Below are positions 1 through 64,000 of a DNA stretch of 64,000 nt, piece after piece. A program made the translations under genes and the position numbers. The notes beneath the pieces were generated by a model. That model was not told the DNA's origin. It made no database searches and saw only the letters and a list, made by a program, of their open reading frames with translations. Source of the stretch: an uncultured Prochlorococcus sp. (lineage in GTDB: Bacteria > Cyanobacteriota > Cyanobacteriia > PCC-6307 > Cyanobiaceae); NCBI GenBank assembly GCA_902583265.1, contig CACHVD010000005.1, positions 1-64,000 of the forward strand. The letters run 5' to 3'. Position 1 is the first letter of the stretch. Each line of letters begins with the position of its first letter.

Positions 1-385
1 ACTTTCTTAAATTTTTAATAAAAGGTAGGGGCAATTTTGGAGTTTCAGAAAATTGATTTATTTTATTAGAATTTTGATTTTTGCTAGAAATTTCATTTCT
101 TCTAGCGGTTTCCAGGCCATTTGATTCCATCTTTGTTTCTTCAATGTTTTCAAAAGTTTTTGATAATTCAAGCTTAATTTGTTCTTGATTTTCTTCATGC
201 ACTTCATCAATTAAAGATATATGTTCTTGATTTTCTTTTTGTAGTGAACTATAGATTAATAAATCATTTAATGAATCAATCCCAAATCTATGGACCCACT
301 TAAGAACAACATTTTCTTTAAGCAAAAAATTATTTTCTAAAGAGGCTTGTTTAAAAACTTCTATTAAATGATTTTTTAAAAGCAT
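1..385 (-). CDS. Hypothetical protein (C-terminus truncated by window edge)
   Basis: Manual minus-strand reading from ATG at 385: MLLKNHLIEVFKQASLENNFLLKENVVLKWVHRFGIDSLNDLLIYSSLQKENQEHISLIDEVHEEN..., open through position 1; not in ORF track because it runs off the window. Confidence 0.75.
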   Translation of the reverse strand, partial: MLLKNHLIEVFKQASLENNFLLKENVVLKWVHRFGIDSLNDLLIYSSLQKENQEHISLIDEVHEENQEQIKLELSKTFENIEETKMESNGLETARRNEISSKNQNSNKINQFSETPKLPLPFIKNLRK

Positions 386-392
386 AAAATTT

Positions 393-1217
393 CTAATTTA
401 ACTTTCTATTTAACAGAGGTCTTATAATAATCAAGGAAAAAACTGTTAAAGAAAATAAAATTGAGATACAACTCTTACAAGTTAAATCACCATATGGGGC
501 ATGTAAAGCCACTAATTCTAAATCCATAGTTTGTGTATAGGCAGTCCTAATAGGCTCAATAGCAAAAGTTAATGGATTTAATGAAGCCAACCAGCCTAGC
601 CAATTTGGCATAAAAGAGATTGGAGCTAAAGCAGTACTCGCAAATAGAAGAGGTAAATTTATTACGAATATAAGAGCGATTAATTCAATATGCCCCGGCA
701 AAACAAACGCTAAACATAAACTTATTGATGTCACAAAAAGAACTAATAAAATTAGTGTTGTAAATACAATTCCTAAACCATATAAGTTGGGCCATCCATA
801 ACCCAAAATGTATGAAACAATCATTATTACAATACTCTGAACAAAGCTCAAGATTGTTATGTAAAAAAAAGAAGATAAAACTATGGATAATCTACTGGTT
901 AAAGGAGCCACAAGTAATCTATTAAGAAATCCAAACTCTCTATCAAACATTAAAGGAAGACCGGAGTTTAGGGCTCCGCTAAAAGCAGTAAAAACAATAA
1001 GTCCTGCTCCTAAAAAATTCCCATAAGAATCAACACCTGGCAAAAAACCTTCAGGAGCTCTAGAGAATAATGCCCCAAATAAAAAAAGCCAAATTATTGG
1101 TTGTAATATTCCTGCTAAAAGAGTTGATGGTCTTCTTTTTAATTGAATAAATAATCTCTTTGTTAAGGCAAATGTTTCTTGATATAAAAAAAATAAATTA
1201 TACTGTTGTAATTCCAT
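393..1217 (-). CDS. ABC-2 type transporter permease
   Basis: ORF track; multi-TM protein with ABC-2 permease character, next to a DrrA/CcmA-like ATPase gene. Confidence 0.9.
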   Translation of the reverse strand: MELQQYNLFFLYQETFALTKRLFIQLKRRPSTLLAGILQPIIWLFLFGALFSRAPEGFLPGVDSYGNFLGAGLIVFTAFSGALNSGLPLMFDREFGFLNRLLVAPLTSRLSIVLSSFFYITILSFVQSIVIMIVSYILGYGWPNLYGLGIVFTTLILLVLFVTSISLCLAFVLPGHIELIALIFVINLPLLFASTALAPISFMPNWLGWLASLNPLTFAIEPIRTAYTQTMDLELVALHAPYGDLTCKSCISILFSLTVFSLIIIRPLLNRKLN

Positions 1218-1264
1218 AATTAGCGGTAATTAGTCTTCATTATAGTTAGTTAACCAAAAGTTTT

Positions 1265-2284
1265 TTATCGCATGGATTGCTTTGATTCTTTTTTTAGGTC
1301 CCTTTTCCCTGCCATAGAAATTTCAGCATCCAATAATGTTTTTCCAGTTGCCTGAAGATATACATCATCCAAGCTTGGCTGACTTTGGGTAAGAGAAAAA
1401 ATTTCAAACTTTGAGAAAGCCAATTCCACTTTTAGCTTCGTAAGTAAATCTTTTTGCTTATCTGCTACGAAATTTATCGAGAAACCTTGAGCTTCATTTA
1501 TGATAATTTGACTAACTCCATCTATTGAAGATAAAATTTTAGAGATATTATTTGCTTCTTCCTGATTACTAAATTCTCTTACTTTCAAAGTTACTCTATC
1601 TCCTCCTAATTTATTTTTGAGCTCTGCAGGAGTCCCTTTTGCTATAACTCTTCCATCATCAATTATCACTAATCTATCTGCCAATTTATCTATTTCATCA
1701 AGATAGTGACTACTTAAAATAATGGTCATTCCATTATTTCTCAAATCTTTCAAAAGTTGCCATATAATATTTCTACTTTCAATATCTAAACCAACTGTAG
1801 GTTCATCCAAAATTAAAACTTGGGGCAAATGTAAAAGTCCAGCTGCCAGATCTATTCTTCTTTTCATTCCCCCTGAATAAGTTCCGCACTTACGATCAAT
1901 CCAATCATTCATTTCTAATTGATCTATTAATTTATTTATCCTTTCAAATTTTTTATTTTTATTGATGTGATATAAATCTGATTGAAAATCCAAAAGCTCT
2001 CGTCCAGTTAATATTTTATCAAGTGCAATGTCTTGGGCAACATAACCAATTAATTCTCTAATTTTCCTTGAATTTTTTATCAGATTAATATTATTTATAA
2101 AAACTTCTCCACTATCAGGCTCTATTAAAGTAGCAAGTATTTTTATTAGTGTTGATTTGCCAGCACCATTCGGGCCTAGTATTCCGAATAATGTGCCAGC
2201 TTCAATTTCTATCGATAAATTTTTTAATGCCTTGATATCTGAATAAGATTTTGAAAGCCCTTTTACTTTTATATAATCCATCAA
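1265..2284 (-). CDS. ABC transporter ATP-binding protein (DrrA/CcmA-like)
   Basis: Walker A GPNGAGKST, signature YSGGMKRR, Walker B VLILDEPTVGLD. Confidence 0.93.
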   Translation of the reverse strand: MMDYIKVKGLSKSYSDIKALKNLSIEIEAGTLFGILGPNGAGKSTLIKILATLIEPDSGEVFINNINLIKNSRKIRELIGYVAQDIALDKILTGRELLDFQSDLYHINKNKKFERINKLIDQLEMNDWIDRKCGTYSGGMKRRIDLAAGLLHLPQVLILDEPTVGLDIESRNIIWQLLKDLRNNGMTIILSSHYLDEIDKLADRLVIIDDGRVIAKGTPAELKNKLGGDRVTLKVREFSNQEEANNISKILSSIDGVSQIIINEAQGFSINFVADKQKDLLTKLKVELAFSKFEIFSLTQSQPSLDDVYLQATGKTLLDAEISMAGKRDLKKESKQSMR

Positions 2285-2320
2285 ACTTACAATTTACTTA
2301 AAAAACATTTTACATCTAAT

Positions 2321-3322
2321 TTAATTACTAAGCAGGGATACTATAGATAAAAATATTTGCATAGATTGCTGCTCAAATTCTACAGATAGTTGGGTTCTGG
2401 AAATTAACAACAAAAGACAAATACCAAACATATAAAGAATAGACCATCTAAAGAGAGACTTTGCTCTTGAAAGATCATCAGGAGATTTCTTTAATTCGTT
2501 TATTAATTGCAAAAGCCTTCCATTAAATGGCAATAACATAATTCCGTATAAAAGACCTCCTTCAGGTAAGGCAAAAACTCCCATAATACTCATTAAAATT
2601 GTTGCCCATCCATAACGAGAAATCGCTTTAGCAGTAAAAACAGATCCTTTAACAGAAGGGAGCATAGGAATACCAACAGATGCGTAATCATCCTTCAACA
2701 AAATTGCAAGTGCCCAAAAATGAGCTGGGGTCCATAACATTACTAAACCAAACAACCACCAACCACTAAGACCTACATGCCCTGTAGCAGCAGATGCTCC
2801 AACTAAAGGTGGTATCGCACCAGCAACTCCTCCGAAGACAATATTTTTTGTTGTACGAGGTTTCAAAATAACTGTATATAAAATTACGTAACTAAATAAA
2901 CCAAGAAGAGTTAATCCCGCAGCCAAATAATTTACACCACTTACTAATAGCATCGAAGCTGCCAAAGTACATGATACGGCAGCTAAAAATACAGTCTTAG
3001 ATGACAACTTTCCAGCTGGCAAAGCTCTTTTGCTAGTTCTTGTCATCCTTTTATCTAATTCCATTTCCCACAAGCAATTAAGAGCTCCTGCTGCTGCTGC
3101 TGCCAAAGCTCCGCCTCCTAAAGTACAGATAAGTTTCGGTGAAGACAAAGGCCATTCTTCAGTTAAAGCCATTCCTCCCAAAGTTGTTGCCAGTAAAAGT
3201 GGGATTAATCTGGGTTTTGCTACTTCAAGCCAAGGCGGCAAAGTTATTTTTTTTCTTGAAGGTACAACTTCATCCCTAATTGAAGATTTATAGTTCAAGT
3301 TTTCTAAGTTACTACTGTTCAT
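2321..3322 (-). CDS. ctaB: Protoheme IX farnesyltransferase (heme O synthase)
   Basis: UbiA-type prenyltransferase, [23 protein letters not shown] motif; next to ctaA and ctaCDE. Confidence 0.95.
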
Positions 3323-4293
3323 GAATTGATACCAACCATTTGTGAATTTAGGGAGTGGTTTAGGCCTTTTTTGTTAAAAGGATTTCTAAAAATTAATGTT
3401 GTTAATATCGCAATAAATAAAGAGGCGTTAAGTTGATGACCAATAATAAAAATAGGTTCATTCAAATTTGTTTTAAGACTTAAAACACCCAAAGCAATTT
3501 GGGAAAACAATAGAAAAATAAGTGCTGAGAGATATTTCCAATTTTCATTTAGCAAACTTCTCTTATAAATTGCAGTCGCAATAATCAATAGAATAGAAAA
3601 AGCTATTGGAAAAGCAAATAATTTATGAGTATTTAGAATTAGACATTGTTTATTAAAAGATAAACAAATATGTGCTGACCAGGTTGATGAAAGCCTTACG
3701 CCAATAAAAGATTGAATAAGAGTAAGTAAAAGAGGAAAAAACAATAAAAATCTCCACCAAAGTAATGGCTCTTCTCTATTGTCATTTTCTAAATTTTGAT
3801 TTATTGAAATTGTTGTGATGAGCAGTAGAAAAGCTATTAAAAGATGGCCAGTAACAGTGTATGAATCAAGTAAGTTTATTACTGTTAAAGCTCCAAAAGA
3901 TCCTTGGACAATAACGAGAAAAAGTAATAGTGAATAAGTTTTAGGTAACCAATTTGGAATTTCATTTTTCCAAATAATTGAAAGGGCAAATTTAAAAAGA
4001 ATTAATATTCCAACCAGAAAAGCATCTAGACGATGAAACCATTCTAGAAATACTCTTAGGTTCATATGATTAAAAGGCAAAAAAGATCCATAACATAATG
4101 GCCAATCTGGACAGGCAAGTCCAGCCTCCATGACTCTAGTAGCACCTCCAATTACGATTAGTGCAATAAGTGCGAGTACACTATGACTTCCCAACCTTTT
4201 AAAAATTGTCAGATATTTGGATTTATATAATTGGTTATTAATCAAATGGATAAAACCTATTATTTTGCATAATAAATTAGATTTAAAAACCAA
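3319..4293 (-). CDS. ctaA: Heme A synthase (COX15/CtaA family)
   Basis: [25 protein letters not shown] motif; overlaps ctaB start by 4 nt. Confidence 0.93.
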
Positions 4294-4508
4294 ACATTAA
4301 TTAAAAATTAATATGTTTAATTCATAAAATAATTTACTAATTTAATCTTTTTTCCCTGACAATTAACTCTAAAAAGTTATTAATAATACGCCTTTTATTT
4401 CATAAATCTTAAGAAGTTGTGAATTTAAATGTTTTTCTTTTAACAAAGGATGCAGGATTAAAAAAATTGAATATCTTGAGGATATAAATACAAATTTTTA
4501 GAGATCAA

Positions 4509-5312
4509 TTGTTAAATAAAAACTTTTATTTAATACTAATTATTACCCTCGTTTTTGCTGTATCTTTTTGGATTGGTTTTAATGTAAATTTGCTCCCTGC
4601 GGAAGCAAGTATTAATGCACCAATTTACGATGAACTTTTTAAAATTCTTTTCATCATTGGATTAATTATTTTTATAGGAATGACAATAGCTGTTATTTAT
4701 AGCTTATTTAAGTTTAGGAAAAGGAATGATCAGATAGGAGATGGTATAGCTTTAGAGGGAAATTTAAGCTTAGAAATTGTATGGACAATTATTCCTTCAA
4801 TAATTGTTTTGTTAATAGGTTTATATAGCTACAACATCTACGATCGAATGGGAGGGATGAAAGAACTAAATCATAACCACGAAATGATGAGTTCTAATTC
4901 TGAAAAAATATGGGCTGGAATAAGTCAAACTTCTGATAATGAAATAGCAATAAATAATTTATCAATTGAAGTTTCAGCTATGCAATTTGCATTTCTATTC
5001 AATTATCCCAAGGGCAATTTCATATCAGGAGAACTGCACGTACCTGTTGATCAAAAAGTATCAATGAAGATGGAATCCAAAGATGTCATTCATGCTTTTT
5101 GGGTGCCAGAGTTCAGAATTAAACAGGATATTATTCCTGGGCAACCTACTATTCTAAATTTCACTCCTACAAAAGTAGGAAAATATCCGATAATTTGCGC
5201 AGAATTATGTGGACCATATCATGGAGGGATGAGAGCCTCCATAATTGTTGAAGAAGAATCTGATTACAACGAATGGTTTAACAAAAATAAAAAACCAGAG
5301 GTAAATTTATGA
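4509..5312 (+). CDS. ctaC: Cytochrome c oxidase subunit II
   Basis: CuA-site motif ICAELCGPYHGGM; TTG start; followed by ctaD with 4-nt overlap. Confidence 0.95.
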   Translation: MLNKNFYLILIITLVFAVSFWIGFNVNLLPAEASINAPIYDELFKILFIIGLIIFIGMTIAVIYSLFKFRKRNDQIGDGIALEGNLSLEIVWTIIPSIIVLLIGLYSYNIYDRMGGMKELNHNHEMMSSNSEKIWAGISQTSDNEIAINNLSIEVSAMQFAFLFNYPKGNFISGELHVPVDQKVSMKMESKDVIHAFWVPEFRIKQDIIPGQPTILNFTPTKVGKYPIICAELCGPYHGGMRASIIVEEESDYNEWFNKNKKPEVNL

Positions 5313-6934
5313 CAATATCAATTGATCCACAAAAAACTAATAATGAAAGCCTTCAACCTAAAGGCTGGCTTAGATACTTTAGTTTTAGCCTTGATCATAA
5401 AGTAATTGGGATACAATACTTGGTTTGTGGTTTTCTTTTCTATTTAATAGGAGGAACATTAGCGAGCGCTATAAGAATTGAACTAGCCAGTCCAATGTCC
5501 GATTTTATGCCAAGAGATGTTTATAACCAAGTTTTAACTTTACACGGAACAATAATGATATTCCTTTGGATCGTGCCTGTAGTTAATGGTGCTTTTGGAA
5601 ATTATTTAATTCCATTTTATGTAGGCGCGAGAGATATGGCATTCCCAAGATTAAATGCCGTTGCTTTTTGGTTAATTCCTCCTTCAGGTTTGATGTTGGT
5701 AGCAAGCTATTTTGTTGAGGGTGCTGCTCAGGCTGGATGGACGGCTTATCCACCTTTAAGCATAACTACTCCTCAATCTGGACAAATTATTTGGATTCTG
5801 AGCGTTCTATTACTTGGAGGCAGTTCTATATTTGGTGGAATAAACTTTATAGCCACCATTATCAAATTAAGAAGGCCAGGATTAAAACTAATGCAATTGC
5901 CAATGTATTGTTGGGCAATGCTTGGAACAAGTCTATTAGTAGTTTTGTCAACTCCTGTTTTAGCAGGCACTTTAATTCTTCTTAGCTTCGATATCATTGC
6001 TAATACAGGGTTTTTCAATCCTGTTTTAGGAGGCAATGTCGTAGTTTATCAGCATTTATTTTGGTTTTATTCTCATCCCGCTGTATACATTATGGTCCTT
6101 CCAGCCTTTGGTTTAGTTAGTGAAATACTTCCTGTACATGCGAGAAAACCACTTTTCGGATATACAACAATGGTTTTTTCAATAATGGGTATAGTAGTTT
6201 TAGGTTTAGTTGTTTGGGCCCATCACATGTTTACAAGTGGAACGCCCCCTTGGATGAGATTGTTCTTTACAATTGCTACAGCATTTATTGCTGTTCCAAC
6301 AGGTATAAAATTTTTTAATTGGGTTGCAACATTATGGGGCGGTAAAATTTCCATAAATAGTGCAATGTTATTCTCTTGTGGATTTATTATAAATTTCGTT
6401 TTTGGAGGTATTACTGGAGTTGCTTTGGCACAGGTACCTTTCGATATTCACGTACATGATACCTATTTCGTTGTTGCCCATTTTCATTACATAGTTTATG
6501 GAGGGACTGTTTTTATTATTTTCTCTTCAATTTATCATTGGTTTCCCAAAGTAACTGGAAAAATGCTCAATGAAAAATTAGGAATTTTACATTTTATCAT
6601 TACCTTTATTGGATTTAACTTGTGCTTTGCGCCTCAACATTGGCTTGGTTTAAATGGAATGCCAAGAAGAGTTGCAGAATATGATCCTCAATTCCAGTTC
6701 GTTAATCAAATTAGTAGCCTTGGGGCTCTTTTGATGGCTATAAGTACAATTCCTTTTTTAATTAATGTACTCCTTAGTGTGAGAAATGGAAAAGATTCTG
6801 GAGATAACCCTTGGAATGCTCTTACACCTGAGTGGTTAACATCTTCTCCACCTCCAGTTGAAAATTGGGAAGGAGAACCTCCATTAGTTGAAGAACCCTA
6901 TGGTTATGGTAAAGAAATTTCTGAACGAAAATAA
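5309..6934 (+). CDS. ctaD: Cytochrome c oxidase subunit I
   Basis: Heme-copper oxidase subunit I motifs (HLFWFYSHPAVYIMVLPAFG, HHMFTSG, HDTYFVVAHFHYI). Confidence 0.97.
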   Translation: MTISIDPQKTNNESLQPKGWLRYFSFSLDHKVIGIQYLVCGFLFYLIGGTLASAIRIELASPMSDFMPRDVYNQVLTLHGTIMIFLWIVPVVNGAFGNYLIPFYVGARDMAFPRLNAVAFWLIPPSGLMLVASYFVEGAAQAGWTAYPPLSITTPQSGQIIWILSVLLLGGSSIFGGINFIATIIKLRRPGLKLMQLPMYCWAMLGTSLLVVLSTPVLAGTLILLSFDIIANTGFFNPVLGGNVVVYQHLFWFYSHPAVYIMVLPAFGLVSEILPVHARKPLFGYTTMVFSIMGIVVLGLVVWAHHMFTSGTPPWMRLFFTIATAFIAVPTGIKFFNWVATLWGGKISINSAMLFSCGFIINFVFGGITGVALAQVPFDIHVHDTYFVVAHFHYIVYGGTVFIIFSSIYHWFPKVTGKMLNEKLGILHFIITFIGFNLCFAPQHWLGLNGMPRRVAEYDPQFQFVNQISSLGALLMAISTIPFLINVLLSVRNGKDSGDNPWNALTPEWLTSSPPPVENWEGEPPLVEEPYGYGKEISERK

Positions 6935-6940
6935 AAACAT

Positions 6941-7543
6941 ATGACAACTCTTGATAGCTCAAAAGAAATTCAAAAAAATAATTCTGAAGTCAATGAAACA
7001 CATGAAGACTTCAGAATGTTTGGTCTTATAACTTTCCTAATTGCGGACGGAATGACTTTTGCTGGATTCTTTGCTGCTTATTTAACATACAAAGCAGTAA
7101 ATCCATTACCTGATGGTGCTATTTATGAATTAGAACTCCCAATACCTACACTCAATACAATTTTGTTACTTGTTAGTAGTGCAACTTTCCATAAAGCAGG
7201 CAAAGCACTTTTAAAAGATAAAAACTCTGAATCCCAAAAATGGTTATTTTTTACTGCTTTTCTTGGAATTATATTTTTAATATGTCAATTATTTGAATAT
7301 TTTCATTTACCTTTTGGATTAACCGATAATTTATTTGCAAGTACTTTTTATGCTCTTACTGGTTTTCATGGATTACATGTCACTTTAGGAACTTTAATGA
7401 TTTTAATTATTGCTTGGCAATCGCGAATCAAGGGCGGAAGATTAACTAGTCAAAATATTTTCCCTTTGGAAGCTGTTGAATTGTACTGGCATTTTGTAGA
7501 TGGAATATGGGTTATTTTATTTATTATTTTGTATCTTTTATAA
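6941..7543 (+). CDS. ctaE: Cytochrome c oxidase subunit III
   Basis: Subunit III motifs (GFHGLHVTLGT, YWHFVDGIWVILF) downstream of ctaD. Confidence 0.95.
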   Translation: MTTLDSSKEIQKNNSEVNETHEDFRMFGLITFLIADGMTFAGFFAAYLTYKAVNPLPDGAIYELELPIPTLNTILLLVSSATFHKAGKALLKDKNSESQKWLFFTAFLGIIFLICQLFEYFHLPFGLTDNLFASTFYALTGFHGLHVTLGTLMILIIAWQSRIKGGRLTSQNIFPLEAVELYWHFVDGIWVILFIILYLL

Positions 7544-7577
7544 AAAAAATATATTTTAAAAATTAAATATATTTTTT
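7544..7577. terminator. AT-rich inverted repeat, possible terminator after ctaE
   Basis: AAAAAATATATTT (7544-7556) / AAATATATTTTTT (7565-7577), 13-bp perfect inverted repeat immediately after the ctaE stop. Confidence 0.45.
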
Positions 7578-7641
7578 ATTAATTTATATTGCCACAGTTC
7601 TCCTTTTTAGTAAGAATATATAATTAGAAATTTGTCAGATA

Positions 7642-7995
7642 ATGCTAGAAGGAAAAGAACTTCTTGAAAAAGCAAAATTATTAAGTAAAAAATCTGAAGA
7701 TGAGATAGCCAGAGGTTGTGGGTACGTAGGTCCTAGTGGAAGAATCTTAAGAAAAAGTTTTTATAGGGCGCTTATTGAAGCTAAGGGTTACAAAATAGGA
7801 AATGGTCGTCAGGGTAAAAATGGTAATAGAGCTTCAAGAGGCAGGCAGACAGAATTCAAAACTAAAGTTCATGGCAATGGGAATCTATTAATTGGTCATG
7901 CCTACACCAAAAAATTAGGTCTAGAACCTGGTCAGGAATTTAAAATCGATCTTAAAAAAGAATCAAAAACAATTTATCTGATTCCATTAAATTAA
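7642..7995 (+). CDS. AbrB-like (cyAbrB) transcriptional regulator
   Basis: 117-aa protein with GCGYVGPSGRILRKSFYRALIEAKG and C-terminal domain typical of cyanobacterial AbrB. Confidence 0.8.
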   Translation: MLEGKELLEKAKLLSKKSEDEIARGCGYVGPSGRILRKSFYRALIEAKGYKIGNGRQGKNGNRASRGRQTEFKTKVHGNGNLLIGHAYTKKLGLEPGQEFKIDLKKESKTIYLIPLN

Positions 7996-8005
7996 AAAAT
8001 ATATT

Positions 8006-8659
8006 TTACCAACCGTTTTCTTTAAGCCACTCGGAAGAAATATTATTTGAAGATAAATCTTGATTACTATTTTTATTAAATAAAAGTAATTTCTCTACAT
8101 ATTTAATTAGTGCATCTGCCTCAAGGTTTACGCTGTCACCGATATTTAATTTATTCAGATTTGTTTTATGCCAAGTGTGAGGAATTATCGCAATAGTAAA
8201 TATTGCTCCTTCCTTCTCATATTTTGCAATCGTAAGACTTATACCATTTACACAAATACTGCCTTTATTAACTACATATTTTGAAAAATTATTATTTTTC
8301 CACTTTATTGATAAGAGCCAAGATTTCTCTAATTTTTCTATATTCTCAACTATTCCAAGGCCATCAACATGTCCGCTGACTATATGCCCTCCTAGACGGT
8401 CAGACACCCTGAGAGCGGGCTCCAAATTAACAATCTGATTCAGGTTCGACTTTACTCCTAAAGTTGTTTTTTTTAATGTCTCCTCACTAACATCAACAGT
8501 AAATTTATTTTGAAAAATCTCTTTAACTGTCAAACATATTCCATCAACAGCTATGCTGTCACCAATTGCCATATCAAATAAATTATCTAGAATTTCAATT
8601 TCTAAAATATTTTTTTCTTGTCTTAGTTTTCCAACTGATTGAATTATTCCTGTAAACAT
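8006..8659 (-). CDS. ribE: Riboflavin synthase alpha chain
   Basis: MFTGIIQSVG start, two lumazine-binding repeats, LGGHIVSGHVDG, NLEADALIKYVEKLL. Confidence 0.95.
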   Translation of the reverse strand: MFTGIIQSVGKLRQEKNILEIEILDNLFDMAIGDSIAVDGICLTVKEIFQNKFTVDVSEETLKKTTLGVKSNLNQIVNLEPALRVSDRLGGHIVSGHVDGLGIVENIEKLEKSWLLSIKWKNNNFSKYVVNKGSICVNGISLTIAKYEKEGAIFTIAIIPHTWHKTNLNKLNIGDSVNLEADALIKYVEKLLLFNKNSNQDLSSNNISSEWLKENGW

Positions 8660-8769
8660 AGTTTAAAAAAATATTTTTGCAAAATTTTGTATTTACTTTA
8701 ATTTACTTTAAATCATTTTCAACTATAAATAAATTAAAGAGTAAATAAAAAGAAATTGATCATATTTAG

Positions 8770-9912
8770 ATGATTATTAATTCACAAAAAAGATCATTTG
8801 GTAGAGGGGCGAAAGTGAGCTTATTCACTTTGGGGACAATGCGAGCAACTGAAAGTCTCGAAAAAATGTATAGCATAATAAAAAATGCATATTATGTAGG
8901 AATTAACCACATAGAAACAGCACCCTCTTATGGTGATGCTGAATCACTTATTGGAAATTCAATAAAAAAATTAGCAATAGAAGGGAATATAAAAGAAAAA
9001 AATTGGGTGATTACTTCCAAAGTTTTACCAAAGGGTGATTTTGACTTTTTAAAAAATAATTTTAAAAAGTCTCTTAAAAATTTAAATCGCGAGAAAATTA
9101 ATAATCTTGCAATTCACGGACTCAACTTAAAACAACATCTAGATTGGGCTCTTTCTGGAGAGGGTAAGAAATTCATTTCTTGGATACTTGAGAAGGAACT
9201 AGTTGATCAAGTCGGTTTTAGTTCTCACGGAAGTTATTCACTAATTCAAGATGCAATTAACTGTGAAGTTTTTACTTTTTGTAGTCTTCATTTACATTAT
9301 TTAGATCAATCTAAGATTGCTTTAGCAGAGGAAGCTATAAAAAAAGGTATGGGAGTTTTAGCAATATCACCTGCAGATAAAGGCGGTAGATTGTATTCTC
9401 CAAGTGATATTTTGATAGAGGCCTCTAAGCCTTTTCATCCATTAGAATTAGCGTATCGATTTCTTCTCGCAAAAGGCATTACAACTTTATCCTTGGGGGC
9501 TACAAACAAAAAAGATTTTGAATTTGCGCATAAACTTAGAAACTCATTTGAGAAGCTTACAAAACTTGAAAAAAGCGCCCTTAATAAAATTGAGGAAGTT
9601 TCTAATGAAAGATTAAACTCAACCAAATGTGAACAATGTAGATCTTGTCTTCCATGTCCAAATGAAGTGCCTATTCCAGAAATACTTCGTTTAAGAAATA
9701 TATCTGTTGGTTATGGCCAATTAGAATTTGCAAAAGAAAGATACAATTTAATAGGAAAAGCTGGCCACTGGTGGGAAGAAAAAAATTCCTCATTTTGTCA
9801 AGAATGTAATAAATGTGTTCCTAAATGTCCTAGTAAATTAGATATACCAAATTTATTAAAGGAAACTCATAACTTATTAATTGAAAATCCTACAAAAAGA
9901 TTATGGGGATAA
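8770..9912 (+). CDS. Aldo/keto reductase family protein with C-terminal Cys-rich ferredoxin-like motif
   Basis: AKR fold sequence; C-terminal CEQCRSCLPCPNEVPIP and CQECNKCVPKCPSKLDIP. Confidence 0.88.
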   Translation: MIINSQKRSFGRGAKVSLFTLGTMRATESLEKMYSIIKNAYYVGINHIETAPSYGDAESLIGNSIKKLAIEGNIKEKNWVITSKVLPKGDFDFLKNNFKKSLKNLNREKINNLAIHGLNLKQHLDWALSGEGKKFISWILEKELVDQVGFSSHGSYSLIQDAINCEVFTFCSLHLHYLDQSKIALAEEAIKKGMGVLAISPADKGGRLYSPSDILIEASKPFHPLELAYRFLLAKGITTLSLGATNKKDFEFAHKLRNSFEKLTKLEKSALNKIEEVSNERLNSTKCEQCRSCLPCPNEVPIPEILRLRNISVGYGQLEFAKERYNLIGKAGHWWEEKNSSFCQECNKCVPKCPSKLDIPNLLKETHNLLIENPTKRLWG

Positions 9913-10899
9913 GGACTCATTCCAGATATTTTTAAGATTAATTTTTTGTTCATTTGTTAAGACAGGGAAAGACCAACTATTTTCCCAACATTTCTCAGAA
10001 GGTCCTGAGATGGAGAGTATTTCAGTTTTATATTTACTTTGCAAATAATCACTATTGAATGGAAGATACCAACCCTGGCTAACTAATCTATCTACTTTTG
10101 ATTTATTTTCTAAAGATTTAATCCATTTCATTAATATTGCATTATTTAGATTTGATCGACTAAGTATAAAATGCCACATCAAAGGTACACCTTGGCTAGG
10201 GAAAACTAAAGAAAGCCTTGGATCTATTTTTAAATATTTTGAACTAAGACTATAAGGAACTATTGCGACAATAGCATCAGAATTAATCAACCAATTGAGC
10301 ATATTTTTATCATCAAATAACATAGCTTGGCTTTTGAGTTTTTTTAAAGAATTAGATGAATTAATTTTTTGAGCAATTGACAATATTATTCTGGGACTTT
10401 GAGGAAAAATAATTTTCCCAGTTAATTTTTCAGAAAGAAGAAAATCCCAAGATGTTCTTGCTGAAGTTATTAATTCTTTATTATTTTTAATGATGATTGT
10501 ATAGGGTACTACGCCAATAGGAAATAATTTACTCCTCTGATTTTGATTAAAGCTTCCCAAAAAATCTATCGATCTCTTATCCAAATTTTCGAACAGTGCA
10601 TATTCATTTATTTTTTCAAATTCTGAAAAATCTATACTAGAAATCCATCCATCATTTATTAAAGTAAAGTCAGAATTCAAAATTGTGTTTCTATTTTTTT
10701 GTAGCTGAATATTTTCAAAATTAATTTTTTCCTGCTTCCAATCTTTTGGAATCGTATCTTTAAAAGATTCTGGATAAAAAGAATTTTGTAATGCAATTTT
10801 TACTTTATTAGGTAGATTACTGCAAGAGTTTAAGAAAAATAAAAGCGAAAGCTTACCACAATTTAAAAATTCTCTTCTGGTTGCAAATTTTGAAAACAT
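9901..10899 (-). CDS. ABC transporter substrate-binding protein-like, TAT/lipoprotein signal (PotD-like)
   Basis: N-terminal RREFLNCGKLSLLFFLNSC signal; periplasmic binding protein-like body; overlaps 3' end of the upstream convergent gene by 12 nt. Confidence 0.65.
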   Translation of the reverse strand: MFSKFATRREFLNCGKLSLLFFLNSCSNLPNKVKIALQNSFYPESFKDTIPKDWKQEKINFENIQLQKNRNTILNSDFTLINDGWISSIDFSEFEKINEYALFENLDKRSIDFLGSFNQNQRSKLFPIGVVPYTIIIKNNKELITSARTSWDFLLSEKLTGKIIFPQSPRIILSIAQKINSSNSLKKLKSQAMLFDDKNMLNWLINSDAIVAIVPYSLSSKYLKIDPRLSLVFPSQGVPLMWHFILSRSNLNNAILMKWIKSLENKSKVDRLVSQGWYLPFNSDYLQSKYKTEILSISGPSEKCWENSWSFPVLTNEQKINLKNIWNESLSP

Positions 10900-12084
10900 T
10901 CAGCAATCCTTCTCTAAAGAAATTTGACCTAGGCCCTTCATCATTTCCAGATTTTGTTGACACAATGAAACTATTTCTTCATTTTTAAATCCATCTAAGA
11001 AAGCAAGCAATGATATTCCACCAGCACCTACACCTTCCTTTACATGACCTAATTCATAATCCTTCAATTCTTTGTATTTTGAAGATTTAAAATTTAAAGG
11101 ACTGGCTAAACCTAATAATTTGACATCATATTTTTCATTAATTAGATTTACTAAATCATTTAGAGAATTATCTTTCACAAGCCACCCAGTTGTCGCAATA
11201 AAAACATCTTCAATAAACTCATCTTTATTTTTTTCACCTAAAAATTCTAATACAAGCAAAATGACTGCTAACATCTGACTTCCTCCAGACAATATTACAG
11301 GTTGTTTTGCTAACCTGGCACCAATTAATAGACCCATTGAAAAGGCTTGGAAAGGATCACCTACTGCCGCGACAACATCAAAAGAGTCAGAATCAGCCTT
11401 GAAATTCGCATTTAAAAGTCCCCTTTTAATGACCTGCCTTCTTAGTTCTCTTGGAGTTTTAAATAAACTACTCCCTACTAAATTAGATACCTGCAAGCCA
11501 AAAGCTTCCATTACTGCCTGAGCAGTTGTGGTGCCCCCCGGTACAGATTCAGAAATTAAAACTGATTGTTTTAAGGATTTTCCTATCGCAAGACCTTTCT
11601 CATAGAGATTTAAAACTCTCTCTTTAGTCATCGATTTACCAGTAGTAAGACAATTTGATGGGCCCAAATTTCTATCTTCTACAACCAAATGATTAAAATA
11701 AGGCTTTGATCCTATTCCCAGAGGAACAATAACTGGATAAGTATTTATCAGCTTTGAACAAACATGACTGATTAGGGCAGGAGTTACTCCTGCATTGAGA
11801 AGAGGCAATTTATATTTATGATCTTTTGAAGCACCCTCAAGTAAAAATTCAGCATCAGCGAGAGCAGTTGTTCTCCTCGATTTTGGATTAATACCTGCTG
11901 CGGAAATCCCTGGAATTTGTGATGTGTTAGTGCCAGCAATTATAAGAAATATTTTTAAATTTTTAATATTCTTTTTCAGTATTGCTATCTTATTGAGTTG
12001 TCTTTTTTTATTGGATTCATTTCCAAAAAAATTTATCCCTAATTCTGTACTGTACATTCTTACTTTTTTAATTATTAAAATCAA
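10900..12084 (-). CDS. Nicotinate-nucleotide-dimethylbenzimidazole phosphoribosyltransferase-like protein (CobT-related)
   Basis: GTNTSQIPGISAAGINPKSRRTTALADAEFL, SESVPGGTTTAQAV, GDPFQAFSMGLLIGARLAKQPVILSGGSQM; cyanobacterial/archaeal CobT-like family. Confidence 0.85.
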   Translation of the reverse strand: MILIIKKVRMYSTELGINFFGNESNKKRQLNKIAILKKNIKNLKIFLIIAGTNTSQIPGISAAGINPKSRRTTALADAEFLLEGASKDHKYKLPLLNAGVTPALISHVCSKLINTYPVIVPLGIGSKPYFNHLVVEDRNLGPSNCLTTGKSMTKERVLNLYEKGLAIGKSLKQSVLISESVPGGTTTAQAVMEAFGLQVSNLVGSSLFKTPRELRRQVIKRGLLNANFKADSDSFDVVAAVGDPFQAFSMGLLIGARLAKQPVILSGGSQMLAVILLVLEFLGEKNKDEFIEDVFIATTGWLVKDNSLNDLVNLINEKYDVKLLGLASPLNFKSSKYKELKDYELGHVKEGVGAGGISLLAFLDGFKNEEIVSLCQQNLEMMKGLGQISLEKDC

Positions 12085-12706
12085 CTAAGCTAATTAACAA
12101 TTTTGGAGGATCTGGGATGGTTAATTTAAATCTAGGAAACAGAGAATAGGCAACTACATGTACAGTTAAAACATAAACTATTTCTTGAAAAATTATTAAT
12201 AAAATTGCACCTAGTTGTATACTCAAAATTGAGGGATATAAAGGTAAATTAAATAATCCAATTAACTTTTCTATTAGACCATAACTCGCTCTAGTAATTA
12301 ACACCCAAAGATTATCTCCAACCAAAGTAGATAATGCTATTACTCTTATTAAAAAGCCAAGGGTTCCAATAACAACACCCACAGTTAAACTAAGTTTCCA
12401 ACTCTTTTCTTTAAACCAACACCAACCTAGCCAAAAAGCCAAAATCCCATAAGGAAATAAAAATAAAGTTCCTCTGACAGGACCCATAATTATGAATAAA
12501 AGTAGAAATTGTATTAAAAGTCCTTCCAATGCAATTTTACTTCCCCTTCTCAAGTGCAACAAGATCATTGGGAGGGGTAAAATCAACCTTAATAAAGCTC
12601 CTCCAATTGGCAGATAATATAATGCAACCCATAATAAAGACGAAAGAGATGCTAAATAAGAGGTCTCGACAATATTCAATGCTTCAGTTTTTGTTTTTAT
12701 TTTCAT
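12068..12706 (-). CDS. DUF2232-like membrane protein
   Basis: Multi-TM protein; conserved cyanobacterial neighbour of the cobT-like gene. Confidence 0.7.
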   Translation of the reverse strand: MKIKTKTEALNIVETSYLASLSSLLWVALYYLPIGGALLRLILPLPMILLHLRRGSKIALEGLLIQFLLLFIIMGPVRGTLFLFPYGILAFWLGWCWFKEKSWKLSLTVGVVIGTLGFLIRVIALSTLVGDNLWVLITRASYGLIEKLIGLFNLPLYPSILSIQLGAILLIIFQEIVYVLTVHVVAYSLFPRFKLTIPDPPKLLISLVDFNN

Positions 12707-12726
12707 TTTTTGTTGAATATTTTTAA

Positions 12727-13230
12727 TTAATTTTTATCCATACTTTTATTTTTTGAATCTAAGATACGTTCAATCTTTTCTATTTCAAAATTTACCTCAG
12801 AATTACTCAATATGGAACTCAACTCTTCAGTGGGATCTTTTGGATCTACATCTTTTAAAATGAATATTATTTTGTAAGATTGAAGCTCAATTTTTCTTTT
12901 TTTTGAAAGATTCTTAATTTTTTTATTTTTTTTATCATCAAATTTTTTGTTTTCTTTTTCTAAATTTATATCTTTTTTATTTTCTGGTACATTTTTTGGC
13001 TTCACTACTTTTTTAATTTTTTTATTTTTTTTATCATCTAATTTTTTGTTTTCTTTTTCTAAATTTATATCTTTTTTATTTAATAAGTTATTTTGTAAAT
13101 TTTCATTTATGCTTGTTTTTTCTAAATCATTAAAACTACTTTCAAGAAAATTTCCAATCCACCCTCCAGAGCATGATTGCAAGAAAATTAAAAAAATTAA
13201 TAAAAAAAATTCTTTTTTTTTAAAAATCAT
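12727..13230 (-). CDS. Lys-rich lipoprotein with internal repeat
   Basis: Lipobox FLIFLQSC; internal duplicated segment NKKDINLEKENKK(L/F)DDKKNKKIK. Confidence 0.7.
   Translation of the reverse strand: MIFKKKEFFLLIFLIFLQSCSGGWIGNFLESSFNDLEKTSINENLQNNLLNKKDINLEKENKKLDDKKNKKIKKVVKPKNVPENKKDINLEKENKKFDDKKNKKIKNLSKKRKIELQSYKIIFILKDVDPKDPTEELSSILSNSEVNFEIEKIERILDSKNKSMDKN
12914..13081. repeat. 69-bp direct repeat, two copies 99 bp apart, within lipoprotein gene
   Basis: Copies at 12914-12982 and 13013-13081 differ by one visible base (catcaaat / catctaat). Confidence 0.85.
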
Positions 13231-13237
13231 ATTTTTT

Positions 13238-15844
13238 CTAACTTTTCTTTTTCCTTGTAGTTTTTTTATTACTAATCTTTGTTTTTTTTAAAATTGCGCC
13301 TTTTTTATCTTTTAGTTTTTCTTCTAAAAGAGATACTGCTTCATCTATGGTAAATTTTTCTATGTCAGTATCTTTGGCAATCGAAACATTAGTTTTGCCA
13401 CATTTTAAATAGACACCATATCTTCCATTTAATATTTGAATTTTTTCTTTAAAATCTTTCGGTTTTCCAAAGTCTTTAAGTACCTCTTGACCACCTCTAC
13501 CCATTTTTGGCATAGCAAGAATTTCTAATGCTCGTTTTATATCAACAGTAAAAACATCATCCTCTTTCTTTAAGGATCTATTTTCAGATTCAGATTCATT
13601 TTTAATCCATTTGATGTAAGGGCCAAATCTTCCTCTATCAGCTTCAACAACTCCTCCTTCAGGATGAACTCCTAACAATCTTGGTAAACTTAAAAGTACA
13701 AGCGCCTCATCTAGAGTTAGATCATCAGTTTTCAACTCTTTGGGTAATGAAGCTCTTCTTGGTTTAGCTTTATCTTGATCATTATTTCCCAATTGTACGT
13801 AAGGTCCATAAGGGCCAAATCTTAAAAAGACTTTTTCCCCAGTTTTCGGGTCAGTTCCAAGATCTGATGGGCCACTTAAAATTTGATCAACTTGCTTTAT
13901 ATCTAAATCTCCAGGAGTAATATCCATTGGAAGATTACCTTTAGCCTGAATTTCATTACCAGATTCATCAATTTTTGTACCCTCTAGCCAAGGTCCGTTA
14001 GAGCCTATTCTGACTACGCAAGGAAGGTCTTCGAAATCAACTTGTCTATAAGCTTTACCATCAATATCACCCTCTGTTTTCTGAACTTTTACCTCCAAAC
14101 CATTTTTACCTTTATAGAAAGTTTCTAGGTATGGTAGCCACTCAAGATTACCAGAAGATATTTCATCCAATGAAGATTCCATTTTTGCAGTAAAAGTAGT
14201 ATCAACCAGATCAGGAAAATGTTCTTCTAATAGAGCAGTAACAGCAAAAGCTGTAAACGTTGGAGCCAAAGTATTTGAAGATATATTCGCATAACCTCTA
14301 TCAACTATGGTCCCAATAATGCTGGCATAGGTAGAAGGTCTCCCAATCCCTTCTTTTTCAAGAACTTTAACTAATGCAGCCTCTGTATATCTTGCAGGAG
14401 GTTTAGTTTCATGAAAAGTAGATTCCTTATTAGCAACTTCAAGACATGTTCCAGTTGTTAAGTTTGGGAGAATAATTTCTTGTTGTTCAAGGGATGAACT
14501 TGGGTCATCACTTCCCTCGACATAAGCTCTGAAGAATCCTGCGAAATCAATACTTTTCCCGCTCGATTTAAATAATCCATCCCCTACGCTAATTTCAGCA
14601 TTAATCATTGTTAACCTAGCTTCCGCCATTTGACTAGCTACAGTTCTTTTCCAAATTAAATCGTAAAGTGATAAGTCTCTACCAGTTAGATTAGTTTCCT
14701 TTGGTGTTTTAAATACCTCTCCTGCCGGCCTAATAGCTTCGTGTGCTTCTTGAGCATTTCTTGCAGTTGAATTAAATTGTCTTGGTGAGTTAGATAAATA
14801 TTCTTTTCCATACATAGAACTGACACATTCTCTAGCAGCTCTTGTGGCTTGTTCGGAGAGATGAACTGAATCAGTTCTCATATATGTTATGAAACCTCTC
14901 TCATATAGACCTTGTGCACATCTCATAGTTTCTCTTGCAGACAAACGGAGCTTCCTATTTGCTTCTTGTTGTAATGTGCTAGTTGTAAATGGAGGAACTG
15001 GCTTACGAGTGGATGGCTTTTTTTCGATTTTTGAGACTAACCAATCCTCTGAGGAAAAAGTCTTCAATAAATCATTTACTTGTTCTTCTCCAATTATTAA
15101 AGATTTGTTTCCTTCTTTTAATTTACCGGTTTGTTCGTCGAAATCGGAACCGTTAGAAATTCTTTGACCGTTTAAACTGAATAATTTAGTTTCGAAAGTA
15201 ATATTATCTTTTACTAGGGAAGCTTTAATCCCCCAGTAACTAGCTTTTTTAAAGGATCTTCTTTCTCTCTCTCGCCTAACAAGAAGTCTTACAGAAACTG
15301 ATTGGACACGACCAGCAGATAGTCGGGGGGCTACCTTCTTCCACAGTAAAGGAGATAATTCATATCCAAAAAGCCTGTCCAAGATTCTTCTTGTTTCTTG
15401 AGCCTGAACAAGTTCCATATCAATTTCTCTTGTTTGGTCTAAAGCTTTATTAATTGCCTTTTTTGTGATTTCATGAAAAACCATTCTCTTAGTTGGTATT
15501 TTAGGCTTAAGTATTTGCAAGAGATGCCAGCTAATACTCTCTCCCTCTCTATCTTCATCAGTTGCCAGTAATAGCTGGTTCGCACTTTTCAATGCATCTT
15601 TTAACTCTTTAACAACCTTTTTCTTATCTTTTGGAACTATATAAAGTGGTTCAAAATCTTCTGTTGTATTAACTCCTATCCTTGACCATTTTTCCTTTTT
15701 AACCGCAGCAGGTATTTCAGCAGCTCCTTTTGGAAGATCTCTTACATGTCCCATTGAAGCGAGAACTTCATAATTAGGAGGCAAAAACTTTCTTATAGTT
15801 TTTGCTTTGGTGGGACTTTCAACAATAACAAGTGTGTGATCCAA
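13238..15844 (-). CDS. topA: DNA topoisomerase I
   Basis: LVIVESPTKAKTIRKFL, ATDEDREGESISWHL, GFITYMRTDSVHLS, LEKEGIGRPSTYASI. Confidence 0.97.
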   Translation of the reverse strand: MDHTLVIVESPTKAKTIRKFLPPNYEVLASMGHVRDLPKGAAEIPAAVKKEKWSRIGVNTTEDFEPLYIVPKDKKKVVKELKDALKSANQLLLATDEDREGESISWHLLQILKPKIPTKRMVFHEITKKAINKALDQTREIDMELVQAQETRRILDRLFGYELSPLLWKKVAPRLSAGRVQSVSVRLLVRRERERRSFKKASYWGIKASLVKDNITFETKLFSLNGQRISNGSDFDEQTGKLKEGNKSLIIGEEQVNDLLKTFSSEDWLVSKIEKKPSTRKPVPPFTTSTLQQEANRKLRLSARETMRCAQGLYERGFITYMRTDSVHLSEQATRAARECVSSMYGKEYLSNSPRQFNSTARNAQEAHEAIRPAGEVFKTPKETNLTGRDLSLYDLIWKRTVASQMAEARLTMINAEISVGDGLFKSSGKSIDFAGFFRAYVEGSDDPSSSLEQQEIILPNLTTGTCLEVANKESTFHETKPPARYTEAALVKVLEKEGIGRPSTYASIIGTIVDRGYANISSNTLAPTFTAFAVTALLEEHFPDLVDTTFTAKMESSLDEISSGNLEWLPYLETFYKGKNGLEVKVQKTEGDIDGKAYRQVDFEDLPCVVRIGSNGPWLEGTKIDESGNEIQAKGNLPMDITPGDLDIKQVDQILSGPSDLGTDPKTGEKVFLRFGPYGPYVQLGNNDQDKAKPRRASLPKELKTDDLTLDEALVLLSLPRLLGVHPEGGVVEADRGRFGPYIKWIKNESESENRSLKKEDDVFTVDIKRALEILAMPKMGRGGQEVLKDFGKPKDFKEKIQILNGRYGVYLKCGKTNVSIAKDTDIEKFTIDEAVSLLEEKLKDKKGAILKKTKISNKKTTRKKKS

Positions 15845-16019
15845 GGTTTATTTCAAAAATTGGTGTTTTTGTTCTGTTAGGGCATATTATGATTATTTGA
15901 AGCTTTTTCAAGTATTTTCTTCTGAAAATTTCAAAAATCATACCCACAAATTATAATCAAGTTAAGATTAACTCTTAGACCCTTACAATCAAACATCTAA
16001 TTTAATCCAATTTAATAAA

Positions 16020-17540
16020 GTGCCCAACGAAATCTTTACAATTAATTTAAATGCTCAAGCCATTATTCCAGAGGCTTTTATTTTACTAGGTATTGTTGGA
16101 ACACTTCTTGTAGATTTAGCTGGAGAAAAAACTGCATCAAAATGGGCACCAATAATTTGCTATTTATCAATTGGCAGCTCTCTCGTTAGTTTGGCATTGC
16201 AATGGAGTAATCCTGTAGAAAGCGCATTCCTTGGGTCCTTTAATTCAGATAATTTGGCAATCGCATTTAGAGCAATTATATCTTTGTCAACTTTAGTTTC
16301 CTTACTTATAAGTTGGCGTTATACAGAACAAAGTGGTAGCCCTATTGGTGAATTTGCAGCAATAGTTCTTTCGGCAACTCTTGGAGCAATGCTTTTGTGT
16401 GGATCCACTGACCTAATCAGTGTATTTATTTCTCTCGAGACTTTATCAGTGGCAAGCTATTTACTTTCTGGTTATTTAAAAAGAGATCCAAGAAGTTCAG
16501 AGGCCGCATTAAAATACCTCCTTGTTGGGTCAGCTGCTGCTGCTGTCTATTTGTATGGCTCCTCTTTCCTTTATGGTTTAAGCGGTTCAACAAACTTAGC
16601 AACAATTGGTTTAGAGATTATCAACAAGCCATCTTTTATTACTTCTCTAGCGCTTGTATTCGTATTATCAACCGTTGCATTTAAAATAGCTGCTGTTCCA
16701 TTTCATCAATGGACTCCTGATGTATATGAAGGCTCACCTACACCTGTAGTAGCTTTTTTATCTGTTGGTTCAAAGACAGCGGGGTTTGCATTTGCAATAA
16801 GAATATTGAGTACTACCTTCTCCTCATTCGATGAAGAATGGAAACTTTTATTTACCATACTTGCCATATTGAGCATGGCTCTGGGAAATGTTGTAGCCCT
16901 TGCTCAAACCTCAATGAAAAGAATGTTAGCTTACAGTTCTATTGGACAAGCTGGATTTGTAATGATTGGAATAGTATCTGGGACTCAAGATGGCTTGTCA
17001 GCTTCTGTTTTATATTTAGCTTCATATTTATTTATGAATTTAGGTGCATTTGCTTGTGTGATACTTTTCTCTCTAAGAACTGGATCTGACAAAATTCTTG
17101 ATTACTCAGGACTTTATCAAAAAGATCCTCTCATTACATTAGGCCTAAGCCTCTGTCTTCTTTCTCTTGGTGGTTTACCTCCAATGTTGGGATTTTTTGG
17201 AAAGATATATTTATTCTTCGCAGGTTGGGCTAATCATCAATATCTATTGGTAATCATTGGACTTGTAACTTCTGTTATCTCAATTTATTACTACATTTCA
17301 GTGATAAAAATGATGGTTGTCAAAGAGCCGCAGGAAGCTTCTGAAATAGTCAAATCATATCCTGAGATTAATTGGGGAATAGTAGGATTGCCTCCCTTAA
17401 GATTTGCACTTTATACTTGCGTAGCTGTAACAGCTCTTGGAGGAATCCTTTCTAACCCTCTTTTCAGATTAGCTAACACAGCAGTTTCAGAAACTCCTTT
17501 TTTAAAAGATATTATTGCAATAACAAACAATATTTCCTAG
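16020..17540 (+). CDS. ndhB: NAD(P)H-quinone oxidoreductase subunit 2 (NdhB)
   Basis: Multi-TM NuoN/NdhB protein ([33 protein letters not shown]); GTG start. Confidence 0.95.
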
Positions 17541-17556
17541 AAAATTTTCTCAATAA

Positions 17557-18243
17557 ATGTCTAAGAAAGTCGCAACGCTAGAGGGAATATCAAAAACATA
17601 CGGGAAAGAGGACCTAACTGTAAAAGCCTTAGACAGCATAAATTTAGAAATTTATAAAGGTGATTATTTAGCTGTAATGGGTGCAAGTGGCTCAGGTAAA
17701 AGTACAGCAATGAATATTATTGGATGCCTTGATAGACCATCTGAAGGTATTTACAAATTAAATGGAATCCCAGTTGAGAATTTATCTGATGATGAGCTAG
17801 CGGAGATACGTAACCAAAAATTAGGCTTCGTTTTTCAACAATTTCATCTTCTTTCAGACGCAACAGCACTTGAGAACGTAATTTTACCTATGATTTACGC
17901 TGGTATTAAACCTGAACTAAGATTAGAGCGAGGTAAGAATGCCTTGAAAAGAGTTGGACTTTCTGAAAGAATTAATAATCGTCCTAACCAATTATCAGGA
18001 GGTCAACAACAACGAGTGGCAATTGCTAGGGCTATCATCAATAACCCAGCAATATTATTAGCAGACGAACCCACTGGAGCACTTGATTCAAAAACAACCG
18101 AAGATGTATTAGATCTTTTTGATAAACTTCATGAATCTGGAATAACTATAGTTTTAGTTACTCACGAAGATGAAGTTGCAAATCGCGCAAAAAAAATAGC
18201 CAAATTTAAGGATGGAAGAATAGTTGAATTAAAAGTTAATTAA
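17557..18243 (+). CDS. ABC transporter ATP-binding protein (LolD/MacB-like)
   Basis: MGASGSGKST, LSGGQQQRVAIARA, ILLADEPTGALDS. Confidence 0.93.
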   Translation: MSKKVATLEGISKTYGKEDLTVKALDSINLEIYKGDYLAVMGASGSGKSTAMNIIGCLDRPSEGIYKLNGIPVENLSDDELAEIRNQKLGFVFQQFHLLSDATALENVILPMIYAGIKPELRLERGKNALKRVGLSERINNRPNQLSGGQQQRVAIARAIINNPAILLADEPTGALDSKTTEDVLDLFDKLHESGITIVLVTHEDEVANRAKKIAKFKDGRIVELKVN

Positions 18244-18245
18244 AT

Positions 18246-18995
18246 TTAGAACCTTCTTATTACCTTAAGTTGAGTTTCATTTTCAATTCTTAAATTTCCA
18301 TTCCAATCAATATCTTTAATTTTCCATGTATTAAGACAAAAACCACTAGGCAAAAATGTTTTATTGAGGAACTTATTTGCAGAGTTGATCACATATTCTT
18401 TTTTGTTATTGCATTCAACTGAATCATGTAATGCTTTAAGAACTTTGGCTGTCCAATAATGTTGATTAATATTCTTAGTTTGAAGTACTTTTGATAATGA
18501 AATACCTTCTGATGGAGTGTAATTTAAAACATTCATGCCAAGACCTATTCTTACATAAATAATTTCCTTACCTCTAGTTATCACCCTCGGTAAAAATCCA
18601 ATCAACTTTTTTGAACCAAAAAAAATATCATTTGGCCATTTCAAACAAACATTTATATTCTCTTTTCTAAGCATTTCACATATCTTAATTCCTAAAGACA
18701 AATTAAATATTTGACTTGAAAATTCTTTCGAAAATATTGGGTAAGCTGCACTTAACCAAATCCCACCTTTTGGAGAAACCCAAGTTTTTGAGTTTTGGCC
18801 AACCCCTGCAAATTGTTCTCTTGCGATTATCGCTACTGGCTGGTTTTTCTTTATTTCAGAATATCCAAGCAAGTTTGTTAACTCATTTTCGGTACTTTTA
18901 CATTTTATTTTGTAAAAAAGTCTCCAGCTTGGATATTGACCCTGAATTTTTTTTAAATAAAAAACTGTCTTAGCTGCAGATCCAATAACTTTCAC
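18246..18995 (-). CDS. birA: Biotin--[acetyl-CoA-carboxylase] ligase
   Basis: GVGQNSKTWVSPKGGIWLSA and LKWPNDIFFGSKKLIGFLPR motifs. Confidence 0.88.
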   Translation of the reverse strand: MKVIGSAAKTVFYLKKIQGQYPSWRLFYKIKCKSTENELTNLLGYSEIKKNQPVAIIAREQFAGVGQNSKTWVSPKGGIWLSAAYPIFSKEFSSQIFNLSLGIKICEMLRKENINVCLKWPNDIFFGSKKLIGFLPRVITRGKEIIYVRIGLGMNVLNYTPSEGISLSKVLQTKNINQHYWTAKVLKALHDSVECNNKKEYVINSANKFLNKTFLPSGFCLNTWKIKDIDWNGNLRIENETQLKVIRRF

Positions 18996-19025
18996 AAATT
19001 CTTTATTAAAACAACGAGCATCTTT

Positions 19026-19556
19026 TTGAAGATTAGATTAACTTTAGTCTTAATAAGTAAATTTTACAAATTGGACAAAAAGTATTTGCCAATATTGAAT
19101 AGAAGGAACCCACATCCATTAAAAAATTGTCTTGATAATTTCAAAAAAACCTTTAGAGACTTAGATAAACTTTCTAAAATCAATGAAAACTGGAAGGACT
19201 TAATCGGTTTGGAACTATTTCAAGAATGCAAACCATTAAATATTGAAAAAAAAATACTTACTATTGCAGTAAATCATCCTCAGTGGCGCCAAGCTTTAAT
19301 TTATAACAAGCATAAATTAAAAGAGAGAATAGAGAAAATAGGAATAACTTTGAATGAAATAAAAATAATACAAAATTATGAAATTAAAAATAAAAATATT
19401 AAAGCTACTAATGCAAAGATATTGTGGGCTAAGCATCCAAGCAGAATCCATCAAAATAATATGTGCATTTGTACTCTCTGCAATTCCCCAACTCCTCAGG
19501 GCGAAATCAAAAGGTGGGGAAGGTGTTCTTTTTGTTGGAGAAAAATAAATAACTAA
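19026..19556 (+). CDS. DUF721 family protein
   Basis: W..LIG.EL...C.PL....LTIAVNHPQWRQAL; C-terminal CTLCNSP...RWGRCSFCWRK zinc-ribbon-like motif. Confidence 0.75.
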   Translation: MKIRLTLVLISKFYKLDKKYLPILNRRNPHPLKNCLDNFKKTFRDLDKLSKINENWKDLIGLELFQECKPLNIEKKILTIAVNHPQWRQALIYNKHKLKERIEKIGITLNEIKIIQNYEIKNKNIKATNAKILWAKHPSRIHQNNMCICTLCNSPTPQGEIKRWGRCSFCWRKINN

Positions 19557-19561
19557 ATTCT

Positions 19562-20263
19562 TTATTTAGCTAAAATTAGTATTCCCATTTGTCCCCAAAA
19601 AATAGTTCTATATTCAGCTTTTTTAAATCCAACTTTCTTAGCAATTTTTATAAGCTCATTTTTCTTTGGAAAATTTCTAATACTTTTTTCAATATATTCG
19701 TACTCTGGACTTAAATTAAAAAGTTGCGAAATGGGCACTACGATAAGTCTTAAATATAATTTCTGAAAAATATTAGATAAAGAATTTTTTGTTGAGTGAT
19801 TAAAATCCAGAACTCCTGCCCTTCCTTTATCCTTCAAAAGATAAAAAACTTTTTTTATTCCTTCTTCAATATTATTTAAGTTTCTTAGTCCATAGGACAT
19901 ACAAATCCCATCAAAATTTTTTGAATAACCATTCATTTCTAAAACATCTCTAATTTCCCACTTAATAAATTTATTTTTTTTTAGCTCTGATTTTTTCTTT
20001 GCAATATTTAGGATATCCTTGGCGCTGTCAATCCCAGTAATTGAACCCCTTGGACATACTCTCTCAGAAATTAGAAATGCTAAATCTCCAGTTCCACAGC
20101 ATAAATCAGCCCAATCTTCACCACTTAAAGGTTCCAATAAACTAACTAATTTTCTTTTCCATAATTTGTGCAGTCCAAAACTTAATAGATTATTTAGAAA
20201 ATCATATTTATAAGAAATTTTATTAAATATATTTCTGACTTCTATAGTTTTTTTAAATTTCAT
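19562..20263 (-). CDS. menG: Demethylphylloquinone/ubiquinone-type methyltransferase (UbiE/MenG)
   Basis: FNKISYKYDFLNNLLSFGLHKLWKRKLV and DLCCGTGDLAFLI. Confidence 0.92.
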   Translation of the reverse strand: MKFKKTIEVRNIFNKISYKYDFLNNLLSFGLHKLWKRKLVSLLEPLSGEDWADLCCGTGDLAFLISERVCPRGSITGIDSAKDILNIAKKKSELKKNKFIKWEIRDVLEMNGYSKNFDGICMSYGLRNLNNIEEGIKKVFYLLKDKGRAGVLDFNHSTKNSLSNIFQKLYLRLIVVPISQLFNLSPEYEYIEKSIRNFPKKNELIKIAKKVGFKKAEYRTIFWGQMGILILAK

Positions 20264-20307
20264 TTTTAAATTTTAAAGTACTTTCTTTTTGAGATAAATT
20301 TAAATTT

Positions 20308-21078
20308 TTATTCATATGGTCTAATTGGAAGTTTTTTTTCAAGGAGGAAAGTTTTTATTTCTTGTAAAGAAAGCTTCTTATCATGAAGTAATGATGCTAA
20401 AAGTGCTGCTGATGCCCTGCCTTCTTTGAAAACATCATAGATGTCATCTAGAGAGCCTGCTCCTCCCGAAGCAATTACTGGGATGTTAACAATACTGGTA
20501 ACAGATTCTGTTAAATGCAAATCATATCCATTCTGAGTTCCATCACCATCCATTGAAGTTAGCAATATTTCCCCAGCGCCTAATTGCTCAACTTTTTTTG
20601 CCCAACTTAATACATCTATTCCAGTATTTTCTCGACCCCCTTTTACATATACCTCCCATTGATCAACTTCATTAACTTTTCTTCTAGCATCAATTGCTAT
20701 CACTATGCATTGAGAACCAAACTCTCTAGAACTTTTTGAAATCAAATCAGGATTTTTAACAGCAGAAGAATTCAAACTAACTTTATCCGCTCCTGCTCTT
20801 AAAAGATCATTAATAGAAGAAACAGAATCGATACCGCCACCGACTGTAAAAGGGATTTTTACTGATTTTGCCGTCCTAGAAACAAGATCAACTAATGTGT
20901 TTCTATTTTCCACGCTTGCTCTGATATCCAAAAATACTAATTCATCTGCACCTTCATCAGAATACCTACAAGCTAATTCCACAGGATCACCAGAGTCTCT
21001 CAAGTTAACAAAATTAATACCTTTCACTACTCTGCCATTGGCGACATCTAAACAAGGAATTAAACGAAGAGCAACCAT
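20308..21078 (-). CDS. hisF: Imidazole glycerol phosphate synthase subunit HisF
   Basis: [44 protein letters not shown]. Confidence 0.97.
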
Positions 21079-21137
21079 TTTGTTAAAAATTGTCCAAATA
21101 CTGTTAGTCTTGCATAATAGCTTCCATTTTACCTCTT

Positions 21138-21362
21138 ATGGCTGAAACAAAATTATTACCCAAAATTGGTAGTAAAATCAAAATTAATATCAACAAAGTA
21201 AAAGATAGACTACCAGCGAAATTAATTGATCAAATATCCTCAAATCCCAAAGCCGTAATAACAGGCTATAAAATGACAGACGGCAGGAGTATTGGAATCA
21301 CCGCAAAATTTCAGAATGGCGAGCAAAACTGGTTTTTCCCAGAAGAAATTGAGAAAGGTTAG
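21138..21362 (+). CDS. petP: DUF2862 protein, PetP-like cytochrome b6f-associated subunit
   Basis: 74-aa SH3-like protein, ITGYKMTDGRSIGITAKFQNGEQNWFFPEEIE; adjacent to chlG. Confidence 0.65.
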   Translation: MAETKLLPKIGSKIKININKVKDRLPAKLIDQISSNPKAVITGYKMTDGRSIGITAKFQNGEQNWFFPEEIEKG

Positions 21363-21370
21363 AGAGCAAA

Positions 21371-22318
21371 GTGAATGATCCAAAACAACTATTAGGAATT
21401 AAGGGTGCCTCTGAAACATCAAGTATATGGAAACTCCGTATACAGTTAATGAAACCCATAACATGGATCCCTTTGATATGGGGAGTTATTTGTGGAGCAG
21501 CTGCAAGTGGGAATTTTGAATGGACATTTAAAAATGTTCTAGCTTCATTAGCGTGTATGTTGATGAGTGGACCACTTCTGGCTGGTTATACCCAAACCAT
21601 AAATGATTTTTTTGATAAAGAAATTGATGCAATTAATGAACCAAATAGACCAATTCCTTCTGGCAAAATTTCAATAAAAGATGTAAAAATACAAATTTGG
21701 GTGTTACTTATAGCGGGTTTAATAGTTGCTTTTCTATTAGATTTATATGCTAAGCACAGCTTCCCCTCCGTCTTACTTTTGGCATTAGGGGGTTCCTTTG
21801 TTAGTTATATATATTCTGCTCCACCACTCAAATTAAAACAGAATGGTTGGCTTGGAAATTATGCTTTAGGAGCATCTTATATAGCTTTACCTTGGTGGGC
21901 AGGACAAGCCTTGTTTGGGAAATTAACTATTGTGACGGCGATACTAACACTTGCTTATAGTCTCTCAGGACTTGGAATTGCTGTTATTAATGATTTTAAA
22001 AGTGTTGAAGGAGACTCAAAGCTAGGCTTAAATTCTCTACCAGTAGTATTTGGGATTAAAAATGCAAGTAGAATAAGTGCAGGACTGATTGACATTTTTC
22101 AATTGGCAATGGTAGTAGTATTAGTCATTATTGGTCAACATTTAGCCTCTGTAATTTTGGTTTTATTGGTAATTCCACAAATTACATTTCAAGATATGTG
22201 GTTACTAAGAGATCCTCTAAAGTTTGATGTTAAATATCAAGCAAGTGCCCAACCATTTCTTATAACTGGAATGTTAGTTACAGCTTTAGCGATAGGACAT
22301 AGTTTTTTAGTTGCTTAA
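21371..22318 (+). CDS. chlG: Chlorophyll synthase
   Basis: UbiA-family, NDFFDKEIDAINEPNRPIPSG; LGIAVINDFKSVEGDSKLGLNSLPVVFG. Confidence 0.95.
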   Translation: MNDPKQLLGIKGASETSSIWKLRIQLMKPITWIPLIWGVICGAAASGNFEWTFKNVLASLACMLMSGPLLAGYTQTINDFFDKEIDAINEPNRPIPSGKISIKDVKIQIWVLLIAGLIVAFLLDLYAKHSFPSVLLLALGGSFVSYIYSAPPLKLKQNGWLGNYALGASYIALPWWAGQALFGKLTIVTAILTLAYSLSGLGIAVINDFKSVEGDSKLGLNSLPVVFGIKNASRISAGLIDIFQLAMVVVLVIIGQHLASVILVLLVIPQITFQDMWLLRDPLKFDVKYQASAQPFLITGMLVTALAIGHSFLVA

Positions 22319-24089
22319 GGTGCAAAAGATTAAATTCAAATCTTTTGTTTTAATAATTCCAATATTAATTTTTTCTGGAATATCTTTTTATTTCTTTAGT
22401 CTAATAGTAAGTACGTTAAAATTTGACGTATCTAAAAATAAAAAGTTTTGGGAAACCAAATATTCTTATGTAATATCATCTTCTGATAATAAGATACTAA
22501 GCAAATTAAGTCGCAAATTTGAAATAGATAATAGTTATCATAAAATTCCATTTTTTCTTAAACATTCTTTTATATCTTCGGAGGATAAAAGATTTTATAA
22601 ACATTATGGAATAGATTTAAAAAGTATTTCTCGTGCTCTTATACAAAATATTAGAAGTGGTTATGTTAAAGAGGGAGGAAGTACGATTACACAACAAGTT
22701 GCTAGATTACTTTTTCTAAATAATGATTTAAATTTTCAAAGAAAAATCAACGAAATATTTATATCACTCATACTTGAATTTAGATATAACAAAAATCAAA
22801 TTTTAAAATTATATTTAAATAATATTTATTTAGGATCAGGAGCATATGGGGTAGACGAGGCTGCCCAAGTTTATTTTGGAAAATTTATAGAAGAATTGAC
22901 ACTATCAGAGATCGCATTAATTGCAGGATTAGCTCCAGCTCCATCAATTTATTCACCTTATCAAAATTTAGAACTAGCTATTAAAAATAGAAATAAAGTT
23001 CTTGAATCAATGTATGTTGATGGATATATTTCTCTTGCAAATAAGAATAAGGCTATTAAAGAAAAAATAAAATTAAATTATCAAACAGCTGATAATTTTT
23101 TAGATGATAAATTACTAATAAACTTTATTCTTCAGGAAACAGATAAAAAAATTGGAAGTAAAAATGATTATAAGTTTTTAAGAATTAAATCTTCCATCAA
23201 CAAAGATTGGCAAGAAAAAGGTCAAAAAATATCAAGATACGCAGGGCCTGAAGAACTTGAATTTGGTCTGTTATCTATTGAATCAAACACAGGACTAATC
23301 AGGACAATGATAACCAGCAAAAATCCATCAATTAATGAATACAATAGAGTTATTTCATCTGTAAGACCTTTAGGTTCTACTTTTAAAATAATCCCTTATG
23401 CTGCTGCATTAATAGAAGGAATAAAATTAAGCGATAAATTTGAAGACTTACCAATATGCTGGGAAAGTTATTGCCCAAAAAATTTTTCAGAAGACTATAA
23501 AGGTTCAATATCTTTGATTGAATCATTTAAGATTTCTTCAAATGTCGTTCCAATATCAATCACAAAAAAAATCGGCTTAAAAAATATTATTAATTTGGCG
23601 AATTCATTTGGACTAGGTTATAAGCAAGAGTTTGAGGAATTCCCATCATTAGCTATTGGCGCCTATGGAGATAATCTTTTAAACATCACAAATGCATATT
23701 CTGCAATAAACAATAATGGGAAGATTCAAAACCCTGAAATCATAGAAAAAATAGAATCATATAAAAAACAACCTATTTGGGAACATAAATCTATTTCCAA
23801 GAAAATATTAGATTTAAAAATAAACAACAAAATAAATAAACTTCTTGAAAAATCTGTAAAAGAAGGGACTTCAAAAGCAGCCTCTATAAAAGGAAAGAAA
23901 ATTTATGGGAAAACAGGAACATCTGATGGAAATAAAGATCTCTGGTTTATTGGTTCTATTGATAACCTTACAACAGGGATCTGGATAGGTTACGACGATA
24001 ACAAGGAATCTGAATTGTCTAGTGGGAATGCAGCTTATTTATGGAAGAAGTTCATATCTGAAATTTATAAAATTCCAATTAAAAAATAA
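22311..24089 (+). CDS. Class A penicillin-binding protein (transglycosylase/transpeptidase)
   Basis: SEDKRFYKHYGID, EGGSTITQQVARLL (GT51); SSVRPLGSTFKIIPYAAAL, KTGTSDGNKDLWFIG (transpeptidase). Confidence 0.93.
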   Translation: MLKVQKIKFKSFVLIIPILIFSGISFYFFSLIVSTLKFDVSKNKKFWETKYSYVISSSDNKILSKLSRKFEIDNSYHKIPFFLKHSFISSEDKRFYKHYGIDLKSISRALIQNIRSGYVKEGGSTITQQVARLLFLNNDLNFQRKINEIFISLILEFRYNKNQILKLYLNNIYLGSGAYGVDEAAQVYFGKFIEELTLSEIALIAGLAPAPSIYSPYQNLELAIKNRNKVLESMYVDGYISLANKNKAIKEKIKLNYQTADNFLDDKLLINFILQETDKKIGSKNDYKFLRIKSSINKDWQEKGQKISRYAGPEELEFGLLSIESNTGLIRTMITSKNPSINEYNRVISSVRPLGSTFKIIPYAAALIEGIKLSDKFEDLPICWESYCPKNFSEDYKGSISLIESFKISSNVVPISITKKIGLKNIINLANSFGLGYKQEFEEFPSLAIGAYGDNLLNITNAYSAINNNGKIQNPEIIEKIESYKKQPIWEHKSISKKILDLKINNKINKLLEKSVKEGTSKAASIKGKKIYGKTGTSDGNKDLWFIGSIDNLTTGIWIGYDDNKESELSSGNAAYLWKKFISEIYKIPIKK

Positions 24090-24098
24090 ATTATATTT

Positions 24099-25415
24099 TT
24101 AAGATTTATAAGAAATTATTGCAGAATAAAATCCATCACCAGGATAATCCAAGCTAGGTAAAATTTGCTTTTGGCTAACCAATTTTAAAGTTTTGTTTTT
24201 TTCAATAAATCGTTCAATTAATAGATTATTTTCATCGGGACAAATAGTACAAGTTGAATAAACTAAAGTGCCATCTTTTTTCAAAAGAGGGAAAATACTC
24301 TCCAAAAGTTTTTCCTGTAATAAAGTTAATGATTTTATTTTTTCTTTACTTAAAGACCATCTAGAATCTGGATTCCTGGAAAGAGTTCCAATTCCTGAAC
24401 ATGGAGCATCTATTAAAATCTTATCAAAATAAGATATAAACTTAGGATTTAATTCAATCAAACTCGTAGCATCAGCCTTAAGGGTATTAACAGATTTCAA
24501 ATTTAATCTTTCTAAATTTGATTGCAGTATTTTCAATCTTTTTGCTGATCTATCTACGGCAATGATTTCAGCACTATCATTTGTTAATTCTGCAAGGTGG
24601 GTAGACTTACTTCCTGGAGCTGCACAAGCATCTAAAATCTTTTCACCTTCTTTTGGATTTAAGAGAGGTGCTATCCACTGAGAAGATCTATCTTGAATTG
24701 TCCAAAGTCCATCACTATATCCTGGTAAATTTTTTATGGATCTTGTATTAGATTTTAAAGTAATTCCATTATGTAAATCATTAATAATTTCAGCATCAAT
24801 ATTATTTTCATAAAGTACTTTCAAAAAGTTATCTAAATTAGTTTTTAATTGGTTAATTCTCAAATCAATTGATGGTTTTTTATTAAATGCCTTAATGATA
24901 TTTTCACCCTCGCTATTGCCTACCCATTTATAAAGATCCTTCACAAGCCATAATGGGAATGATTCAAGATATGAAATTCTTTCTTTTCTATTAGAAGATA
25001 CTTCAGGAAAGATTTTTTGTTCTAATTTTCTTGATGCATTTCTCAATATCGCATTTACAGTTCCCGCTAAACCATTTAAATCTGTTTTTTTAGCAACTTC
25101 TACAGTGGTAGAAATAGCGGCAGGAAATGGGATTTTATCCATTTTCAATAGTTGATACAAACCGATATGTAGAAGCCATCTTAACTTTGGAGGCTGCTTT
25201 TTATGAGTAATTTTTGATATATGATCCATCCAAAGATCAAGAAATTTTCTATACCTTATGCATCCAAAAGATAATTCCGTAATAAAAGCTATATCAAGAG
25301 AATTAAATTGATAATTTTTTAAAACCTTTTCAAGAGCATGATCAGAAAAATCACCAGAACTAACTTTTAATAAAATTTCCCAAGCTGCCTTTCTTTGTAA
25401 ATATCCTAAGCTCAA
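24099..25415 (-). CDS. rsmB: 16S rRNA (cytosine-C5) methyltransferase RsmB/Sun
   Basis: N-terminal NusB-like domain; LDACAAPGSKSTHLAEL, DAPCSGIGTLSRNPDSRW. Confidence 0.93.
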   Translation of the reverse strand: MSLGYLQRKAAWEILLKVSSGDFSDHALEKVLKNYQFNSLDIAFITELSFGCIRYRKFLDLWMDHISKITHKKQPPKLRWLLHIGLYQLLKMDKIPFPAAISTTVEVAKKTDLNGLAGTVNAILRNASRKLEQKIFPEVSSNRKERISYLESFPLWLVKDLYKWVGNSEGENIIKAFNKKPSIDLRINQLKTNLDNFLKVLYENNIDAEIINDLHNGITLKSNTRSIKNLPGYSDGLWTIQDRSSQWIAPLLNPKEGEKILDACAAPGSKSTHLAELTNDSAEIIAVDRSAKRLKILQSNLERLNLKSVNTLKADATSLIELNPKFISYFDKILIDAPCSGIGTLSRNPDSRWSLSKEKIKSLTLLQEKLLESIFPLLKKDGTLVYSTCTICPDENNLLIERFIEKNKTLKLVSQKQILPSLDYPGDGFYSAIISYKS

Positions 25416-25467
25416 AATATAATTAAATTTTTAAAGATAACTTTAATATACAAAAAAATTCAAAAAT

Positions 25468-25611
25468 TTAAACTACTTTTTCAGTTGCAGAATTAAACCA
25501 AATAAAACCTAAAATAGAAATAAGTGAAAGATTAAATCCTAAAAAAAGAAAGATATTTAAAGAATGGATTCTTTCCCGAAAAAATATTTTTTTTTCTTTG
25601 TGATACTTCAT
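25468..25611 (-). CDS. Small single-TM hypothetical protein (47 aa)
   Basis: Manual reading: MKYHKEKKIFFRERIHSLNIFLFLGFNLSLISILGFIWFNSATEKVV*; below ORF-track length cutoff; basic N-terminus plus hydrophobic helix. Confidence 0.5.
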   Translation of the reverse strand: MKYHKEKKIFFRERIHSLNIFLFLGFNLSLISILGFIWFNSATEKVV

Positions 25612-25630
25612 TATTAAAATAAAATGTTAT

Positions 25631-25810
25631 TCAGGATTTCAAACGGCAACCAATATTGATAGATCCTGCATCAAGCATTCTGCCTAATTTAATTGCTATG
25701 GATTCCTCCAACCTAGTGAAATTAGATTGATGGGTAGTTATCCAATCTAATTCAGAAAAGGTAATAATTCCCGTCGAATTACTTTTTAAAAAAAGTGTTC
25801 CAATTTCCAT
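25631..25810 (-). CDS. Small hypothetical protein (59 aa)
   Basis: Manual reading: MEIGTLFLKSNSTGIITFSELDWITTHQSNFTRLEESIAIKLGRMLDAGSINIGCRLKS*; fills an otherwise empty intergenic region. Confidence 0.6.
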   Translation of the reverse strand: MEIGTLFLKSNSTGIITFSELDWITTHQSNFTRLEESIAIKLGRMLDAGSINIGCRLKS

Positions 25811-25914
25811 TAGAAAATTTTACTTTACCCAAATTAACATCCGTACTTAATAATTCTTTATAACATAATATTCTTTTAATTTTTCAAAGACAACTGTGGG
25901 TTATTACTCTTGAT

Positions 25915-27405
25915 TTATTGAATATCTCTTAAAAATTTATCGGCCGTTTTTAAGTGATTATTTAATTTTTCCTCTGACATTTTATCGAGATTTCTCGTTA
26001 ACATTGCCAGACGATATTGCTTTCTAAAAAAGCTTTCATTATCTTTAATAAATTTCCAAAATAAGCCATCCCATATTTCACACCATTGGCCACTTTTAAA
26101 ATTAGACATTTTTTTTACATAATTAGAGCTTGATATATATGGCTTTGTTGAAAAGATACCACCATCACTAAACTGACTCATTCCGTAAACATTTGGAACC
26201 ATAACCCAATCATAGGAATCAATAAACATTTCCATAAACCATTTATAAACTTGGTTGGGGTGAATTCTACATAGAAGCATAAAGTTGCCAACAATCATTA
26301 GCCGCTCAATATGATGACAATAACCAAATTTAATAATATTTTTTATAACAACGTCTACTGGTTCAATTCCTGTATTTCCTCGATAAAAAGATTTTGGAAT
26401 TGGTTTATCTTCAAAATTCCAAAAATTACTATTTCGCATCTTTGTTCCGTACTTTTTATAGACGAGGCAAATAAATTCTCTCCATCCAATAATTTGACGA
26501 ATAAAGCCCTCTAAAGAGTTAATAGGAACATTATTATTTTTTGCAAAAATTAATGCTTTATTTACTACTACATCTGGGGTTAATAAGCCGCTATTTAAAA
26601 GAGGAGAAAGTAAACTGTGCCATAAAAAAGAATTTTCTTTAGCAATTGCATCCTCATAATCTCCAAATAAGAAAAATCTATTTTTAAAAAAATCATTTAA
26701 CCATTCATCTGCCTCTTCAAAATTAGTTGGATATAAAAAGTTATTACTTTCTCCAATAAACTCAATATCAAAATTGGCTAATGACCTTTCTGCATTAACT
26801 ACAAATTTATTTTTTTGTAATTTAGGTGTATCGGGTATATTTATTTGTTTTGGTAATTTTTTTCTGTTCATTTCATCGAAACTCCATTTACCACCTTCAG
26901 GTGTATCATCAGGATTAACTAATATCTTTTGGCTCTTTCTTTGATTCTCATAAAATCTCCCCATAAGCGGTTTTTTTGCATTTGATGCAAATAAATCTTT
27001 TAAATCTTTACTGCTCATAAACATAGGAGAAGGCAAAATATTTAAAGCTAAATTATTACTTTCAACAAAATTATTAATCCTCTTCATTATTAAAAAATCA
27101 TGAGGGTCAATGAGATTTATTTTCTGATATTTATCTTTAATAAATTCCGATAAGTAATCAACTGTAGAAACATTATTCTTGTTTTCGATATATAAAACTT
27201 TAAAGCCAGATATTTCTAAATAATTTTTATAAGCGAGCATAGATGCTCTATGAAAAACTAACTTATTTTTATGGTTAGTTAATTTATGAAATTTATCATT
27301 TCCAAAAAATAATGAGTCTTCCAAGATCAAAACTTCACAATTTATTTTTAAAATTGGGCTTTCTCTAAAAAGTTGATTCGGGAAAATAATTGATACTTGT
27401 TTCAT
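25915..27405 (-). CDS. Photolyase/cryptochrome-related protein (COG3046, bacterial FeS-BCP/PhrB-like family)
   Basis: [74 protein letters not shown]. Confidence 0.88.
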
Positions 27406-27533
27406 CTTTGCGACTTCCTGTTACTGCATCTTTTTGAACAGTAGATAACATCATCCCAACAGTTTTTCCATTTTTTACGCCACCCAAACGGCCTATTGCA
27501 AACAGGACAAGTTTTAGTAGAAAGATTTTTCAA
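27402..27533 (-). CDS. DUF2256-like small zinc-ribbon protein (43 aa), overlapping the photolyase start
   Basis: Manual reading from TTG: (M)[46 protein letters not shown]...YC..RC pattern; TGA overlaps photolyase ATG; starts 4 nt after upstream stop. Confidence 0.8.
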
Positions 27534-27536
27534 AAT

Positions 27537-27773
27537 TTATAATTTTCTTTTATGAGTAGATTTAAATCTAGTTGAATCTTTAAGGGCCATATGTTTTGTA
27601 TTTCTTCCCGAAACTCTCTTTCTCCAGACTTTGAAAGATTTGGGTTTAAGATTTTGACGCATAATTTTTATCGCATCTTCCTCTTTTAAACCAAATTGAT
27701 ACTCGATAGCTTCAAAGGGTGTTCTATCTTCCCAACACATTTCTATTATTCTGTCTATATCGATACTTTCCAT
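27537..27773 (-). CDS. TIGR03643/DUF2805-like small protein
   Basis: RIIEMCWEDRTPFEAIEYQFGLKEEDAIKIMRQNLKPKSFKVWRKRVSGRNTKH, the characteristic Trp/Met-rich family pattern. Confidence 0.8.
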   Translation of the reverse strand: MESIDIDRIIEMCWEDRTPFEAIEYQFGLKEEDAIKIMRQNLKPKSFKVWRKRVSGRNTKHMALKDSTRFKSTHKRKL

Positions 27774-27775
27774 AT

Positions 27776-28180
27776 TTATTGCTCACATTGTGAGGTACAA
27801 AGTTTTTCAATATCGGATCTACCTGTAATTTGAAGTCTATATTTTGCCCAATATCTGTAAACCAATCTCAATAATGGAGATAAGAGCTTAATCTTCAAGG
27901 GAAAATAAACCCAACCTAAACCAATTAATTCATAAGAATATGCAAGTACATCTAGTCCCCTAATAATTACACCATTTTCAAGAATCCCATGCAGGTTTGA
28001 CATAGCTTCTGAATATGAGATGTCATTAAAAAGACTTTTATCATAATCCTTTCTATTAATATCTATAAATGCAATTTGATTTAACGTATCTCTTTTTTTA
28101 AGAAAATTTGTTTCTCTCAAACAAAGTGGACACCCACCATCGAATAAAAATGTTAATTTATTTTTCATATTTTTATTCAA
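27776..28180 (-). CDS. DCC-family thiol-disulfide oxidoreductase-like protein (DUF393)
   Basis: FLFDGGCPLCLRETNFLKKRD motif near N-terminus. Confidence 0.85.
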   Translation of the reverse strand: MNKNMKNKLTFLFDGGCPLCLRETNFLKKRDTLNQIAFIDINRKDYDKSLFNDISYSEAMSNLHGILENGVIIRGLDVLAYSYELIGLGWVYFPLKIKLLSPLLRLVYRYWAKYRLQITGRSDIEKLCTSQCEQ

Positions 28181-28345
28181 ATATAGAAATTAAATAACTT
28201 TTTTGTGGAATAAAAAATTTTTTTTAGAATACAAACTTTATAAAGCCTTAATAATTGCCAGTTCTAATTTAGTGAAATTACATTATCTTATTAATTAATA
28301 AGCCATTGATTAAGGGATACATCAATGGTTTAAAACTATTTATGA

Positions 28346-28549
28346 TCAGTCATCTAGAAGATGAACTCCTTCTCCTACGTCAGGGGTAAAATTACAATAT
28401 TTTTCAAAAATAAGTCCAACACCTCTCATTTTTTCTCCTAATTCATCGTTAAATTTATTCCATTCTTCCGATTCACGATCAGGTAAATCCCACCCTTGTT
28501 TTTCTACCATACTTGTTATTACTGTATAGTCCCATTCTATGTATGCCAT
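28346..28549 (-). CDS. Conserved small acidic hypothetical protein
   Basis: 67-aa ORF with biased composition; isolated by flanking intergenic spaces. Confidence 0.55.
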   Translation of the reverse strand: MAYIEWDYTVITSMVEKQGWDLPDRESEEWNKFNDELGEKMRGVGLIFEKYCNFTPDVGEGVHLLDD

Positions 28550-28644
28550 TGAGTTAATTTAAACTACCAAAATATTATAAACCAAGAGATTTAATAGGTA
28601 ATCAATATTTTTTGAATATAATTTAAAAGTGTGAAAAATTATAA

Positions 28645-29316
28645 ATGTCAATTTTGCCAAGAAGATTTGAACGAATCAAAAGTGTTTTAGATTGCAGAAT
28701 GAAAAACTTGACTGTTTTAGTTGAGGATGTCAATAAACCACATAATTTATCTGCGATATTAAGGACATGTGATGCGGCAGGAGTTTTCGAAGCAAATTTT
28801 ATTAGCAAAACGAATGCCGTTAAGACTTTTAATAGTACTGCTCAAGGAAGTCAAAAATGGGTAAAACTGAATAATCATGAAAACACTATCACGGCAATAT
28901 CAGATTTAAAGAATAAGGGTTTTAAATTATATGGAACGACTCTTAATAGTGAATCAGTAGATTATAGAAATTTTGATTATTCTCAAAATACATGTTTTGT
29001 TTTAGGAGCAGAAAAATGGGGACTAAGTAATGAACTTATATCAATGGTTGATCAATCGATTTTCATACCCATGAGAGGTATGGTTCAATCTTTGAATGTT
29101 TCAGTTGCTGCTTCTATATTATTATTTGAAGCTGTTCGCCAAAGAAAAAATAAGGGTATATTGCCCGCTAATGGAGAAGGGTTAAATATGGATGAATATC
29201 AAAAAACACTTTTTGAATGGTGTTACCCGGAATTAGCTGCGGTATATCAAAAATCAGCTAAAGAATATCCAAAGTTGAATGATCAAGGAGAACTTTATCC
29301 TATTACAGACAACTAA
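28645..29316 (+). CDS. trmH: tRNA (guanosine-2'-O-)-methyltransferase (TrmH, SpoU family)
   Basis: RRFERIKSVLDCRMKNLTVLVEDVNKPHNLSAILRTCDAAG, VLGAEKWGLS, IPMRGMVQSLNVSVAASILLFE. Confidence 0.93.
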   Translation: MSILPRRFERIKSVLDCRMKNLTVLVEDVNKPHNLSAILRTCDAAGVFEANFISKTNAVKTFNSTAQGSQKWVKLNNHENTITAISDLKNKGFKLYGTTLNSESVDYRNFDYSQNTCFVLGAEKWGLSNELISMVDQSIFIPMRGMVQSLNVSVAASILLFEAVRQRKNKGILPANGEGLNMDEYQKTLFEWCYPELAAVYQKSAKEYPKLNDQGELYPITDN

Positions 29317-29321
29317 ATTTA

Positions 29322-30164
29322 TTATGAATTTTGACTATCAAAAATTTCTTCAAGGTCCTCTCCTATAAAAGAAAGACCTAAAACTAAAAAAAACATTGCC
29401 AAACCTGGGAACAAAGCCGTCCACCAGATACCTGTAGGTAAAGCGGCAAGAGCCAGATTTAAATCACTTCCCCATTCTGGGACATCTGCAGGAACACCAA
29501 GGCCTAAAAATCCTAAACTTCCTAATACCAAAACAGCATCTGCAGCATTTAGGGTAAGCAGAATAGGTAATGGTGTTATAACATTTGGGAGAATATATTT
29601 AAAAATAATTTTTCTAACATCAGCTCCTGCAACTTGAGCTGCCTCCACATAAGTTTCGGATTTAACCAATATTGTCTGATTTCTGATTAATCTAAAATAT
29701 TGAGGAGAGTAAACAATGCACAATGCCAAAGCCGCGTTAAGGATACCCTTACCCAATACAAAAGCCACAACAACTGAAAGCAAAATTACAGGTATTGAAA
29801 AAATAGTATCCATTATTAGTGATAAGCATTTATCAAAAAAACCACCAAAATATCCACTTAATAACCCCAATGGCAAACCCAAACTTAATGAAAAAAGAAT
29901 AGCTAAGAATACAACTTCTATCGCTAATGATGATCCTTGCAAAGTTCTTAAGCAAACATCTCTTCCTAATCTATCTGTGCCACAAAAATGATTAAGAGAA
30001 GGAGGGGCAAAGATATCATTGCTTAACATTGAAAATGAATAGCCAAAAAAATTATTGGCCTCTAAAAATTTCATTATTAAAACAACAATAAGATAAAAAA
30101 GTACAATTAAAAATCCAGCTTTTCTGATATTTGCGCCGACACGATTAAGTGAGTTAAGATCCAA
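29322..30164 (-). CDS. ABC transporter permease (DppC/OppC-like)
   Basis: HFCGTDRLGRDVCLRTLQGSS and EAAQVAGADVRKIIFKYILPNVITP. Confidence 0.9.
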   Translation of the reverse strand: MDLNSLNRVGANIRKAGFLIVLFYLIVVLIMKFLEANNFFGYSFSMLSNDIFAPPSLNHFCGTDRLGRDVCLRTLQGSSLAIEVVFLAILFSLSLGLPLGLLSGYFGGFFDKCLSLIMDTIFSIPVILLSVVVAFVLGKGILNAALALCIVYSPQYFRLIRNQTILVKSETYVEAAQVAGADVRKIIFKYILPNVITPLPILLTLNAADAVLVLGSLGFLGLGVPADVPEWGSDLNLALAALPTGIWWTALFPGLAMFFLVLGLSFIGEDLEEIFDSQNS

Positions 30165-30242
30165 GATCTTTTTTAAAGATATAAATGAAATATACCCAAT
30201 TATTTTAAAAATAAATAGCTATAAATTTTAAATTAAAATAAA

Positions 30243-32051
30243 TTACTGATTTAATTTCAAGACTGCCATAAAAGCTTCTTGAGGAACTTCAACTTTACCC
30301 ATTGCCTTCATCCTCTTTTTACCTTTGGCTTGTTTCTTTAAAAGTTTCTTTTTCCTAGAAATATCCCCTCCATAACATTTAGATAAAACATCTTTTCGCA
30401 AAGCACTTATGCTTTCACTTGCAATAATCCTGCTACCGATTGAGGCTTGAATAGGTATTTTAAATTGTTGTTTTGGAATAAGTTCTTTTAATTTCTCAAC
30501 TAAATTTCTCCCAATTCCATAAGCCTTATCTTTATGAACAATAGAAGTTAATGGATCTGCTCTTTCTGAATTTATTAAAACATCTAATCTAACAAGGTCA
30601 TTTTTTCTATAGCCAATCAAATGATATTCCATTGATGCATAACCTTGGGTTCTACTTTTCATTTGATCAAAGAAATCTGTAACAACTTCTGCTAATGGAA
30701 TTTCATAAATCAAGGTAACTCGATCTGTTGTTATGTATTTCATATCTATAAATACTCCCCTTCTTTCCTGACATAAACCCATTAATGTTCCATTAAATTC
30801 ATTGGGAGCATAAATTTCCATTTTCACATAAGGCTCTTCTATTGATTCCCTGAGTTGCGGATCAGGAATTGTAGAGGGATTATCAATAAAGATATGTTCC
30901 TGCTGATTTAAATTAACTTTATAAATAACTGATGGTGCCGTTACGATTAGATCCAAGTCATATTCTCTTTCTAATCTTTCTTGAACAATCTCCATATGAA
31001 GAAGTCCTAGGAATCCGCATCTAAATCCGAAGCCCATTGCGCTACTGGTTTCGGGCTCATATTTTAAAGCTGCATCAGATAATTGTAATTTTTCTAGTGA
31101 TACTCTTAAATCTGGGAATTGATCAGCATCAGTAGGGAATAAGCCACAAAAAACCATAGGATTTGCTGTCTTATATCCAGGCAAAGGATCATTGGCAGGT
31201 GAATTTAAAAGAGTAATTGTATCTCCCACTCTCGCATCAGCAACTGATTTTATAGAAGCAGCTAAATAACCAACTTCTCCTGCATGTAATTCATCAACTT
31301 GCTGCTGATCAGGCGCCATTATTCCTATCTCATCTAGTTCATAATTTTTCTTACTTGCCATTAATAATATTTTTTCTCTCTTATTTAGAGATCCAGATAT
31401 CACCCTGAAATAAACAATAACTCCCCTGTAAGGATCATAATAAGAATCAAAAATCAGTGCCTTTGTAGGTAGTTTAATTTCATCTTGAGGAGGAGGTACT
31501 CTTCTTACGATTGCTTCCAAAATATCTTTAATACCAACTCCAGTTTTTGCTGAACAATTTATTGCATTAGATGTATCAAGTCCAATAATTTCCTCTATTT
31601 CTTGTTTTATTTTTTCAGCATCAGCCCCTGGTAAATCAACTTTATTTAAGACAGGAATTATTTCAAGATTATTTTCTAAGGCAAGATAAACATTAGCTAA
31701 GGTTTGAGCTTCTACTCCTTGACTTGCATCAACAACAAGTAAGGCGCCTTCACAAGCTTGAAGGGATCTACTAACCTCATAAGAGAAATCAACATGCCCT
31801 GGAGTATCTATTAAGTTCAAAACATATTCTTGGGAATCTTCAGCTCTATATTTCATCCTAGCAGCCTGTAACTTGATAGTAATTCCTCTCTCTCTTTCAA
31901 GATCCATACTGTCCAAAAATTGTTCTTGCATATCCCTTTGCTGCACAGTACCAGTATCTTGAAGTAACCTATCTGCAAGGGTAGATTTACCATGATCAAT
32001 ATGAGCGATTATGCAGAAATTTCTAATTTTTGAAACCGATATATCAGTCAT
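30243..32051 (-). CDS. lepA: Elongation factor 4 (LepA)
   Basis: [38 protein letters not shown]; characteristic C-terminus. Confidence 0.97.
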
Positions 32052-32106
32052 ATAGAAAGAAAAATTCTCCTCTTATTACATCTTGATTAATATTAGCTAA
32101 TTAGGA

Positions 32107-33603
32107 TTATGGATGGAAACCAAAAATGGAATTATTTCTTTTTTTAATTTCTTTTATGAAGGTACTGTAATTTTCAGAGACTGATATTTCTGGATGAATT
32201 AAGTCATTTATTTTTTTCTGAAGATTGTGCTTATCGTTTAAAAATAAAACAGATTTTTCTAGAACCTCAACCATAATTGAAACCGCAGTACTTGCTCCCG
32301 GAGAGGCACCCAACAAAGCAGATATTGATCCATCAGATGAATTTACAATCTCAGTTCCAAATTTCAAAGAACCACCACCTTCAGTTTTTTTAATTATTTG
32401 AACTCTTTGACCAGCACTCTTTAAATACCAATCAGAAGGATTAGCTGATGGCATCATATTCTTTAAATTCTCAACTCTTGAGTTATGGTTCTTTAATGAT
32501 TGTGATATTAGGTAATGAATTAAATCGTTGTTCTTGAAACCAACGTCTAACATAGAAAAAATATTATTCTTTTTAATTGAACTAAATAAATCAAAGTATG
32601 AACTTTGTTTTAGAAATTTCGTTGTAAATCCAGCAAAAGGTCCATATAAAAGAAGTTTTTTATTATCAATCCATCTGGTGTCTAAATGAGGCACAGACAT
32701 CGGGGGCGATCCAATATCAGCTTTACCATAAACTTTTGAGTTATGTTTTTCCGTTAGATCTTTTTTCTCGCAAATAAGCCATTTCCCACTAACAGGAAAT
32801 CCACCATAACTTTTTGCTTCTGGAATTTTTGATTTTTGTAAATAATTAATTGTTTTTCCACCAGCACCAAGAAAAACATAGCCAGTTCTAATTGAAGTTT
32901 TTCTACCTTCAGAACTGATTTCTAGTTCCCATTCTTTTTTATCAATTTTCTTTAAATCTACTAATTCTGTTTTGTATCTAATTTCAACATTTTTGTTTAA
33001 GGAAACTAATGACAAATACTCTTTAGTTAAAGCCTCAAAATTAATATCAGTTCCTCTACCTATTTTGGTAGCAGCAATTTGATTAGATGGATTTCTATCT
33101 TTTGTTATTAGAGGAGCCCATGATGAAATTTCATCAAAAGATGTAGAAAATTCCATATCGATAAATTCAGGATTTTCGGTCATTTTCTGAAATCTTTTTT
33201 TTAAAAAAGAAATATTATCCTGACCAGAAACAAAGCTAATATGAGGAATAAATTTTAGAAACTTCTTAATATCAATTTTCCCTGCTTCATACAATGTGGC
33301 CCATAAAGACATGGATGTTTCAAAAGAACGATTTATTGAGAGCGCTTTATCTATTTTTAGATTTCCTTTTTCATCTAAAGGGGTATAGTTTAATTCGCAA
33401 TTAGCCGCATGTCCTGTACCTGCATTATTAAAAGCGCCAGTACTTTCACTTCCTGGAGCATTTAATTTTTCTATAATAAGCAATTTTATATCTGGTAAAA
33501 CTTCTGAAATCAGGAGGGCTAAAGTACTACTCATTATCCCTGCTCCTACTAAGACTGCATCAAAGTAGCTATTATCATTAGTGGGATTTTTAGATGAAGT
33601 CAC
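32107..33603 (-). CDS. mqo: Malate:quinone oxidoreductase
   Basis: [67 protein letters not shown]. Confidence 0.95.
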
Positions 33604-33673
33604 AACAGAAAATTATCTTTTTTGCAATTAATCAGATTTCTTTCTAGGCTTATTATAAAGTTAATCCAAAATT

Positions 33674-33919
33674 ATGAGTACTGAAACACTCTCGCTGACA
33701 AACGAAAATGTAGAAAAAGTCCTTGACGAGCTAAGACCTTTTTTAATTTCTGATGGAGGTAATGTAGAGATTGCAGAAATAGATGGTCCAATTGTCAAAG
33801 TCAGACTTCAAGGAGCATGTGGTAGTTGCCCGAGTAGCACTATGACTCTCAAAATGGGTATTGAAAGAAAGTTAAAAGAAATGATTCCTGAAATAAGCGA
33901 AGTTGTTCAGGTTTTATAA
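33674..33919 (+). CDS. nfu: NifU-like (NFU) Fe-S scaffold protein
   Basis: [48 protein letters not shown]. Confidence 0.95.
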
Positions 33920-33942
33920 AAAACTTTTAACTGAAATATATA

Positions 33943-34200
33943 TTATTTAGTTTTTAATTCCTTCAACAAAGATGATTCCATATCAAGGCAATCAATTGGA
34001 AGTCCTTGACCAATAGCGATTAAAAGAGGTGCAAGAATTCCTAAAGTAAAAACTAAATTTGATTGGCTTACATCATATTTACTCAAAGTAAAAGTTATCA
34101 AATAAATAATTGAAAAATAAGCATGTAGTGAAAAAAATTCTTTTGGCTTTAAAACTGGCCACCTTAAAGTATTTCCCAAGAAATATAAAAAACCTGTCAT
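33943..34200 (-). CDS. Hypothetical membrane protein
   Basis: 85-aa ORF with two to three hydrophobic segments. Confidence 0.6.
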   Translation of the reverse strand: MTGFLYFLGNTLRWPVLKPKEFFSLHAYFSIIYLITFTLSKYDVSQSNLVFTLGILAPLLIAIGQGLPIDCLDMESSLLKELKTK

Positions 34201-34379
34201 AAATAAATAGTTACATGAAGATTAAACCAAATATAAACATAAACCTTTTTAGAGACTATTTATAAAAAAATTTACCTAAGATAATAATTAAAAAAACATT
34301 AAATCTTCGTTTCTATTTGTAAAAGCTAGACATCCAAATCAAAATACGCTTATAATAATTTGGTAGCAATCGCTACTTT

Positions 34380-34455
34380 TTCGTTCACCCTCATTTGAGG
34401 GCGCAGTTCGAGTCATACCATGGAACGGGGGATGGCCGTGTTGTCACATCGAAAC
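34380..34455 (+). promoter_or_regulatory. Candidate Downstream-peptide (glutamine-II) riboswitch-like leader
   Basis: CGTTCACCCTCATTTGAGGGCGCAGTTCGAGTCATACCATGGAACGGGGGATGG: CGTTC...GAACG outer pairing enclosing CCCTC/GAGGG hairpin, directly upstream of a tiny ORF. Assignment by remembered motif resemblance; not verified with a covariance model. Confidence 0.5.
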
Positions 34456-34629
34456 ATGACTACTTTAACTTACAGAGGTAAAAACTACGTTCAAAACAAA
34501 GAAGCTGCTGAAAAGCAACTTGTTGAACTTACCTACAGAAGAAACGTATACACCAATAGAATGGATGACGCTTCTTCAAGTAATGAAAAAGCAGAATTAA
34601 ATTACAGAGGTGTTAATTACACTAAATAA
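34456..34629 (+). CDS. DUF4278-like micro-protein
   Basis: Repeated L-x-YRG-x-x-Y motif: MTTLTYRGKNYVQ..., LTYRRNVYT..., LNYRGVNYTK. ATG at 34456 preferred over the track's 34420 start, which lies inside the structured leader. Confidence 0.75.
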   Translation: MTTLTYRGKNYVQNKEAAEKQLVELTYRRNVYTNRMDDASSSNEKAELNYRGVNYTK

Positions 34630-34645
34630 TTTAATTAAACAAATT

Positions 34646-34674
34646 AAAAGCCCCTTTTCAGGGGCTTTTTTTTT
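34646..34674 (+). terminator. Rho-independent terminator
   Basis: AAAAGCCCC TTTTCA GGGGCTTTT followed by T-tract, 17 nt downstream of the DUF4278 ORF. Confidence 0.9.
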
Positions 34675-34706
34675 GGGCTATATTTATCGAGAGTTCTTTA
34701 AAAAAT

Positions 34707-35501
34707 ATGTCTGAAAGTTGCTGTAATACAAACACATCGAATAAAGCACCTAATCAATTCGATCATAAAGATGCTATTCAAGAAAGATATGGTTCAGCCG
34801 CACTAGAAAAAGAAAGTTGTCTTTGTACACCAGTTGGGTTTAATCCCGTTTTACTGGAAGCAATTCCTCAAGAGGTTATAGAAAGAGACTATGGATGTGG
34901 GGATCCAACAAAATATGTTCAAAAAAATGATATAGTCTTAGATCTTGGAAGTGGTAGCGGCAAAAATGCTTTTATTTGTGCCCAAATTGTTGGGAAAGAA
35001 GGGAAAGTTATTGGAGTTGATCAGAATCCTGACATGCTTTCTTTATCTAGATCAGCCTCTAAAGAAGTTACAAAAAATATAGGTTTCAACAATACAGAAT
35101 TTCTAGAAGGTTCAATCGAAAAACTTGATGAATTAGATGAAGATTTAAGTCCATTAATCGCAGATAAATCAGTTGATATTATTTTAAGTAATTGCGTTTT
35201 AAACTTGGTAAGTCCAGAATCTAGAAATAACCTTCTAAGAAATATAAAAAGAGTTTTAAACGATAATGGAAGAATTGCAATTAGCGATATTGTCTCTAAC
35301 AAAAAAGTTCCTTTAAGATTGCAAAATGATCATGATCTATGGACAGGATGTATTAGTGGAGCATGGTATGAACCAGACTTTATAAGTGACTTTAAAGAAC
35401 TAGGATTTAAAAATTTAGAATTTGCAGAAAGGAGTGCTGAACCTTGGAAAGTAATTGAGGATATAGAATTTAGAACAGTAACTTTAGTAGGCAATATTTA
35501 A
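34707..35501 (+). CDS. ArsM-like SAM-dependent methyltransferase
   Basis: VLDLGSGSGKNAFICAQIVGKEGKVIGVDQNPDML; Cys positions DYGCGDPT, LSNCVLNLV and WTGCISGAW resemble As(III) SAM methyltransferases. Confidence 0.75.
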   Translation: MSESCCNTNTSNKAPNQFDHKDAIQERYGSAALEKESCLCTPVGFNPVLLEAIPQEVIERDYGCGDPTKYVQKNDIVLDLGSGSGKNAFICAQIVGKEGKVIGVDQNPDMLSLSRSASKEVTKNIGFNNTEFLEGSIEKLDELDEDLSPLIADKSVDIILSNCVLNLVSPESRNNLLRNIKRVLNDNGRIAISDIVSNKKVPLRLQNDHDLWTGCISGAWYEPDFISDFKELGFKNLEFAERSAEPWKVIEDIEFRTVTLVGNI

Positions 35502-35537
35502 AAAATTCAAGAGTTTAAAAATATAACTTAAATTTCC

Positions 35538-36761
35538 ATGAGAAATAATCTAAGAGATCAAATACCAGCATTAAAAAATAAGTATTATTTCAACTATGGA
35601 GGCCAAGGACCATTACCAAAATCTTCTTTAGAAGCAATAGTTAAAACGTGGGAAATTATCCAAGATTTAGGACCATTTACTAATAATATGTGGCCTTTTA
35701 TTTACAAAGAAATATTGAACACAAAAAGGATCATTTCACAAAAATTAGGTGTAAATTCAAAGAATGTAGCTTTAACCGAGAATATCTCTTCCGGTATGAT
35801 TTTGCCCTTTTGGGGAATAAAAGTAGAAGAGGGAGAAGAGCTGTTAATAAGTGACTGTGAACATCCTGGAGTAGTGGCTGCAAGTCGAGAATTTTGTAGA
35901 AGAAATAAATTAATATTCAAAATTTTGCCGATCCAAAAACTTAAAAATCTAAACGACGAAAATATAATTTTAGAGATTTTGAAAAATCTAAATAGTAAGA
36001 CTAAGATGCTAATTATTTCTCATATCTTATGGAACTTTGGATATAAAATTCCTTTAAAACAAATTTCTATCGAATTAAAAAATAATCGAGCAGATTCTTA
36101 TTTACTTGTTGATGGTGCTCAAACCTTTGGACACATAAACATTGAAAAAGAAGTTTTTTATTCTGATTTATATTCAATAACTTCTCATAAATGGGCATGT
36201 GGACCAGAAGGACTTGGAGCCATTTATGTCTCAGATAGATTTATTCATGAAACAGATCCAACAATAATTGGTTGGAAATCATTAAAAAAAGAACAAGGCA
36301 TTTATGAGCCTTCAGATAATCTTTTTCATGATGATGCAAGGAAGTTTGAAGTAGCTACATCTTGCATTCCTTTACTTGCAGGGCTTCGTAATTCTATAGA
36401 TCTTTTGGATAAAGACTGCCATGAAAAAGAAAAAAGCGAGCATATCAAAAGATTAAGTAAGAAACTTTGGGATGAATTAAATCAATTAAAGGGTGTTGAA
36501 TTAGTTTTAGAAAAAAAGTACCTAAATGGGATAGTTAGTTTTAATATCGAAAATATTGAAGATAAGGATAAATTTGTAAATAAACTTGGAGAAAAGAAAA
36601 TTTGGATTAGAGTTTTAGAAGATCCAAAATGGTTTAGAGCATGTATACATCAAATGACTACAGAAGCTGAGATTAATTTACTTTCTGAAGAAATTAAAAA
36701 TTACCAGGGTATTTCTGAGCTATCCCAAGCAATAAATTTTCCAGTAGATTCTGGGGATTGA
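35538..36761 (+). CDS. Class V aminotransferase (cysteine desulfurase/selenocysteine lyase-like)
   Basis: YFNYGGQGPLPKSSLEAI, LLVDGAQTFGH, YSITSHKWACGPEGLGAIYVSD (PLP Lys motif). Confidence 0.88.
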   Translation: MRNNLRDQIPALKNKYYFNYGGQGPLPKSSLEAIVKTWEIIQDLGPFTNNMWPFIYKEILNTKRIISQKLGVNSKNVALTENISSGMILPFWGIKVEEGEELLISDCEHPGVVAASREFCRRNKLIFKILPIQKLKNLNDENIILEILKNLNSKTKMLIISHILWNFGYKIPLKQISIELKNNRADSYLLVDGAQTFGHINIEKEVFYSDLYSITSHKWACGPEGLGAIYVSDRFIHETDPTIIGWKSLKKEQGIYEPSDNLFHDDARKFEVATSCIPLLAGLRNSIDLLDKDCHEKEKSEHIKRLSKKLWDELNQLKGVELVLEKKYLNGIVSFNIENIEDKDKFVNKLGEKKIWIRVLEDPKWFRACIHQMTTEAEINLLSEEIKNYQGISELSQAINFPVDSGD

Positions 36762-37405
36762 TTTTTAATAATATTGATCAAAAATTGGGAGGATTTTTCT
36801 TTACTAAATAATTTATGTTCTGGAACAAATTTATGAAAAGGTCTAGATAAATCAGTATCTACTGTTCCTGGATGAAGCAATGTGATAGTCGCCTTTGGGA
36901 AACGTCTAGCCCATTCAATACTTAAAGATTTAAAAAACTGATTTTGTGCAGATTTTGCAGCTCTATATGAATACCACCCTCCAGTTTGATTATCTCCAAT
37001 GCTTCCAACTCTTGCACTTATACTTGCAAAATTAAAATCTAAATCTTTTGGTATAAATTCTTCAATCGCTTTAGCTAATAAAATAGGAGAAAAGGCGTTT
37101 ATTGAAAAACTTTCTATCATATTTTTTTTATCAAGATGTTGTAATCTTTTTTCTGGCTGAAGAGAATCACTATGAAGTCTACCTGTAGCATTAACAACTA
37201 GCCTTAATTTTGAAGGCTGATTTGATATTTTATTTTTCAAATGCAAAAGGGATTGAGAATCCTCTATATCTAATTCCCAAAAAGAATTAAATTCACTTTT
37301 TCTTCCACACAAAACAACTTCTAAATCTTTTTCACTTTCACTCAGATCTTTAGCTATTTGGGTTCCAATTCCACCTGCGCCTACAACTAAGGCTAAGCCT
37401 TTCAT
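36701..37405 (-). CDS. Short-chain dehydrogenase/reductase (CsgA-like)
   Basis: MKGLALVVGAGGIGTQIAKDL Rossmann motif; YSYRAAKSAQNQFFKSL active-site YxxxK. Confidence 0.88.
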   Translation of the reverse strand: MKGLALVVGAGGIGTQIAKDLSESEKDLEVVLCGRKSEFNSFWELDIEDSQSLLHLKNKISNQPSKLRLVVNATGRLHSDSLQPEKRLQHLDKKNMIESFSINAFSPILLAKAIEEFIPKDLDFNFASISARVGSIGDNQTGGWYSYRAAKSAQNQFFKSLSIEWARRFPKATITLLHPGTVDTDLSRPFHKFVPEHKLFSKEKSSQFLINIIKNQSPESTGKFIAWDSSEIPW

Positions 37406-37476
37406 TTTATTAAAAATAACTCAATCAATTCTAAGAAACTTTTCTTGTGATTTGCGTAAAGATCTTTCTTATTTGA

Positions 37477-39021
37477 TTAGGAAATTTTATTGAGATTTTC
37501 TTTTTCTTTTAATAATTTATAAGCTATTTTTCTATCATCAAAATTAATAACTTTATCATTGAGAATTTGGTAGTCTTCATGTCCTTTTCCTGCAATTAAA
37601 ACAATATCTTCATTATTGGCAAATTTAATAGATTTATTTATTGCTTTAAATCTATCAATCTCAATTGTTATTTTTTCTCTTTTTTTTATACCCATCAAAA
37701 TATCATTTACTATCTTTTGGGGTTCTTCTGATCTTGGATTATCTGAAGTTATAAAAAGTTGATCAGAAAACTCTTCAGCTATTGATCCCATTAAAGGCCT
37801 TTTACCAAGATCTCGATCTCCTCCACAGCCAAAAACAGTAATGAGTTTTCCCTTACAAAGTTTTTTAATTGATTGCAAAACTTTTTTCAATCCATCAGGC
37901 GTGTGGGCATAATCAACAATTACTGTTGGAAGTGATCTTGAAACGTCATCATTATCAATTTCTATTTTCTCCATTCGCCCAGGAGCGCCAGGGAAAGATC
38001 GTATTAACTTTGATAGATCTTTTAAAGAAAAATTAAGTTTATACAAAATTGTTATTGCTTGAATCGCATTCATTAAATTAAATTCTCCAACAAGTGGAAC
38101 AAAAAGTTGAATTTTTTCCTTGGGTGTATGAAAAATGCAGGTTGAGCCATTTTCAGTAAATTTTTTATCTGTTACGAAAAAAAAATCATGATTTTTAAAT
38201 TCACTTTCAGTAATCTTTGTAGACACTAATGAAGATCTTTTTTCAAGATCAGACGATAATTTAGATATCCAAGGGTCATCGTGATTTAATACAGAAATTC
38301 CATCCTTTTCTATTAAATAAGGTGGGAAAAACAATTTTCTTTTTGTTTGAAAATAAGATTCCATATCTAAGTGATAATCAAGATGATCTTGAGTTAAATT
38401 AGTAAAAATAGCCGCTTCAAATTCGCATCCTGATATCCTCTTTTGAGCAATAGAATGAGAACTTACCTCTAATATCGCGAATTCAGATTCTGCCTCAACA
38501 GCAGCATTTAATTTCTTTTGAAGTTTATCAGCGAAATCAGTTGTATGAGAAGCCACTTCTGAAAAGCCAGGCCATCTATTGAACAAGGTCCCAAATAATG
38601 CAGTCTTTTTCCCTAATTTTTTTAAAAGATATTCCAATAAAAAAGTAATTGTCGTTTTCCCATTTGTACCCGTAACACCAATTAGTTTAAGTTTTCTTGA
38701 AGGCCTATTCCAAAACTCAGCGACTATTTGACCAAAAATATAATCTAAATTATCCTCTATAACCAAAATCCTTTCTCGATCAATAGATCCAATTTCCTCT
38801 TTTGCGGCAGACCCAATAATGGCAGCCTCCGCGCCGTTTTCAATTGCCTCAATACAATATTTTCCTCCATCAACATTTAAACCAGGCATCCCTAAAAATA
38901 AAGTTCCTTTTTGTACTTCTTTAGAGTTAAAAGAAATATTATTGATTTCATGATCGATTAAATCTAATGAAGGAATAATTCCTACCAAATCTAAAAGTTT
39001 ATGTAATTTTATAGATCTCAT
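37477..39021 (-). CDS. murE: UDP-N-acetylmuramoyl-tripeptide synthetase MurE
   Basis: GVTGTNGKTTITFLLE, NLTQDHLDYH, DNPRSEEPQKIV. Confidence 0.95.
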   Translation of the reverse strand: MRSIKLHKLLDLVGIIPSLDLIDHEINNISFNSKEVQKGTLFLGMPGLNVDGGKYCIEAIENGAEAAIIGSAAKEEIGSIDRERILVIEDNLDYIFGQIVAEFWNRPSRKLKLIGVTGTNGKTTITFLLEYLLKKLGKKTALFGTLFNRWPGFSEVASHTTDFADKLQKKLNAAVEAESEFAILEVSSHSIAQKRISGCEFEAAIFTNLTQDHLDYHLDMESYFQTKRKLFFPPYLIEKDGISVLNHDDPWISKLSSDLEKRSSLVSTKITESEFKNHDFFFVTDKKFTENGSTCIFHTPKEKIQLFVPLVGEFNLMNAIQAITILYKLNFSLKDLSKLIRSFPGAPGRMEKIEIDNDDVSRSLPTVIVDYAHTPDGLKKVLQSIKKLCKGKLITVFGCGGDRDLGKRPLMGSIAEEFSDQLFITSDNPRSEEPQKIVNDILMGIKKREKITIEIDRFKAINKSIKFANNEDIVLIAGKGHEDYQILNDKVINFDDRKIAYKLLKEKENLNKIS

Positions 39022-39030
39022 ATGAAAAAA

Positions 39031-39333
39031 TTATTTCTCCAGAATGGTACTAATATTTTTTTGAAACCAATTCTTAAATTGATCATCTTTTAATCTTGGA
39101 GAAATGCGAGGCAATTCTATAATCTCCTCGGACCTAATTCCTTCAATAGCAATAACAGGTACTTCATAATCATATTTTTTATATTTATCTTTATATAAAT
39201 CGACCCTATCAATATCAATTTCTTTAAGCTCTTCTAGATTAGGGAATAACTCATTAAGATTTATTTTTGCCAGTTTGTTTTTTAATGAATCACAAAGGCA
39301 ACATCCCTGCCTAACAAAAATAAATATTTTCAT
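39031..39333 (-). CDS. Glutaredoxin-like DUF836 family protein
   Basis: FVRQGCCLCDSLKNKL thioredoxin-fold CxxC-type motif. Confidence 0.8.
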   Translation of the reverse strand: MKIFIFVRQGCCLCDSLKNKLAKINLNELFPNLEELKEIDIDRVDLYKDKYKKYDYEVPVIAIEGIRSEEIIELPRISPRLKDDQFKNWFQKNISTILEK

Positions 39334-39337
39334 TCAT

Positions 39338-39574
39338 TTAGTCAGGCACAGGGTCACATCCACACGGAGTTAAAGGATGACATCTGCTTAATCTTTTTAA
39401 AGTTAACCACCCTCCCTTCCAAGGACCATGTCTAGTAATTGCCTCATATCCATAAGAGCTGCAACTTGGAATAAATCTGCATCTTGGGCCAAAAAAAGGA
39501 GAAAACCACTTTTGATAAAACGAAATCATAAAAAGAAGTATAGAAGTAATTGATTTATTAATAGTTTTGAACAC
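39338..39574 (-). CDS. yidD: Membrane protein insertion efficiency factor YidD
   Basis: [49 protein letters not shown]. Confidence 0.95.
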
Positions 39575-39669
39575 TTTAATGATGTAAAATAATATTTCCA
39601 GTAGTAATTAGTTTAATTGAATTTAATCAATTATCCAATTTATTGCAATTTTCTACTTAATTTAAAATT

Positions 39670-40278
39670 ATGTCAAGATACCGCGGCCCCAGATTAAGGG
39701 TTACGCGTCGCTTGGGAGAACTACCAGGTCTCACCAGGAAAGCTTCAAAGAAGTCTAATCCTCCAGGTCAGCACGGCCAAGCCCGTCGCAAGCGATCAGA
39801 ATATGCAATTCGTCTAGAAGAAAAGCAGAAACTTAGGTTTAATTATGGAGTTTCTGAAAAACAACTAGTACGTTATGTAAAAAAAGCTAGAGCTCAAGAT
39901 GGATCTACAGGTACTAACCTACTAAGACTTTTAGAAAACAGACTTGATAATGTTTGTTTTAGATTAGGTTTTGGAGGTACCATTCCAGGCTCAAGACAAT
40001 TAGTAAATCATGGCCATGTAACCGTTAATGGGAAGGTTCTTGATATTGCTGGTTATCAATGCAAATCAGGCGATGTAATCGGAATTAAAGAAAACAAAGC
40101 AAGCAAAAAACTTGTAGAAGGTAATATAGAATTCCCTGGCTTAGCAAATGTCCCACCTCATCTTGATTTAGACAAGCCTAAATTAACGGGAAAAATAAAT
40201 GGGAAATGCGATAGAGAGTGGGTGGCTCTTGAAATAAACGAACTACTAGTTGTTGAATATTATTCAAGAAAAGTTTAA
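39670..40278 (+). CDS. rpsD: 30S ribosomal protein S4
   Basis: [25 protein letters not shown]4 RNA-binding domain. Confidence 0.98.
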
Positions 40279-40299
40279 TACTACTTTTCTTTGGATTAT

Positions 40300-40330
40300 T
40301 AAATCTCTCATTTTTTAAAAGAGAGATTTA
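40300..40330. terminator. Perfect 10-bp stem-loop after rpsD
   Basis: TAAATCTCTC (40300-40309) / GAGAGATTTA (40321-40330), located between rpsD stop and the next gene. Confidence 0.6.
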
Positions 40331-40354
40331 ATTTAATTCTTATTTTTAAAAATA

Positions 40355-41518
40355 ATGGGAAATAAGGAAAATAATATAAAAAAGCCAGGTTTTAAGACCT
40401 TATCTATTCATCATGGGGAAACATTTGCTGAAGAAACTGGATGCGTTATGCCTCCTATTTTTTCTTCATCTACTTTCAAACATGGAAATAAAGATAATTT
40501 TGACTACACCAGATCAGGTAATCCAAACTTTAGAATTCTAGAAAACATCCTTAAATCAATAGAAGATTCTAAATACTGTACAGTTTTTGGATCTGGAATT
40601 AGCGCGATAACTGCAATTTCATCAACTCTAAAATCAGGTGACAAGATACTCTGCGAGTCAAATCTCTATGGTTGTACAGTGAGGATGTTCGAAAAAGTTT
40701 TCAAGAAATTTGGACTAGAAGTTTTATACACAGATTTTACAAACGAAAATAATATCAAAAAGATTTCAAACTTCGAGCCAACCTTGATATGGCTAGAAAG
40801 TCCAACTAATCCACTTTTGAAGGTACTCGATATTAAGGCAATTTGTGATGAAGCGAATAAACTCGAAATACCAGTAGTTGTAGACAACACATTTTCTACA
40901 GCGCTTATTCAAAAACCATTGGACCTTGGGGCAACACTATCGGTTGTAAGCACCACAAAATTCATTAATGGACATAGTGACGCACTTGGCGGAGCAGTAC
41001 TGACAAATAATGAGGAATGGAATAGTAAGATGCTTTTCTCTCAAAAAGCTCTCGGGCTTCAACCATCTCCTTTTGATAGTTGGCTCATTACGAGAGGAGT
41101 AAAAACTCTTCCTTTAAGAATCGAACAACAAACTAAAAGTGCAGAATTTATTTCTGAAGAATTAGGTAATCATAAAATTATTAATAAAGTAATTTACCCT
41201 TTCAATCAAGAACATCCGCAATTTAATTTAGCAAAATCGCAAATGAAATCTGGAGGTTCAATGATCACCCTAAAATTAAATTTAAACAAAGAGGATACTT
41301 TTAAATTTTGCAAATCTCTCAAATATTTCTCTCTAGCAGAAAGCCTTGGAGGAGTTGAAAGTTTAATTTGTCACCCTGCAACGATGACTCATGCTTCTGT
41401 TGATGACAAAACAAAAAATCTACTAGGGATAGATGATACTCTTGTCAGATTATCAATTGGATGTGAAGATACAAACGATTTAATCTCGGACATTTTATTT
41501 GCTTTAAATAAATTCTGA
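40355..41518 (+). CDS. Cys/Met metabolism PLP-dependent enzyme (cystathionine gamma-synthase/lyase family)
   Basis: FDYTRSGNPNFRILE, VVDNTFSTALIQKPLDLGA, VVSTTKFINGHSDALGG. Confidence 0.92.
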   Translation: MGNKENNIKKPGFKTLSIHHGETFAEETGCVMPPIFSSSTFKHGNKDNFDYTRSGNPNFRILENILKSIEDSKYCTVFGSGISAITAISSTLKSGDKILCESNLYGCTVRMFEKVFKKFGLEVLYTDFTNENNIKKISNFEPTLIWLESPTNPLLKVLDIKAICDEANKLEIPVVVDNTFSTALIQKPLDLGATLSVVSTTKFINGHSDALGGAVLTNNEEWNSKMLFSQKALGLQPSPFDSWLITRGVKTLPLRIEQQTKSAEFISEELGNHKIINKVIYPFNQEHPQFNLAKSQMKSGGSMITLKLNLNKEDTFKFCKSLKYFSLAESLGGVESLICHPATMTHASVDDKTKNLLGIDDTLVRLSIGCEDTNDLISDILFALNKF

Positions 41519-41521
41519 AAA

Positions 41522-42991
41522 TTGAGAGATTTACTTAAAAAACCTATATGGAAAAATTTAGAGTTGGGATATGCAATTCCTGATAGTATTCATGCCGTTT
41601 CTGTAGCATTACCAACTTGGAATGATGTAATAAATTACGAGGAAAAAGATCAAGAATGCATGAATTTATTGAAGTCCATTTACCCACGATTCGGGCTAAA
41701 TCCCATAGTGAAAAGATTATGCGAAAAAGTAAAAAAGCAAAATTACTACAACAATAAAAGTATCTGGCCATATCCGAATGAAAGCATAGCTTTTAAAGCT
41801 AAAAAATACATTGATAGAAATACTTCTGAACAATTCTCATTAATAGAAAAAAGAGGTAATTTAGCTTTCTTAATAACTGAAAAAGAAGGAAGTATTTATG
41901 CAAAATATTTTTGGCAACATACTGGTCTTGGTCTATCTTCAAGAGCTGCCGCTATAGAACTAGGTCTTGAAGATTGCCCGTCAAAATCTTACGTGAATGA
42001 ATGTTCTCAAAAAATAAAAAAAAGAATTTCTAAATCTACAAAAATTAACTCTAATGATATTCACTTAACTTCATCTGGAATGTCTGCATTGCATACATCA
42101 TTAGAAATCATATATAAATTATTTCCAGCTAAACCAACACTCCAAGTTGGTTTTCCATATGTAGATGTACTTAAATTACCAATGAAAATCTTTCACGGAG
42201 CAAAGTTAATTACAGAAGAAAATTGCGCAGATATTGAATTAGAAATTAAAAGAATAAATCCATCAGCATTAATTATTGAACTTCCAAGTAATCCAATGCT
42301 CAAATGTGTAAACATTAAAAAAATTTCAAAAATAGCAAAAAAGTTAAATATTCCCCTAATTGTTGACGATACAATTGGTTCAAATTTAAATATAAATTCC
42401 CTAGAACATGCAGATATAGTTTTTACTTCACTTACAAAAATTTTTTCAGGTAGTGGTGATATTCTTGCCGGATCATTAATACTAAATCCAAAAAGCAAAT
42501 GGATTGATCAATTTAGAAATGCATTAAACGAGATTAATCTTCCAATACTTTCCGATGGAGATACAGTTTATCTAGAGAAAGCTAGTAGAGATGTAAATCA
42601 AAGAGTTTTTGAACAAAATAAAGCATGTTTAGAATTAAAAAAAAGATTAGAGACCCATAGCGAGATTAAAAATATTTTCCATCCTGAAAATTGTCCAAAT
42701 TTTAATTCTTTACTTACTTCTGATGGAGGATACGGCTGCTTATTATCATTTGAATTAAAGGGAGGATTGAACAAAGCTAAGAAATTTTATGATTCTCTAC
42801 AAGTATCTAAAGGACCTAGTTTAGGTACAAAATTTACTCTGGTTTGTCCTTATGTTTTACTAGCTCATTATGACGAGCTGGATTGGGCTGAAAGTTTTGG
42901 TATACCATCGCACCTTATTAGAGTATCAGTTGGATTAGAAGACCAAGATCAATTATGGAAAACCTTTTCTGAAGCACTAAATAATTTCTAA
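41522..42991 (+). CDS. Second Cys/Met metabolism PLP enzyme with N-terminal extension (cystathionine gamma-synthase-like)
   Basis: IVDDTIGSNLNINSLEHADIVFTSLTKIFSGSGDILAGS; TTG start 4 nt after upstream stop. Confidence 0.88.
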   Translation: MRDLLKKPIWKNLELGYAIPDSIHAVSVALPTWNDVINYEEKDQECMNLLKSIYPRFGLNPIVKRLCEKVKKQNYYNNKSIWPYPNESIAFKAKKYIDRNTSEQFSLIEKRGNLAFLITEKEGSIYAKYFWQHTGLGLSSRAAAIELGLEDCPSKSYVNECSQKIKKRISKSTKINSNDIHLTSSGMSALHTSLEIIYKLFPAKPTLQVGFPYVDVLKLPMKIFHGAKLITEENCADIELEIKRINPSALIIELPSNPMLKCVNIKKISKIAKKLNIPLIVDDTIGSNLNINSLEHADIVFTSLTKIFSGSGDILAGSLILNPKSKWIDQFRNALNEINLPILSDGDTVYLEKASRDVNQRVFEQNKACLELKKRLETHSEIKNIFHPENCPNFNSLLTSDGGYGCLLSFELKGGLNKAKKFYDSLQVSKGPSLGTKFTLVCPYVLLAHYDELDWAESFGIPSHLIRVSVGLEDQDQLWKTFSEALNNF

Positions 42992-43075
42992 ATTCCTAGT
43001 ATTTACCGTATAGAAACTTATATACTCTTTTTCTGAATAATAGTTAGTATTAATATATATTTTCTCAATATATAA

Positions 43076-44062
43076 ATGGCAAAAATTTATGAGGACAACA
43101 GTTTTGCTATTGGAAACACTCCATTAGTAAAATTAAAATCAGTTACTAAAAACGCGAAAGCTACAGTACTTGCAAAAATTGAAGGTAGAAACCCCGCTTA
43201 TAGTGTCAAATGTAGGATCGGCGCAAACATGATCTGGGATGCCGAGAAAAGCGGGAAACTTACAAAAGACAAAACTATTGTTGAGCCAACTTCTGGAAAT
43301 ACAGGAATTGCTCTAGCTTTTACTGCTTCAGCAAGAGGTTATAAACTGATCCTTACAATGCCAGAATCCATGTCAATTGAAAGAAGAAGGGTTATGGCAG
43401 TATTGGGTGCTGAAATTGTTTTAACAGAAGCATCTAAAGGTATGCCTGGAGCAATAGCTAAAGCTAAAGAAATTGCAGAAAGTAATCCATCTCAATACTT
43501 CATGCCAGGTCAATTTGATAACCCAGCAAACCCTGAAATTCATTTCAAAACTACTGGACCAGAAATCTGGGATGATTGCGATGGTGAAATTGATGTCCTA
43601 GTTGCAGGGGTAGGAACTGGCGGCACAATTACAGGAGTTTCAAGATACATTAAGCAAGAGAAGGGCAAGAATATCACTTCTGTAGCTGTTGAACCATCAC
43701 ATAGTCCTGTTATTACACAGACAATGAATGGAGAAGAGGTTAAATCCGGACCACACAAAATTCAAGGAATTGGAGCAGGATTTATTCCTAAGAACCTTGA
43801 CTTATCAATTGTTGACAAGGTTGAACAAGTAACAAATGAAGAATCAATAGAGATGGCTCTTAGATTAGCCAAAGAGGAAGGTCTTTTAGTAGGAATATCT
43901 TGTGGAGCTGCTGCTGCAGCTGCGGTTAGATTAGCTGAACAAGATGAATATGCTGGAAAGACAATTGTAGTTGTTCTACCTGATTTAGCAGAGAGGTATT
44001 TATCATCAATTATGTTTACTGAAGTTCCAAGCGGAATCATTCAAGAACCAGTCAAAGCCTAA
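43076..44062 (+). CDS. cysK: Cysteine synthase A
   Basis: [61 protein letters not shown]. Confidence 0.96.
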
Positions 44063-45189
44063 TTCAATTTTTTCTCCAGTAGTGAGTCTGGTGAAATATA
44101 CATCGCATCGCCATAAGAGAAGAATCTAAATTTTTCTTTTATGGCTTTTTTATATAGATCTAATAATCTTTCTCTACCAATCATTGCACTTACTAAAAGT
44201 AATAATGAACTTTTAGGGAGATGAAAATTAGTTAATAATCCATCAACTACCTTAAATTTATAACCTGGCTTAATTACTAAATCTACGTATTTAGCTATGG
44301 GAATAAAGTCATTAATTTCGTGAGAATAACAACTTTCAAGAGCTCTTACGCTAGTTGTACCAATAGCAATTATTTTTCTATCTGTTTTCTTTATTCTTTT
44401 TATTTCCTCCACTACTTCCTTATTAACACTTACCCATTCTTTGTGAAGTTTTAAGTTACTTAAATCTTCTTGATCAATTGGTTTGAATGTTCCATAACCC
44501 ACGTGCAAAGTTATCGGTAAGATTATTACGCCTTTTTTTTTTAGATTGGAAATAAGACTTTTGCTTAAGTGTAAACCAGCTGTTGGTGCAGCAACTGCCC
44601 CCGGATTTGTTGCATACTCAGTTTGATAACTTTTCTCATGAAAAGATTCTTCTTCGGAATTTTTTATATAAGGAGGAAGAGGGATTTCCCCGTATTTATC
44701 AAGAAGTTCATTCATTGAATTGAGACAAGTTATATTTTCCGGAAATTTAATAAATCTCCCTCCAGTTTCTTCATCAACTCCATCAACAATCAAATTAATA
44801 TCTTGTGCTAATGGAGATTTTATTTTTAATTTTCTATTTATTTTTAACTTTTTTGCTGGCTTTGCCAAACATAACCAAACACATTCATGGGATCTTTCTA
44901 AAACTAATAATTCTACTAATGTCTTATTTTCTAATTCAACCTTTAACCTAGCTTTCATAACTTTAGTATTATTTACAATTACAAGATCCCCTTCTCTAAA
45001 TTCATCTAAAAGATTCTTGGTAAATTTATTAGTTAAACAGTCTTCTTCTAAAAAACTATTTCTAACTATCATCAATCTTGATTCATGCCTAATTGCAGAA
45101 GGTTTACTAGCAATTAATGAAGGATCAAGTAAATAATCATAAGCTTCAAGCTTATAATCTCTTTCTTCATTATTAATTTGAGAAATCAA
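44059..45189 (-). CDS. queA: S-adenosylmethionine:tRNA ribosyltransferase-isomerase
   Basis: [61 protein letters not shown]. Confidence 0.96.
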
Positions 45190-45195
45190 TTAAAT

Positions 45196-46563
45196 TTAGG
45201 AGACAAGAGTCTCTGGCTCATCTTCAACTAGGGAAGCCAAGTCTTTTAAGAATGAAGCTCCATCAGCTCCGTAGATCACTCTATGATCAGCTGTTAGATT
45301 TACTTGCATTATTTTTTTAACAGATATTGAACCATCACTATTAGCAACAACGGTTGGTTTCGATGATGCTATGGCTAAAATAGCACCGGTACCTGGAGGA
45401 AGAATTGCGTCAAATCTATCAACGCCAAACATCCCAAGGTTAGATAAAGTGAATGTTCCTGTTGAGTATTCATCAGGTTCTAATTGTTTTGATCTTGATC
45501 TTTTTACGAGATCTTTCCATTCCCTAGACAATTCAAATAAATCAGTATTGCATGGTTCTTTTAAAACTGGAGTTATTAGTCCACCATCTTCCATCGCAAC
45601 AGCAACAGCAATATTTATATTTTCTGGATAAGAAATTCCATTTTCTGAAAAACTTGAGTTAACTTGAGGATGTTTCTTTAGTGTCTTTGCAACTGCCTTT
45701 ACTAGTAAAGCAGTCATAGTAACTCCGTTCTGTTTTACTTTTTTGTAGAAATTATCTAATTTATCTGTGTTAATGGAATAACCCACCCTAAAACATGGCA
45801 CATCTAAACTAGATTCCATATTTTTATTTACCGCTTTTTGAAGAGTATTAAATTGAACTGTTTCTCCGGGATTACCAAAACTATTTCCTGAAGTTTCTGG
45901 TTTACTTTCAACTCCCAAATTTGCACCAGGAATACTTGCAGGAGAACCACCTTCACCTATCCATGGTATAGAGACTGGTTGGCCATTAGCTTTTAAAATA
46001 TCATCGGCTTGAATCCTTCCGTGAGGCCCAGATCCATGAACCTTTGCTAAATCAACACCCATTTGAGAGGCAAGTTTTTTAGCTCTTGGAGATGCAATTA
46101 TCCTCGAAGAAACATTACTTGTAGCAGCATTTATTTGATCGCTACTGAAAGATGGGGCTGCCTTTTCACTCATTAATACAACTTCTTTTTCTTTTTTTTC
46201 AAAAATTTCACTTTGAACTTCAGGTTTTTCTTCCGTTTTATTGCTTACCAATTCAAGTTGATCTGAACTAGAAACTTCGGGTTGTTTTCCTTTATTTTGT
46301 TCTTGAACAGAAGCTATCTCATCCTCATTTTCTACAATAAGACCGATAGTCTCTCCTACTGGTGCAGTGCTGCCAGCGGGCATTAAAACAGCTGCAAGAT
46401 ATCCATCTTGAAAAGATTCAACATCCATATCTGCCTTGTCAGATTCAACAACCAAGACAGATTCACCTCTTTCAACTTTATCTCCTGGATTTTTCAACCA
46501 TTCCACAATCTTGCCCTCCGTCATAGTAGAACTCAAGGCAGGCATGAATATTTCGTGAGACAT
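45196..46563 (-). CDS. pdhC: Dihydrolipoamide acetyltransferase (pyruvate dehydrogenase E2)
   Basis: Lipoyl domain VVESDKADMDVESF, E3-binding domain, catalytic domain VNLTADHRVIYGADGA. Confidence 0.95.
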   Translation of the reverse strand: MSHEIFMPALSSTMTEGKIVEWLKNPGDKVERGESVLVVESDKADMDVESFQDGYLAAVLMPAGSTAPVGETIGLIVENEDEIASVQEQNKGKQPEVSSSDQLELVSNKTEEKPEVQSEIFEKKEKEVVLMSEKAAPSFSSDQINAATSNVSSRIIASPRAKKLASQMGVDLAKVHGSGPHGRIQADDILKANGQPVSIPWIGEGGSPASIPGANLGVESKPETSGNSFGNPGETVQFNTLQKAVNKNMESSLDVPCFRVGYSINTDKLDNFYKKVKQNGVTMTALLVKAVAKTLKKHPQVNSSFSENGISYPENINIAVAVAMEDGGLITPVLKEPCNTDLFELSREWKDLVKRSRSKQLEPDEYSTGTFTLSNLGMFGVDRFDAILPPGTGAILAIASSKPTVVANSDGSISVKKIMQVNLTADHRVIYGADGASFLKDLASLVEDEPETLVS

Positions 46564-46781
46564 AAGAAAATTGTTATTGCATAAGTTTCAAGGGATTTCT
46601 ACCAAACTTCCTAAAGTTTTTATGGTTAAGAACCCTTTAAACTCTTGTTTTAATTATACGAAATCATGTTCACAGTGGGAACTCTTAAAACTTAAGAAAG
46701 TAATAATTTAGATCGATTAGAATTTAAAACTTTTCGAAATTAAGATTTACTTATATTTATCAAAAATACTAAATCTTCTCT

Positions 46782-47225
46782 TTAATTATTATCTATAGAT
46801 TGAATAACTCCATCTTTAACCGTAATCGATACTTGCATTTTTTCAATTAGATTGTCTCCCAAAGTGACATCACAGAAACTATCCACTTGCCCTTGATCAA
46901 CAATTTCGTCCATTTTTAATTCGCGAACTTGACTCTGTTGTTGAAGAAGATTTCTTTTTTGTTCTTCAATTTCATTTCGTTTTGCTGCAACTTGTTGTTG
47001 CACCTGACTAACCTGTTCTTGAACTCTTGGATCTAGGGGATTAACCGATTGGGATCTAATATTATTTACTATTTGCTGCCCCTCTTGCTCCAGTTGCGAT
47101 AATTGCTGATCAATGTTTGAAATTGCTTTACTTAATTCTTTTTCAGCATCTTCCTTCCAAGTTGGTGTAACTACAGCTTTAATAGCTATTGAGCGCTTTA
47201 TAGATATTGAGTTTTTTGTTTCCAT
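46782..47225 (-). CDS. YlqD-like family protein
   Basis: Coiled-coil Gln-rich protein with IKAVVTPTWKEDAEKELSKAISNIDQQLSQLEQEGQQ. Confidence 0.7.
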   Translation of the reverse strand: METKNSISIKRSIAIKAVVTPTWKEDAEKELSKAISNIDQQLSQLEQEGQQIVNNIRSQSVNPLDPRVQEQVSQVQQQVAAKRNEIEEQKRNLLQQQSQVRELKMDEIVDQGQVDSFCDVTLGDNLIEKMQVSITVKDGVIQSIDNN

Positions 47226-47263
47226 AAAAAATTAAATTGCCTTTTCAATATAGATAGAACAAA

Positions 47264-49207
47264 TCAAATTTTCTTACTAAATTTGTTTTCATACATATTT
47301 TCTATTTGTAATGAATACTTTTTTTCTATTTCTTTTCTTTTTTGTTTAAGAGTTTGTGTTAATAACCCATTTTCTAGAGTAAAGGCATCAACAAAATAAC
47401 AATCTAATATTTGTTCTTCTGATCTTGCTCCTAATCGACTTTTAAGCAAATTATTAATTTGTGATTTGAAAAATGTACCAATTTTCTTATTCAGGTTTAA
47501 TTTTGAAAGGTCTTCTTCCAAAAACTTGCTTTTAACCAATTCGACATTAGGAACTACGAGAGCTGTTAAACATTTCTTATCTTGTCCTACTAATTGAATC
47601 TGATTAATAAATTCTGAACTAAGAATTTCAGTCTCCAGGGGATTCGGTTCTATATTTTCACCACTTGATAGCACTATTGTATCCTTGGCTCTTCCGGTTA
47701 TAAAGAGAGAACCATTTGGTATTAGAAAACCTAAATCACCAGTATCAAACCAACCATCCTTGGATAAAACATCATTTGTAGCTATTTCATTATTAAGATA
47801 ACCTTTCATTACTTGCGGCCCCCTTACAAGAATTTTCCCGATTTCTCTGAACTTAAGAATCTTTTTTTTATCATCATTCACTATTTTGATTTCAGTAAAT
47901 GAAAGAGGCTGCCCAGATGATCCTCTAACATTTAATTCTCTTCTCCTACAAGTTAATACTGGACTAGTTTCTGTGAGTCCATATCCCACCAAAACATCTA
48001 CACCTAAAGATTCAAAAAAAAGATCTACATGTTCTGGCAATGCACCTCCACCATTAATAGGAAATTTCAGTTTTTCTCCGCATAGTTGTCTAAGAATATT
48101 CGGCCATAAAAAAATAGTAGACAATTTATGTAAAGGGTATCGGCTAATAACAGAACCCAGTAAGGGGATTTTTGATTTAAAAGTTATTTGATTTATATCT
48201 ATATTTCTTATCTTTCTAAGACTTCTTTTAAAAACCGAACTATTACTTATCAAAAACTTAATAAGTTTTTGCTTTTTGGAAGGCATTTTTTTCAAAGCCT
48301 GAAAAAAACCATCATGTATTGCTTCCCATAGTCTCGGTACAGTGGCCATGACAACAGGTTTTATTTGTGTAATATCATCTTTAAGAAATTTTGGAATTGT
48401 GTAGTATTGAGAACAACCGCATGAAAAAAAGAAGTATTCAGCACTTCTCTCATAAGAATGCCAGATAGGCAAAACGCTTAATACAGAGGTACCTGGCTCT
48501 GGATCAGCGATATAGGCTAAATTGATTATTTGATGTAAAAAATTTGCATGAGTCAAAGGCACACCTTTAGGTTTTCCGGTCGTCCCAGAAGTGTAAAGAA
48601 TGGTAGCGATGTCATCAATTTCTGGATTAAATTTTTCAAGATTATTATTTTGTGAATTTTCTTTTTCTACTGAACTTATGAATGTACTCCAACTTATTAA
48701 ACTTTCAAATTGTTCATCTTCTAAATTGATTATAAATTTCAGTCTTTTTTTTAATTCTTCTTTGTTGTTTAACTTTAGCCAAATTTCCTTAGATTGAACT
48801 ATTAGTCCTACTGAATTAGAGTGCCCAATAATATAGTCTAATTCTACTGAAGGAGAATTAATACCTCTCACTGCATTTATAGCTCCTAAACGCATTAAGC
48901 CTTGATCCACTGCTAGCCATCTTGGAGAATTTTCAGATATTACAGTAACTACATCCCCCTTTGCTAAACCATAATTTTTAAAAGAAAAAGAGACTTTTGT
49001 TATTAAATCAGCCAGCTCAGAATAAGAAAATTTTTCTTTGTATTTCCCTCTTAAATCGCAAACAGCTAAAGTATCACCACATTTAAATTTTAATTTTTCC
49101 CAAATTTGATCTATGTGATCAAGGTTCTTAATAAAATCTCTATTTTTGGCAAATGTATTTTTTTTAGAAAGAGGTTTGGCTGCAGGCCAATACGCTAAAT
49201 CACCCAT
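47264..49207 (-). CDS. Long-chain acyl-CoA/acyl-ACP synthetase (AMP-dependent ligase)
   Basis: ILYTSGTTGKPKGVPLTHANF, LVGYGLTETSPVLTCRR, WFDTGDLGFLIPNGSLFITGRAKDTIVLSSGENIEP. Confidence 0.95.
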   Translation of the reverse strand: MGDLAYWPAAKPLSKKNTFAKNRDFIKNLDHIDQIWEKLKFKCGDTLAVCDLRGKYKEKFSYSELADLITKVSFSFKNYGLAKGDVVTVISENSPRWLAVDQGLMRLGAINAVRGINSPSVELDYIIGHSNSVGLIVQSKEIWLKLNNKEELKKRLKFIINLEDEQFESLISWSTFISSVEKENSQNNNLEKFNPEIDDIATILYTSGTTGKPKGVPLTHANFLHQIINLAYIADPEPGTSVLSVLPIWHSYERSAEYFFFSCGCSQYYTIPKFLKDDITQIKPVVMATVPRLWEAIHDGFFQALKKMPSKKQKLIKFLISNSSVFKRSLRKIRNIDINQITFKSKIPLLGSVISRYPLHKLSTIFLWPNILRQLCGEKLKFPINGGGALPEHVDLFFESLGVDVLVGYGLTETSPVLTCRRRELNVRGSSGQPLSFTEIKIVNDDKKKILKFREIGKILVRGPQVMKGYLNNEIATNDVLSKDGWFDTGDLGFLIPNGSLFITGRAKDTIVLSSGENIEPNPLETEILSSEFINQIQLVGQDKKCLTALVVPNVELVKSKFLEEDLSKLNLNKKIGTFFKSQINNLLKSRLGARSEEQILDCYFVDAFTLENGLLTQTLKQKRKEIEKKYSLQIENMYENKFSKKI

Positions 49208-49234
49208 ATTAAATTGATTTTGAAATTTTAATTT

Positions 49235-49885
49235 CTATTTTGATATAAAATCAAAATTAAATTCTTCCTCGATGGTTTTTTTAACAATTCTCTTGACTTC
49301 TTGAATATTTAAATTTTTGTTGTAATCAATCATATTTGCCATAAGACAATTTTCTATTCCGCAAGGAACAATCTTATTAAAGTTTTCTAATTCGCAGTCA
49401 ATATTGATTGAAAATCCATTTATCGTAATCCATCTTTTACAACCAATTCCAATTGATGCGATTTTCTTATTTCCTATCCAAACACCAGTAAACCCTTTTC
49501 TAGAGTGACATTTTATATTAAAAGCACCAAGGATTTTTATAATAATTTCTTCAATTTTTCTTAAGTACCAATTTAAATCTTTATTAAAATTTTTCAAATC
49601 TAAAACCAAATACGTTACTAATTGTCCTGGCATATGACAAGTTACCTCACCACCTCTATCAATCTTAAAAACATCATATTTAGCATCATTTAGAGAAAAT
49701 AATAAATTATCGTAATTAGATCCTCTCCCCAATGTATAACAGAGTTGATGCTCTCCGATCCAAATAAAATCAGGGTTAGAATTATCTAAAATCAATGCCT
49801 CCTGATATTCTTTTTGTAATTTATAAACATCATTAAAAGAAGAAATATTATCAGGTTGTTTAATTATTGCTGTTCTATTATCCAT
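49235..49885 (-). CDS. lipB: Octanoyltransferase LipB
   Basis: [65 protein letters not shown]. Confidence 0.93.
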
Positions 49886-49929
49886 ATTTAAGTAGATTTA
49901 GAAAGTAAGTAAATATTTTTAGATTTGTT

Positions 49930-50514
49930 ATGAAAATTTTAATCCATGGAAAGAATCTTGAGCTCACTGGAGCATTAAAAGAATATACTGAGGCAAAGAT
50001 AGAAAAAGCAACACATCACTATAAGGATATCGTTAAAGAAGCTGACATACACCTTTCAATTGAAAAGAATCCAAGAGTCTCGTTCCAAACTGCAGAAGTT
50101 ACTATTTTTGCAAATGGTACCGTAATTAGAGCTGAAGAAAAAACTGAAAATCTATACTCAAGCATTGATTTAGTTTCAAATAAACTTTGTAGAAAATTAC
50201 GCAAATACAAAGAAAGAAACAATAAAACAATTCATAATAAACAATTTAAAAATAAAGATTCTTTACCAATTGAAAGTATGGAATCAAATTTTTTAAATAA
50301 AGCTTTTTTTAAAGAAGGAACTGAAGCAAGTCTGCCTGAGCCATCTATAAAAAATAAATACTTTGAAATGACTCCAATTTCATCAGACGAAGCAAGAAAA
50401 CAATTAGATCTAATTGATCATGATTTTTATGTTTTTCGAAACAAGAAAAATAATGAACTTCAAGTTATATATAAAAGGAATCATGGAGGTTATGGATTGA
50501 TTCAATCTAAATAA
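49930..50514 (+). CDS. hpf: Ribosome hibernation promoting factor (long form, LrtA/HPF)
   Basis: MKILIHGKNLELTGALKEYTEAKIEKATHHYKD N-terminal and MTPISSDEARKQLDLIDHDFYVFRNKKNNELQVIYKRNHGGYGLI C-terminal domains. Confidence 0.95.
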   Translation: MKILIHGKNLELTGALKEYTEAKIEKATHHYKDIVKEADIHLSIEKNPRVSFQTAEVTIFANGTVIRAEEKTENLYSSIDLVSNKLCRKLRKYKERNNKTIHNKQFKNKDSLPIESMESNFLNKAFFKEGTEASLPEPSIKNKYFEMTPISSDEARKQLDLIDHDFYVFRNKKNNELQVIYKRNHGGYGLIQSK

Positions 50515-50521
50515 GTTTTAA

Positions 50522-51178
50522 ATGCCCAATATTGAATATGAATTAAACGAGAAAATTCATGCGATTATTATTAACCCCTACTTATCATGGGAAGATTTCT
50601 GTGTGAATTGCGATTTAATAAGAAAATACAATATCAAAAATATTTCTACTTCACTAAATTATTTAACTGATCTTAAAAACTGTTTGGGTAATTACAGTGC
50701 GGATATAAACGCACTTATTTCTTACCCTTTGGCAGATTTACCAGTTTCATTTATTGAAGAATTAGTTTGTTATGCAAAAGATAAGGGTGCAAAAGGAATC
50801 GAATATATCCCAAACTTTATCAATTTATCCAAAAGAAATTTAGAAACTTTCGCCGCTGAAATTGAGCAAGTTAAATTATCTGGATTACCAGTTTCAATAA
50901 TCATAAATAAATCAAAACTACAAGAAGAAGTTTTTATTAATGCGATAGAAATATGTTTGGAATTAGGAATAAAAAATTTTCAATTCGGGGACGGGATTGG
51001 ATCTCCTCTTACATCTAATGATGTCCCCGAAATACTAAAAATAACAGGCTCTCAAAATCAAATAAAAGTTGTAGGTGGTATAAAAAAACTGACACAAGTT
51101 ATTGATTTGTTTGATAATGGAATTAGTTGCGTTGGAACTTCTAATTTTTGTGAGATTTTCCAAGAAGTAAATTTTTAA
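50522..51178 (+). CDS. Deoxyribose-phosphate aldolase-like protein (DeoC family, catalytic Lys doubtful)
   Basis: TIM-barrel aldolase-like sequence with KVVGGIKKLTQVIDLFDNG; position in hpf-deoC-recO cluster. Confidence 0.75.
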   Translation: MPNIEYELNEKIHAIIINPYLSWEDFCVNCDLIRKYNIKNISTSLNYLTDLKNCLGNYSADINALISYPLADLPVSFIEELVCYAKDKGAKGIEYIPNFINLSKRNLETFAAEIEQVKLSGLPVSIIINKSKLQEEVFINAIEICLELGIKNFQFGDGIGSPLTSNDVPEILKITGSQNQIKVVGGIKKLTQVIDLFDNGISCVGTSNFCEIFQEVNF

Positions 51179-51964
51179 ATGTCTGGTTCTGGTGAGTGCA
51201 GACTAGAGGGTCTCTGTATTAAAGCTTCTCCATTAGGCGAGAATGATAGATTAATAACTATTCTTACTGATGAGCAGGGGATTGTTCGATTAGCGGTACC
51301 TGGTGCTAGGCGTCCTAAAAGTAGTCTTGCCGCAGCTACTCCATTAACATATTTAAGTCTGCAAATTTTTGGGAAAAGAAATCTTAAATCTGTACGTCAA
51401 ATTAAAATATTAAAAAGCTATTCTGGTCTAGGGAAAAATATTGAATGTCTTGCAGCCGCGCAAGCAATAACTGAATTAACATTTTTATTAGTAGGCAATA
51501 ATGACAAGCAACAAAACTATTTAACTTGTGTTCTTGCACATCTAGATAGGATTTATTTGTATGAAGAATCTAAAGAAGAAGATATTAAAATGCTCTCAAT
51601 GAGTATTCAATCTTTAATCCATCTATTAGCCATCGGTGGTATTAATTTACCAATTCATCATTGTTGTAAAACTGGAGAACCTATTATTCCACCTATAGGA
51701 AATTGGGAATGGAGTTGTTATTTTTTACCAAATGAAGGGTTTTCATCCATAGAAGATTCTCAAAGTAATCTAAAAATAAATGCATCTGAAGTTGCTCTAT
51801 TACAGAGACTTCTTTTCCCAGAATTACCAATAAAATCTAATGGAGAGTTGTTGGGTCCCAAAAAAGTCTGGCTTAAAATATTATTCATTATTGAGACATG
51901 GATCTCTACTCAATTAGAGAAAGAGCTATCTTCACTAAAAATGTTGAGAGAAATATATAGTTAG
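51179..51964 (+). CDS. recO: DNA repair protein RecO
   Basis: LEGLCIKASPLGENDRLITILTDEQGIVRLAVPGARRPKSSLAAATPL. Confidence 0.9.
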   Translation: MSGSGECRLEGLCIKASPLGENDRLITILTDEQGIVRLAVPGARRPKSSLAAATPLTYLSLQIFGKRNLKSVRQIKILKSYSGLGKNIECLAAAQAITELTFLLVGNNDKQQNYLTCVLAHLDRIYLYEESKEEDIKMLSMSIQSLIHLLAIGGINLPIHHCCKTGEPIIPPIGNWEWSCYFLPNEGFSSIEDSQSNLKINASEVALLQRLLFPELPIKSNGELLGPKKVWLKILFIIETWISTQLEKELSSLKMLREIYS

Positions 51965-52049
51965 CATTTTCATTAAGCATTTCAAAATTTAAAAAATATG
52001 ATCATGACGCCTTTGCCTGTTAACTTAATAAATAGTTAATTCAATTAAT

Positions 52050-53207
52050 GTGGTTCATATTGCATGGTTGGGAAAAAAATCCCCTTTTTGTGGAAATGTA
52101 ACTTACGGTAATTTAACTACTCAGGAATTAAAGGCCAGAGGGCATAAAATTAGTTTTATTCATTTCGACAATCCCTCTAGTTCAAATACATCAAACCCAT
52201 TATTTCTCGCAAATGATCCTGATGTAAGTCTCCCATATTTAATTAAATCTCAAGTTTATACAATCCCCTCGCCAAGGGCAGAAAAAGAGCTAAGGCTATC
52301 ATTGGAAAGATTAAAACCTGACATAGTACATGCAAGCCTAACTTTATCTCCTTTAGACTTTAGACTTCCAGAGCTTTGTAATGAAATTAATGTTCCTCTT
52401 ATAGGAACATTTCATCCACCATTTGATGCAAAAAATAGAAATCTAACTGCGAGCACTCAACAATTAACATACCAGCTTTATGCTCCCTCTTTAGCAAAGT
52501 TCGATAAAATAATTATTTTTTCTGAACTTCAAAAAAATGTTCTTGAGAAATTAGGAGTACCTAAGGAAAAACAAATAATTATTCCAAACGGCGTTGATGA
52601 AAATATTTGGAGACCTTTTTGCAAAAAAAGTAAAAAATATGATCAGGTAAAAAACAAACTTGGAAATGAAAGAATCTTTTTATATATGGGAAGGATTGCA
52701 AATGAGAAAAATATCGAGGCACTTTTACGTTCTTGGCGCCAAACAAAAACTCAAAATTGCAAATTAGTTATTGTTGGGGATGGGCCAATGAAGCCAACAC
52801 TTGAAAATAGTTTTTCTAACCTTGGTAATGAGAAATTAATTTGGTGGGGTGCCGAATTAGATTTAGAAACTAGGATAGCAATCATGCAAATAGCAGAAGT
52901 ATTTTTCTTACCAAGCTTAGTAGAAGGGTTATCATTATCACTTTTAGAGGCAATGTCTGCTGGTACAGCTTGTGTAGCTACAGATGCCGGAGCTGATGGT
53001 GAAGTTTTAGAGCACGGAGCAGGAATAGTAATTTCAACTGATAATGTGGCTGCACAACTAAAAACCATAATCCCAATTCTTGTAGAACACCCTTCATTTA
53101 CAAAAGATCTTGGAGAAAAAGCTAGAGAACGTATACTTGAGAGATATACAATTGCTAAAAATATAAATTCACTTGAGAAAGTTTATATTAACTTAAAAGA
53201 TAATTGA
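52050..53207 (+). CDS. Group 1 glycosyltransferase (GT4 family)
   Basis: YMGRIANEKNIEALLRSWRQ and FFLPSLVEGLSLSLLEAMSAGTACVATDAG. Confidence 0.92.
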   Translation: MVHIAWLGKKSPFCGNVTYGNLTTQELKARGHKISFIHFDNPSSSNTSNPLFLANDPDVSLPYLIKSQVYTIPSPRAEKELRLSLERLKPDIVHASLTLSPLDFRLPELCNEINVPLIGTFHPPFDAKNRNLTASTQQLTYQLYAPSLAKFDKIIIFSELQKNVLEKLGVPKEKQIIIPNGVDENIWRPFCKKSKKYDQVKNKLGNERIFLYMGRIANEKNIEALLRSWRQTKTQNCKLVIVGDGPMKPTLENSFSNLGNEKLIWWGAELDLETRIAIMQIAEVFFLPSLVEGLSLSLLEAMSAGTACVATDAGADGEVLEHGAGIVISTDNVAAQLKTIIPILVEHPSFTKDLGEKARERILERYTIAKNINSLEKVYINLKDN

Positions 53208-53212
53208 AAAAT

Positions 53213-54025
53213 CTAACGAAACTCTTTACTTCGATTACTAGCTGAAACTATTGATTCAATTAATGCTGACCTTACACTCTTTTTTTCTAAAACCCTTAAA
53301 GCAGAAATAGTTGTTCCACCTGGAGAGGTTACTAAATTTTTAAGCTCAGAAGTAGTAAGTTTATTTTCCTTTATTAGACAAATAGTTCCTAGGATCATTT
53401 CCATAACGAGTTCCTCTGAAATTATTTTTGGTAATCCCCCGCTTAATCCTCCATCACTTAATGCTTCTATAATTAAAGCAATAATAGCAGGGCCTGATGA
53501 AGTTAAAGCTAAAAATATATCAAGGTAATCTTCAGTAAATTCATAAATTTTACTGGTTTTTTCAAATAATTTTTTTGTAAATTGTTTCTGATCTTCCGTA
53601 ATTTCTTCTCCCCAAGAAATCCCTGTTAAACCTTTTCCAATAGTTATTGGAATATTTGTAACCACCCTCACACATTTATGATTAGGGAACTTTTGAGTAA
53701 GTCTATTTATTGACACACCCGCAAGAATTGAGACTAACAAATTGTCCTTACTTGATATGTTATCGGCCTCGGTTATATTTCTAAGATGCTGAGGTTTTAC
53801 CGAGAGAAGTTTTACTTGACAATCCCAAATTTTTTTTGAATCTTGAGAACTTGATTTATAGACATTTATATTATGTTTATAATTTTTTTTTATATTTTCT
53901 AAACTTTTTTCAGAATTTACAACACAATAAACATTCTCTGGTTGAATTAAATTTTTATCTAATAGAGGAGTTATTATAGCTTTTGCAATATTTCCAAAAC
54001 CAATAATCGCAATTTTTTCAGTCAC
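53213..54025 (-). CDS. proC: Pyrroline-5-carboxylate reductase
   Basis: IAIIGFGNIAKAI, VRVVTNIPITIGKGLTGI, LVTSPGGTTISALRVLE. Confidence 0.95.
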   Translation of the reverse strand: MTEKIAIIGFGNIAKAIITPLLDKNLIQPENVYCVVNSEKSLENIKKNYKHNINVYKSSSQDSKKIWDCQVKLLSVKPQHLRNITEADNISSKDNLLVSILAGVSINRLTQKFPNHKCVRVVTNIPITIGKGLTGISWGEEITEDQKQFTKKLFEKTSKIYEFTEDYLDIFLALTSSGPAIIALIIEALSDGGLSGGLPKIISEELVMEMILGTICLIKENKLTTSELKNLVTSPGGTTISALRVLEKKSVRSALIESIVSASNRSKEFR

Positions 54026-54032
54026 AGATTAA

Positions 54033-54599
54033 TCATGAATAAGCACTTAATTTAGAATTACCCCATGCAGGTTCGGGAGCAGTGTTATTTTCAAACTTAT
54101 ATTCTGGAGTGTTTTTAGAAGGCACATTTGAAGGAGAAGCTTCTTCAGGCGAAGAACTCGTTACATTTACACAACTTGGAGCAAAAAGGAAAATACTTTC
54201 GCCCACTCTCTCTTGATGTCCATCAATTGCATATGTTCCTCCAGCAATAAAATCAACCGCTCTTTGAGCCTGATCAGGATCCATCATAGTTAAATTAAGA
54301 ATTACAGTTTTTCTCTCTCTTAGTGCTTGAATAGCTTGAGGCATTTCATCGAAACTTCTCGGTTCCATTAAGCTTACTTCTGAGGATGAATTTGAGATCC
54401 CAGGCATTCCAACAACTTTAGATGATCTATTATTATTCATAAATTCGAAAGGATTTGAATTCGCAAGAGCATTTGGATTTCTTTGATTTTGTTTGAAATC
54501 AGTTAATTCATCTTCTGATGGATAATCCAACTCATCAAAATCATCATCGAGATACTCATCCCCTGCAACAACTGCCTTTAATTTAGAAATAAGTGACAC
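54033..54599 (-). CDS. sepF: Cell division protein SepF
   Basis: [67 protein letters not shown]. Confidence 0.95.
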
Positions 54600-54747
54600 C
54601 TTTTAAATCCTCATAAAATAATTACTAAGGTTTAAGAACCTTAAGTAATAGATTCATTTTTAAATGAATAAACTACCTATACCTAGATAACGTTACTTGT
54701 TCTTTACTGCAAGTTTATAGATAAGATTTTTATAAATAAATAAATAA

Positions 54748-55383
54748 TTAGGATCTATCTCCAAAAATTAATGAGCCCAATCTTAACCAGGTTGATCCAG
54801 AATCAATAGCCTCTTCCCAATCCCCTGACATTCCCATTGAACAATCTTGAAGTTGAAGTGAATCAGCTAAAGAACGACATTTTTTAAACAATTCTGAATT
54901 TTCCTTGGAGCTAAGTCCTCTGGGATTAATAGTCATCAAACCCTTTAGTGTAATATTTTTCAATTCTTGTATTTGGCTCCACTTCGATACTAAAAGTTCA
55001 GGCCTAAAACCACCTTTAGAAGGATCATCACTTAACTTGACCTGCAACATAATAAATGGATTTTTCTTCTCTTCACATGAAATCCTAGAAATTTTTTGCA
55101 ACTTCTCGAATGAATCTACTGAGTGAATATATTTAAAATTTTGAACAATCTTTCTTACTTTATTACTTTGTATTCGTCCAATAAAGTGCCATTTTATTTG
55201 TTTAAGATCTTTTAATTTCAATTGCTTCTCGAAAGCCTCTTGAAACTTACTCTCACCAAAATCATTCTGACCAATATTTTGAATAGTCTTGATTTCTTGA
55301 CTTTTAAACCCTTTACTTACAGCCAGTATATTTACATTTGATGGGATTTGATTTTTTATTTTTAAATAATTTGAAGGGTTCAC
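54748..55383 (-). CDS. YggS/PLPBP-type PLP homeostasis protein
   Basis: LAVSKGFKSQEIKTIQ, DFGESKFQEAFEKQ, WHFIGRIQSNKVRKI. Confidence 0.92.
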   Translation of the reverse strand: MNPSNYLKIKNQIPSNVNILAVSKGFKSQEIKTIQNIGQNDFGESKFQEAFEKQLKLKDLKQIKWHFIGRIQSNKVRKIVQNFKYIHSVDSFEKLQKISRISCEEKKNPFIMLQVKLSDDPSKGGFRPELLVSKWSQIQELKNITLKGLMTINPRGLSSKENSELFKKCRSLADSLQLQDCSMGMSGDWEEAIDSGSTWLRLGSLIFGDRS

Positions 55384-55386
55384 CTT

Positions 55387-55653
55387 TTACAAGAAAGTTT
55401 GTGTGAATAAATTCTCCCACTTTGGAAGATCATCAGAGGCTTTTCGTCTAGCTCGTTGAAGGCTCAATTCGGCCTGATTACGGGCATCAAGATAAGGTAT
55501 AACTTCAAAAAAAACTTCTCTCTGCCTGATTTCTACCAAAAAAAACATTTTTTGTGCATATAAAGTCGCATAAATATCTCTCCCATCATTTCCAGGAGAG
55601 ACTTGATACAACATTCCAAATGTTGGATGGTTTAAATAACGCTCGGAACTCAA
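55387..55653 (-). CDS. pipX: PII-interacting protein PipX
   Basis: YLNHPTFGMLYQVSPGNDGRDIYATLYAQKMFFLVEIRQREVFFEVIPYLDARNQAELSLQRARR. Confidence 0.93.
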   Translation of the reverse strand: MSSERYLNHPTFGMLYQVSPGNDGRDIYATLYAQKMFFLVEIRQREVFFEVIPYLDARNQAELSLQRARRKASDDLPKWENLFTQTFL

Positions 55654-55671
55654 ACTTAAATATTGTGTTAT

Positions 55672-56586
55672 TCATAATGCACCATACAGTTTTCTCAGAA
55701 AAATTGCTATGCAAATAAAACATATCGACAATGTATTAACAATTACATGTAGAGATTTGGAAGGATAAAAGGTTCTGAATCTGTTAGTTTTTATAATAAT
55801 TTTTTTCTTAGAGAATAATGATTCTGCTCCTTGGTCAATTCTAAGAAATATATTTTGAAATAATCTTTCCACTAAAATTAATAAGACATTAAAGGATTTC
55901 TTAAATCCTAAATTTCGAAAATTTATTGATCTTACTGACACTGATTTAATTATATTTTGCAATTCTTCCTGCACTAATGGAATAAAACGCAACGCAATTA
56001 ATAACTGAAAAAGCCACTTATTAAGTGGCAATCCGATTTTTTTTAATGGGAAAAGAAACCAACTTATCGCCCATACAATATCTTCTTGTAATGTGGTTAA
56101 AAGCATCAAATTAACACTATGAATAACAGTAAAAATTAAGGTAGAAGTTTTTATTCCTAATTCAAAGGCATTTCTGGATAGGTTGTATGGACCAAAATTT
56201 ATAAACCATATCTTCTTTGAAGGAATTTGCAAAATGTTCCATTCCTTATAGTTTTCAACGACCACTTGTAACTCATTGGGATTTCTTAAATAACTATCAA
56301 GAGATTGAATATCAGAAGATGCAAGTATCGATAAAGATCCAACTAGCAATGATAAGCATAATAGAACAAACATGGATCGCCACCAAACTCTTGAGGGCAA
56401 TAAACTAATAAAAGTAACCAATAGTAAACAACCAACTAAACTCAATCTCCAAATAGGGCCTGCCCATATTGGAGTTATTAGAAATATCATTACTATGATT
56501 ATTTTTAATCTACTATCTATAATTCTTAGCCAACTTTTATTCCCATAAACGTATTGACCAACTGAAAATTTGGTGAGTATATTCAT
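55672..56586 (-). CDS. Energy-coupling factor transporter transmembrane protein (CbiQ/EcfT family)
   Basis: CbiQ-like TM protein with WLFQLLIALRFIPLVQEELQNIIKSVSVRS. Confidence 0.85.
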   Translation of the reverse strand: MNILTKFSVGQYVYGNKSWLRIIDSRLKIIIVMIFLITPIWAGPIWRLSLVGCLLLVTFISLLPSRVWWRSMFVLLCLSLLVGSLSILASSDIQSLDSYLRNPNELQVVVENYKEWNILQIPSKKIWFINFGPYNLSRNAFELGIKTSTLIFTVIHSVNLMLLTTLQEDIVWAISWFLFPLKKIGLPLNKWLFQLLIALRFIPLVQEELQNIIKSVSVRSINFRNLGFKKSFNVLLILVERLFQNIFLRIDQGAESLFSKKKIIIKTNRFRTFYPSKSLHVIVNTLSICFICIAIFLRKLYGAL

Positions 56587-57959
56587 TAATCTTTTTGAAT
56601 TAATTCAATATTTTCCTTTTCTACTTCTTTATTTAAAGCTCTTTGCTGTTTACCCCTCCACAATAAAATGAGAGGTGTGCCTTCAAAACCTAAATTTAAT
56701 CTAATTTGTTTTTCAATATATCTTCTGTAAGTTATTCCAAATAATTTAGGGTCGTTTACAAAAAGAGTAAAAGTAGGAGGTTTATTCTTAACTTGAGTAC
56801 CGTAATAGAGCCTACCTTGCTTGCCGCTTCTTTTCGTTGGCGGACTTTTCCAACTAATAGAATCTTTTAGCACTTCATTAACAACTGAAGTTGTAACTCT
56901 TCTTCTATGTTGATTTACAGCATTAAAAGCATGCTCAAAAATATTCTCAACTCTTTTCCCCGTAAGGGCAGATATAAAAATCATTTTTGACCAGTGTAAA
57001 AAATAAAGTTTAGATCTAAGTTCTTTTTCTACTTGATAAATCGTTGAACTATTTTTTTCAACAAGATCCCATTTATTAACAACAATTATACAAGCTCTGC
57101 CTTGTTCCTCTATTCTCCCTGCCAACTTCTGGTCTTGATCAGTTACTCCATCTATAGCATCTATAACTAAGACACATATATCACTTCTATCTATAGATTT
57201 AAAAGCTCTATTAATTCCAAAGAATTCAGTACCATATTTAACATTCTTTTTTCTTCTAATTCCAGCAGTGTCAACAATTTTCCATTGGATATCACCTTTT
57301 TTAATAAGCATATCAATTGAATCTGTTGTAGTCCCACTAATATCACTAACTATTGCTCTTTTTTCACCTGAAATTGAATTTAACAAACTAGATTTACCAA
57401 CATTTGGCCTGCCAATAATCGACATCATTATCTTTTCTTCCTCATCCTGAATATTGTTCTCGGGAAGTTCTTCAATAACGAGATCTAAAAGATCTCCAGT
57501 ACCTGAACCATGAATAGCAGAAACAGGGTAAGGTTCGCCCAATCCTAATTTCCAGAACTCAGAGGCTAGAGAGATTCCCAGAGTAGTCGATTCACATTTA
57601 TTAACAGCAACAATTGTTTTACAGCTTGAGTTCCTTAACCATTTTGCTATTGATAAATCGCCATCAGTAACTCCTTGATTACCATCTACCACAAGTAAAG
57701 CGATTGAAGCCTCTTCTAGGGCCAAATAAACTTGTGTTCTTATCTCTGGCAAGAATTCACTATCATCATCAAAAACTAACCCTCCAGTGTCAACTATTTG
57801 GAATTCCTTGCCACCCCATGAAGCATTTTGATAAGTTCTATCTCTCGTAACACCAGGTTTATCAAAAACTATTGCATCATTACTTTCGCAAAGACGATTT
57901 ACCAAGGTAGATTTACCAACATTAGGTCTCCCGATTATTGCTATTTTTGGAAGAATCAA
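56586..57959 (-). CDS. der: Ribosome biogenesis GTPase Der (EngA)
   Basis: Two GTPase domains ([32 protein letters not shown]) plus KH-like C-terminus. Confidence 0.97.
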
Positions 57960-58033
57960 TTCTTCACTCCAAAGAAAATATTGTCTATTACAACTATACC
58001 TTTAATAGAATCATTTACCTCGCTAAAAAATAT

Positions 58034-58519
58034 TTATTTGATTTCTGGATCTCCAAAATGTCCTTTCGCTGGATTAACAGGCGGTGTACTTGGTATTGGA
58101 ATAATATTTTTATCATTTAAAAAACATTTATTTTCAATAGCCCAATAAATTAACCAATTTACTGCGGTCGCTCTTCTAGTTCTTCTTGGATAAAGTTCGT
58201 TAATTTTGTAACCTTTAAAGTTAAGAAATTTCTTAAGTCCCTGTTTATGATCCCTTGGGATTGATCTAGTCAAATGGACTGATGCTATTCTCTCTGAGAT
58301 AATTTGAGGAGCTTCTAGAAATTTATCTGACCAATAAGTAGGAGTTAATAAACTAGGGTACCAGCAATTTATAGGTAATTCTTTTTTATAAAAAAGTCTT
58401 TCCCAAATCAATTCACAAACAAAAACATCACTAACTTTATCTTCAAGAATGAGAGATAATAGTTCCTTACAAATTGGCCATGTAAATTGGTTTGCTGATA
58501 AATCTACTTTTTTATTCAT
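58034..58519 (-). CDS. DUF1823 family protein
   Basis: Conserved cyanobacterial protein ending ...YPRRTRRATAVNWLIYWAIE...; sits between der and cobI. Confidence 0.7.
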   Translation of the reverse strand: MNKKVDLSANQFTWPICKELLSLILEDKVSDVFVCELIWERLFYKKELPINCWYPSLLTPTYWSDKFLEAPQIISERIASVHLTRSIPRDHKQGLKKFLNFKGYKINELYPRRTRRATAVNWLIYWAIENKCFLNDKNIIPIPSTPPVNPAKGHFGDPEIK

Positions 58520-59274
58520 TAATCCAACCTTATCAAAATCAAGGAGAAATAAGGCATGATATCGTTCTTGTATTGAGATGCATATTGAATAATTTGGTCA
58601 GGCATACCAATACTTAAAGCTATTAATGATGTATTGATGATATCCTCTTTTTTTAAAGTTTCCCTTACTAGATTCCATCTTTTCCCAACCTTCATAATTG
58701 CCAAGACCGTTTTTTTACCTCTACTATCTCTGATTAAGGATGTTAATTCTGAATTTGAAGAAGGGCACTCTTTGATTATCAAGGTCTCACCTTTTTTAAC
58801 CAAATCAAAATTATTCAAGGCTGCAGCTGCTGAAAGAGAAGAAATACCAGGTATGGTATTCGTAATAATTTCGGGATAATTATTTTTTATTATCCTCAAA
58901 ATATTCGAAGAGCTTGCAAATAGTGAAGTATCTCCAAGACAAAGTAAAACTACTGATTCACCTTTTTGTATAAATCCTACAATTTTTTCTACTGCGTTAG
59001 ACCATATTCCATCAGGATCAAGATCCTTACTAGCCATCGGGAAAATAATAGGTATCTTTTTTTTTAATTTGGTATGTTTATTGACTATTTCCGCAGCGAA
59101 ACTCTTTTTATTATCATCTGATACCGGAAAAAATATAACGTTCGCTTTTTTGATTGCATTTACAGCAGCAATTGTTAAAAGTGATGGATCTCCAGGGCCA
59201 ACGCCAACTATGGTCAATGATGCAAAATTACCTCTTAAACTTTTAAACAAACTAAGAAATTTTTTTATTATCAT
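58519..59274 (-). CDS. cobI: Precorrin-2 C20-methyltransferase
   Basis: LTIVGVGPGDPSLLTIAAVNAIKKANVIFFP and LCLGDTSLFASSSNIL. Confidence 0.93.
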   Translation of the reverse strand: MIIKKFLSLFKSLRGNFASLTIVGVGPGDPSLLTIAAVNAIKKANVIFFPVSDDNKKSFAAEIVNKHTKLKKKIPIIFPMASKDLDPDGIWSNAVEKIVGFIQKGESVVLLCLGDTSLFASSSNILRIIKNNYPEIITNTIPGISSLSAAAALNNFDLVKKGETLIIKECPSSNSELTSLIRDSRGKKTVLAIMKVGKRWNLVRETLKKEDIINTSLIALSIGMPDQIIQYASQYKNDIMPYFSLILIRLD

Positions 59275-59295
59275 TCGGAACTTATTAAATTATTT

Positions 59296-59904
59296 CTAAC
59301 TATGGACCCTTGGCATTAAGTAAGTCTCAGCAAGTATTTCTGATTCAATTTTAGACAATTCCTCCAACCTAATGAAAGTTTGATTCTTAGAGAATTTAGT
59401 TTGCGCTAATTTCCAATAAATCCCAAAGTGTCTTGCCTCACTCTCAAGCAAAGATTCATAAAGAACTCTAAAAGATTCTTTTTCAGAATTCAGAGCAAGC
59501 AAGCCTAACCTTTCATGACTTCTTGCTTCAATCAACCCTGCTATCAAGAAACTATCTAGCATCCTATTAGGTTCTTCTTTTCTAATATTCTTAGCCAATT
59601 CAGCACCATATGGAGGAGGCTTTAAAGCCTTCAGAGAATGTCCAAGATCCTTTAAAAAATATACTATTTTTTCAAAATGTTCCAATTCTTCTCTTGCTAT
59701 TGGGCTTAAAACTTCTGCCAAATTTGGTTCTGATGGATATCTAAACATCAATTGGACAGCAACTCCTGCAGCCTTTCTTTCGCAATGTGCATGATCAATA
59801 AGAAGATCTATTGGATTAGATAATGCCAGTCTGATCCAATCATCTGAGGTTGTTGAGGATAAATATTTAATATGAGATGAGGGCCTTTTAAAATCAACTA
59901 GCAT
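59296..59904 (-). CDS. MiaE-like tRNA-(ms[2]io[6]A)-hydroxylase
   Basis: DHAHCERKAAGVAVQLMFRYP, REELEHFEKIVYFLKDLGHSL, LIEARSHERLGLL, ESEARHFGIYWKLA diiron-type motifs. Confidence 0.88.
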   Translation of the reverse strand: MLVDFKRPSSHIKYLSSTTSDDWIRLALSNPIDLLIDHAHCERKAAGVAVQLMFRYPSEPNLAEVLSPIAREELEHFEKIVYFLKDLGHSLKALKPPPYGAELAKNIRKEEPNRMLDSFLIAGLIEARSHERLGLLALNSEKESFRVLYESLLESEARHFGIYWKLAQTKFSKNQTFIRLEELSKIESEILAETYLMPRVHS

Positions 59905-60348
59905 TTAATCTTTACTACTTAAATATTCAATTATTCCTTCTAGAGCAAGGGAATAACCATTAATACCGAATCCACTAATAATTCCTATAGCTTTGTCTGT
60001 AAGAAAAGATTCTTTACGAAAGTCTTCTCTACTAAAAATATTTGAAATATGCAACTCTACAAATGGGATTTTTGATCCAATTAAAGCATCACGAATAGAA
60101 ATTGAGGTATGAGTAAAAGCGCCAGCGTTTATAAGAATGCCTTGAATCCTTTTAACAGAATCATGAATCTTATCAACTATTTCACCTTCATGATTACTTT
60201 GAAAACACTCAAGAAAAGTTTTTTTACTTTTTGCAGCTTCCATTAAATCTTGCTCAATATCTTTCAATGTTTTATATCCATATATTTCGGGTTCTCTAGT
60301 GCCTAGAAGATTAAGATTTGGTCCATTTATCAATAAAATATTCATCAT
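59905..60348 (-). CDS. aroQ: 3-dehydroquinate dehydratase, type II
   Basis: [53 protein letters not shown]; start trimmed from the track's 60411 to the conserved MMNILL. Confidence 0.95.
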
Positions 60349-60447
60349 CAATAAAGTCTTTTCTTTACAAATGCTATCTATAAAGAAACAAAAAAACCAA
60401 AACATTTTCACACAAAGTGTCCATTAACTGATAAGTTCAAATAGTGG

Positions 60448-60529
60448 GGGTCGGTGCCCGAGTGGTTAAAGGGGGCGGACTGTAAATCCGCTGGCTCTGC
60501 CTACGTTGGTTCAAATCCAACCCGGCCCA
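60448..60529 (+). tRNA. tRNA-Tyr (GTA)
   Basis: Class II tRNA; acceptor GGGTCGG/CCGGCCC, anticodon loop CTGTAAA, T-loop GGTTCAAATCC; CCA not encoded. Confidence 0.95.
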
Positions 60530-60539
60530 CTTTAAAATT

Positions 60540-60611
<72 letters not shown>

Positions 60612-60702
60612 TGGCCAAAACGCCCTCCATTACTAAGCTCTCAAAGAATTTAGGAAAAGTAGTAAATAGCTGTATACATCAAGATATATCGACAATATAG
60701 CG

Positions 60703-60726
60703 ATTATGCACTAAATTATGCACTAA
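60703..60726. repeat. Tandem 12-bp repeat (ATTATGCACTAA x2)
   Basis: ATTATGCACTAA|ATTATGCACTAA followed by TTGCAC, ~90 bp downstream of tRNA-Thr and just upstream of the integrase-like ORF. Confidence 0.85.
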
Positions 60727-60762
60727 TTGCACTTTTAAGATGGCCAGTAGTAGCAGGGATTC

Positions 60763-61182
60763 TTGGGAAAAAAATTAAAAGATTTAATACGCACTAATAT
60801 TGCGGCTGGTTGGCGTGTAAATGGCGAAGATAGCGGTAAGACTAAAATCTTATACGTTTACAACGAAGGACTAGGTATGAGCAACAGGAGAACCTCTCAG
60901 ACCTTACCCATCGAATGGAAGAAAAATAATAGTGGTGACATTTTCAAGGCTGTTGAATTTATACAAAAATTAGTTGTTAAAAAAGATATTCCATTTAAAG
61001 AAGCGGCCAGAAGATATAAAGCACAATTCATTGAAGAAGATACAAAAACACCTAATAAAGCATGGGAAGATTTTCTAATAATTCCACCAAAATTTACTTA
61101 CAACAAAAAAGAATTTCAAAAAGCTAATCAGGAATATAAGGCAAAATTAAAAGCAACAACTGTTGACCAATTTAATAATTGA
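60763..61182 (+). pseudogene. Probable N-terminal (arm-binding/SAM-like) fragment of a tyrosine recombinase
   Basis: TTG start; IAAGWRVNGEDSGKTKILYVYNEGLGMSNRRTSQTLPIEWKKNNSGDIFKAVEFIQKLVVKKDIPFKEAARRYK resembles integrase N-termini; catalytic domain absent; adjacent to a tRNA gene. Confidence 0.5.
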
Positions 61183-61334
61183 CAATCTATTTACAATATA
61201 TGTGTGAGCACCTTCTTTTATTTATGGAAGAAAAAGGATTTAACGTAACTCAGGGAATGGCCTTGCTACTTTTGAAATTTACGCAGAATCAGAAGAATAA
61301 ATTACTCTATATGTAAGGAATAAGGTAAAAAAAA

Positions 61335-61679
61335 ATGTCTAGAAATATAATAAAAATTCTTGAAAAAAACTTTTCAGACTTAAAAGCTGGGCAGAAAATG
61401 CTTATTTCTTCCCCAGAAAAGATAGCTGAATACATTAAGAATATTCCAGAAGGCATACATAAGACTTCAAAAGAAATGAGATTAGATTTAGCAAAAGTAA
61501 TGGGCGCGGATAATTCTTGTCCAGTCTCAACAGGAATCTTCCTCAGGAAAGCAATTGAAGAACATGGGAAAGAGATTCCTTTTTGGAGATTGATTGATGA
61601 AAATCATCCATTAGTCAAAAAATTAAATTTAGACCCTAAAGAAATAAAATATATGAGAAATCTTGAGGGAATTGATTAA
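61335..61679 (+). CDS. Alkyltransferase-like (MGMT/ATL wHTH-type) small protein
   Basis: SPEKIAEYIKNIPEGIHKTSKEMRLDLAKVMGADNSCPVSTGIFLRKAIEE...IPFWRLIDENHPLVKKL; CPxSTGIF and PFWR pattern recalled from MGMT-family proteins. Confidence 0.6.
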   Translation: MSRNIIKILEKNFSDLKAGQKMLISSPEKIAEYIKNIPEGIHKTSKEMRLDLAKVMGADNSCPVSTGIFLRKAIEEHGKEIPFWRLIDENHPLVKKLNLDPKEIKYMRNLEGID

Positions 61680-61722
61680 TATTGAGTTGGAGTAATTTTT
61701 AATGAGTAGAGATCCTAAATAA

Positions 61723-61890
61723 ATGACCCTTGTAAATCCTTTAGCACTTGGAAAAGTCTTAAATAAATATAAGTTAACCCCTAAGAACAAACAGCAAGTA
61801 GTCCTATTATCTAAACGGAAAACCGCAACTTGGTCAGCCATACATAGACTTGCAAGAAAACTAGAATTTCAACAGACAGTAACCCAGTAA
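61723..61890 (+). CDS. Hypothetical small basic protein (55 aa)
   Basis: Manual reading: MTLVNPLALGKVLNKYKLTPKNKQQVVLLSKRKTATWSAIHRLARKLEFQQTVTQ*. Confidence 0.5.
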   Translation: MTLVNPLALGKVLNKYKLTPKNKQQVVLLSKRKTATWSAIHRLARKLEFQQTVTQ

Positions 61891-61911
61891 GAGCAACAGC
61901 AAAAACAGTAA

Positions 61912-62025
61912 ATGGAGTATTTAACTGACCTTTGGAATAATCAACCAAATATATTTATCGGTGTAGGTGTAGCAACCGCAGTATTGTTGGGGATTTATAT
62001 TTTCTTACTCAATACATATCAGTAA
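61912..62025 (+). CDS. Hypothetical single-TM micro-protein (37 aa)
   Basis: Manual reading: MEYLTDLWNNQPNIFIGVGVATAVLLGIYIFLLNTYQ*; directly abuts the GTG of the next ORF. Confidence 0.5.
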   Translation: MEYLTDLWNNQPNIFIGVGVATAVLLGIYIFLLNTYQ

Positions 62026-62274
62026 GTGGAGAAATTTACTCTTATTAATAAGGACAGAAACAGAATAAAAGTCTTTGAACCATTTGAAGATGTATCGAAG
62101 CCTAGTTCTAGTATTGATGCAATGATGATTAGTTATGGATGTGTTTATAAGAGAAGTAGTAAACCAGTTATGAAAGGAAGCAGGGTAGAAACTGTTGAGG
62201 CTGCTAGAAAAGAATATAAAGAACTATTAGAGCAGGGTTGGAAAAAGACCTCAATATTTAATTCTTATTTTTAG
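62026..62274 (+). CDS. DUF1651-like small protein
   Basis: GTG start; RVETVEAARKEYKELLEQGWKKTSIF resembles the picocyanobacterial DUF1651 C-terminal pattern. Confidence 0.5.
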   Translation: MEKFTLINKDRNRIKVFEPFEDVSKPSSSIDAMMISYGCVYKRSSKPVMKGSRVETVEAARKEYKELLEQGWKKTSIFNSYF

Positions 62275-62281
62275 TTATAGC

Positions 62282-62329
62282 GGGCGATGCACCATGCAAA
62301 GCTATGCAAGGTATAGCAAATGATCGCCC
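62282..62329. other. Nested inverted repeat / potential structured RNA or recombination hairpin
   Basis: Outer GGGCGAT (62282-62288)/ATCGCCC (62323-62329), inner GCTAT (62301-62305)/ATAGC (62313-62317). Confidence 0.5.
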
Positions 62330-62359
62330 AGAGGATAATTGAGAATCGTGAGAAGTCAA

Positions 62360-62408
62360 TCGGGGCGACAGGATTCGAACCTGCGACCTAGTGCTCCCAA
62401 AGCACTTG
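62360..62408 (-). pseudogene. Partial tRNA-Pro (TGG), 3' portion from anticodon arm to discriminator base
   Basis: Reverse complement CAAGTGCTTTGGGAGCACTAGGTCGCAGGTTCGAATCCTGTCGCCCCGA: intact anticodon stem-loop and T-arm, 3' acceptor strand present, 5' half absent. Confidence 0.9.
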
Positions 62409-62632
62409 TATGTAAAAATGAGAAAAACTTAAGAACGTAGATTATAACAAGTGTTATCTTTGTTGTTGGAACGTATTTGAGTCTCAAAATCATGCTTTAC
62501 GATCGCAAGAAGTAGCATGAGATCGTCCCCTAGCTCCCCCTCTAGCTCCCCTAGTTGCACCCGAGTGCCTTCTTCTTCATTATTATTACAAATTGACAGT
62601 AGATTAAAATAAAGGAAATAAGCACTTGTATC

Positions 62633-63175
62633 GTGAAAAAATTTCTTTTACCTTTTTTATTAATATTTTTATCAAGTTGCACTTTTGAAAAAGATTATAA
62701 AAGTGAATTAAAAGAAGAACTTAAAAATGAACTTAAAAATGAACTTAGGTTAGAACTTAAAAATGAACTTCAAAAGGGTGGTAATAAGAATAATGAGTTC
62801 CATCTAGAAATAATAGATGAAACTATATTGGGAATTAGCGATTTCAAGACTGATAAACCATCCTATGGTGGTTGTAGTTTTTCTGGAAACTTTAAATTTA
62901 ATATAAAAGTTCCTGAAAACTTTACAGGGAGTATTTCAGATATAGCAGCAACTTATTTATACAAGGGAGTTGAACAAGTTGGAAGTTTTTATGATGATTT
63001 TATTGATGGAAAATCTATTGAAGGTTCGTATGTGAGTGGATATGTTTCATCAGATGAAATGCTCACTAAAGAAGGATCTTTAATATGTTCAATTAATTCT
63101 TCAGATGACATAAAATTAAAATCATTTAGTAAAAAAACTCTTGTTCTAGAGGGCATTAAACCTTCTTTAAAATGA
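62633..63175 (+). CDS. Lipoprotein with Lys/Glu/Leu-rich repeated N-terminal helix
   Basis: GTG start; lipobox LLIFLSSC; ELKEELKNELKNELRLELKNELQ repeat encoded by repeated aaaaatgaactt units. Confidence 0.7.
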   Translation: MKKFLLPFLLIFLSSCTFEKDYKSELKEELKNELKNELRLELKNELQKGGNKNNEFHLEIIDETILGISDFKTDKPSYGGCSFSGNFKFNIKVPENFTGSISDIAATYLYKGVEQVGSFYDDFIDGKSIEGSYVSGYVSSDEMLTKEGSLICSINSSDDIKLKSFSKKTLVLEGIKPSLK

Positions 63176-64000
63176 AAAGATTACTATTTCCTCTATTAAT
63201 TGCAATCTCCTTCCCTAATTCTGTTAATGCAGAATTAGATACTGAAGTTCATAAGTTATGTTTGCAAGCTGCTGATTATGTAGGTTGCCTAAAAGCTCAA
63301 ACTAAGAATAAAAAAATTATTGCAGGTGAAATATCTGAAAATGGAGAATCCTTAATTGTTAATAGTTGCCCAGAGGGAAATGCTTATGTCGGGAATGGAT
63401 TATGTAAAAAAGTTGAATGTGAATATCCTATGGATCATTTCAAAGCTGCAAAGGGACATGATCAGATAGTTGCTGGTAAAAGTGATTGGAGTTGCAAGAA
63501 AAAATTTCTCAGAGGAGTTGGATTATTAACACTTGGAAGTGAGTTTACAAAGGCAAAAGTAAATAAAATATGTCCAAACTCTGAGCCTGAAATAGGATGG
63601 AAAAATAGCTGTGAAAAGGTAATATCTAAGCCCACTTTGATAACAAAAAAAAATATAAATTCCAGTATTGAGCCAAAAGAAAATTCAGATCTTAAATTAT
63701 CTATCCAAAACCAAAATCCTTCTTTAGTTGATATAAAAGTACCCTTACTTGAAGAAAAAGTGCCTTTAGGAAAAAAATTTGGATTAGGTAATTTCATATA
63801 TGACACTTATGAAGATACAGCAAGTGGTAAAACTGTTTTTACTAACTGGCTCATTAGTGTAAACGAGATTAATCTTTCATTCCCGTACAGTGGTTCACAA
63901 AATGGAATTTTAACAATTAGAAATCATCCAAGATTTGGGGAAGATATTATTTTTAGAATTGAAAAAGGTCAAATTCTATCTTTAGATGGAATTTCATTAG
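63172..64000 (+). CDS. Secreted hypothetical protein, Cys-containing (3' truncated by window)
   Basis: Manual reading from ATG at 63172 overlapping upstream TGA: MKRLLFPLLIAISFPNSVNAELDTEVHKLCLQAADYVGCLKAQTKNKK... open to window end; signal peptide ending VNA. Confidence 0.75.
   Translation, partial: MKRLLFPLLIAISFPNSVNAELDTEVHKLCLQAADYVGCLKAQTKNKKIIAGEISENGESLIVNSCPEGNAYVGNGLCKKVECEYPMDHFKAAKGHDQIVAGKSDWSCKKKFLRGVGLLTLGSEFTKAKVNKICPNSEPEIGWKNSCEKVISKPTLITKKNINSSIEPKENSDLKLSIQNQNPSLVDIKVPLLEEKVPLGKKFGLGNFIYDTYEDTASGKTVFTNWLISVNEINLSFPYSGSQNGILTIRNHPRFGEDIIFRIEKGQILSLDGISL

Follow-up and report, generated by a model that had tools for sequence, protein, structure and literature searches.

A tRNA-Pro 3′ fragment in a Prochlorococcus tRNA-Thr island as the probable attachment scar of a tycheposon-type element

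Prochlorococcus adapts largely through genomic islands, and the manner in which small sets of genes arrive in these islands is the question addressed here. The question is raised in a concrete form by the window (the whole stretch of 64,000 nucleotides from an uncultured Prochlorococcus that was analysed), in which a 3′ piece of a tRNA-Pro gene lies inside an island that starts at tRNA-Thr. A 48-bp tRNA-Pro 3′ repeat, PRE1, was reportedly found in islands of Prochlorococcus by Coleman et al. in 2006 and described as a repeat. The fragment in the window is presumably of the PRE1 kind; the two share the tRNA, the gene end, approximately the length, and a location in genomic islands of the same genus. 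Both the repeat and the class of elements discussed here are already known, whereas the cassette ends, the decay order and the integrase-less derivatives described below come, relative to that reported description of PRE1, from the present analysis. We consider it probable that the fragment is an attR scar of an element that integrates at tRNA-Pro, that repeated integration at this gene builds an array in order of age, and that most cassettes of such arrays have been moved in trans.

A 49-mer had been placed by the first-pass annotation on the minus strand at 62360-62408, and it is present there with 0 mismatches, the number expected by chance from shuffled sequences being 0.00. The extent assigned to it, from the anticodon arm to the 3′ end of the tRNA, is correct, but the length is not: the tRNA-derived block measures 46 bp (62360-62405), matches the 3′ portion of tRNA-Pro(TGG) at 46 of 46 positions between the anticodon stem and the final base, and comprises the 5′ strand of that stem (GTGC), the loop TTTGGGA and all that follows as far as the discriminator base A. 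In relatives, the intact tRNA-Pro (GCGCGGGTGCTTTGGGAGCACTAGGTC) reads ...GCGCGGGTGCTTTGGGAGCAC... around the boundary; therefore, the tRNA-derived sequence begins at GTGC, and the “CAA” beyond 62405 is flanking DNA, that is, the element's own end. The fragment does not belong to an intact tRNA-Pro gene in the window, where ARAGORN finds only tRNA-Tyr and tRNA-Thr intact, and its distance from tRNA-Thr, previously given as about 1.75 kb, is 1748 bp. The lack of an intact tRNA-Pro in the assembly of the source genome is explained by the incompleteness of that assembly (64% complete, 30 contigs). A second exact copy of the fragment lies on the same strand at contig position 64534-64571, 2.17 kb away and beyond the window, and the two copies bound a cassette of about 2.1 kb (Table 1).

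Table 1. Features of the window around the tRNA-Pro fragment
Feature	Position	Strand	Basis or remark
tRNA-Tyr(GTA), intact, beside tRNA-Thr	60448..60530	+	ARAGORN
tRNA-Thr(GGT), intact, start of the island, known type of integration site	60539..60612	+	ARAGORN
N-terminal remnant of a tyrosine integrase of the tRNA-Thr type, decayed	60740..61182	+	55.6% over 135 aa to the enzyme of G011
Stretch matching the tRNA-Pro array of the relative G008	61299..62273	+	96.5% over 975 bp
114-aa ORF within the G008-like stretch	61335-61679	+	
DUF1651-like ORF within the G008-like stretch	62026-62274	+	
Left-end module (ATTGACTTCTCACGATTCT type) of the adjoining older cassette, immediately following the scar	62264..62359	-	
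tRNA-Pro 3′ fragment, attR-type scar	62360..62405	-	all 46 bp as in the intact gene of relatives
Right-end module (about 167 bp) of the cassette that both fragments enclose	62406..62574	-	
Cargo ORF, 180 aa, lipoprotein-like N-terminus, without family match	62633..63175	+	
Cargo ORF, 401 aa, signal-peptide-like start	63172..64000, on to contig 64377	+	

The fragments in the window are antisense to the cargo genes, and Pfam and PHROG searches of this cargo gave only weak matches; the N-terminal part of the 401-aa product recurs in other proteins of relatives. The right-end module is also found in cassettes with unrelated cargo, and the cassette of the window resembles a 9-kb element of G008 at both termini (90% over 112 bp on the left, 76% over 166 bp on the right): the matched stretch on the right stops at the start codon of the integrase in G008, where unrelated cargo follows in the window. 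The window's cassette has no integrase, and none was found in the source genome at its assembled completeness of 64%. A C-rich motif is present within each of the two end modules of this cassette, CCTAGCTCCCCCTCTAGCTCCCC (window 62513-62560 and L003:4463-4487). Past the window, a very long repetitive ORF-like stretch, judged by eye to be of the calcium-binding-repeat type, extends over L003:5660-12152 (contig 65659-72151); it contains a repeat of at least 300 bp without mismatch, 1032 bp apart, which reflects either a recent duplication or an effect of assembly.

The site is carried by 226 of the 266 genomes of the genus, with up to 18 copies in each. Most of the named records in which the exact core occurs are from Prochlorococcus, and some are from Synechococcus and Cyanobium; the cultured Prochlorococcus strains MIT 9302 and MIT 9401 have the site. 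Other genera of the family usually hold only one to a few copies. Arrays were studied at 49 loci with an intact tRNA-Pro, which were picked for long contigs and not at random. In these 49 relatives the intact gene stands at the head of the array and the fragments follow 3′ of it on the same strand (232 downstream, as against just one on the other strand), whereas the fragments of the source genome sit in the tRNA-Thr island instead. In a few genomes, fragments on the opposite strand or upstream were also seen (G006 contig C2, 22700-43989 and 357640; G003 contig C3, 27341), suggesting inversions or further insertion sites. The first-pass annotation had read the fragment as an att-site remnant, and this reading is upheld, since the fragment is multi-copy, the intact tRNA-Pro heads the array of fragments in relatives, and the copies delimit strain-specific cassettes.

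The boundary of the fragments is sharp. Across 190 well-preserved copies, identity to the intact gene rises abruptly, from 0.36 to 0.94, at exactly one base, the second base of the anticodon stem, and the base preceding the homology block is a purine (A or G) in 185 of the 190, still pairing with T43. Such a pattern would be expected of an integrase that crosses over in the anticodon loop and binds in the stem. With distance from the intact gene, the fragments decay: exact copies make up 89% at rank 1, 50% by rank 4, about 22% in ranks 7-8 and 0% from rank 9 onwards, and mismatch to the intact tRNA-Pro increases along the array (Spearman 0.52; p 0.0002 by permutation within genomes). That the fragment persists because it has a role of its own, such as an RNA processing or termination signal, and that the repeats have spread through this role, is extremely improbable; the Rfam tRNA model does score one copy just above its cut-off and terminator-like hairpins do follow many copies, but free decay with distance and the antisense orientation of the window fragments to the cargo genes speak against it, and the hairpins belong to the left end of the cassettes and serve the intact tRNA best. 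Hairpins of this type are found no more than 70 nt from the left end in 44% of the cassettes and in the interior in 0.5%, the left-end frequency being 65% for the cassette adjacent to the tRNA (rank 0), so that insertion often supplies the tRNA with its terminator.

Between genomes, cassettes become less alike with increasing rank (Spearman -0.73): those close to the tRNA lie well above core identity, reaching 99.8% where core DNA is about 88% identical, and distal ones are at about core identity, which makes it likely that the proximal cassettes are recent transfers and the distal ones inherited. It could be argued that the intact tRNA, by gene conversion, repairs near fragments more than distant ones, in which case rank is not age; selection acts on the intact gene alone, which lies at the exact end of the array, and part of the decay gradient could arise in this manner. 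However, the bodies of the cassettes are out of reach of conversion by the tRNA and yet follow the same trend, and gene conversion as the whole explanation appears quite improbable. In homologous pairs of cassettes between genomes, 44 of 57 stand at different ranks. One integrase-less cassette of 3223 bp is shared by four genomes at 99.5-99.8% identity, the core identity of these genomes, measured on one 3.2-kb stretch, being 88-96%. Among the cassettes that are near-identical across divergent genomes, one set comprises ArsR, Gap, ArsJ and PstS-like genes and another is amino-acid ABC transporter-like (genes named by eye in both cases). Cassettes separated by scars have moved between species, and the enzymes that moved them were probably supplied by other elements. 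A photosystem II subunit-like protein is also encoded in a mobile island: the rank 9 cassette of the G002 array (about 2.6 kb, common to several genomes) specifies a 98-aa protein matching cytochrome b559 (PF00283, E 4e-8).

Measured from fragment to fragment, the 225 cassettes have a median size of 2.1 kb, and the arrays, which reach more than ten fragments, are mostly devoid of integrases. A motif, AGTYATA (search pattern RGTYATA), stands at fixed distances in 64% of the left and 30% of the right cassette ends, compared with 2% inside. The type of the left end is associated with that of the right end (mutual information 1.09, as compared with a mean of 0.47 and a maximum of 0.66 in shuffles), and therefore the cassettes behave as units. 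A tyrosine integrase lies beside a fragment in 13 of the 225 cassettes (about 6%), which are 4.7-16 kb in size; in these 13 the gene starts 139-170 bp inside the right end and encodes an enzyme of one of two related tyrosine integrase groups, while two small cassettes retain only an N-terminal integrase remnant. The enzymes match phage integrase families weakly, that of G008 having no Pfam match at all, and alignment reveals that the active-site R, RH, GH and Y positions are kept. Among the larger elements, that of G043 (16.3 kb) combines the integrase with nitrate assimilation genes (named by eye), and that of G008 (9.1 kb), with AAA, excisionase-like and integrase genes, looks like a satellite. 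The latter additionally encodes a second tyrosine recombinase of 212 aa (L088:3320-3958(+), PF00589, E 2.6e-24), which has relatives in two further elements of that size.

The ends also link the two kinds of cassette: 111 of the 210 integrase-less cassettes share their right end with integrase-bearing elements and 105 share both ends, the corresponding count for the mid-cassette control being 2. Because most cassettes, including the one in the window, lack an integrase and yet possess both ends, they have probably been moved in trans. The shared ends and the 46-bp repeats could also be used for homologous recombination, and neither an excised circle nor an empty site was seen. Such recombination between repeats or end modules after transformation or transduction, with the fragments as passive homology left by old integrations, would accommodate the occurrence of the same repeats and end modules in different arrays, the scarcity of integrases in the cassettes, and the fact that a site-specific event was not directly observed. 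Nevertheless, it would not lead one to expect end types that go in pairs with motifs at fixed distances, an integrase beside the fragment in the larger elements, or growth of the array from the tRNA end; it is unlikely to be the principal mechanism, though it may still add to the shuffling.

The window's cassettes sit inside a decayed tRNA-Thr island, and the cassette neighbouring the scar matches the tRNA-Pro array of G008 at 96.5% over 975 bp, as compared with 88% for core DNA. The integrase remnant beyond tRNA-Thr has an early frameshift in an A run and is missing its catalytic half. In G011, a genome rated 100% complete, three inverted tRNA-Pro fragments are located between tRNA-Thr, which an integrase adjoins, and a second copy of the tRNA-Thr 3′ end about 21 kb away; therefore, tRNA-Pro cassettes ride inside tRNA-Thr elements. 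The truncated integrase and the fragments of G011 within a tRNA-Thr-bounded element bear out the earlier suggestion of a second integration history at this locus. Insertion into an already existing fragment would be the simplest route by which the cassettes entered the tRNA-Thr island. That tRNA-Pro fragments were placed beside tRNA-Thr by an artefact of single-cell assembly or amplification is very improbable, even though the assembly is in 30 contigs and the fragments are inverted relative to tRNA-Thr: the same inverted fragments are present in the complete G011, a decayed fragment lies 551 bp after tRNA-Thr in G033, and the integrase remnant beside tRNA-Thr is what would be expected at that gene.

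Two broader propositions concerning tRNA-Thr were rejected. Fragments of tRNA-Pro are not general to tRNA-Thr islands, since 20 further loci yielded a decayed copy in G033 only; the window and G011 are thus a minority. Nor does tRNA-Thr head an array like that of tRNA-Pro, as about ten extra copies of the tRNA-Thr 3′ end were found, with 51 genomes giving a match, and tRNA-Pro is therefore an exceptional site.

The most probable model for integration at tRNA-Pro is as follows. An element would recombine either with the tRNA-Pro gene itself or with a copy of the 3′ half left earlier, most likely by crossing over in the anticodon loop TTTGGGA between both strands of the anticodon stem, presumably under catalysis by a phage-type tyrosine integrase, and the displaced 3′ half would become the fragment. 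Since the incoming element would carry a replacement 3′ half, often together with a terminator, the tRNA would stay functional while the old 3′ half was pushed downstream. Repetition of this event would generate an array in order of age; because selection keeps the tRNA intact, it would always be a competent target, and old fragments would decay and their cassettes become fixed. The integrases are probably provided in trans by full-length satellites, by cargo elements or by temperate phages. With regard to phages, the exact core occurs in eight virome contigs, two of which hold the whole tRNA-Pro; the other six have the core without the tRNA 5′ half and an integrase of the same kind on the contig, and four of these six were examined and carry tail, sigma-factor or recombination genes. 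They look like temperate phages with this attP, and such candidates could be a source of the integrase. The contigs L156, L157, L159, L160 and L161 have the tRNA-Pro core beside a related integrase, with phage genes where examined. A search by protein found no known phage with the integrase, and a search for the site in known phages gave one 42-bp match of 90.5% in a fecal phage record.

The elements described here may be compared with several systems, among them the tycheposons, reportedly treated by Hackl et al. in 2023. Secondary accounts give tycheposons as a tRNA-bordered, recombinase-bearing class in Prochlorococcus (PMC10872708, PMC10187409). Integration at a tRNA gene, a tyrosine recombinase, cargo such as nitrate assimilation genes, and satellite-like members are features that the elements of G043 and G008 fit, both of which carry a recombinase. 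By contrast, the window cassette, like most units of the arrays, is small and has no recombinase, a decayed remnant beside tRNA-Thr being the only trace, and it is therefore a probable deletion derivative rather than a member of the tycheposons; the fragment itself is judged to be the attachment scar of a tRNA-Pro element of tycheposon type. Islander recognizes an anticodon-centred attachment class, to which the boundary pattern found here corresponds, demands that each island contain an integrase and records no more than 4 tandems with at least three members (PMC4383910). Under its definition, the window fragment is a tRNA end piece and not internal to a tRNA gene, and a regenerated tRNA and a displaced 3′ fragment mark the ends of such islands, as in the arrays of relatives; however, the arrays here reach more than ten fragments, and an integrase is absent from the window cassette and present in 13 of the 225 cassettes of relatives. 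In the additive island of Methylopumilus, partial copies of a tRNA likewise recur along a variable island, but the tRNA (tRNA-Lys) and the hosts differ and only the last 20 bp are repeated (PMC10872708). CALIN are integrase-less arrays of integron cassettes, proposed to be moved in trans (PMC11389934). The present arrays grow in a polar fashion from one fixed site, as integrons do, and consist of cassettes without an integrase of their own; unlike CALIN, their sites are tRNA halves with phage-type attachment arms rather than attC, and their integrases are phage-type. These age-ordered arrays look like a CALIN-like variant.

It is tempting to go further and regard the whole as an integron-like system without an integron, a view that we hold to be somewhat better than even: tRNA-Pro would be a permanent insertion site maintained by selection, hundreds of small nutrient and stress cassettes consisting of cargo and ends only would be moved in trans by the integrases of satellites and temperate phages, and the array would be a time-ordered record that ages into fixation as its sites decay. 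With an age-ordered array, the gains of a single genome could be dated and put in sequence, and shared ends would tell which integrase moves which cassette, thus rendering the mechanism by which small gene sets arrive in Prochlorococcus islands testable.
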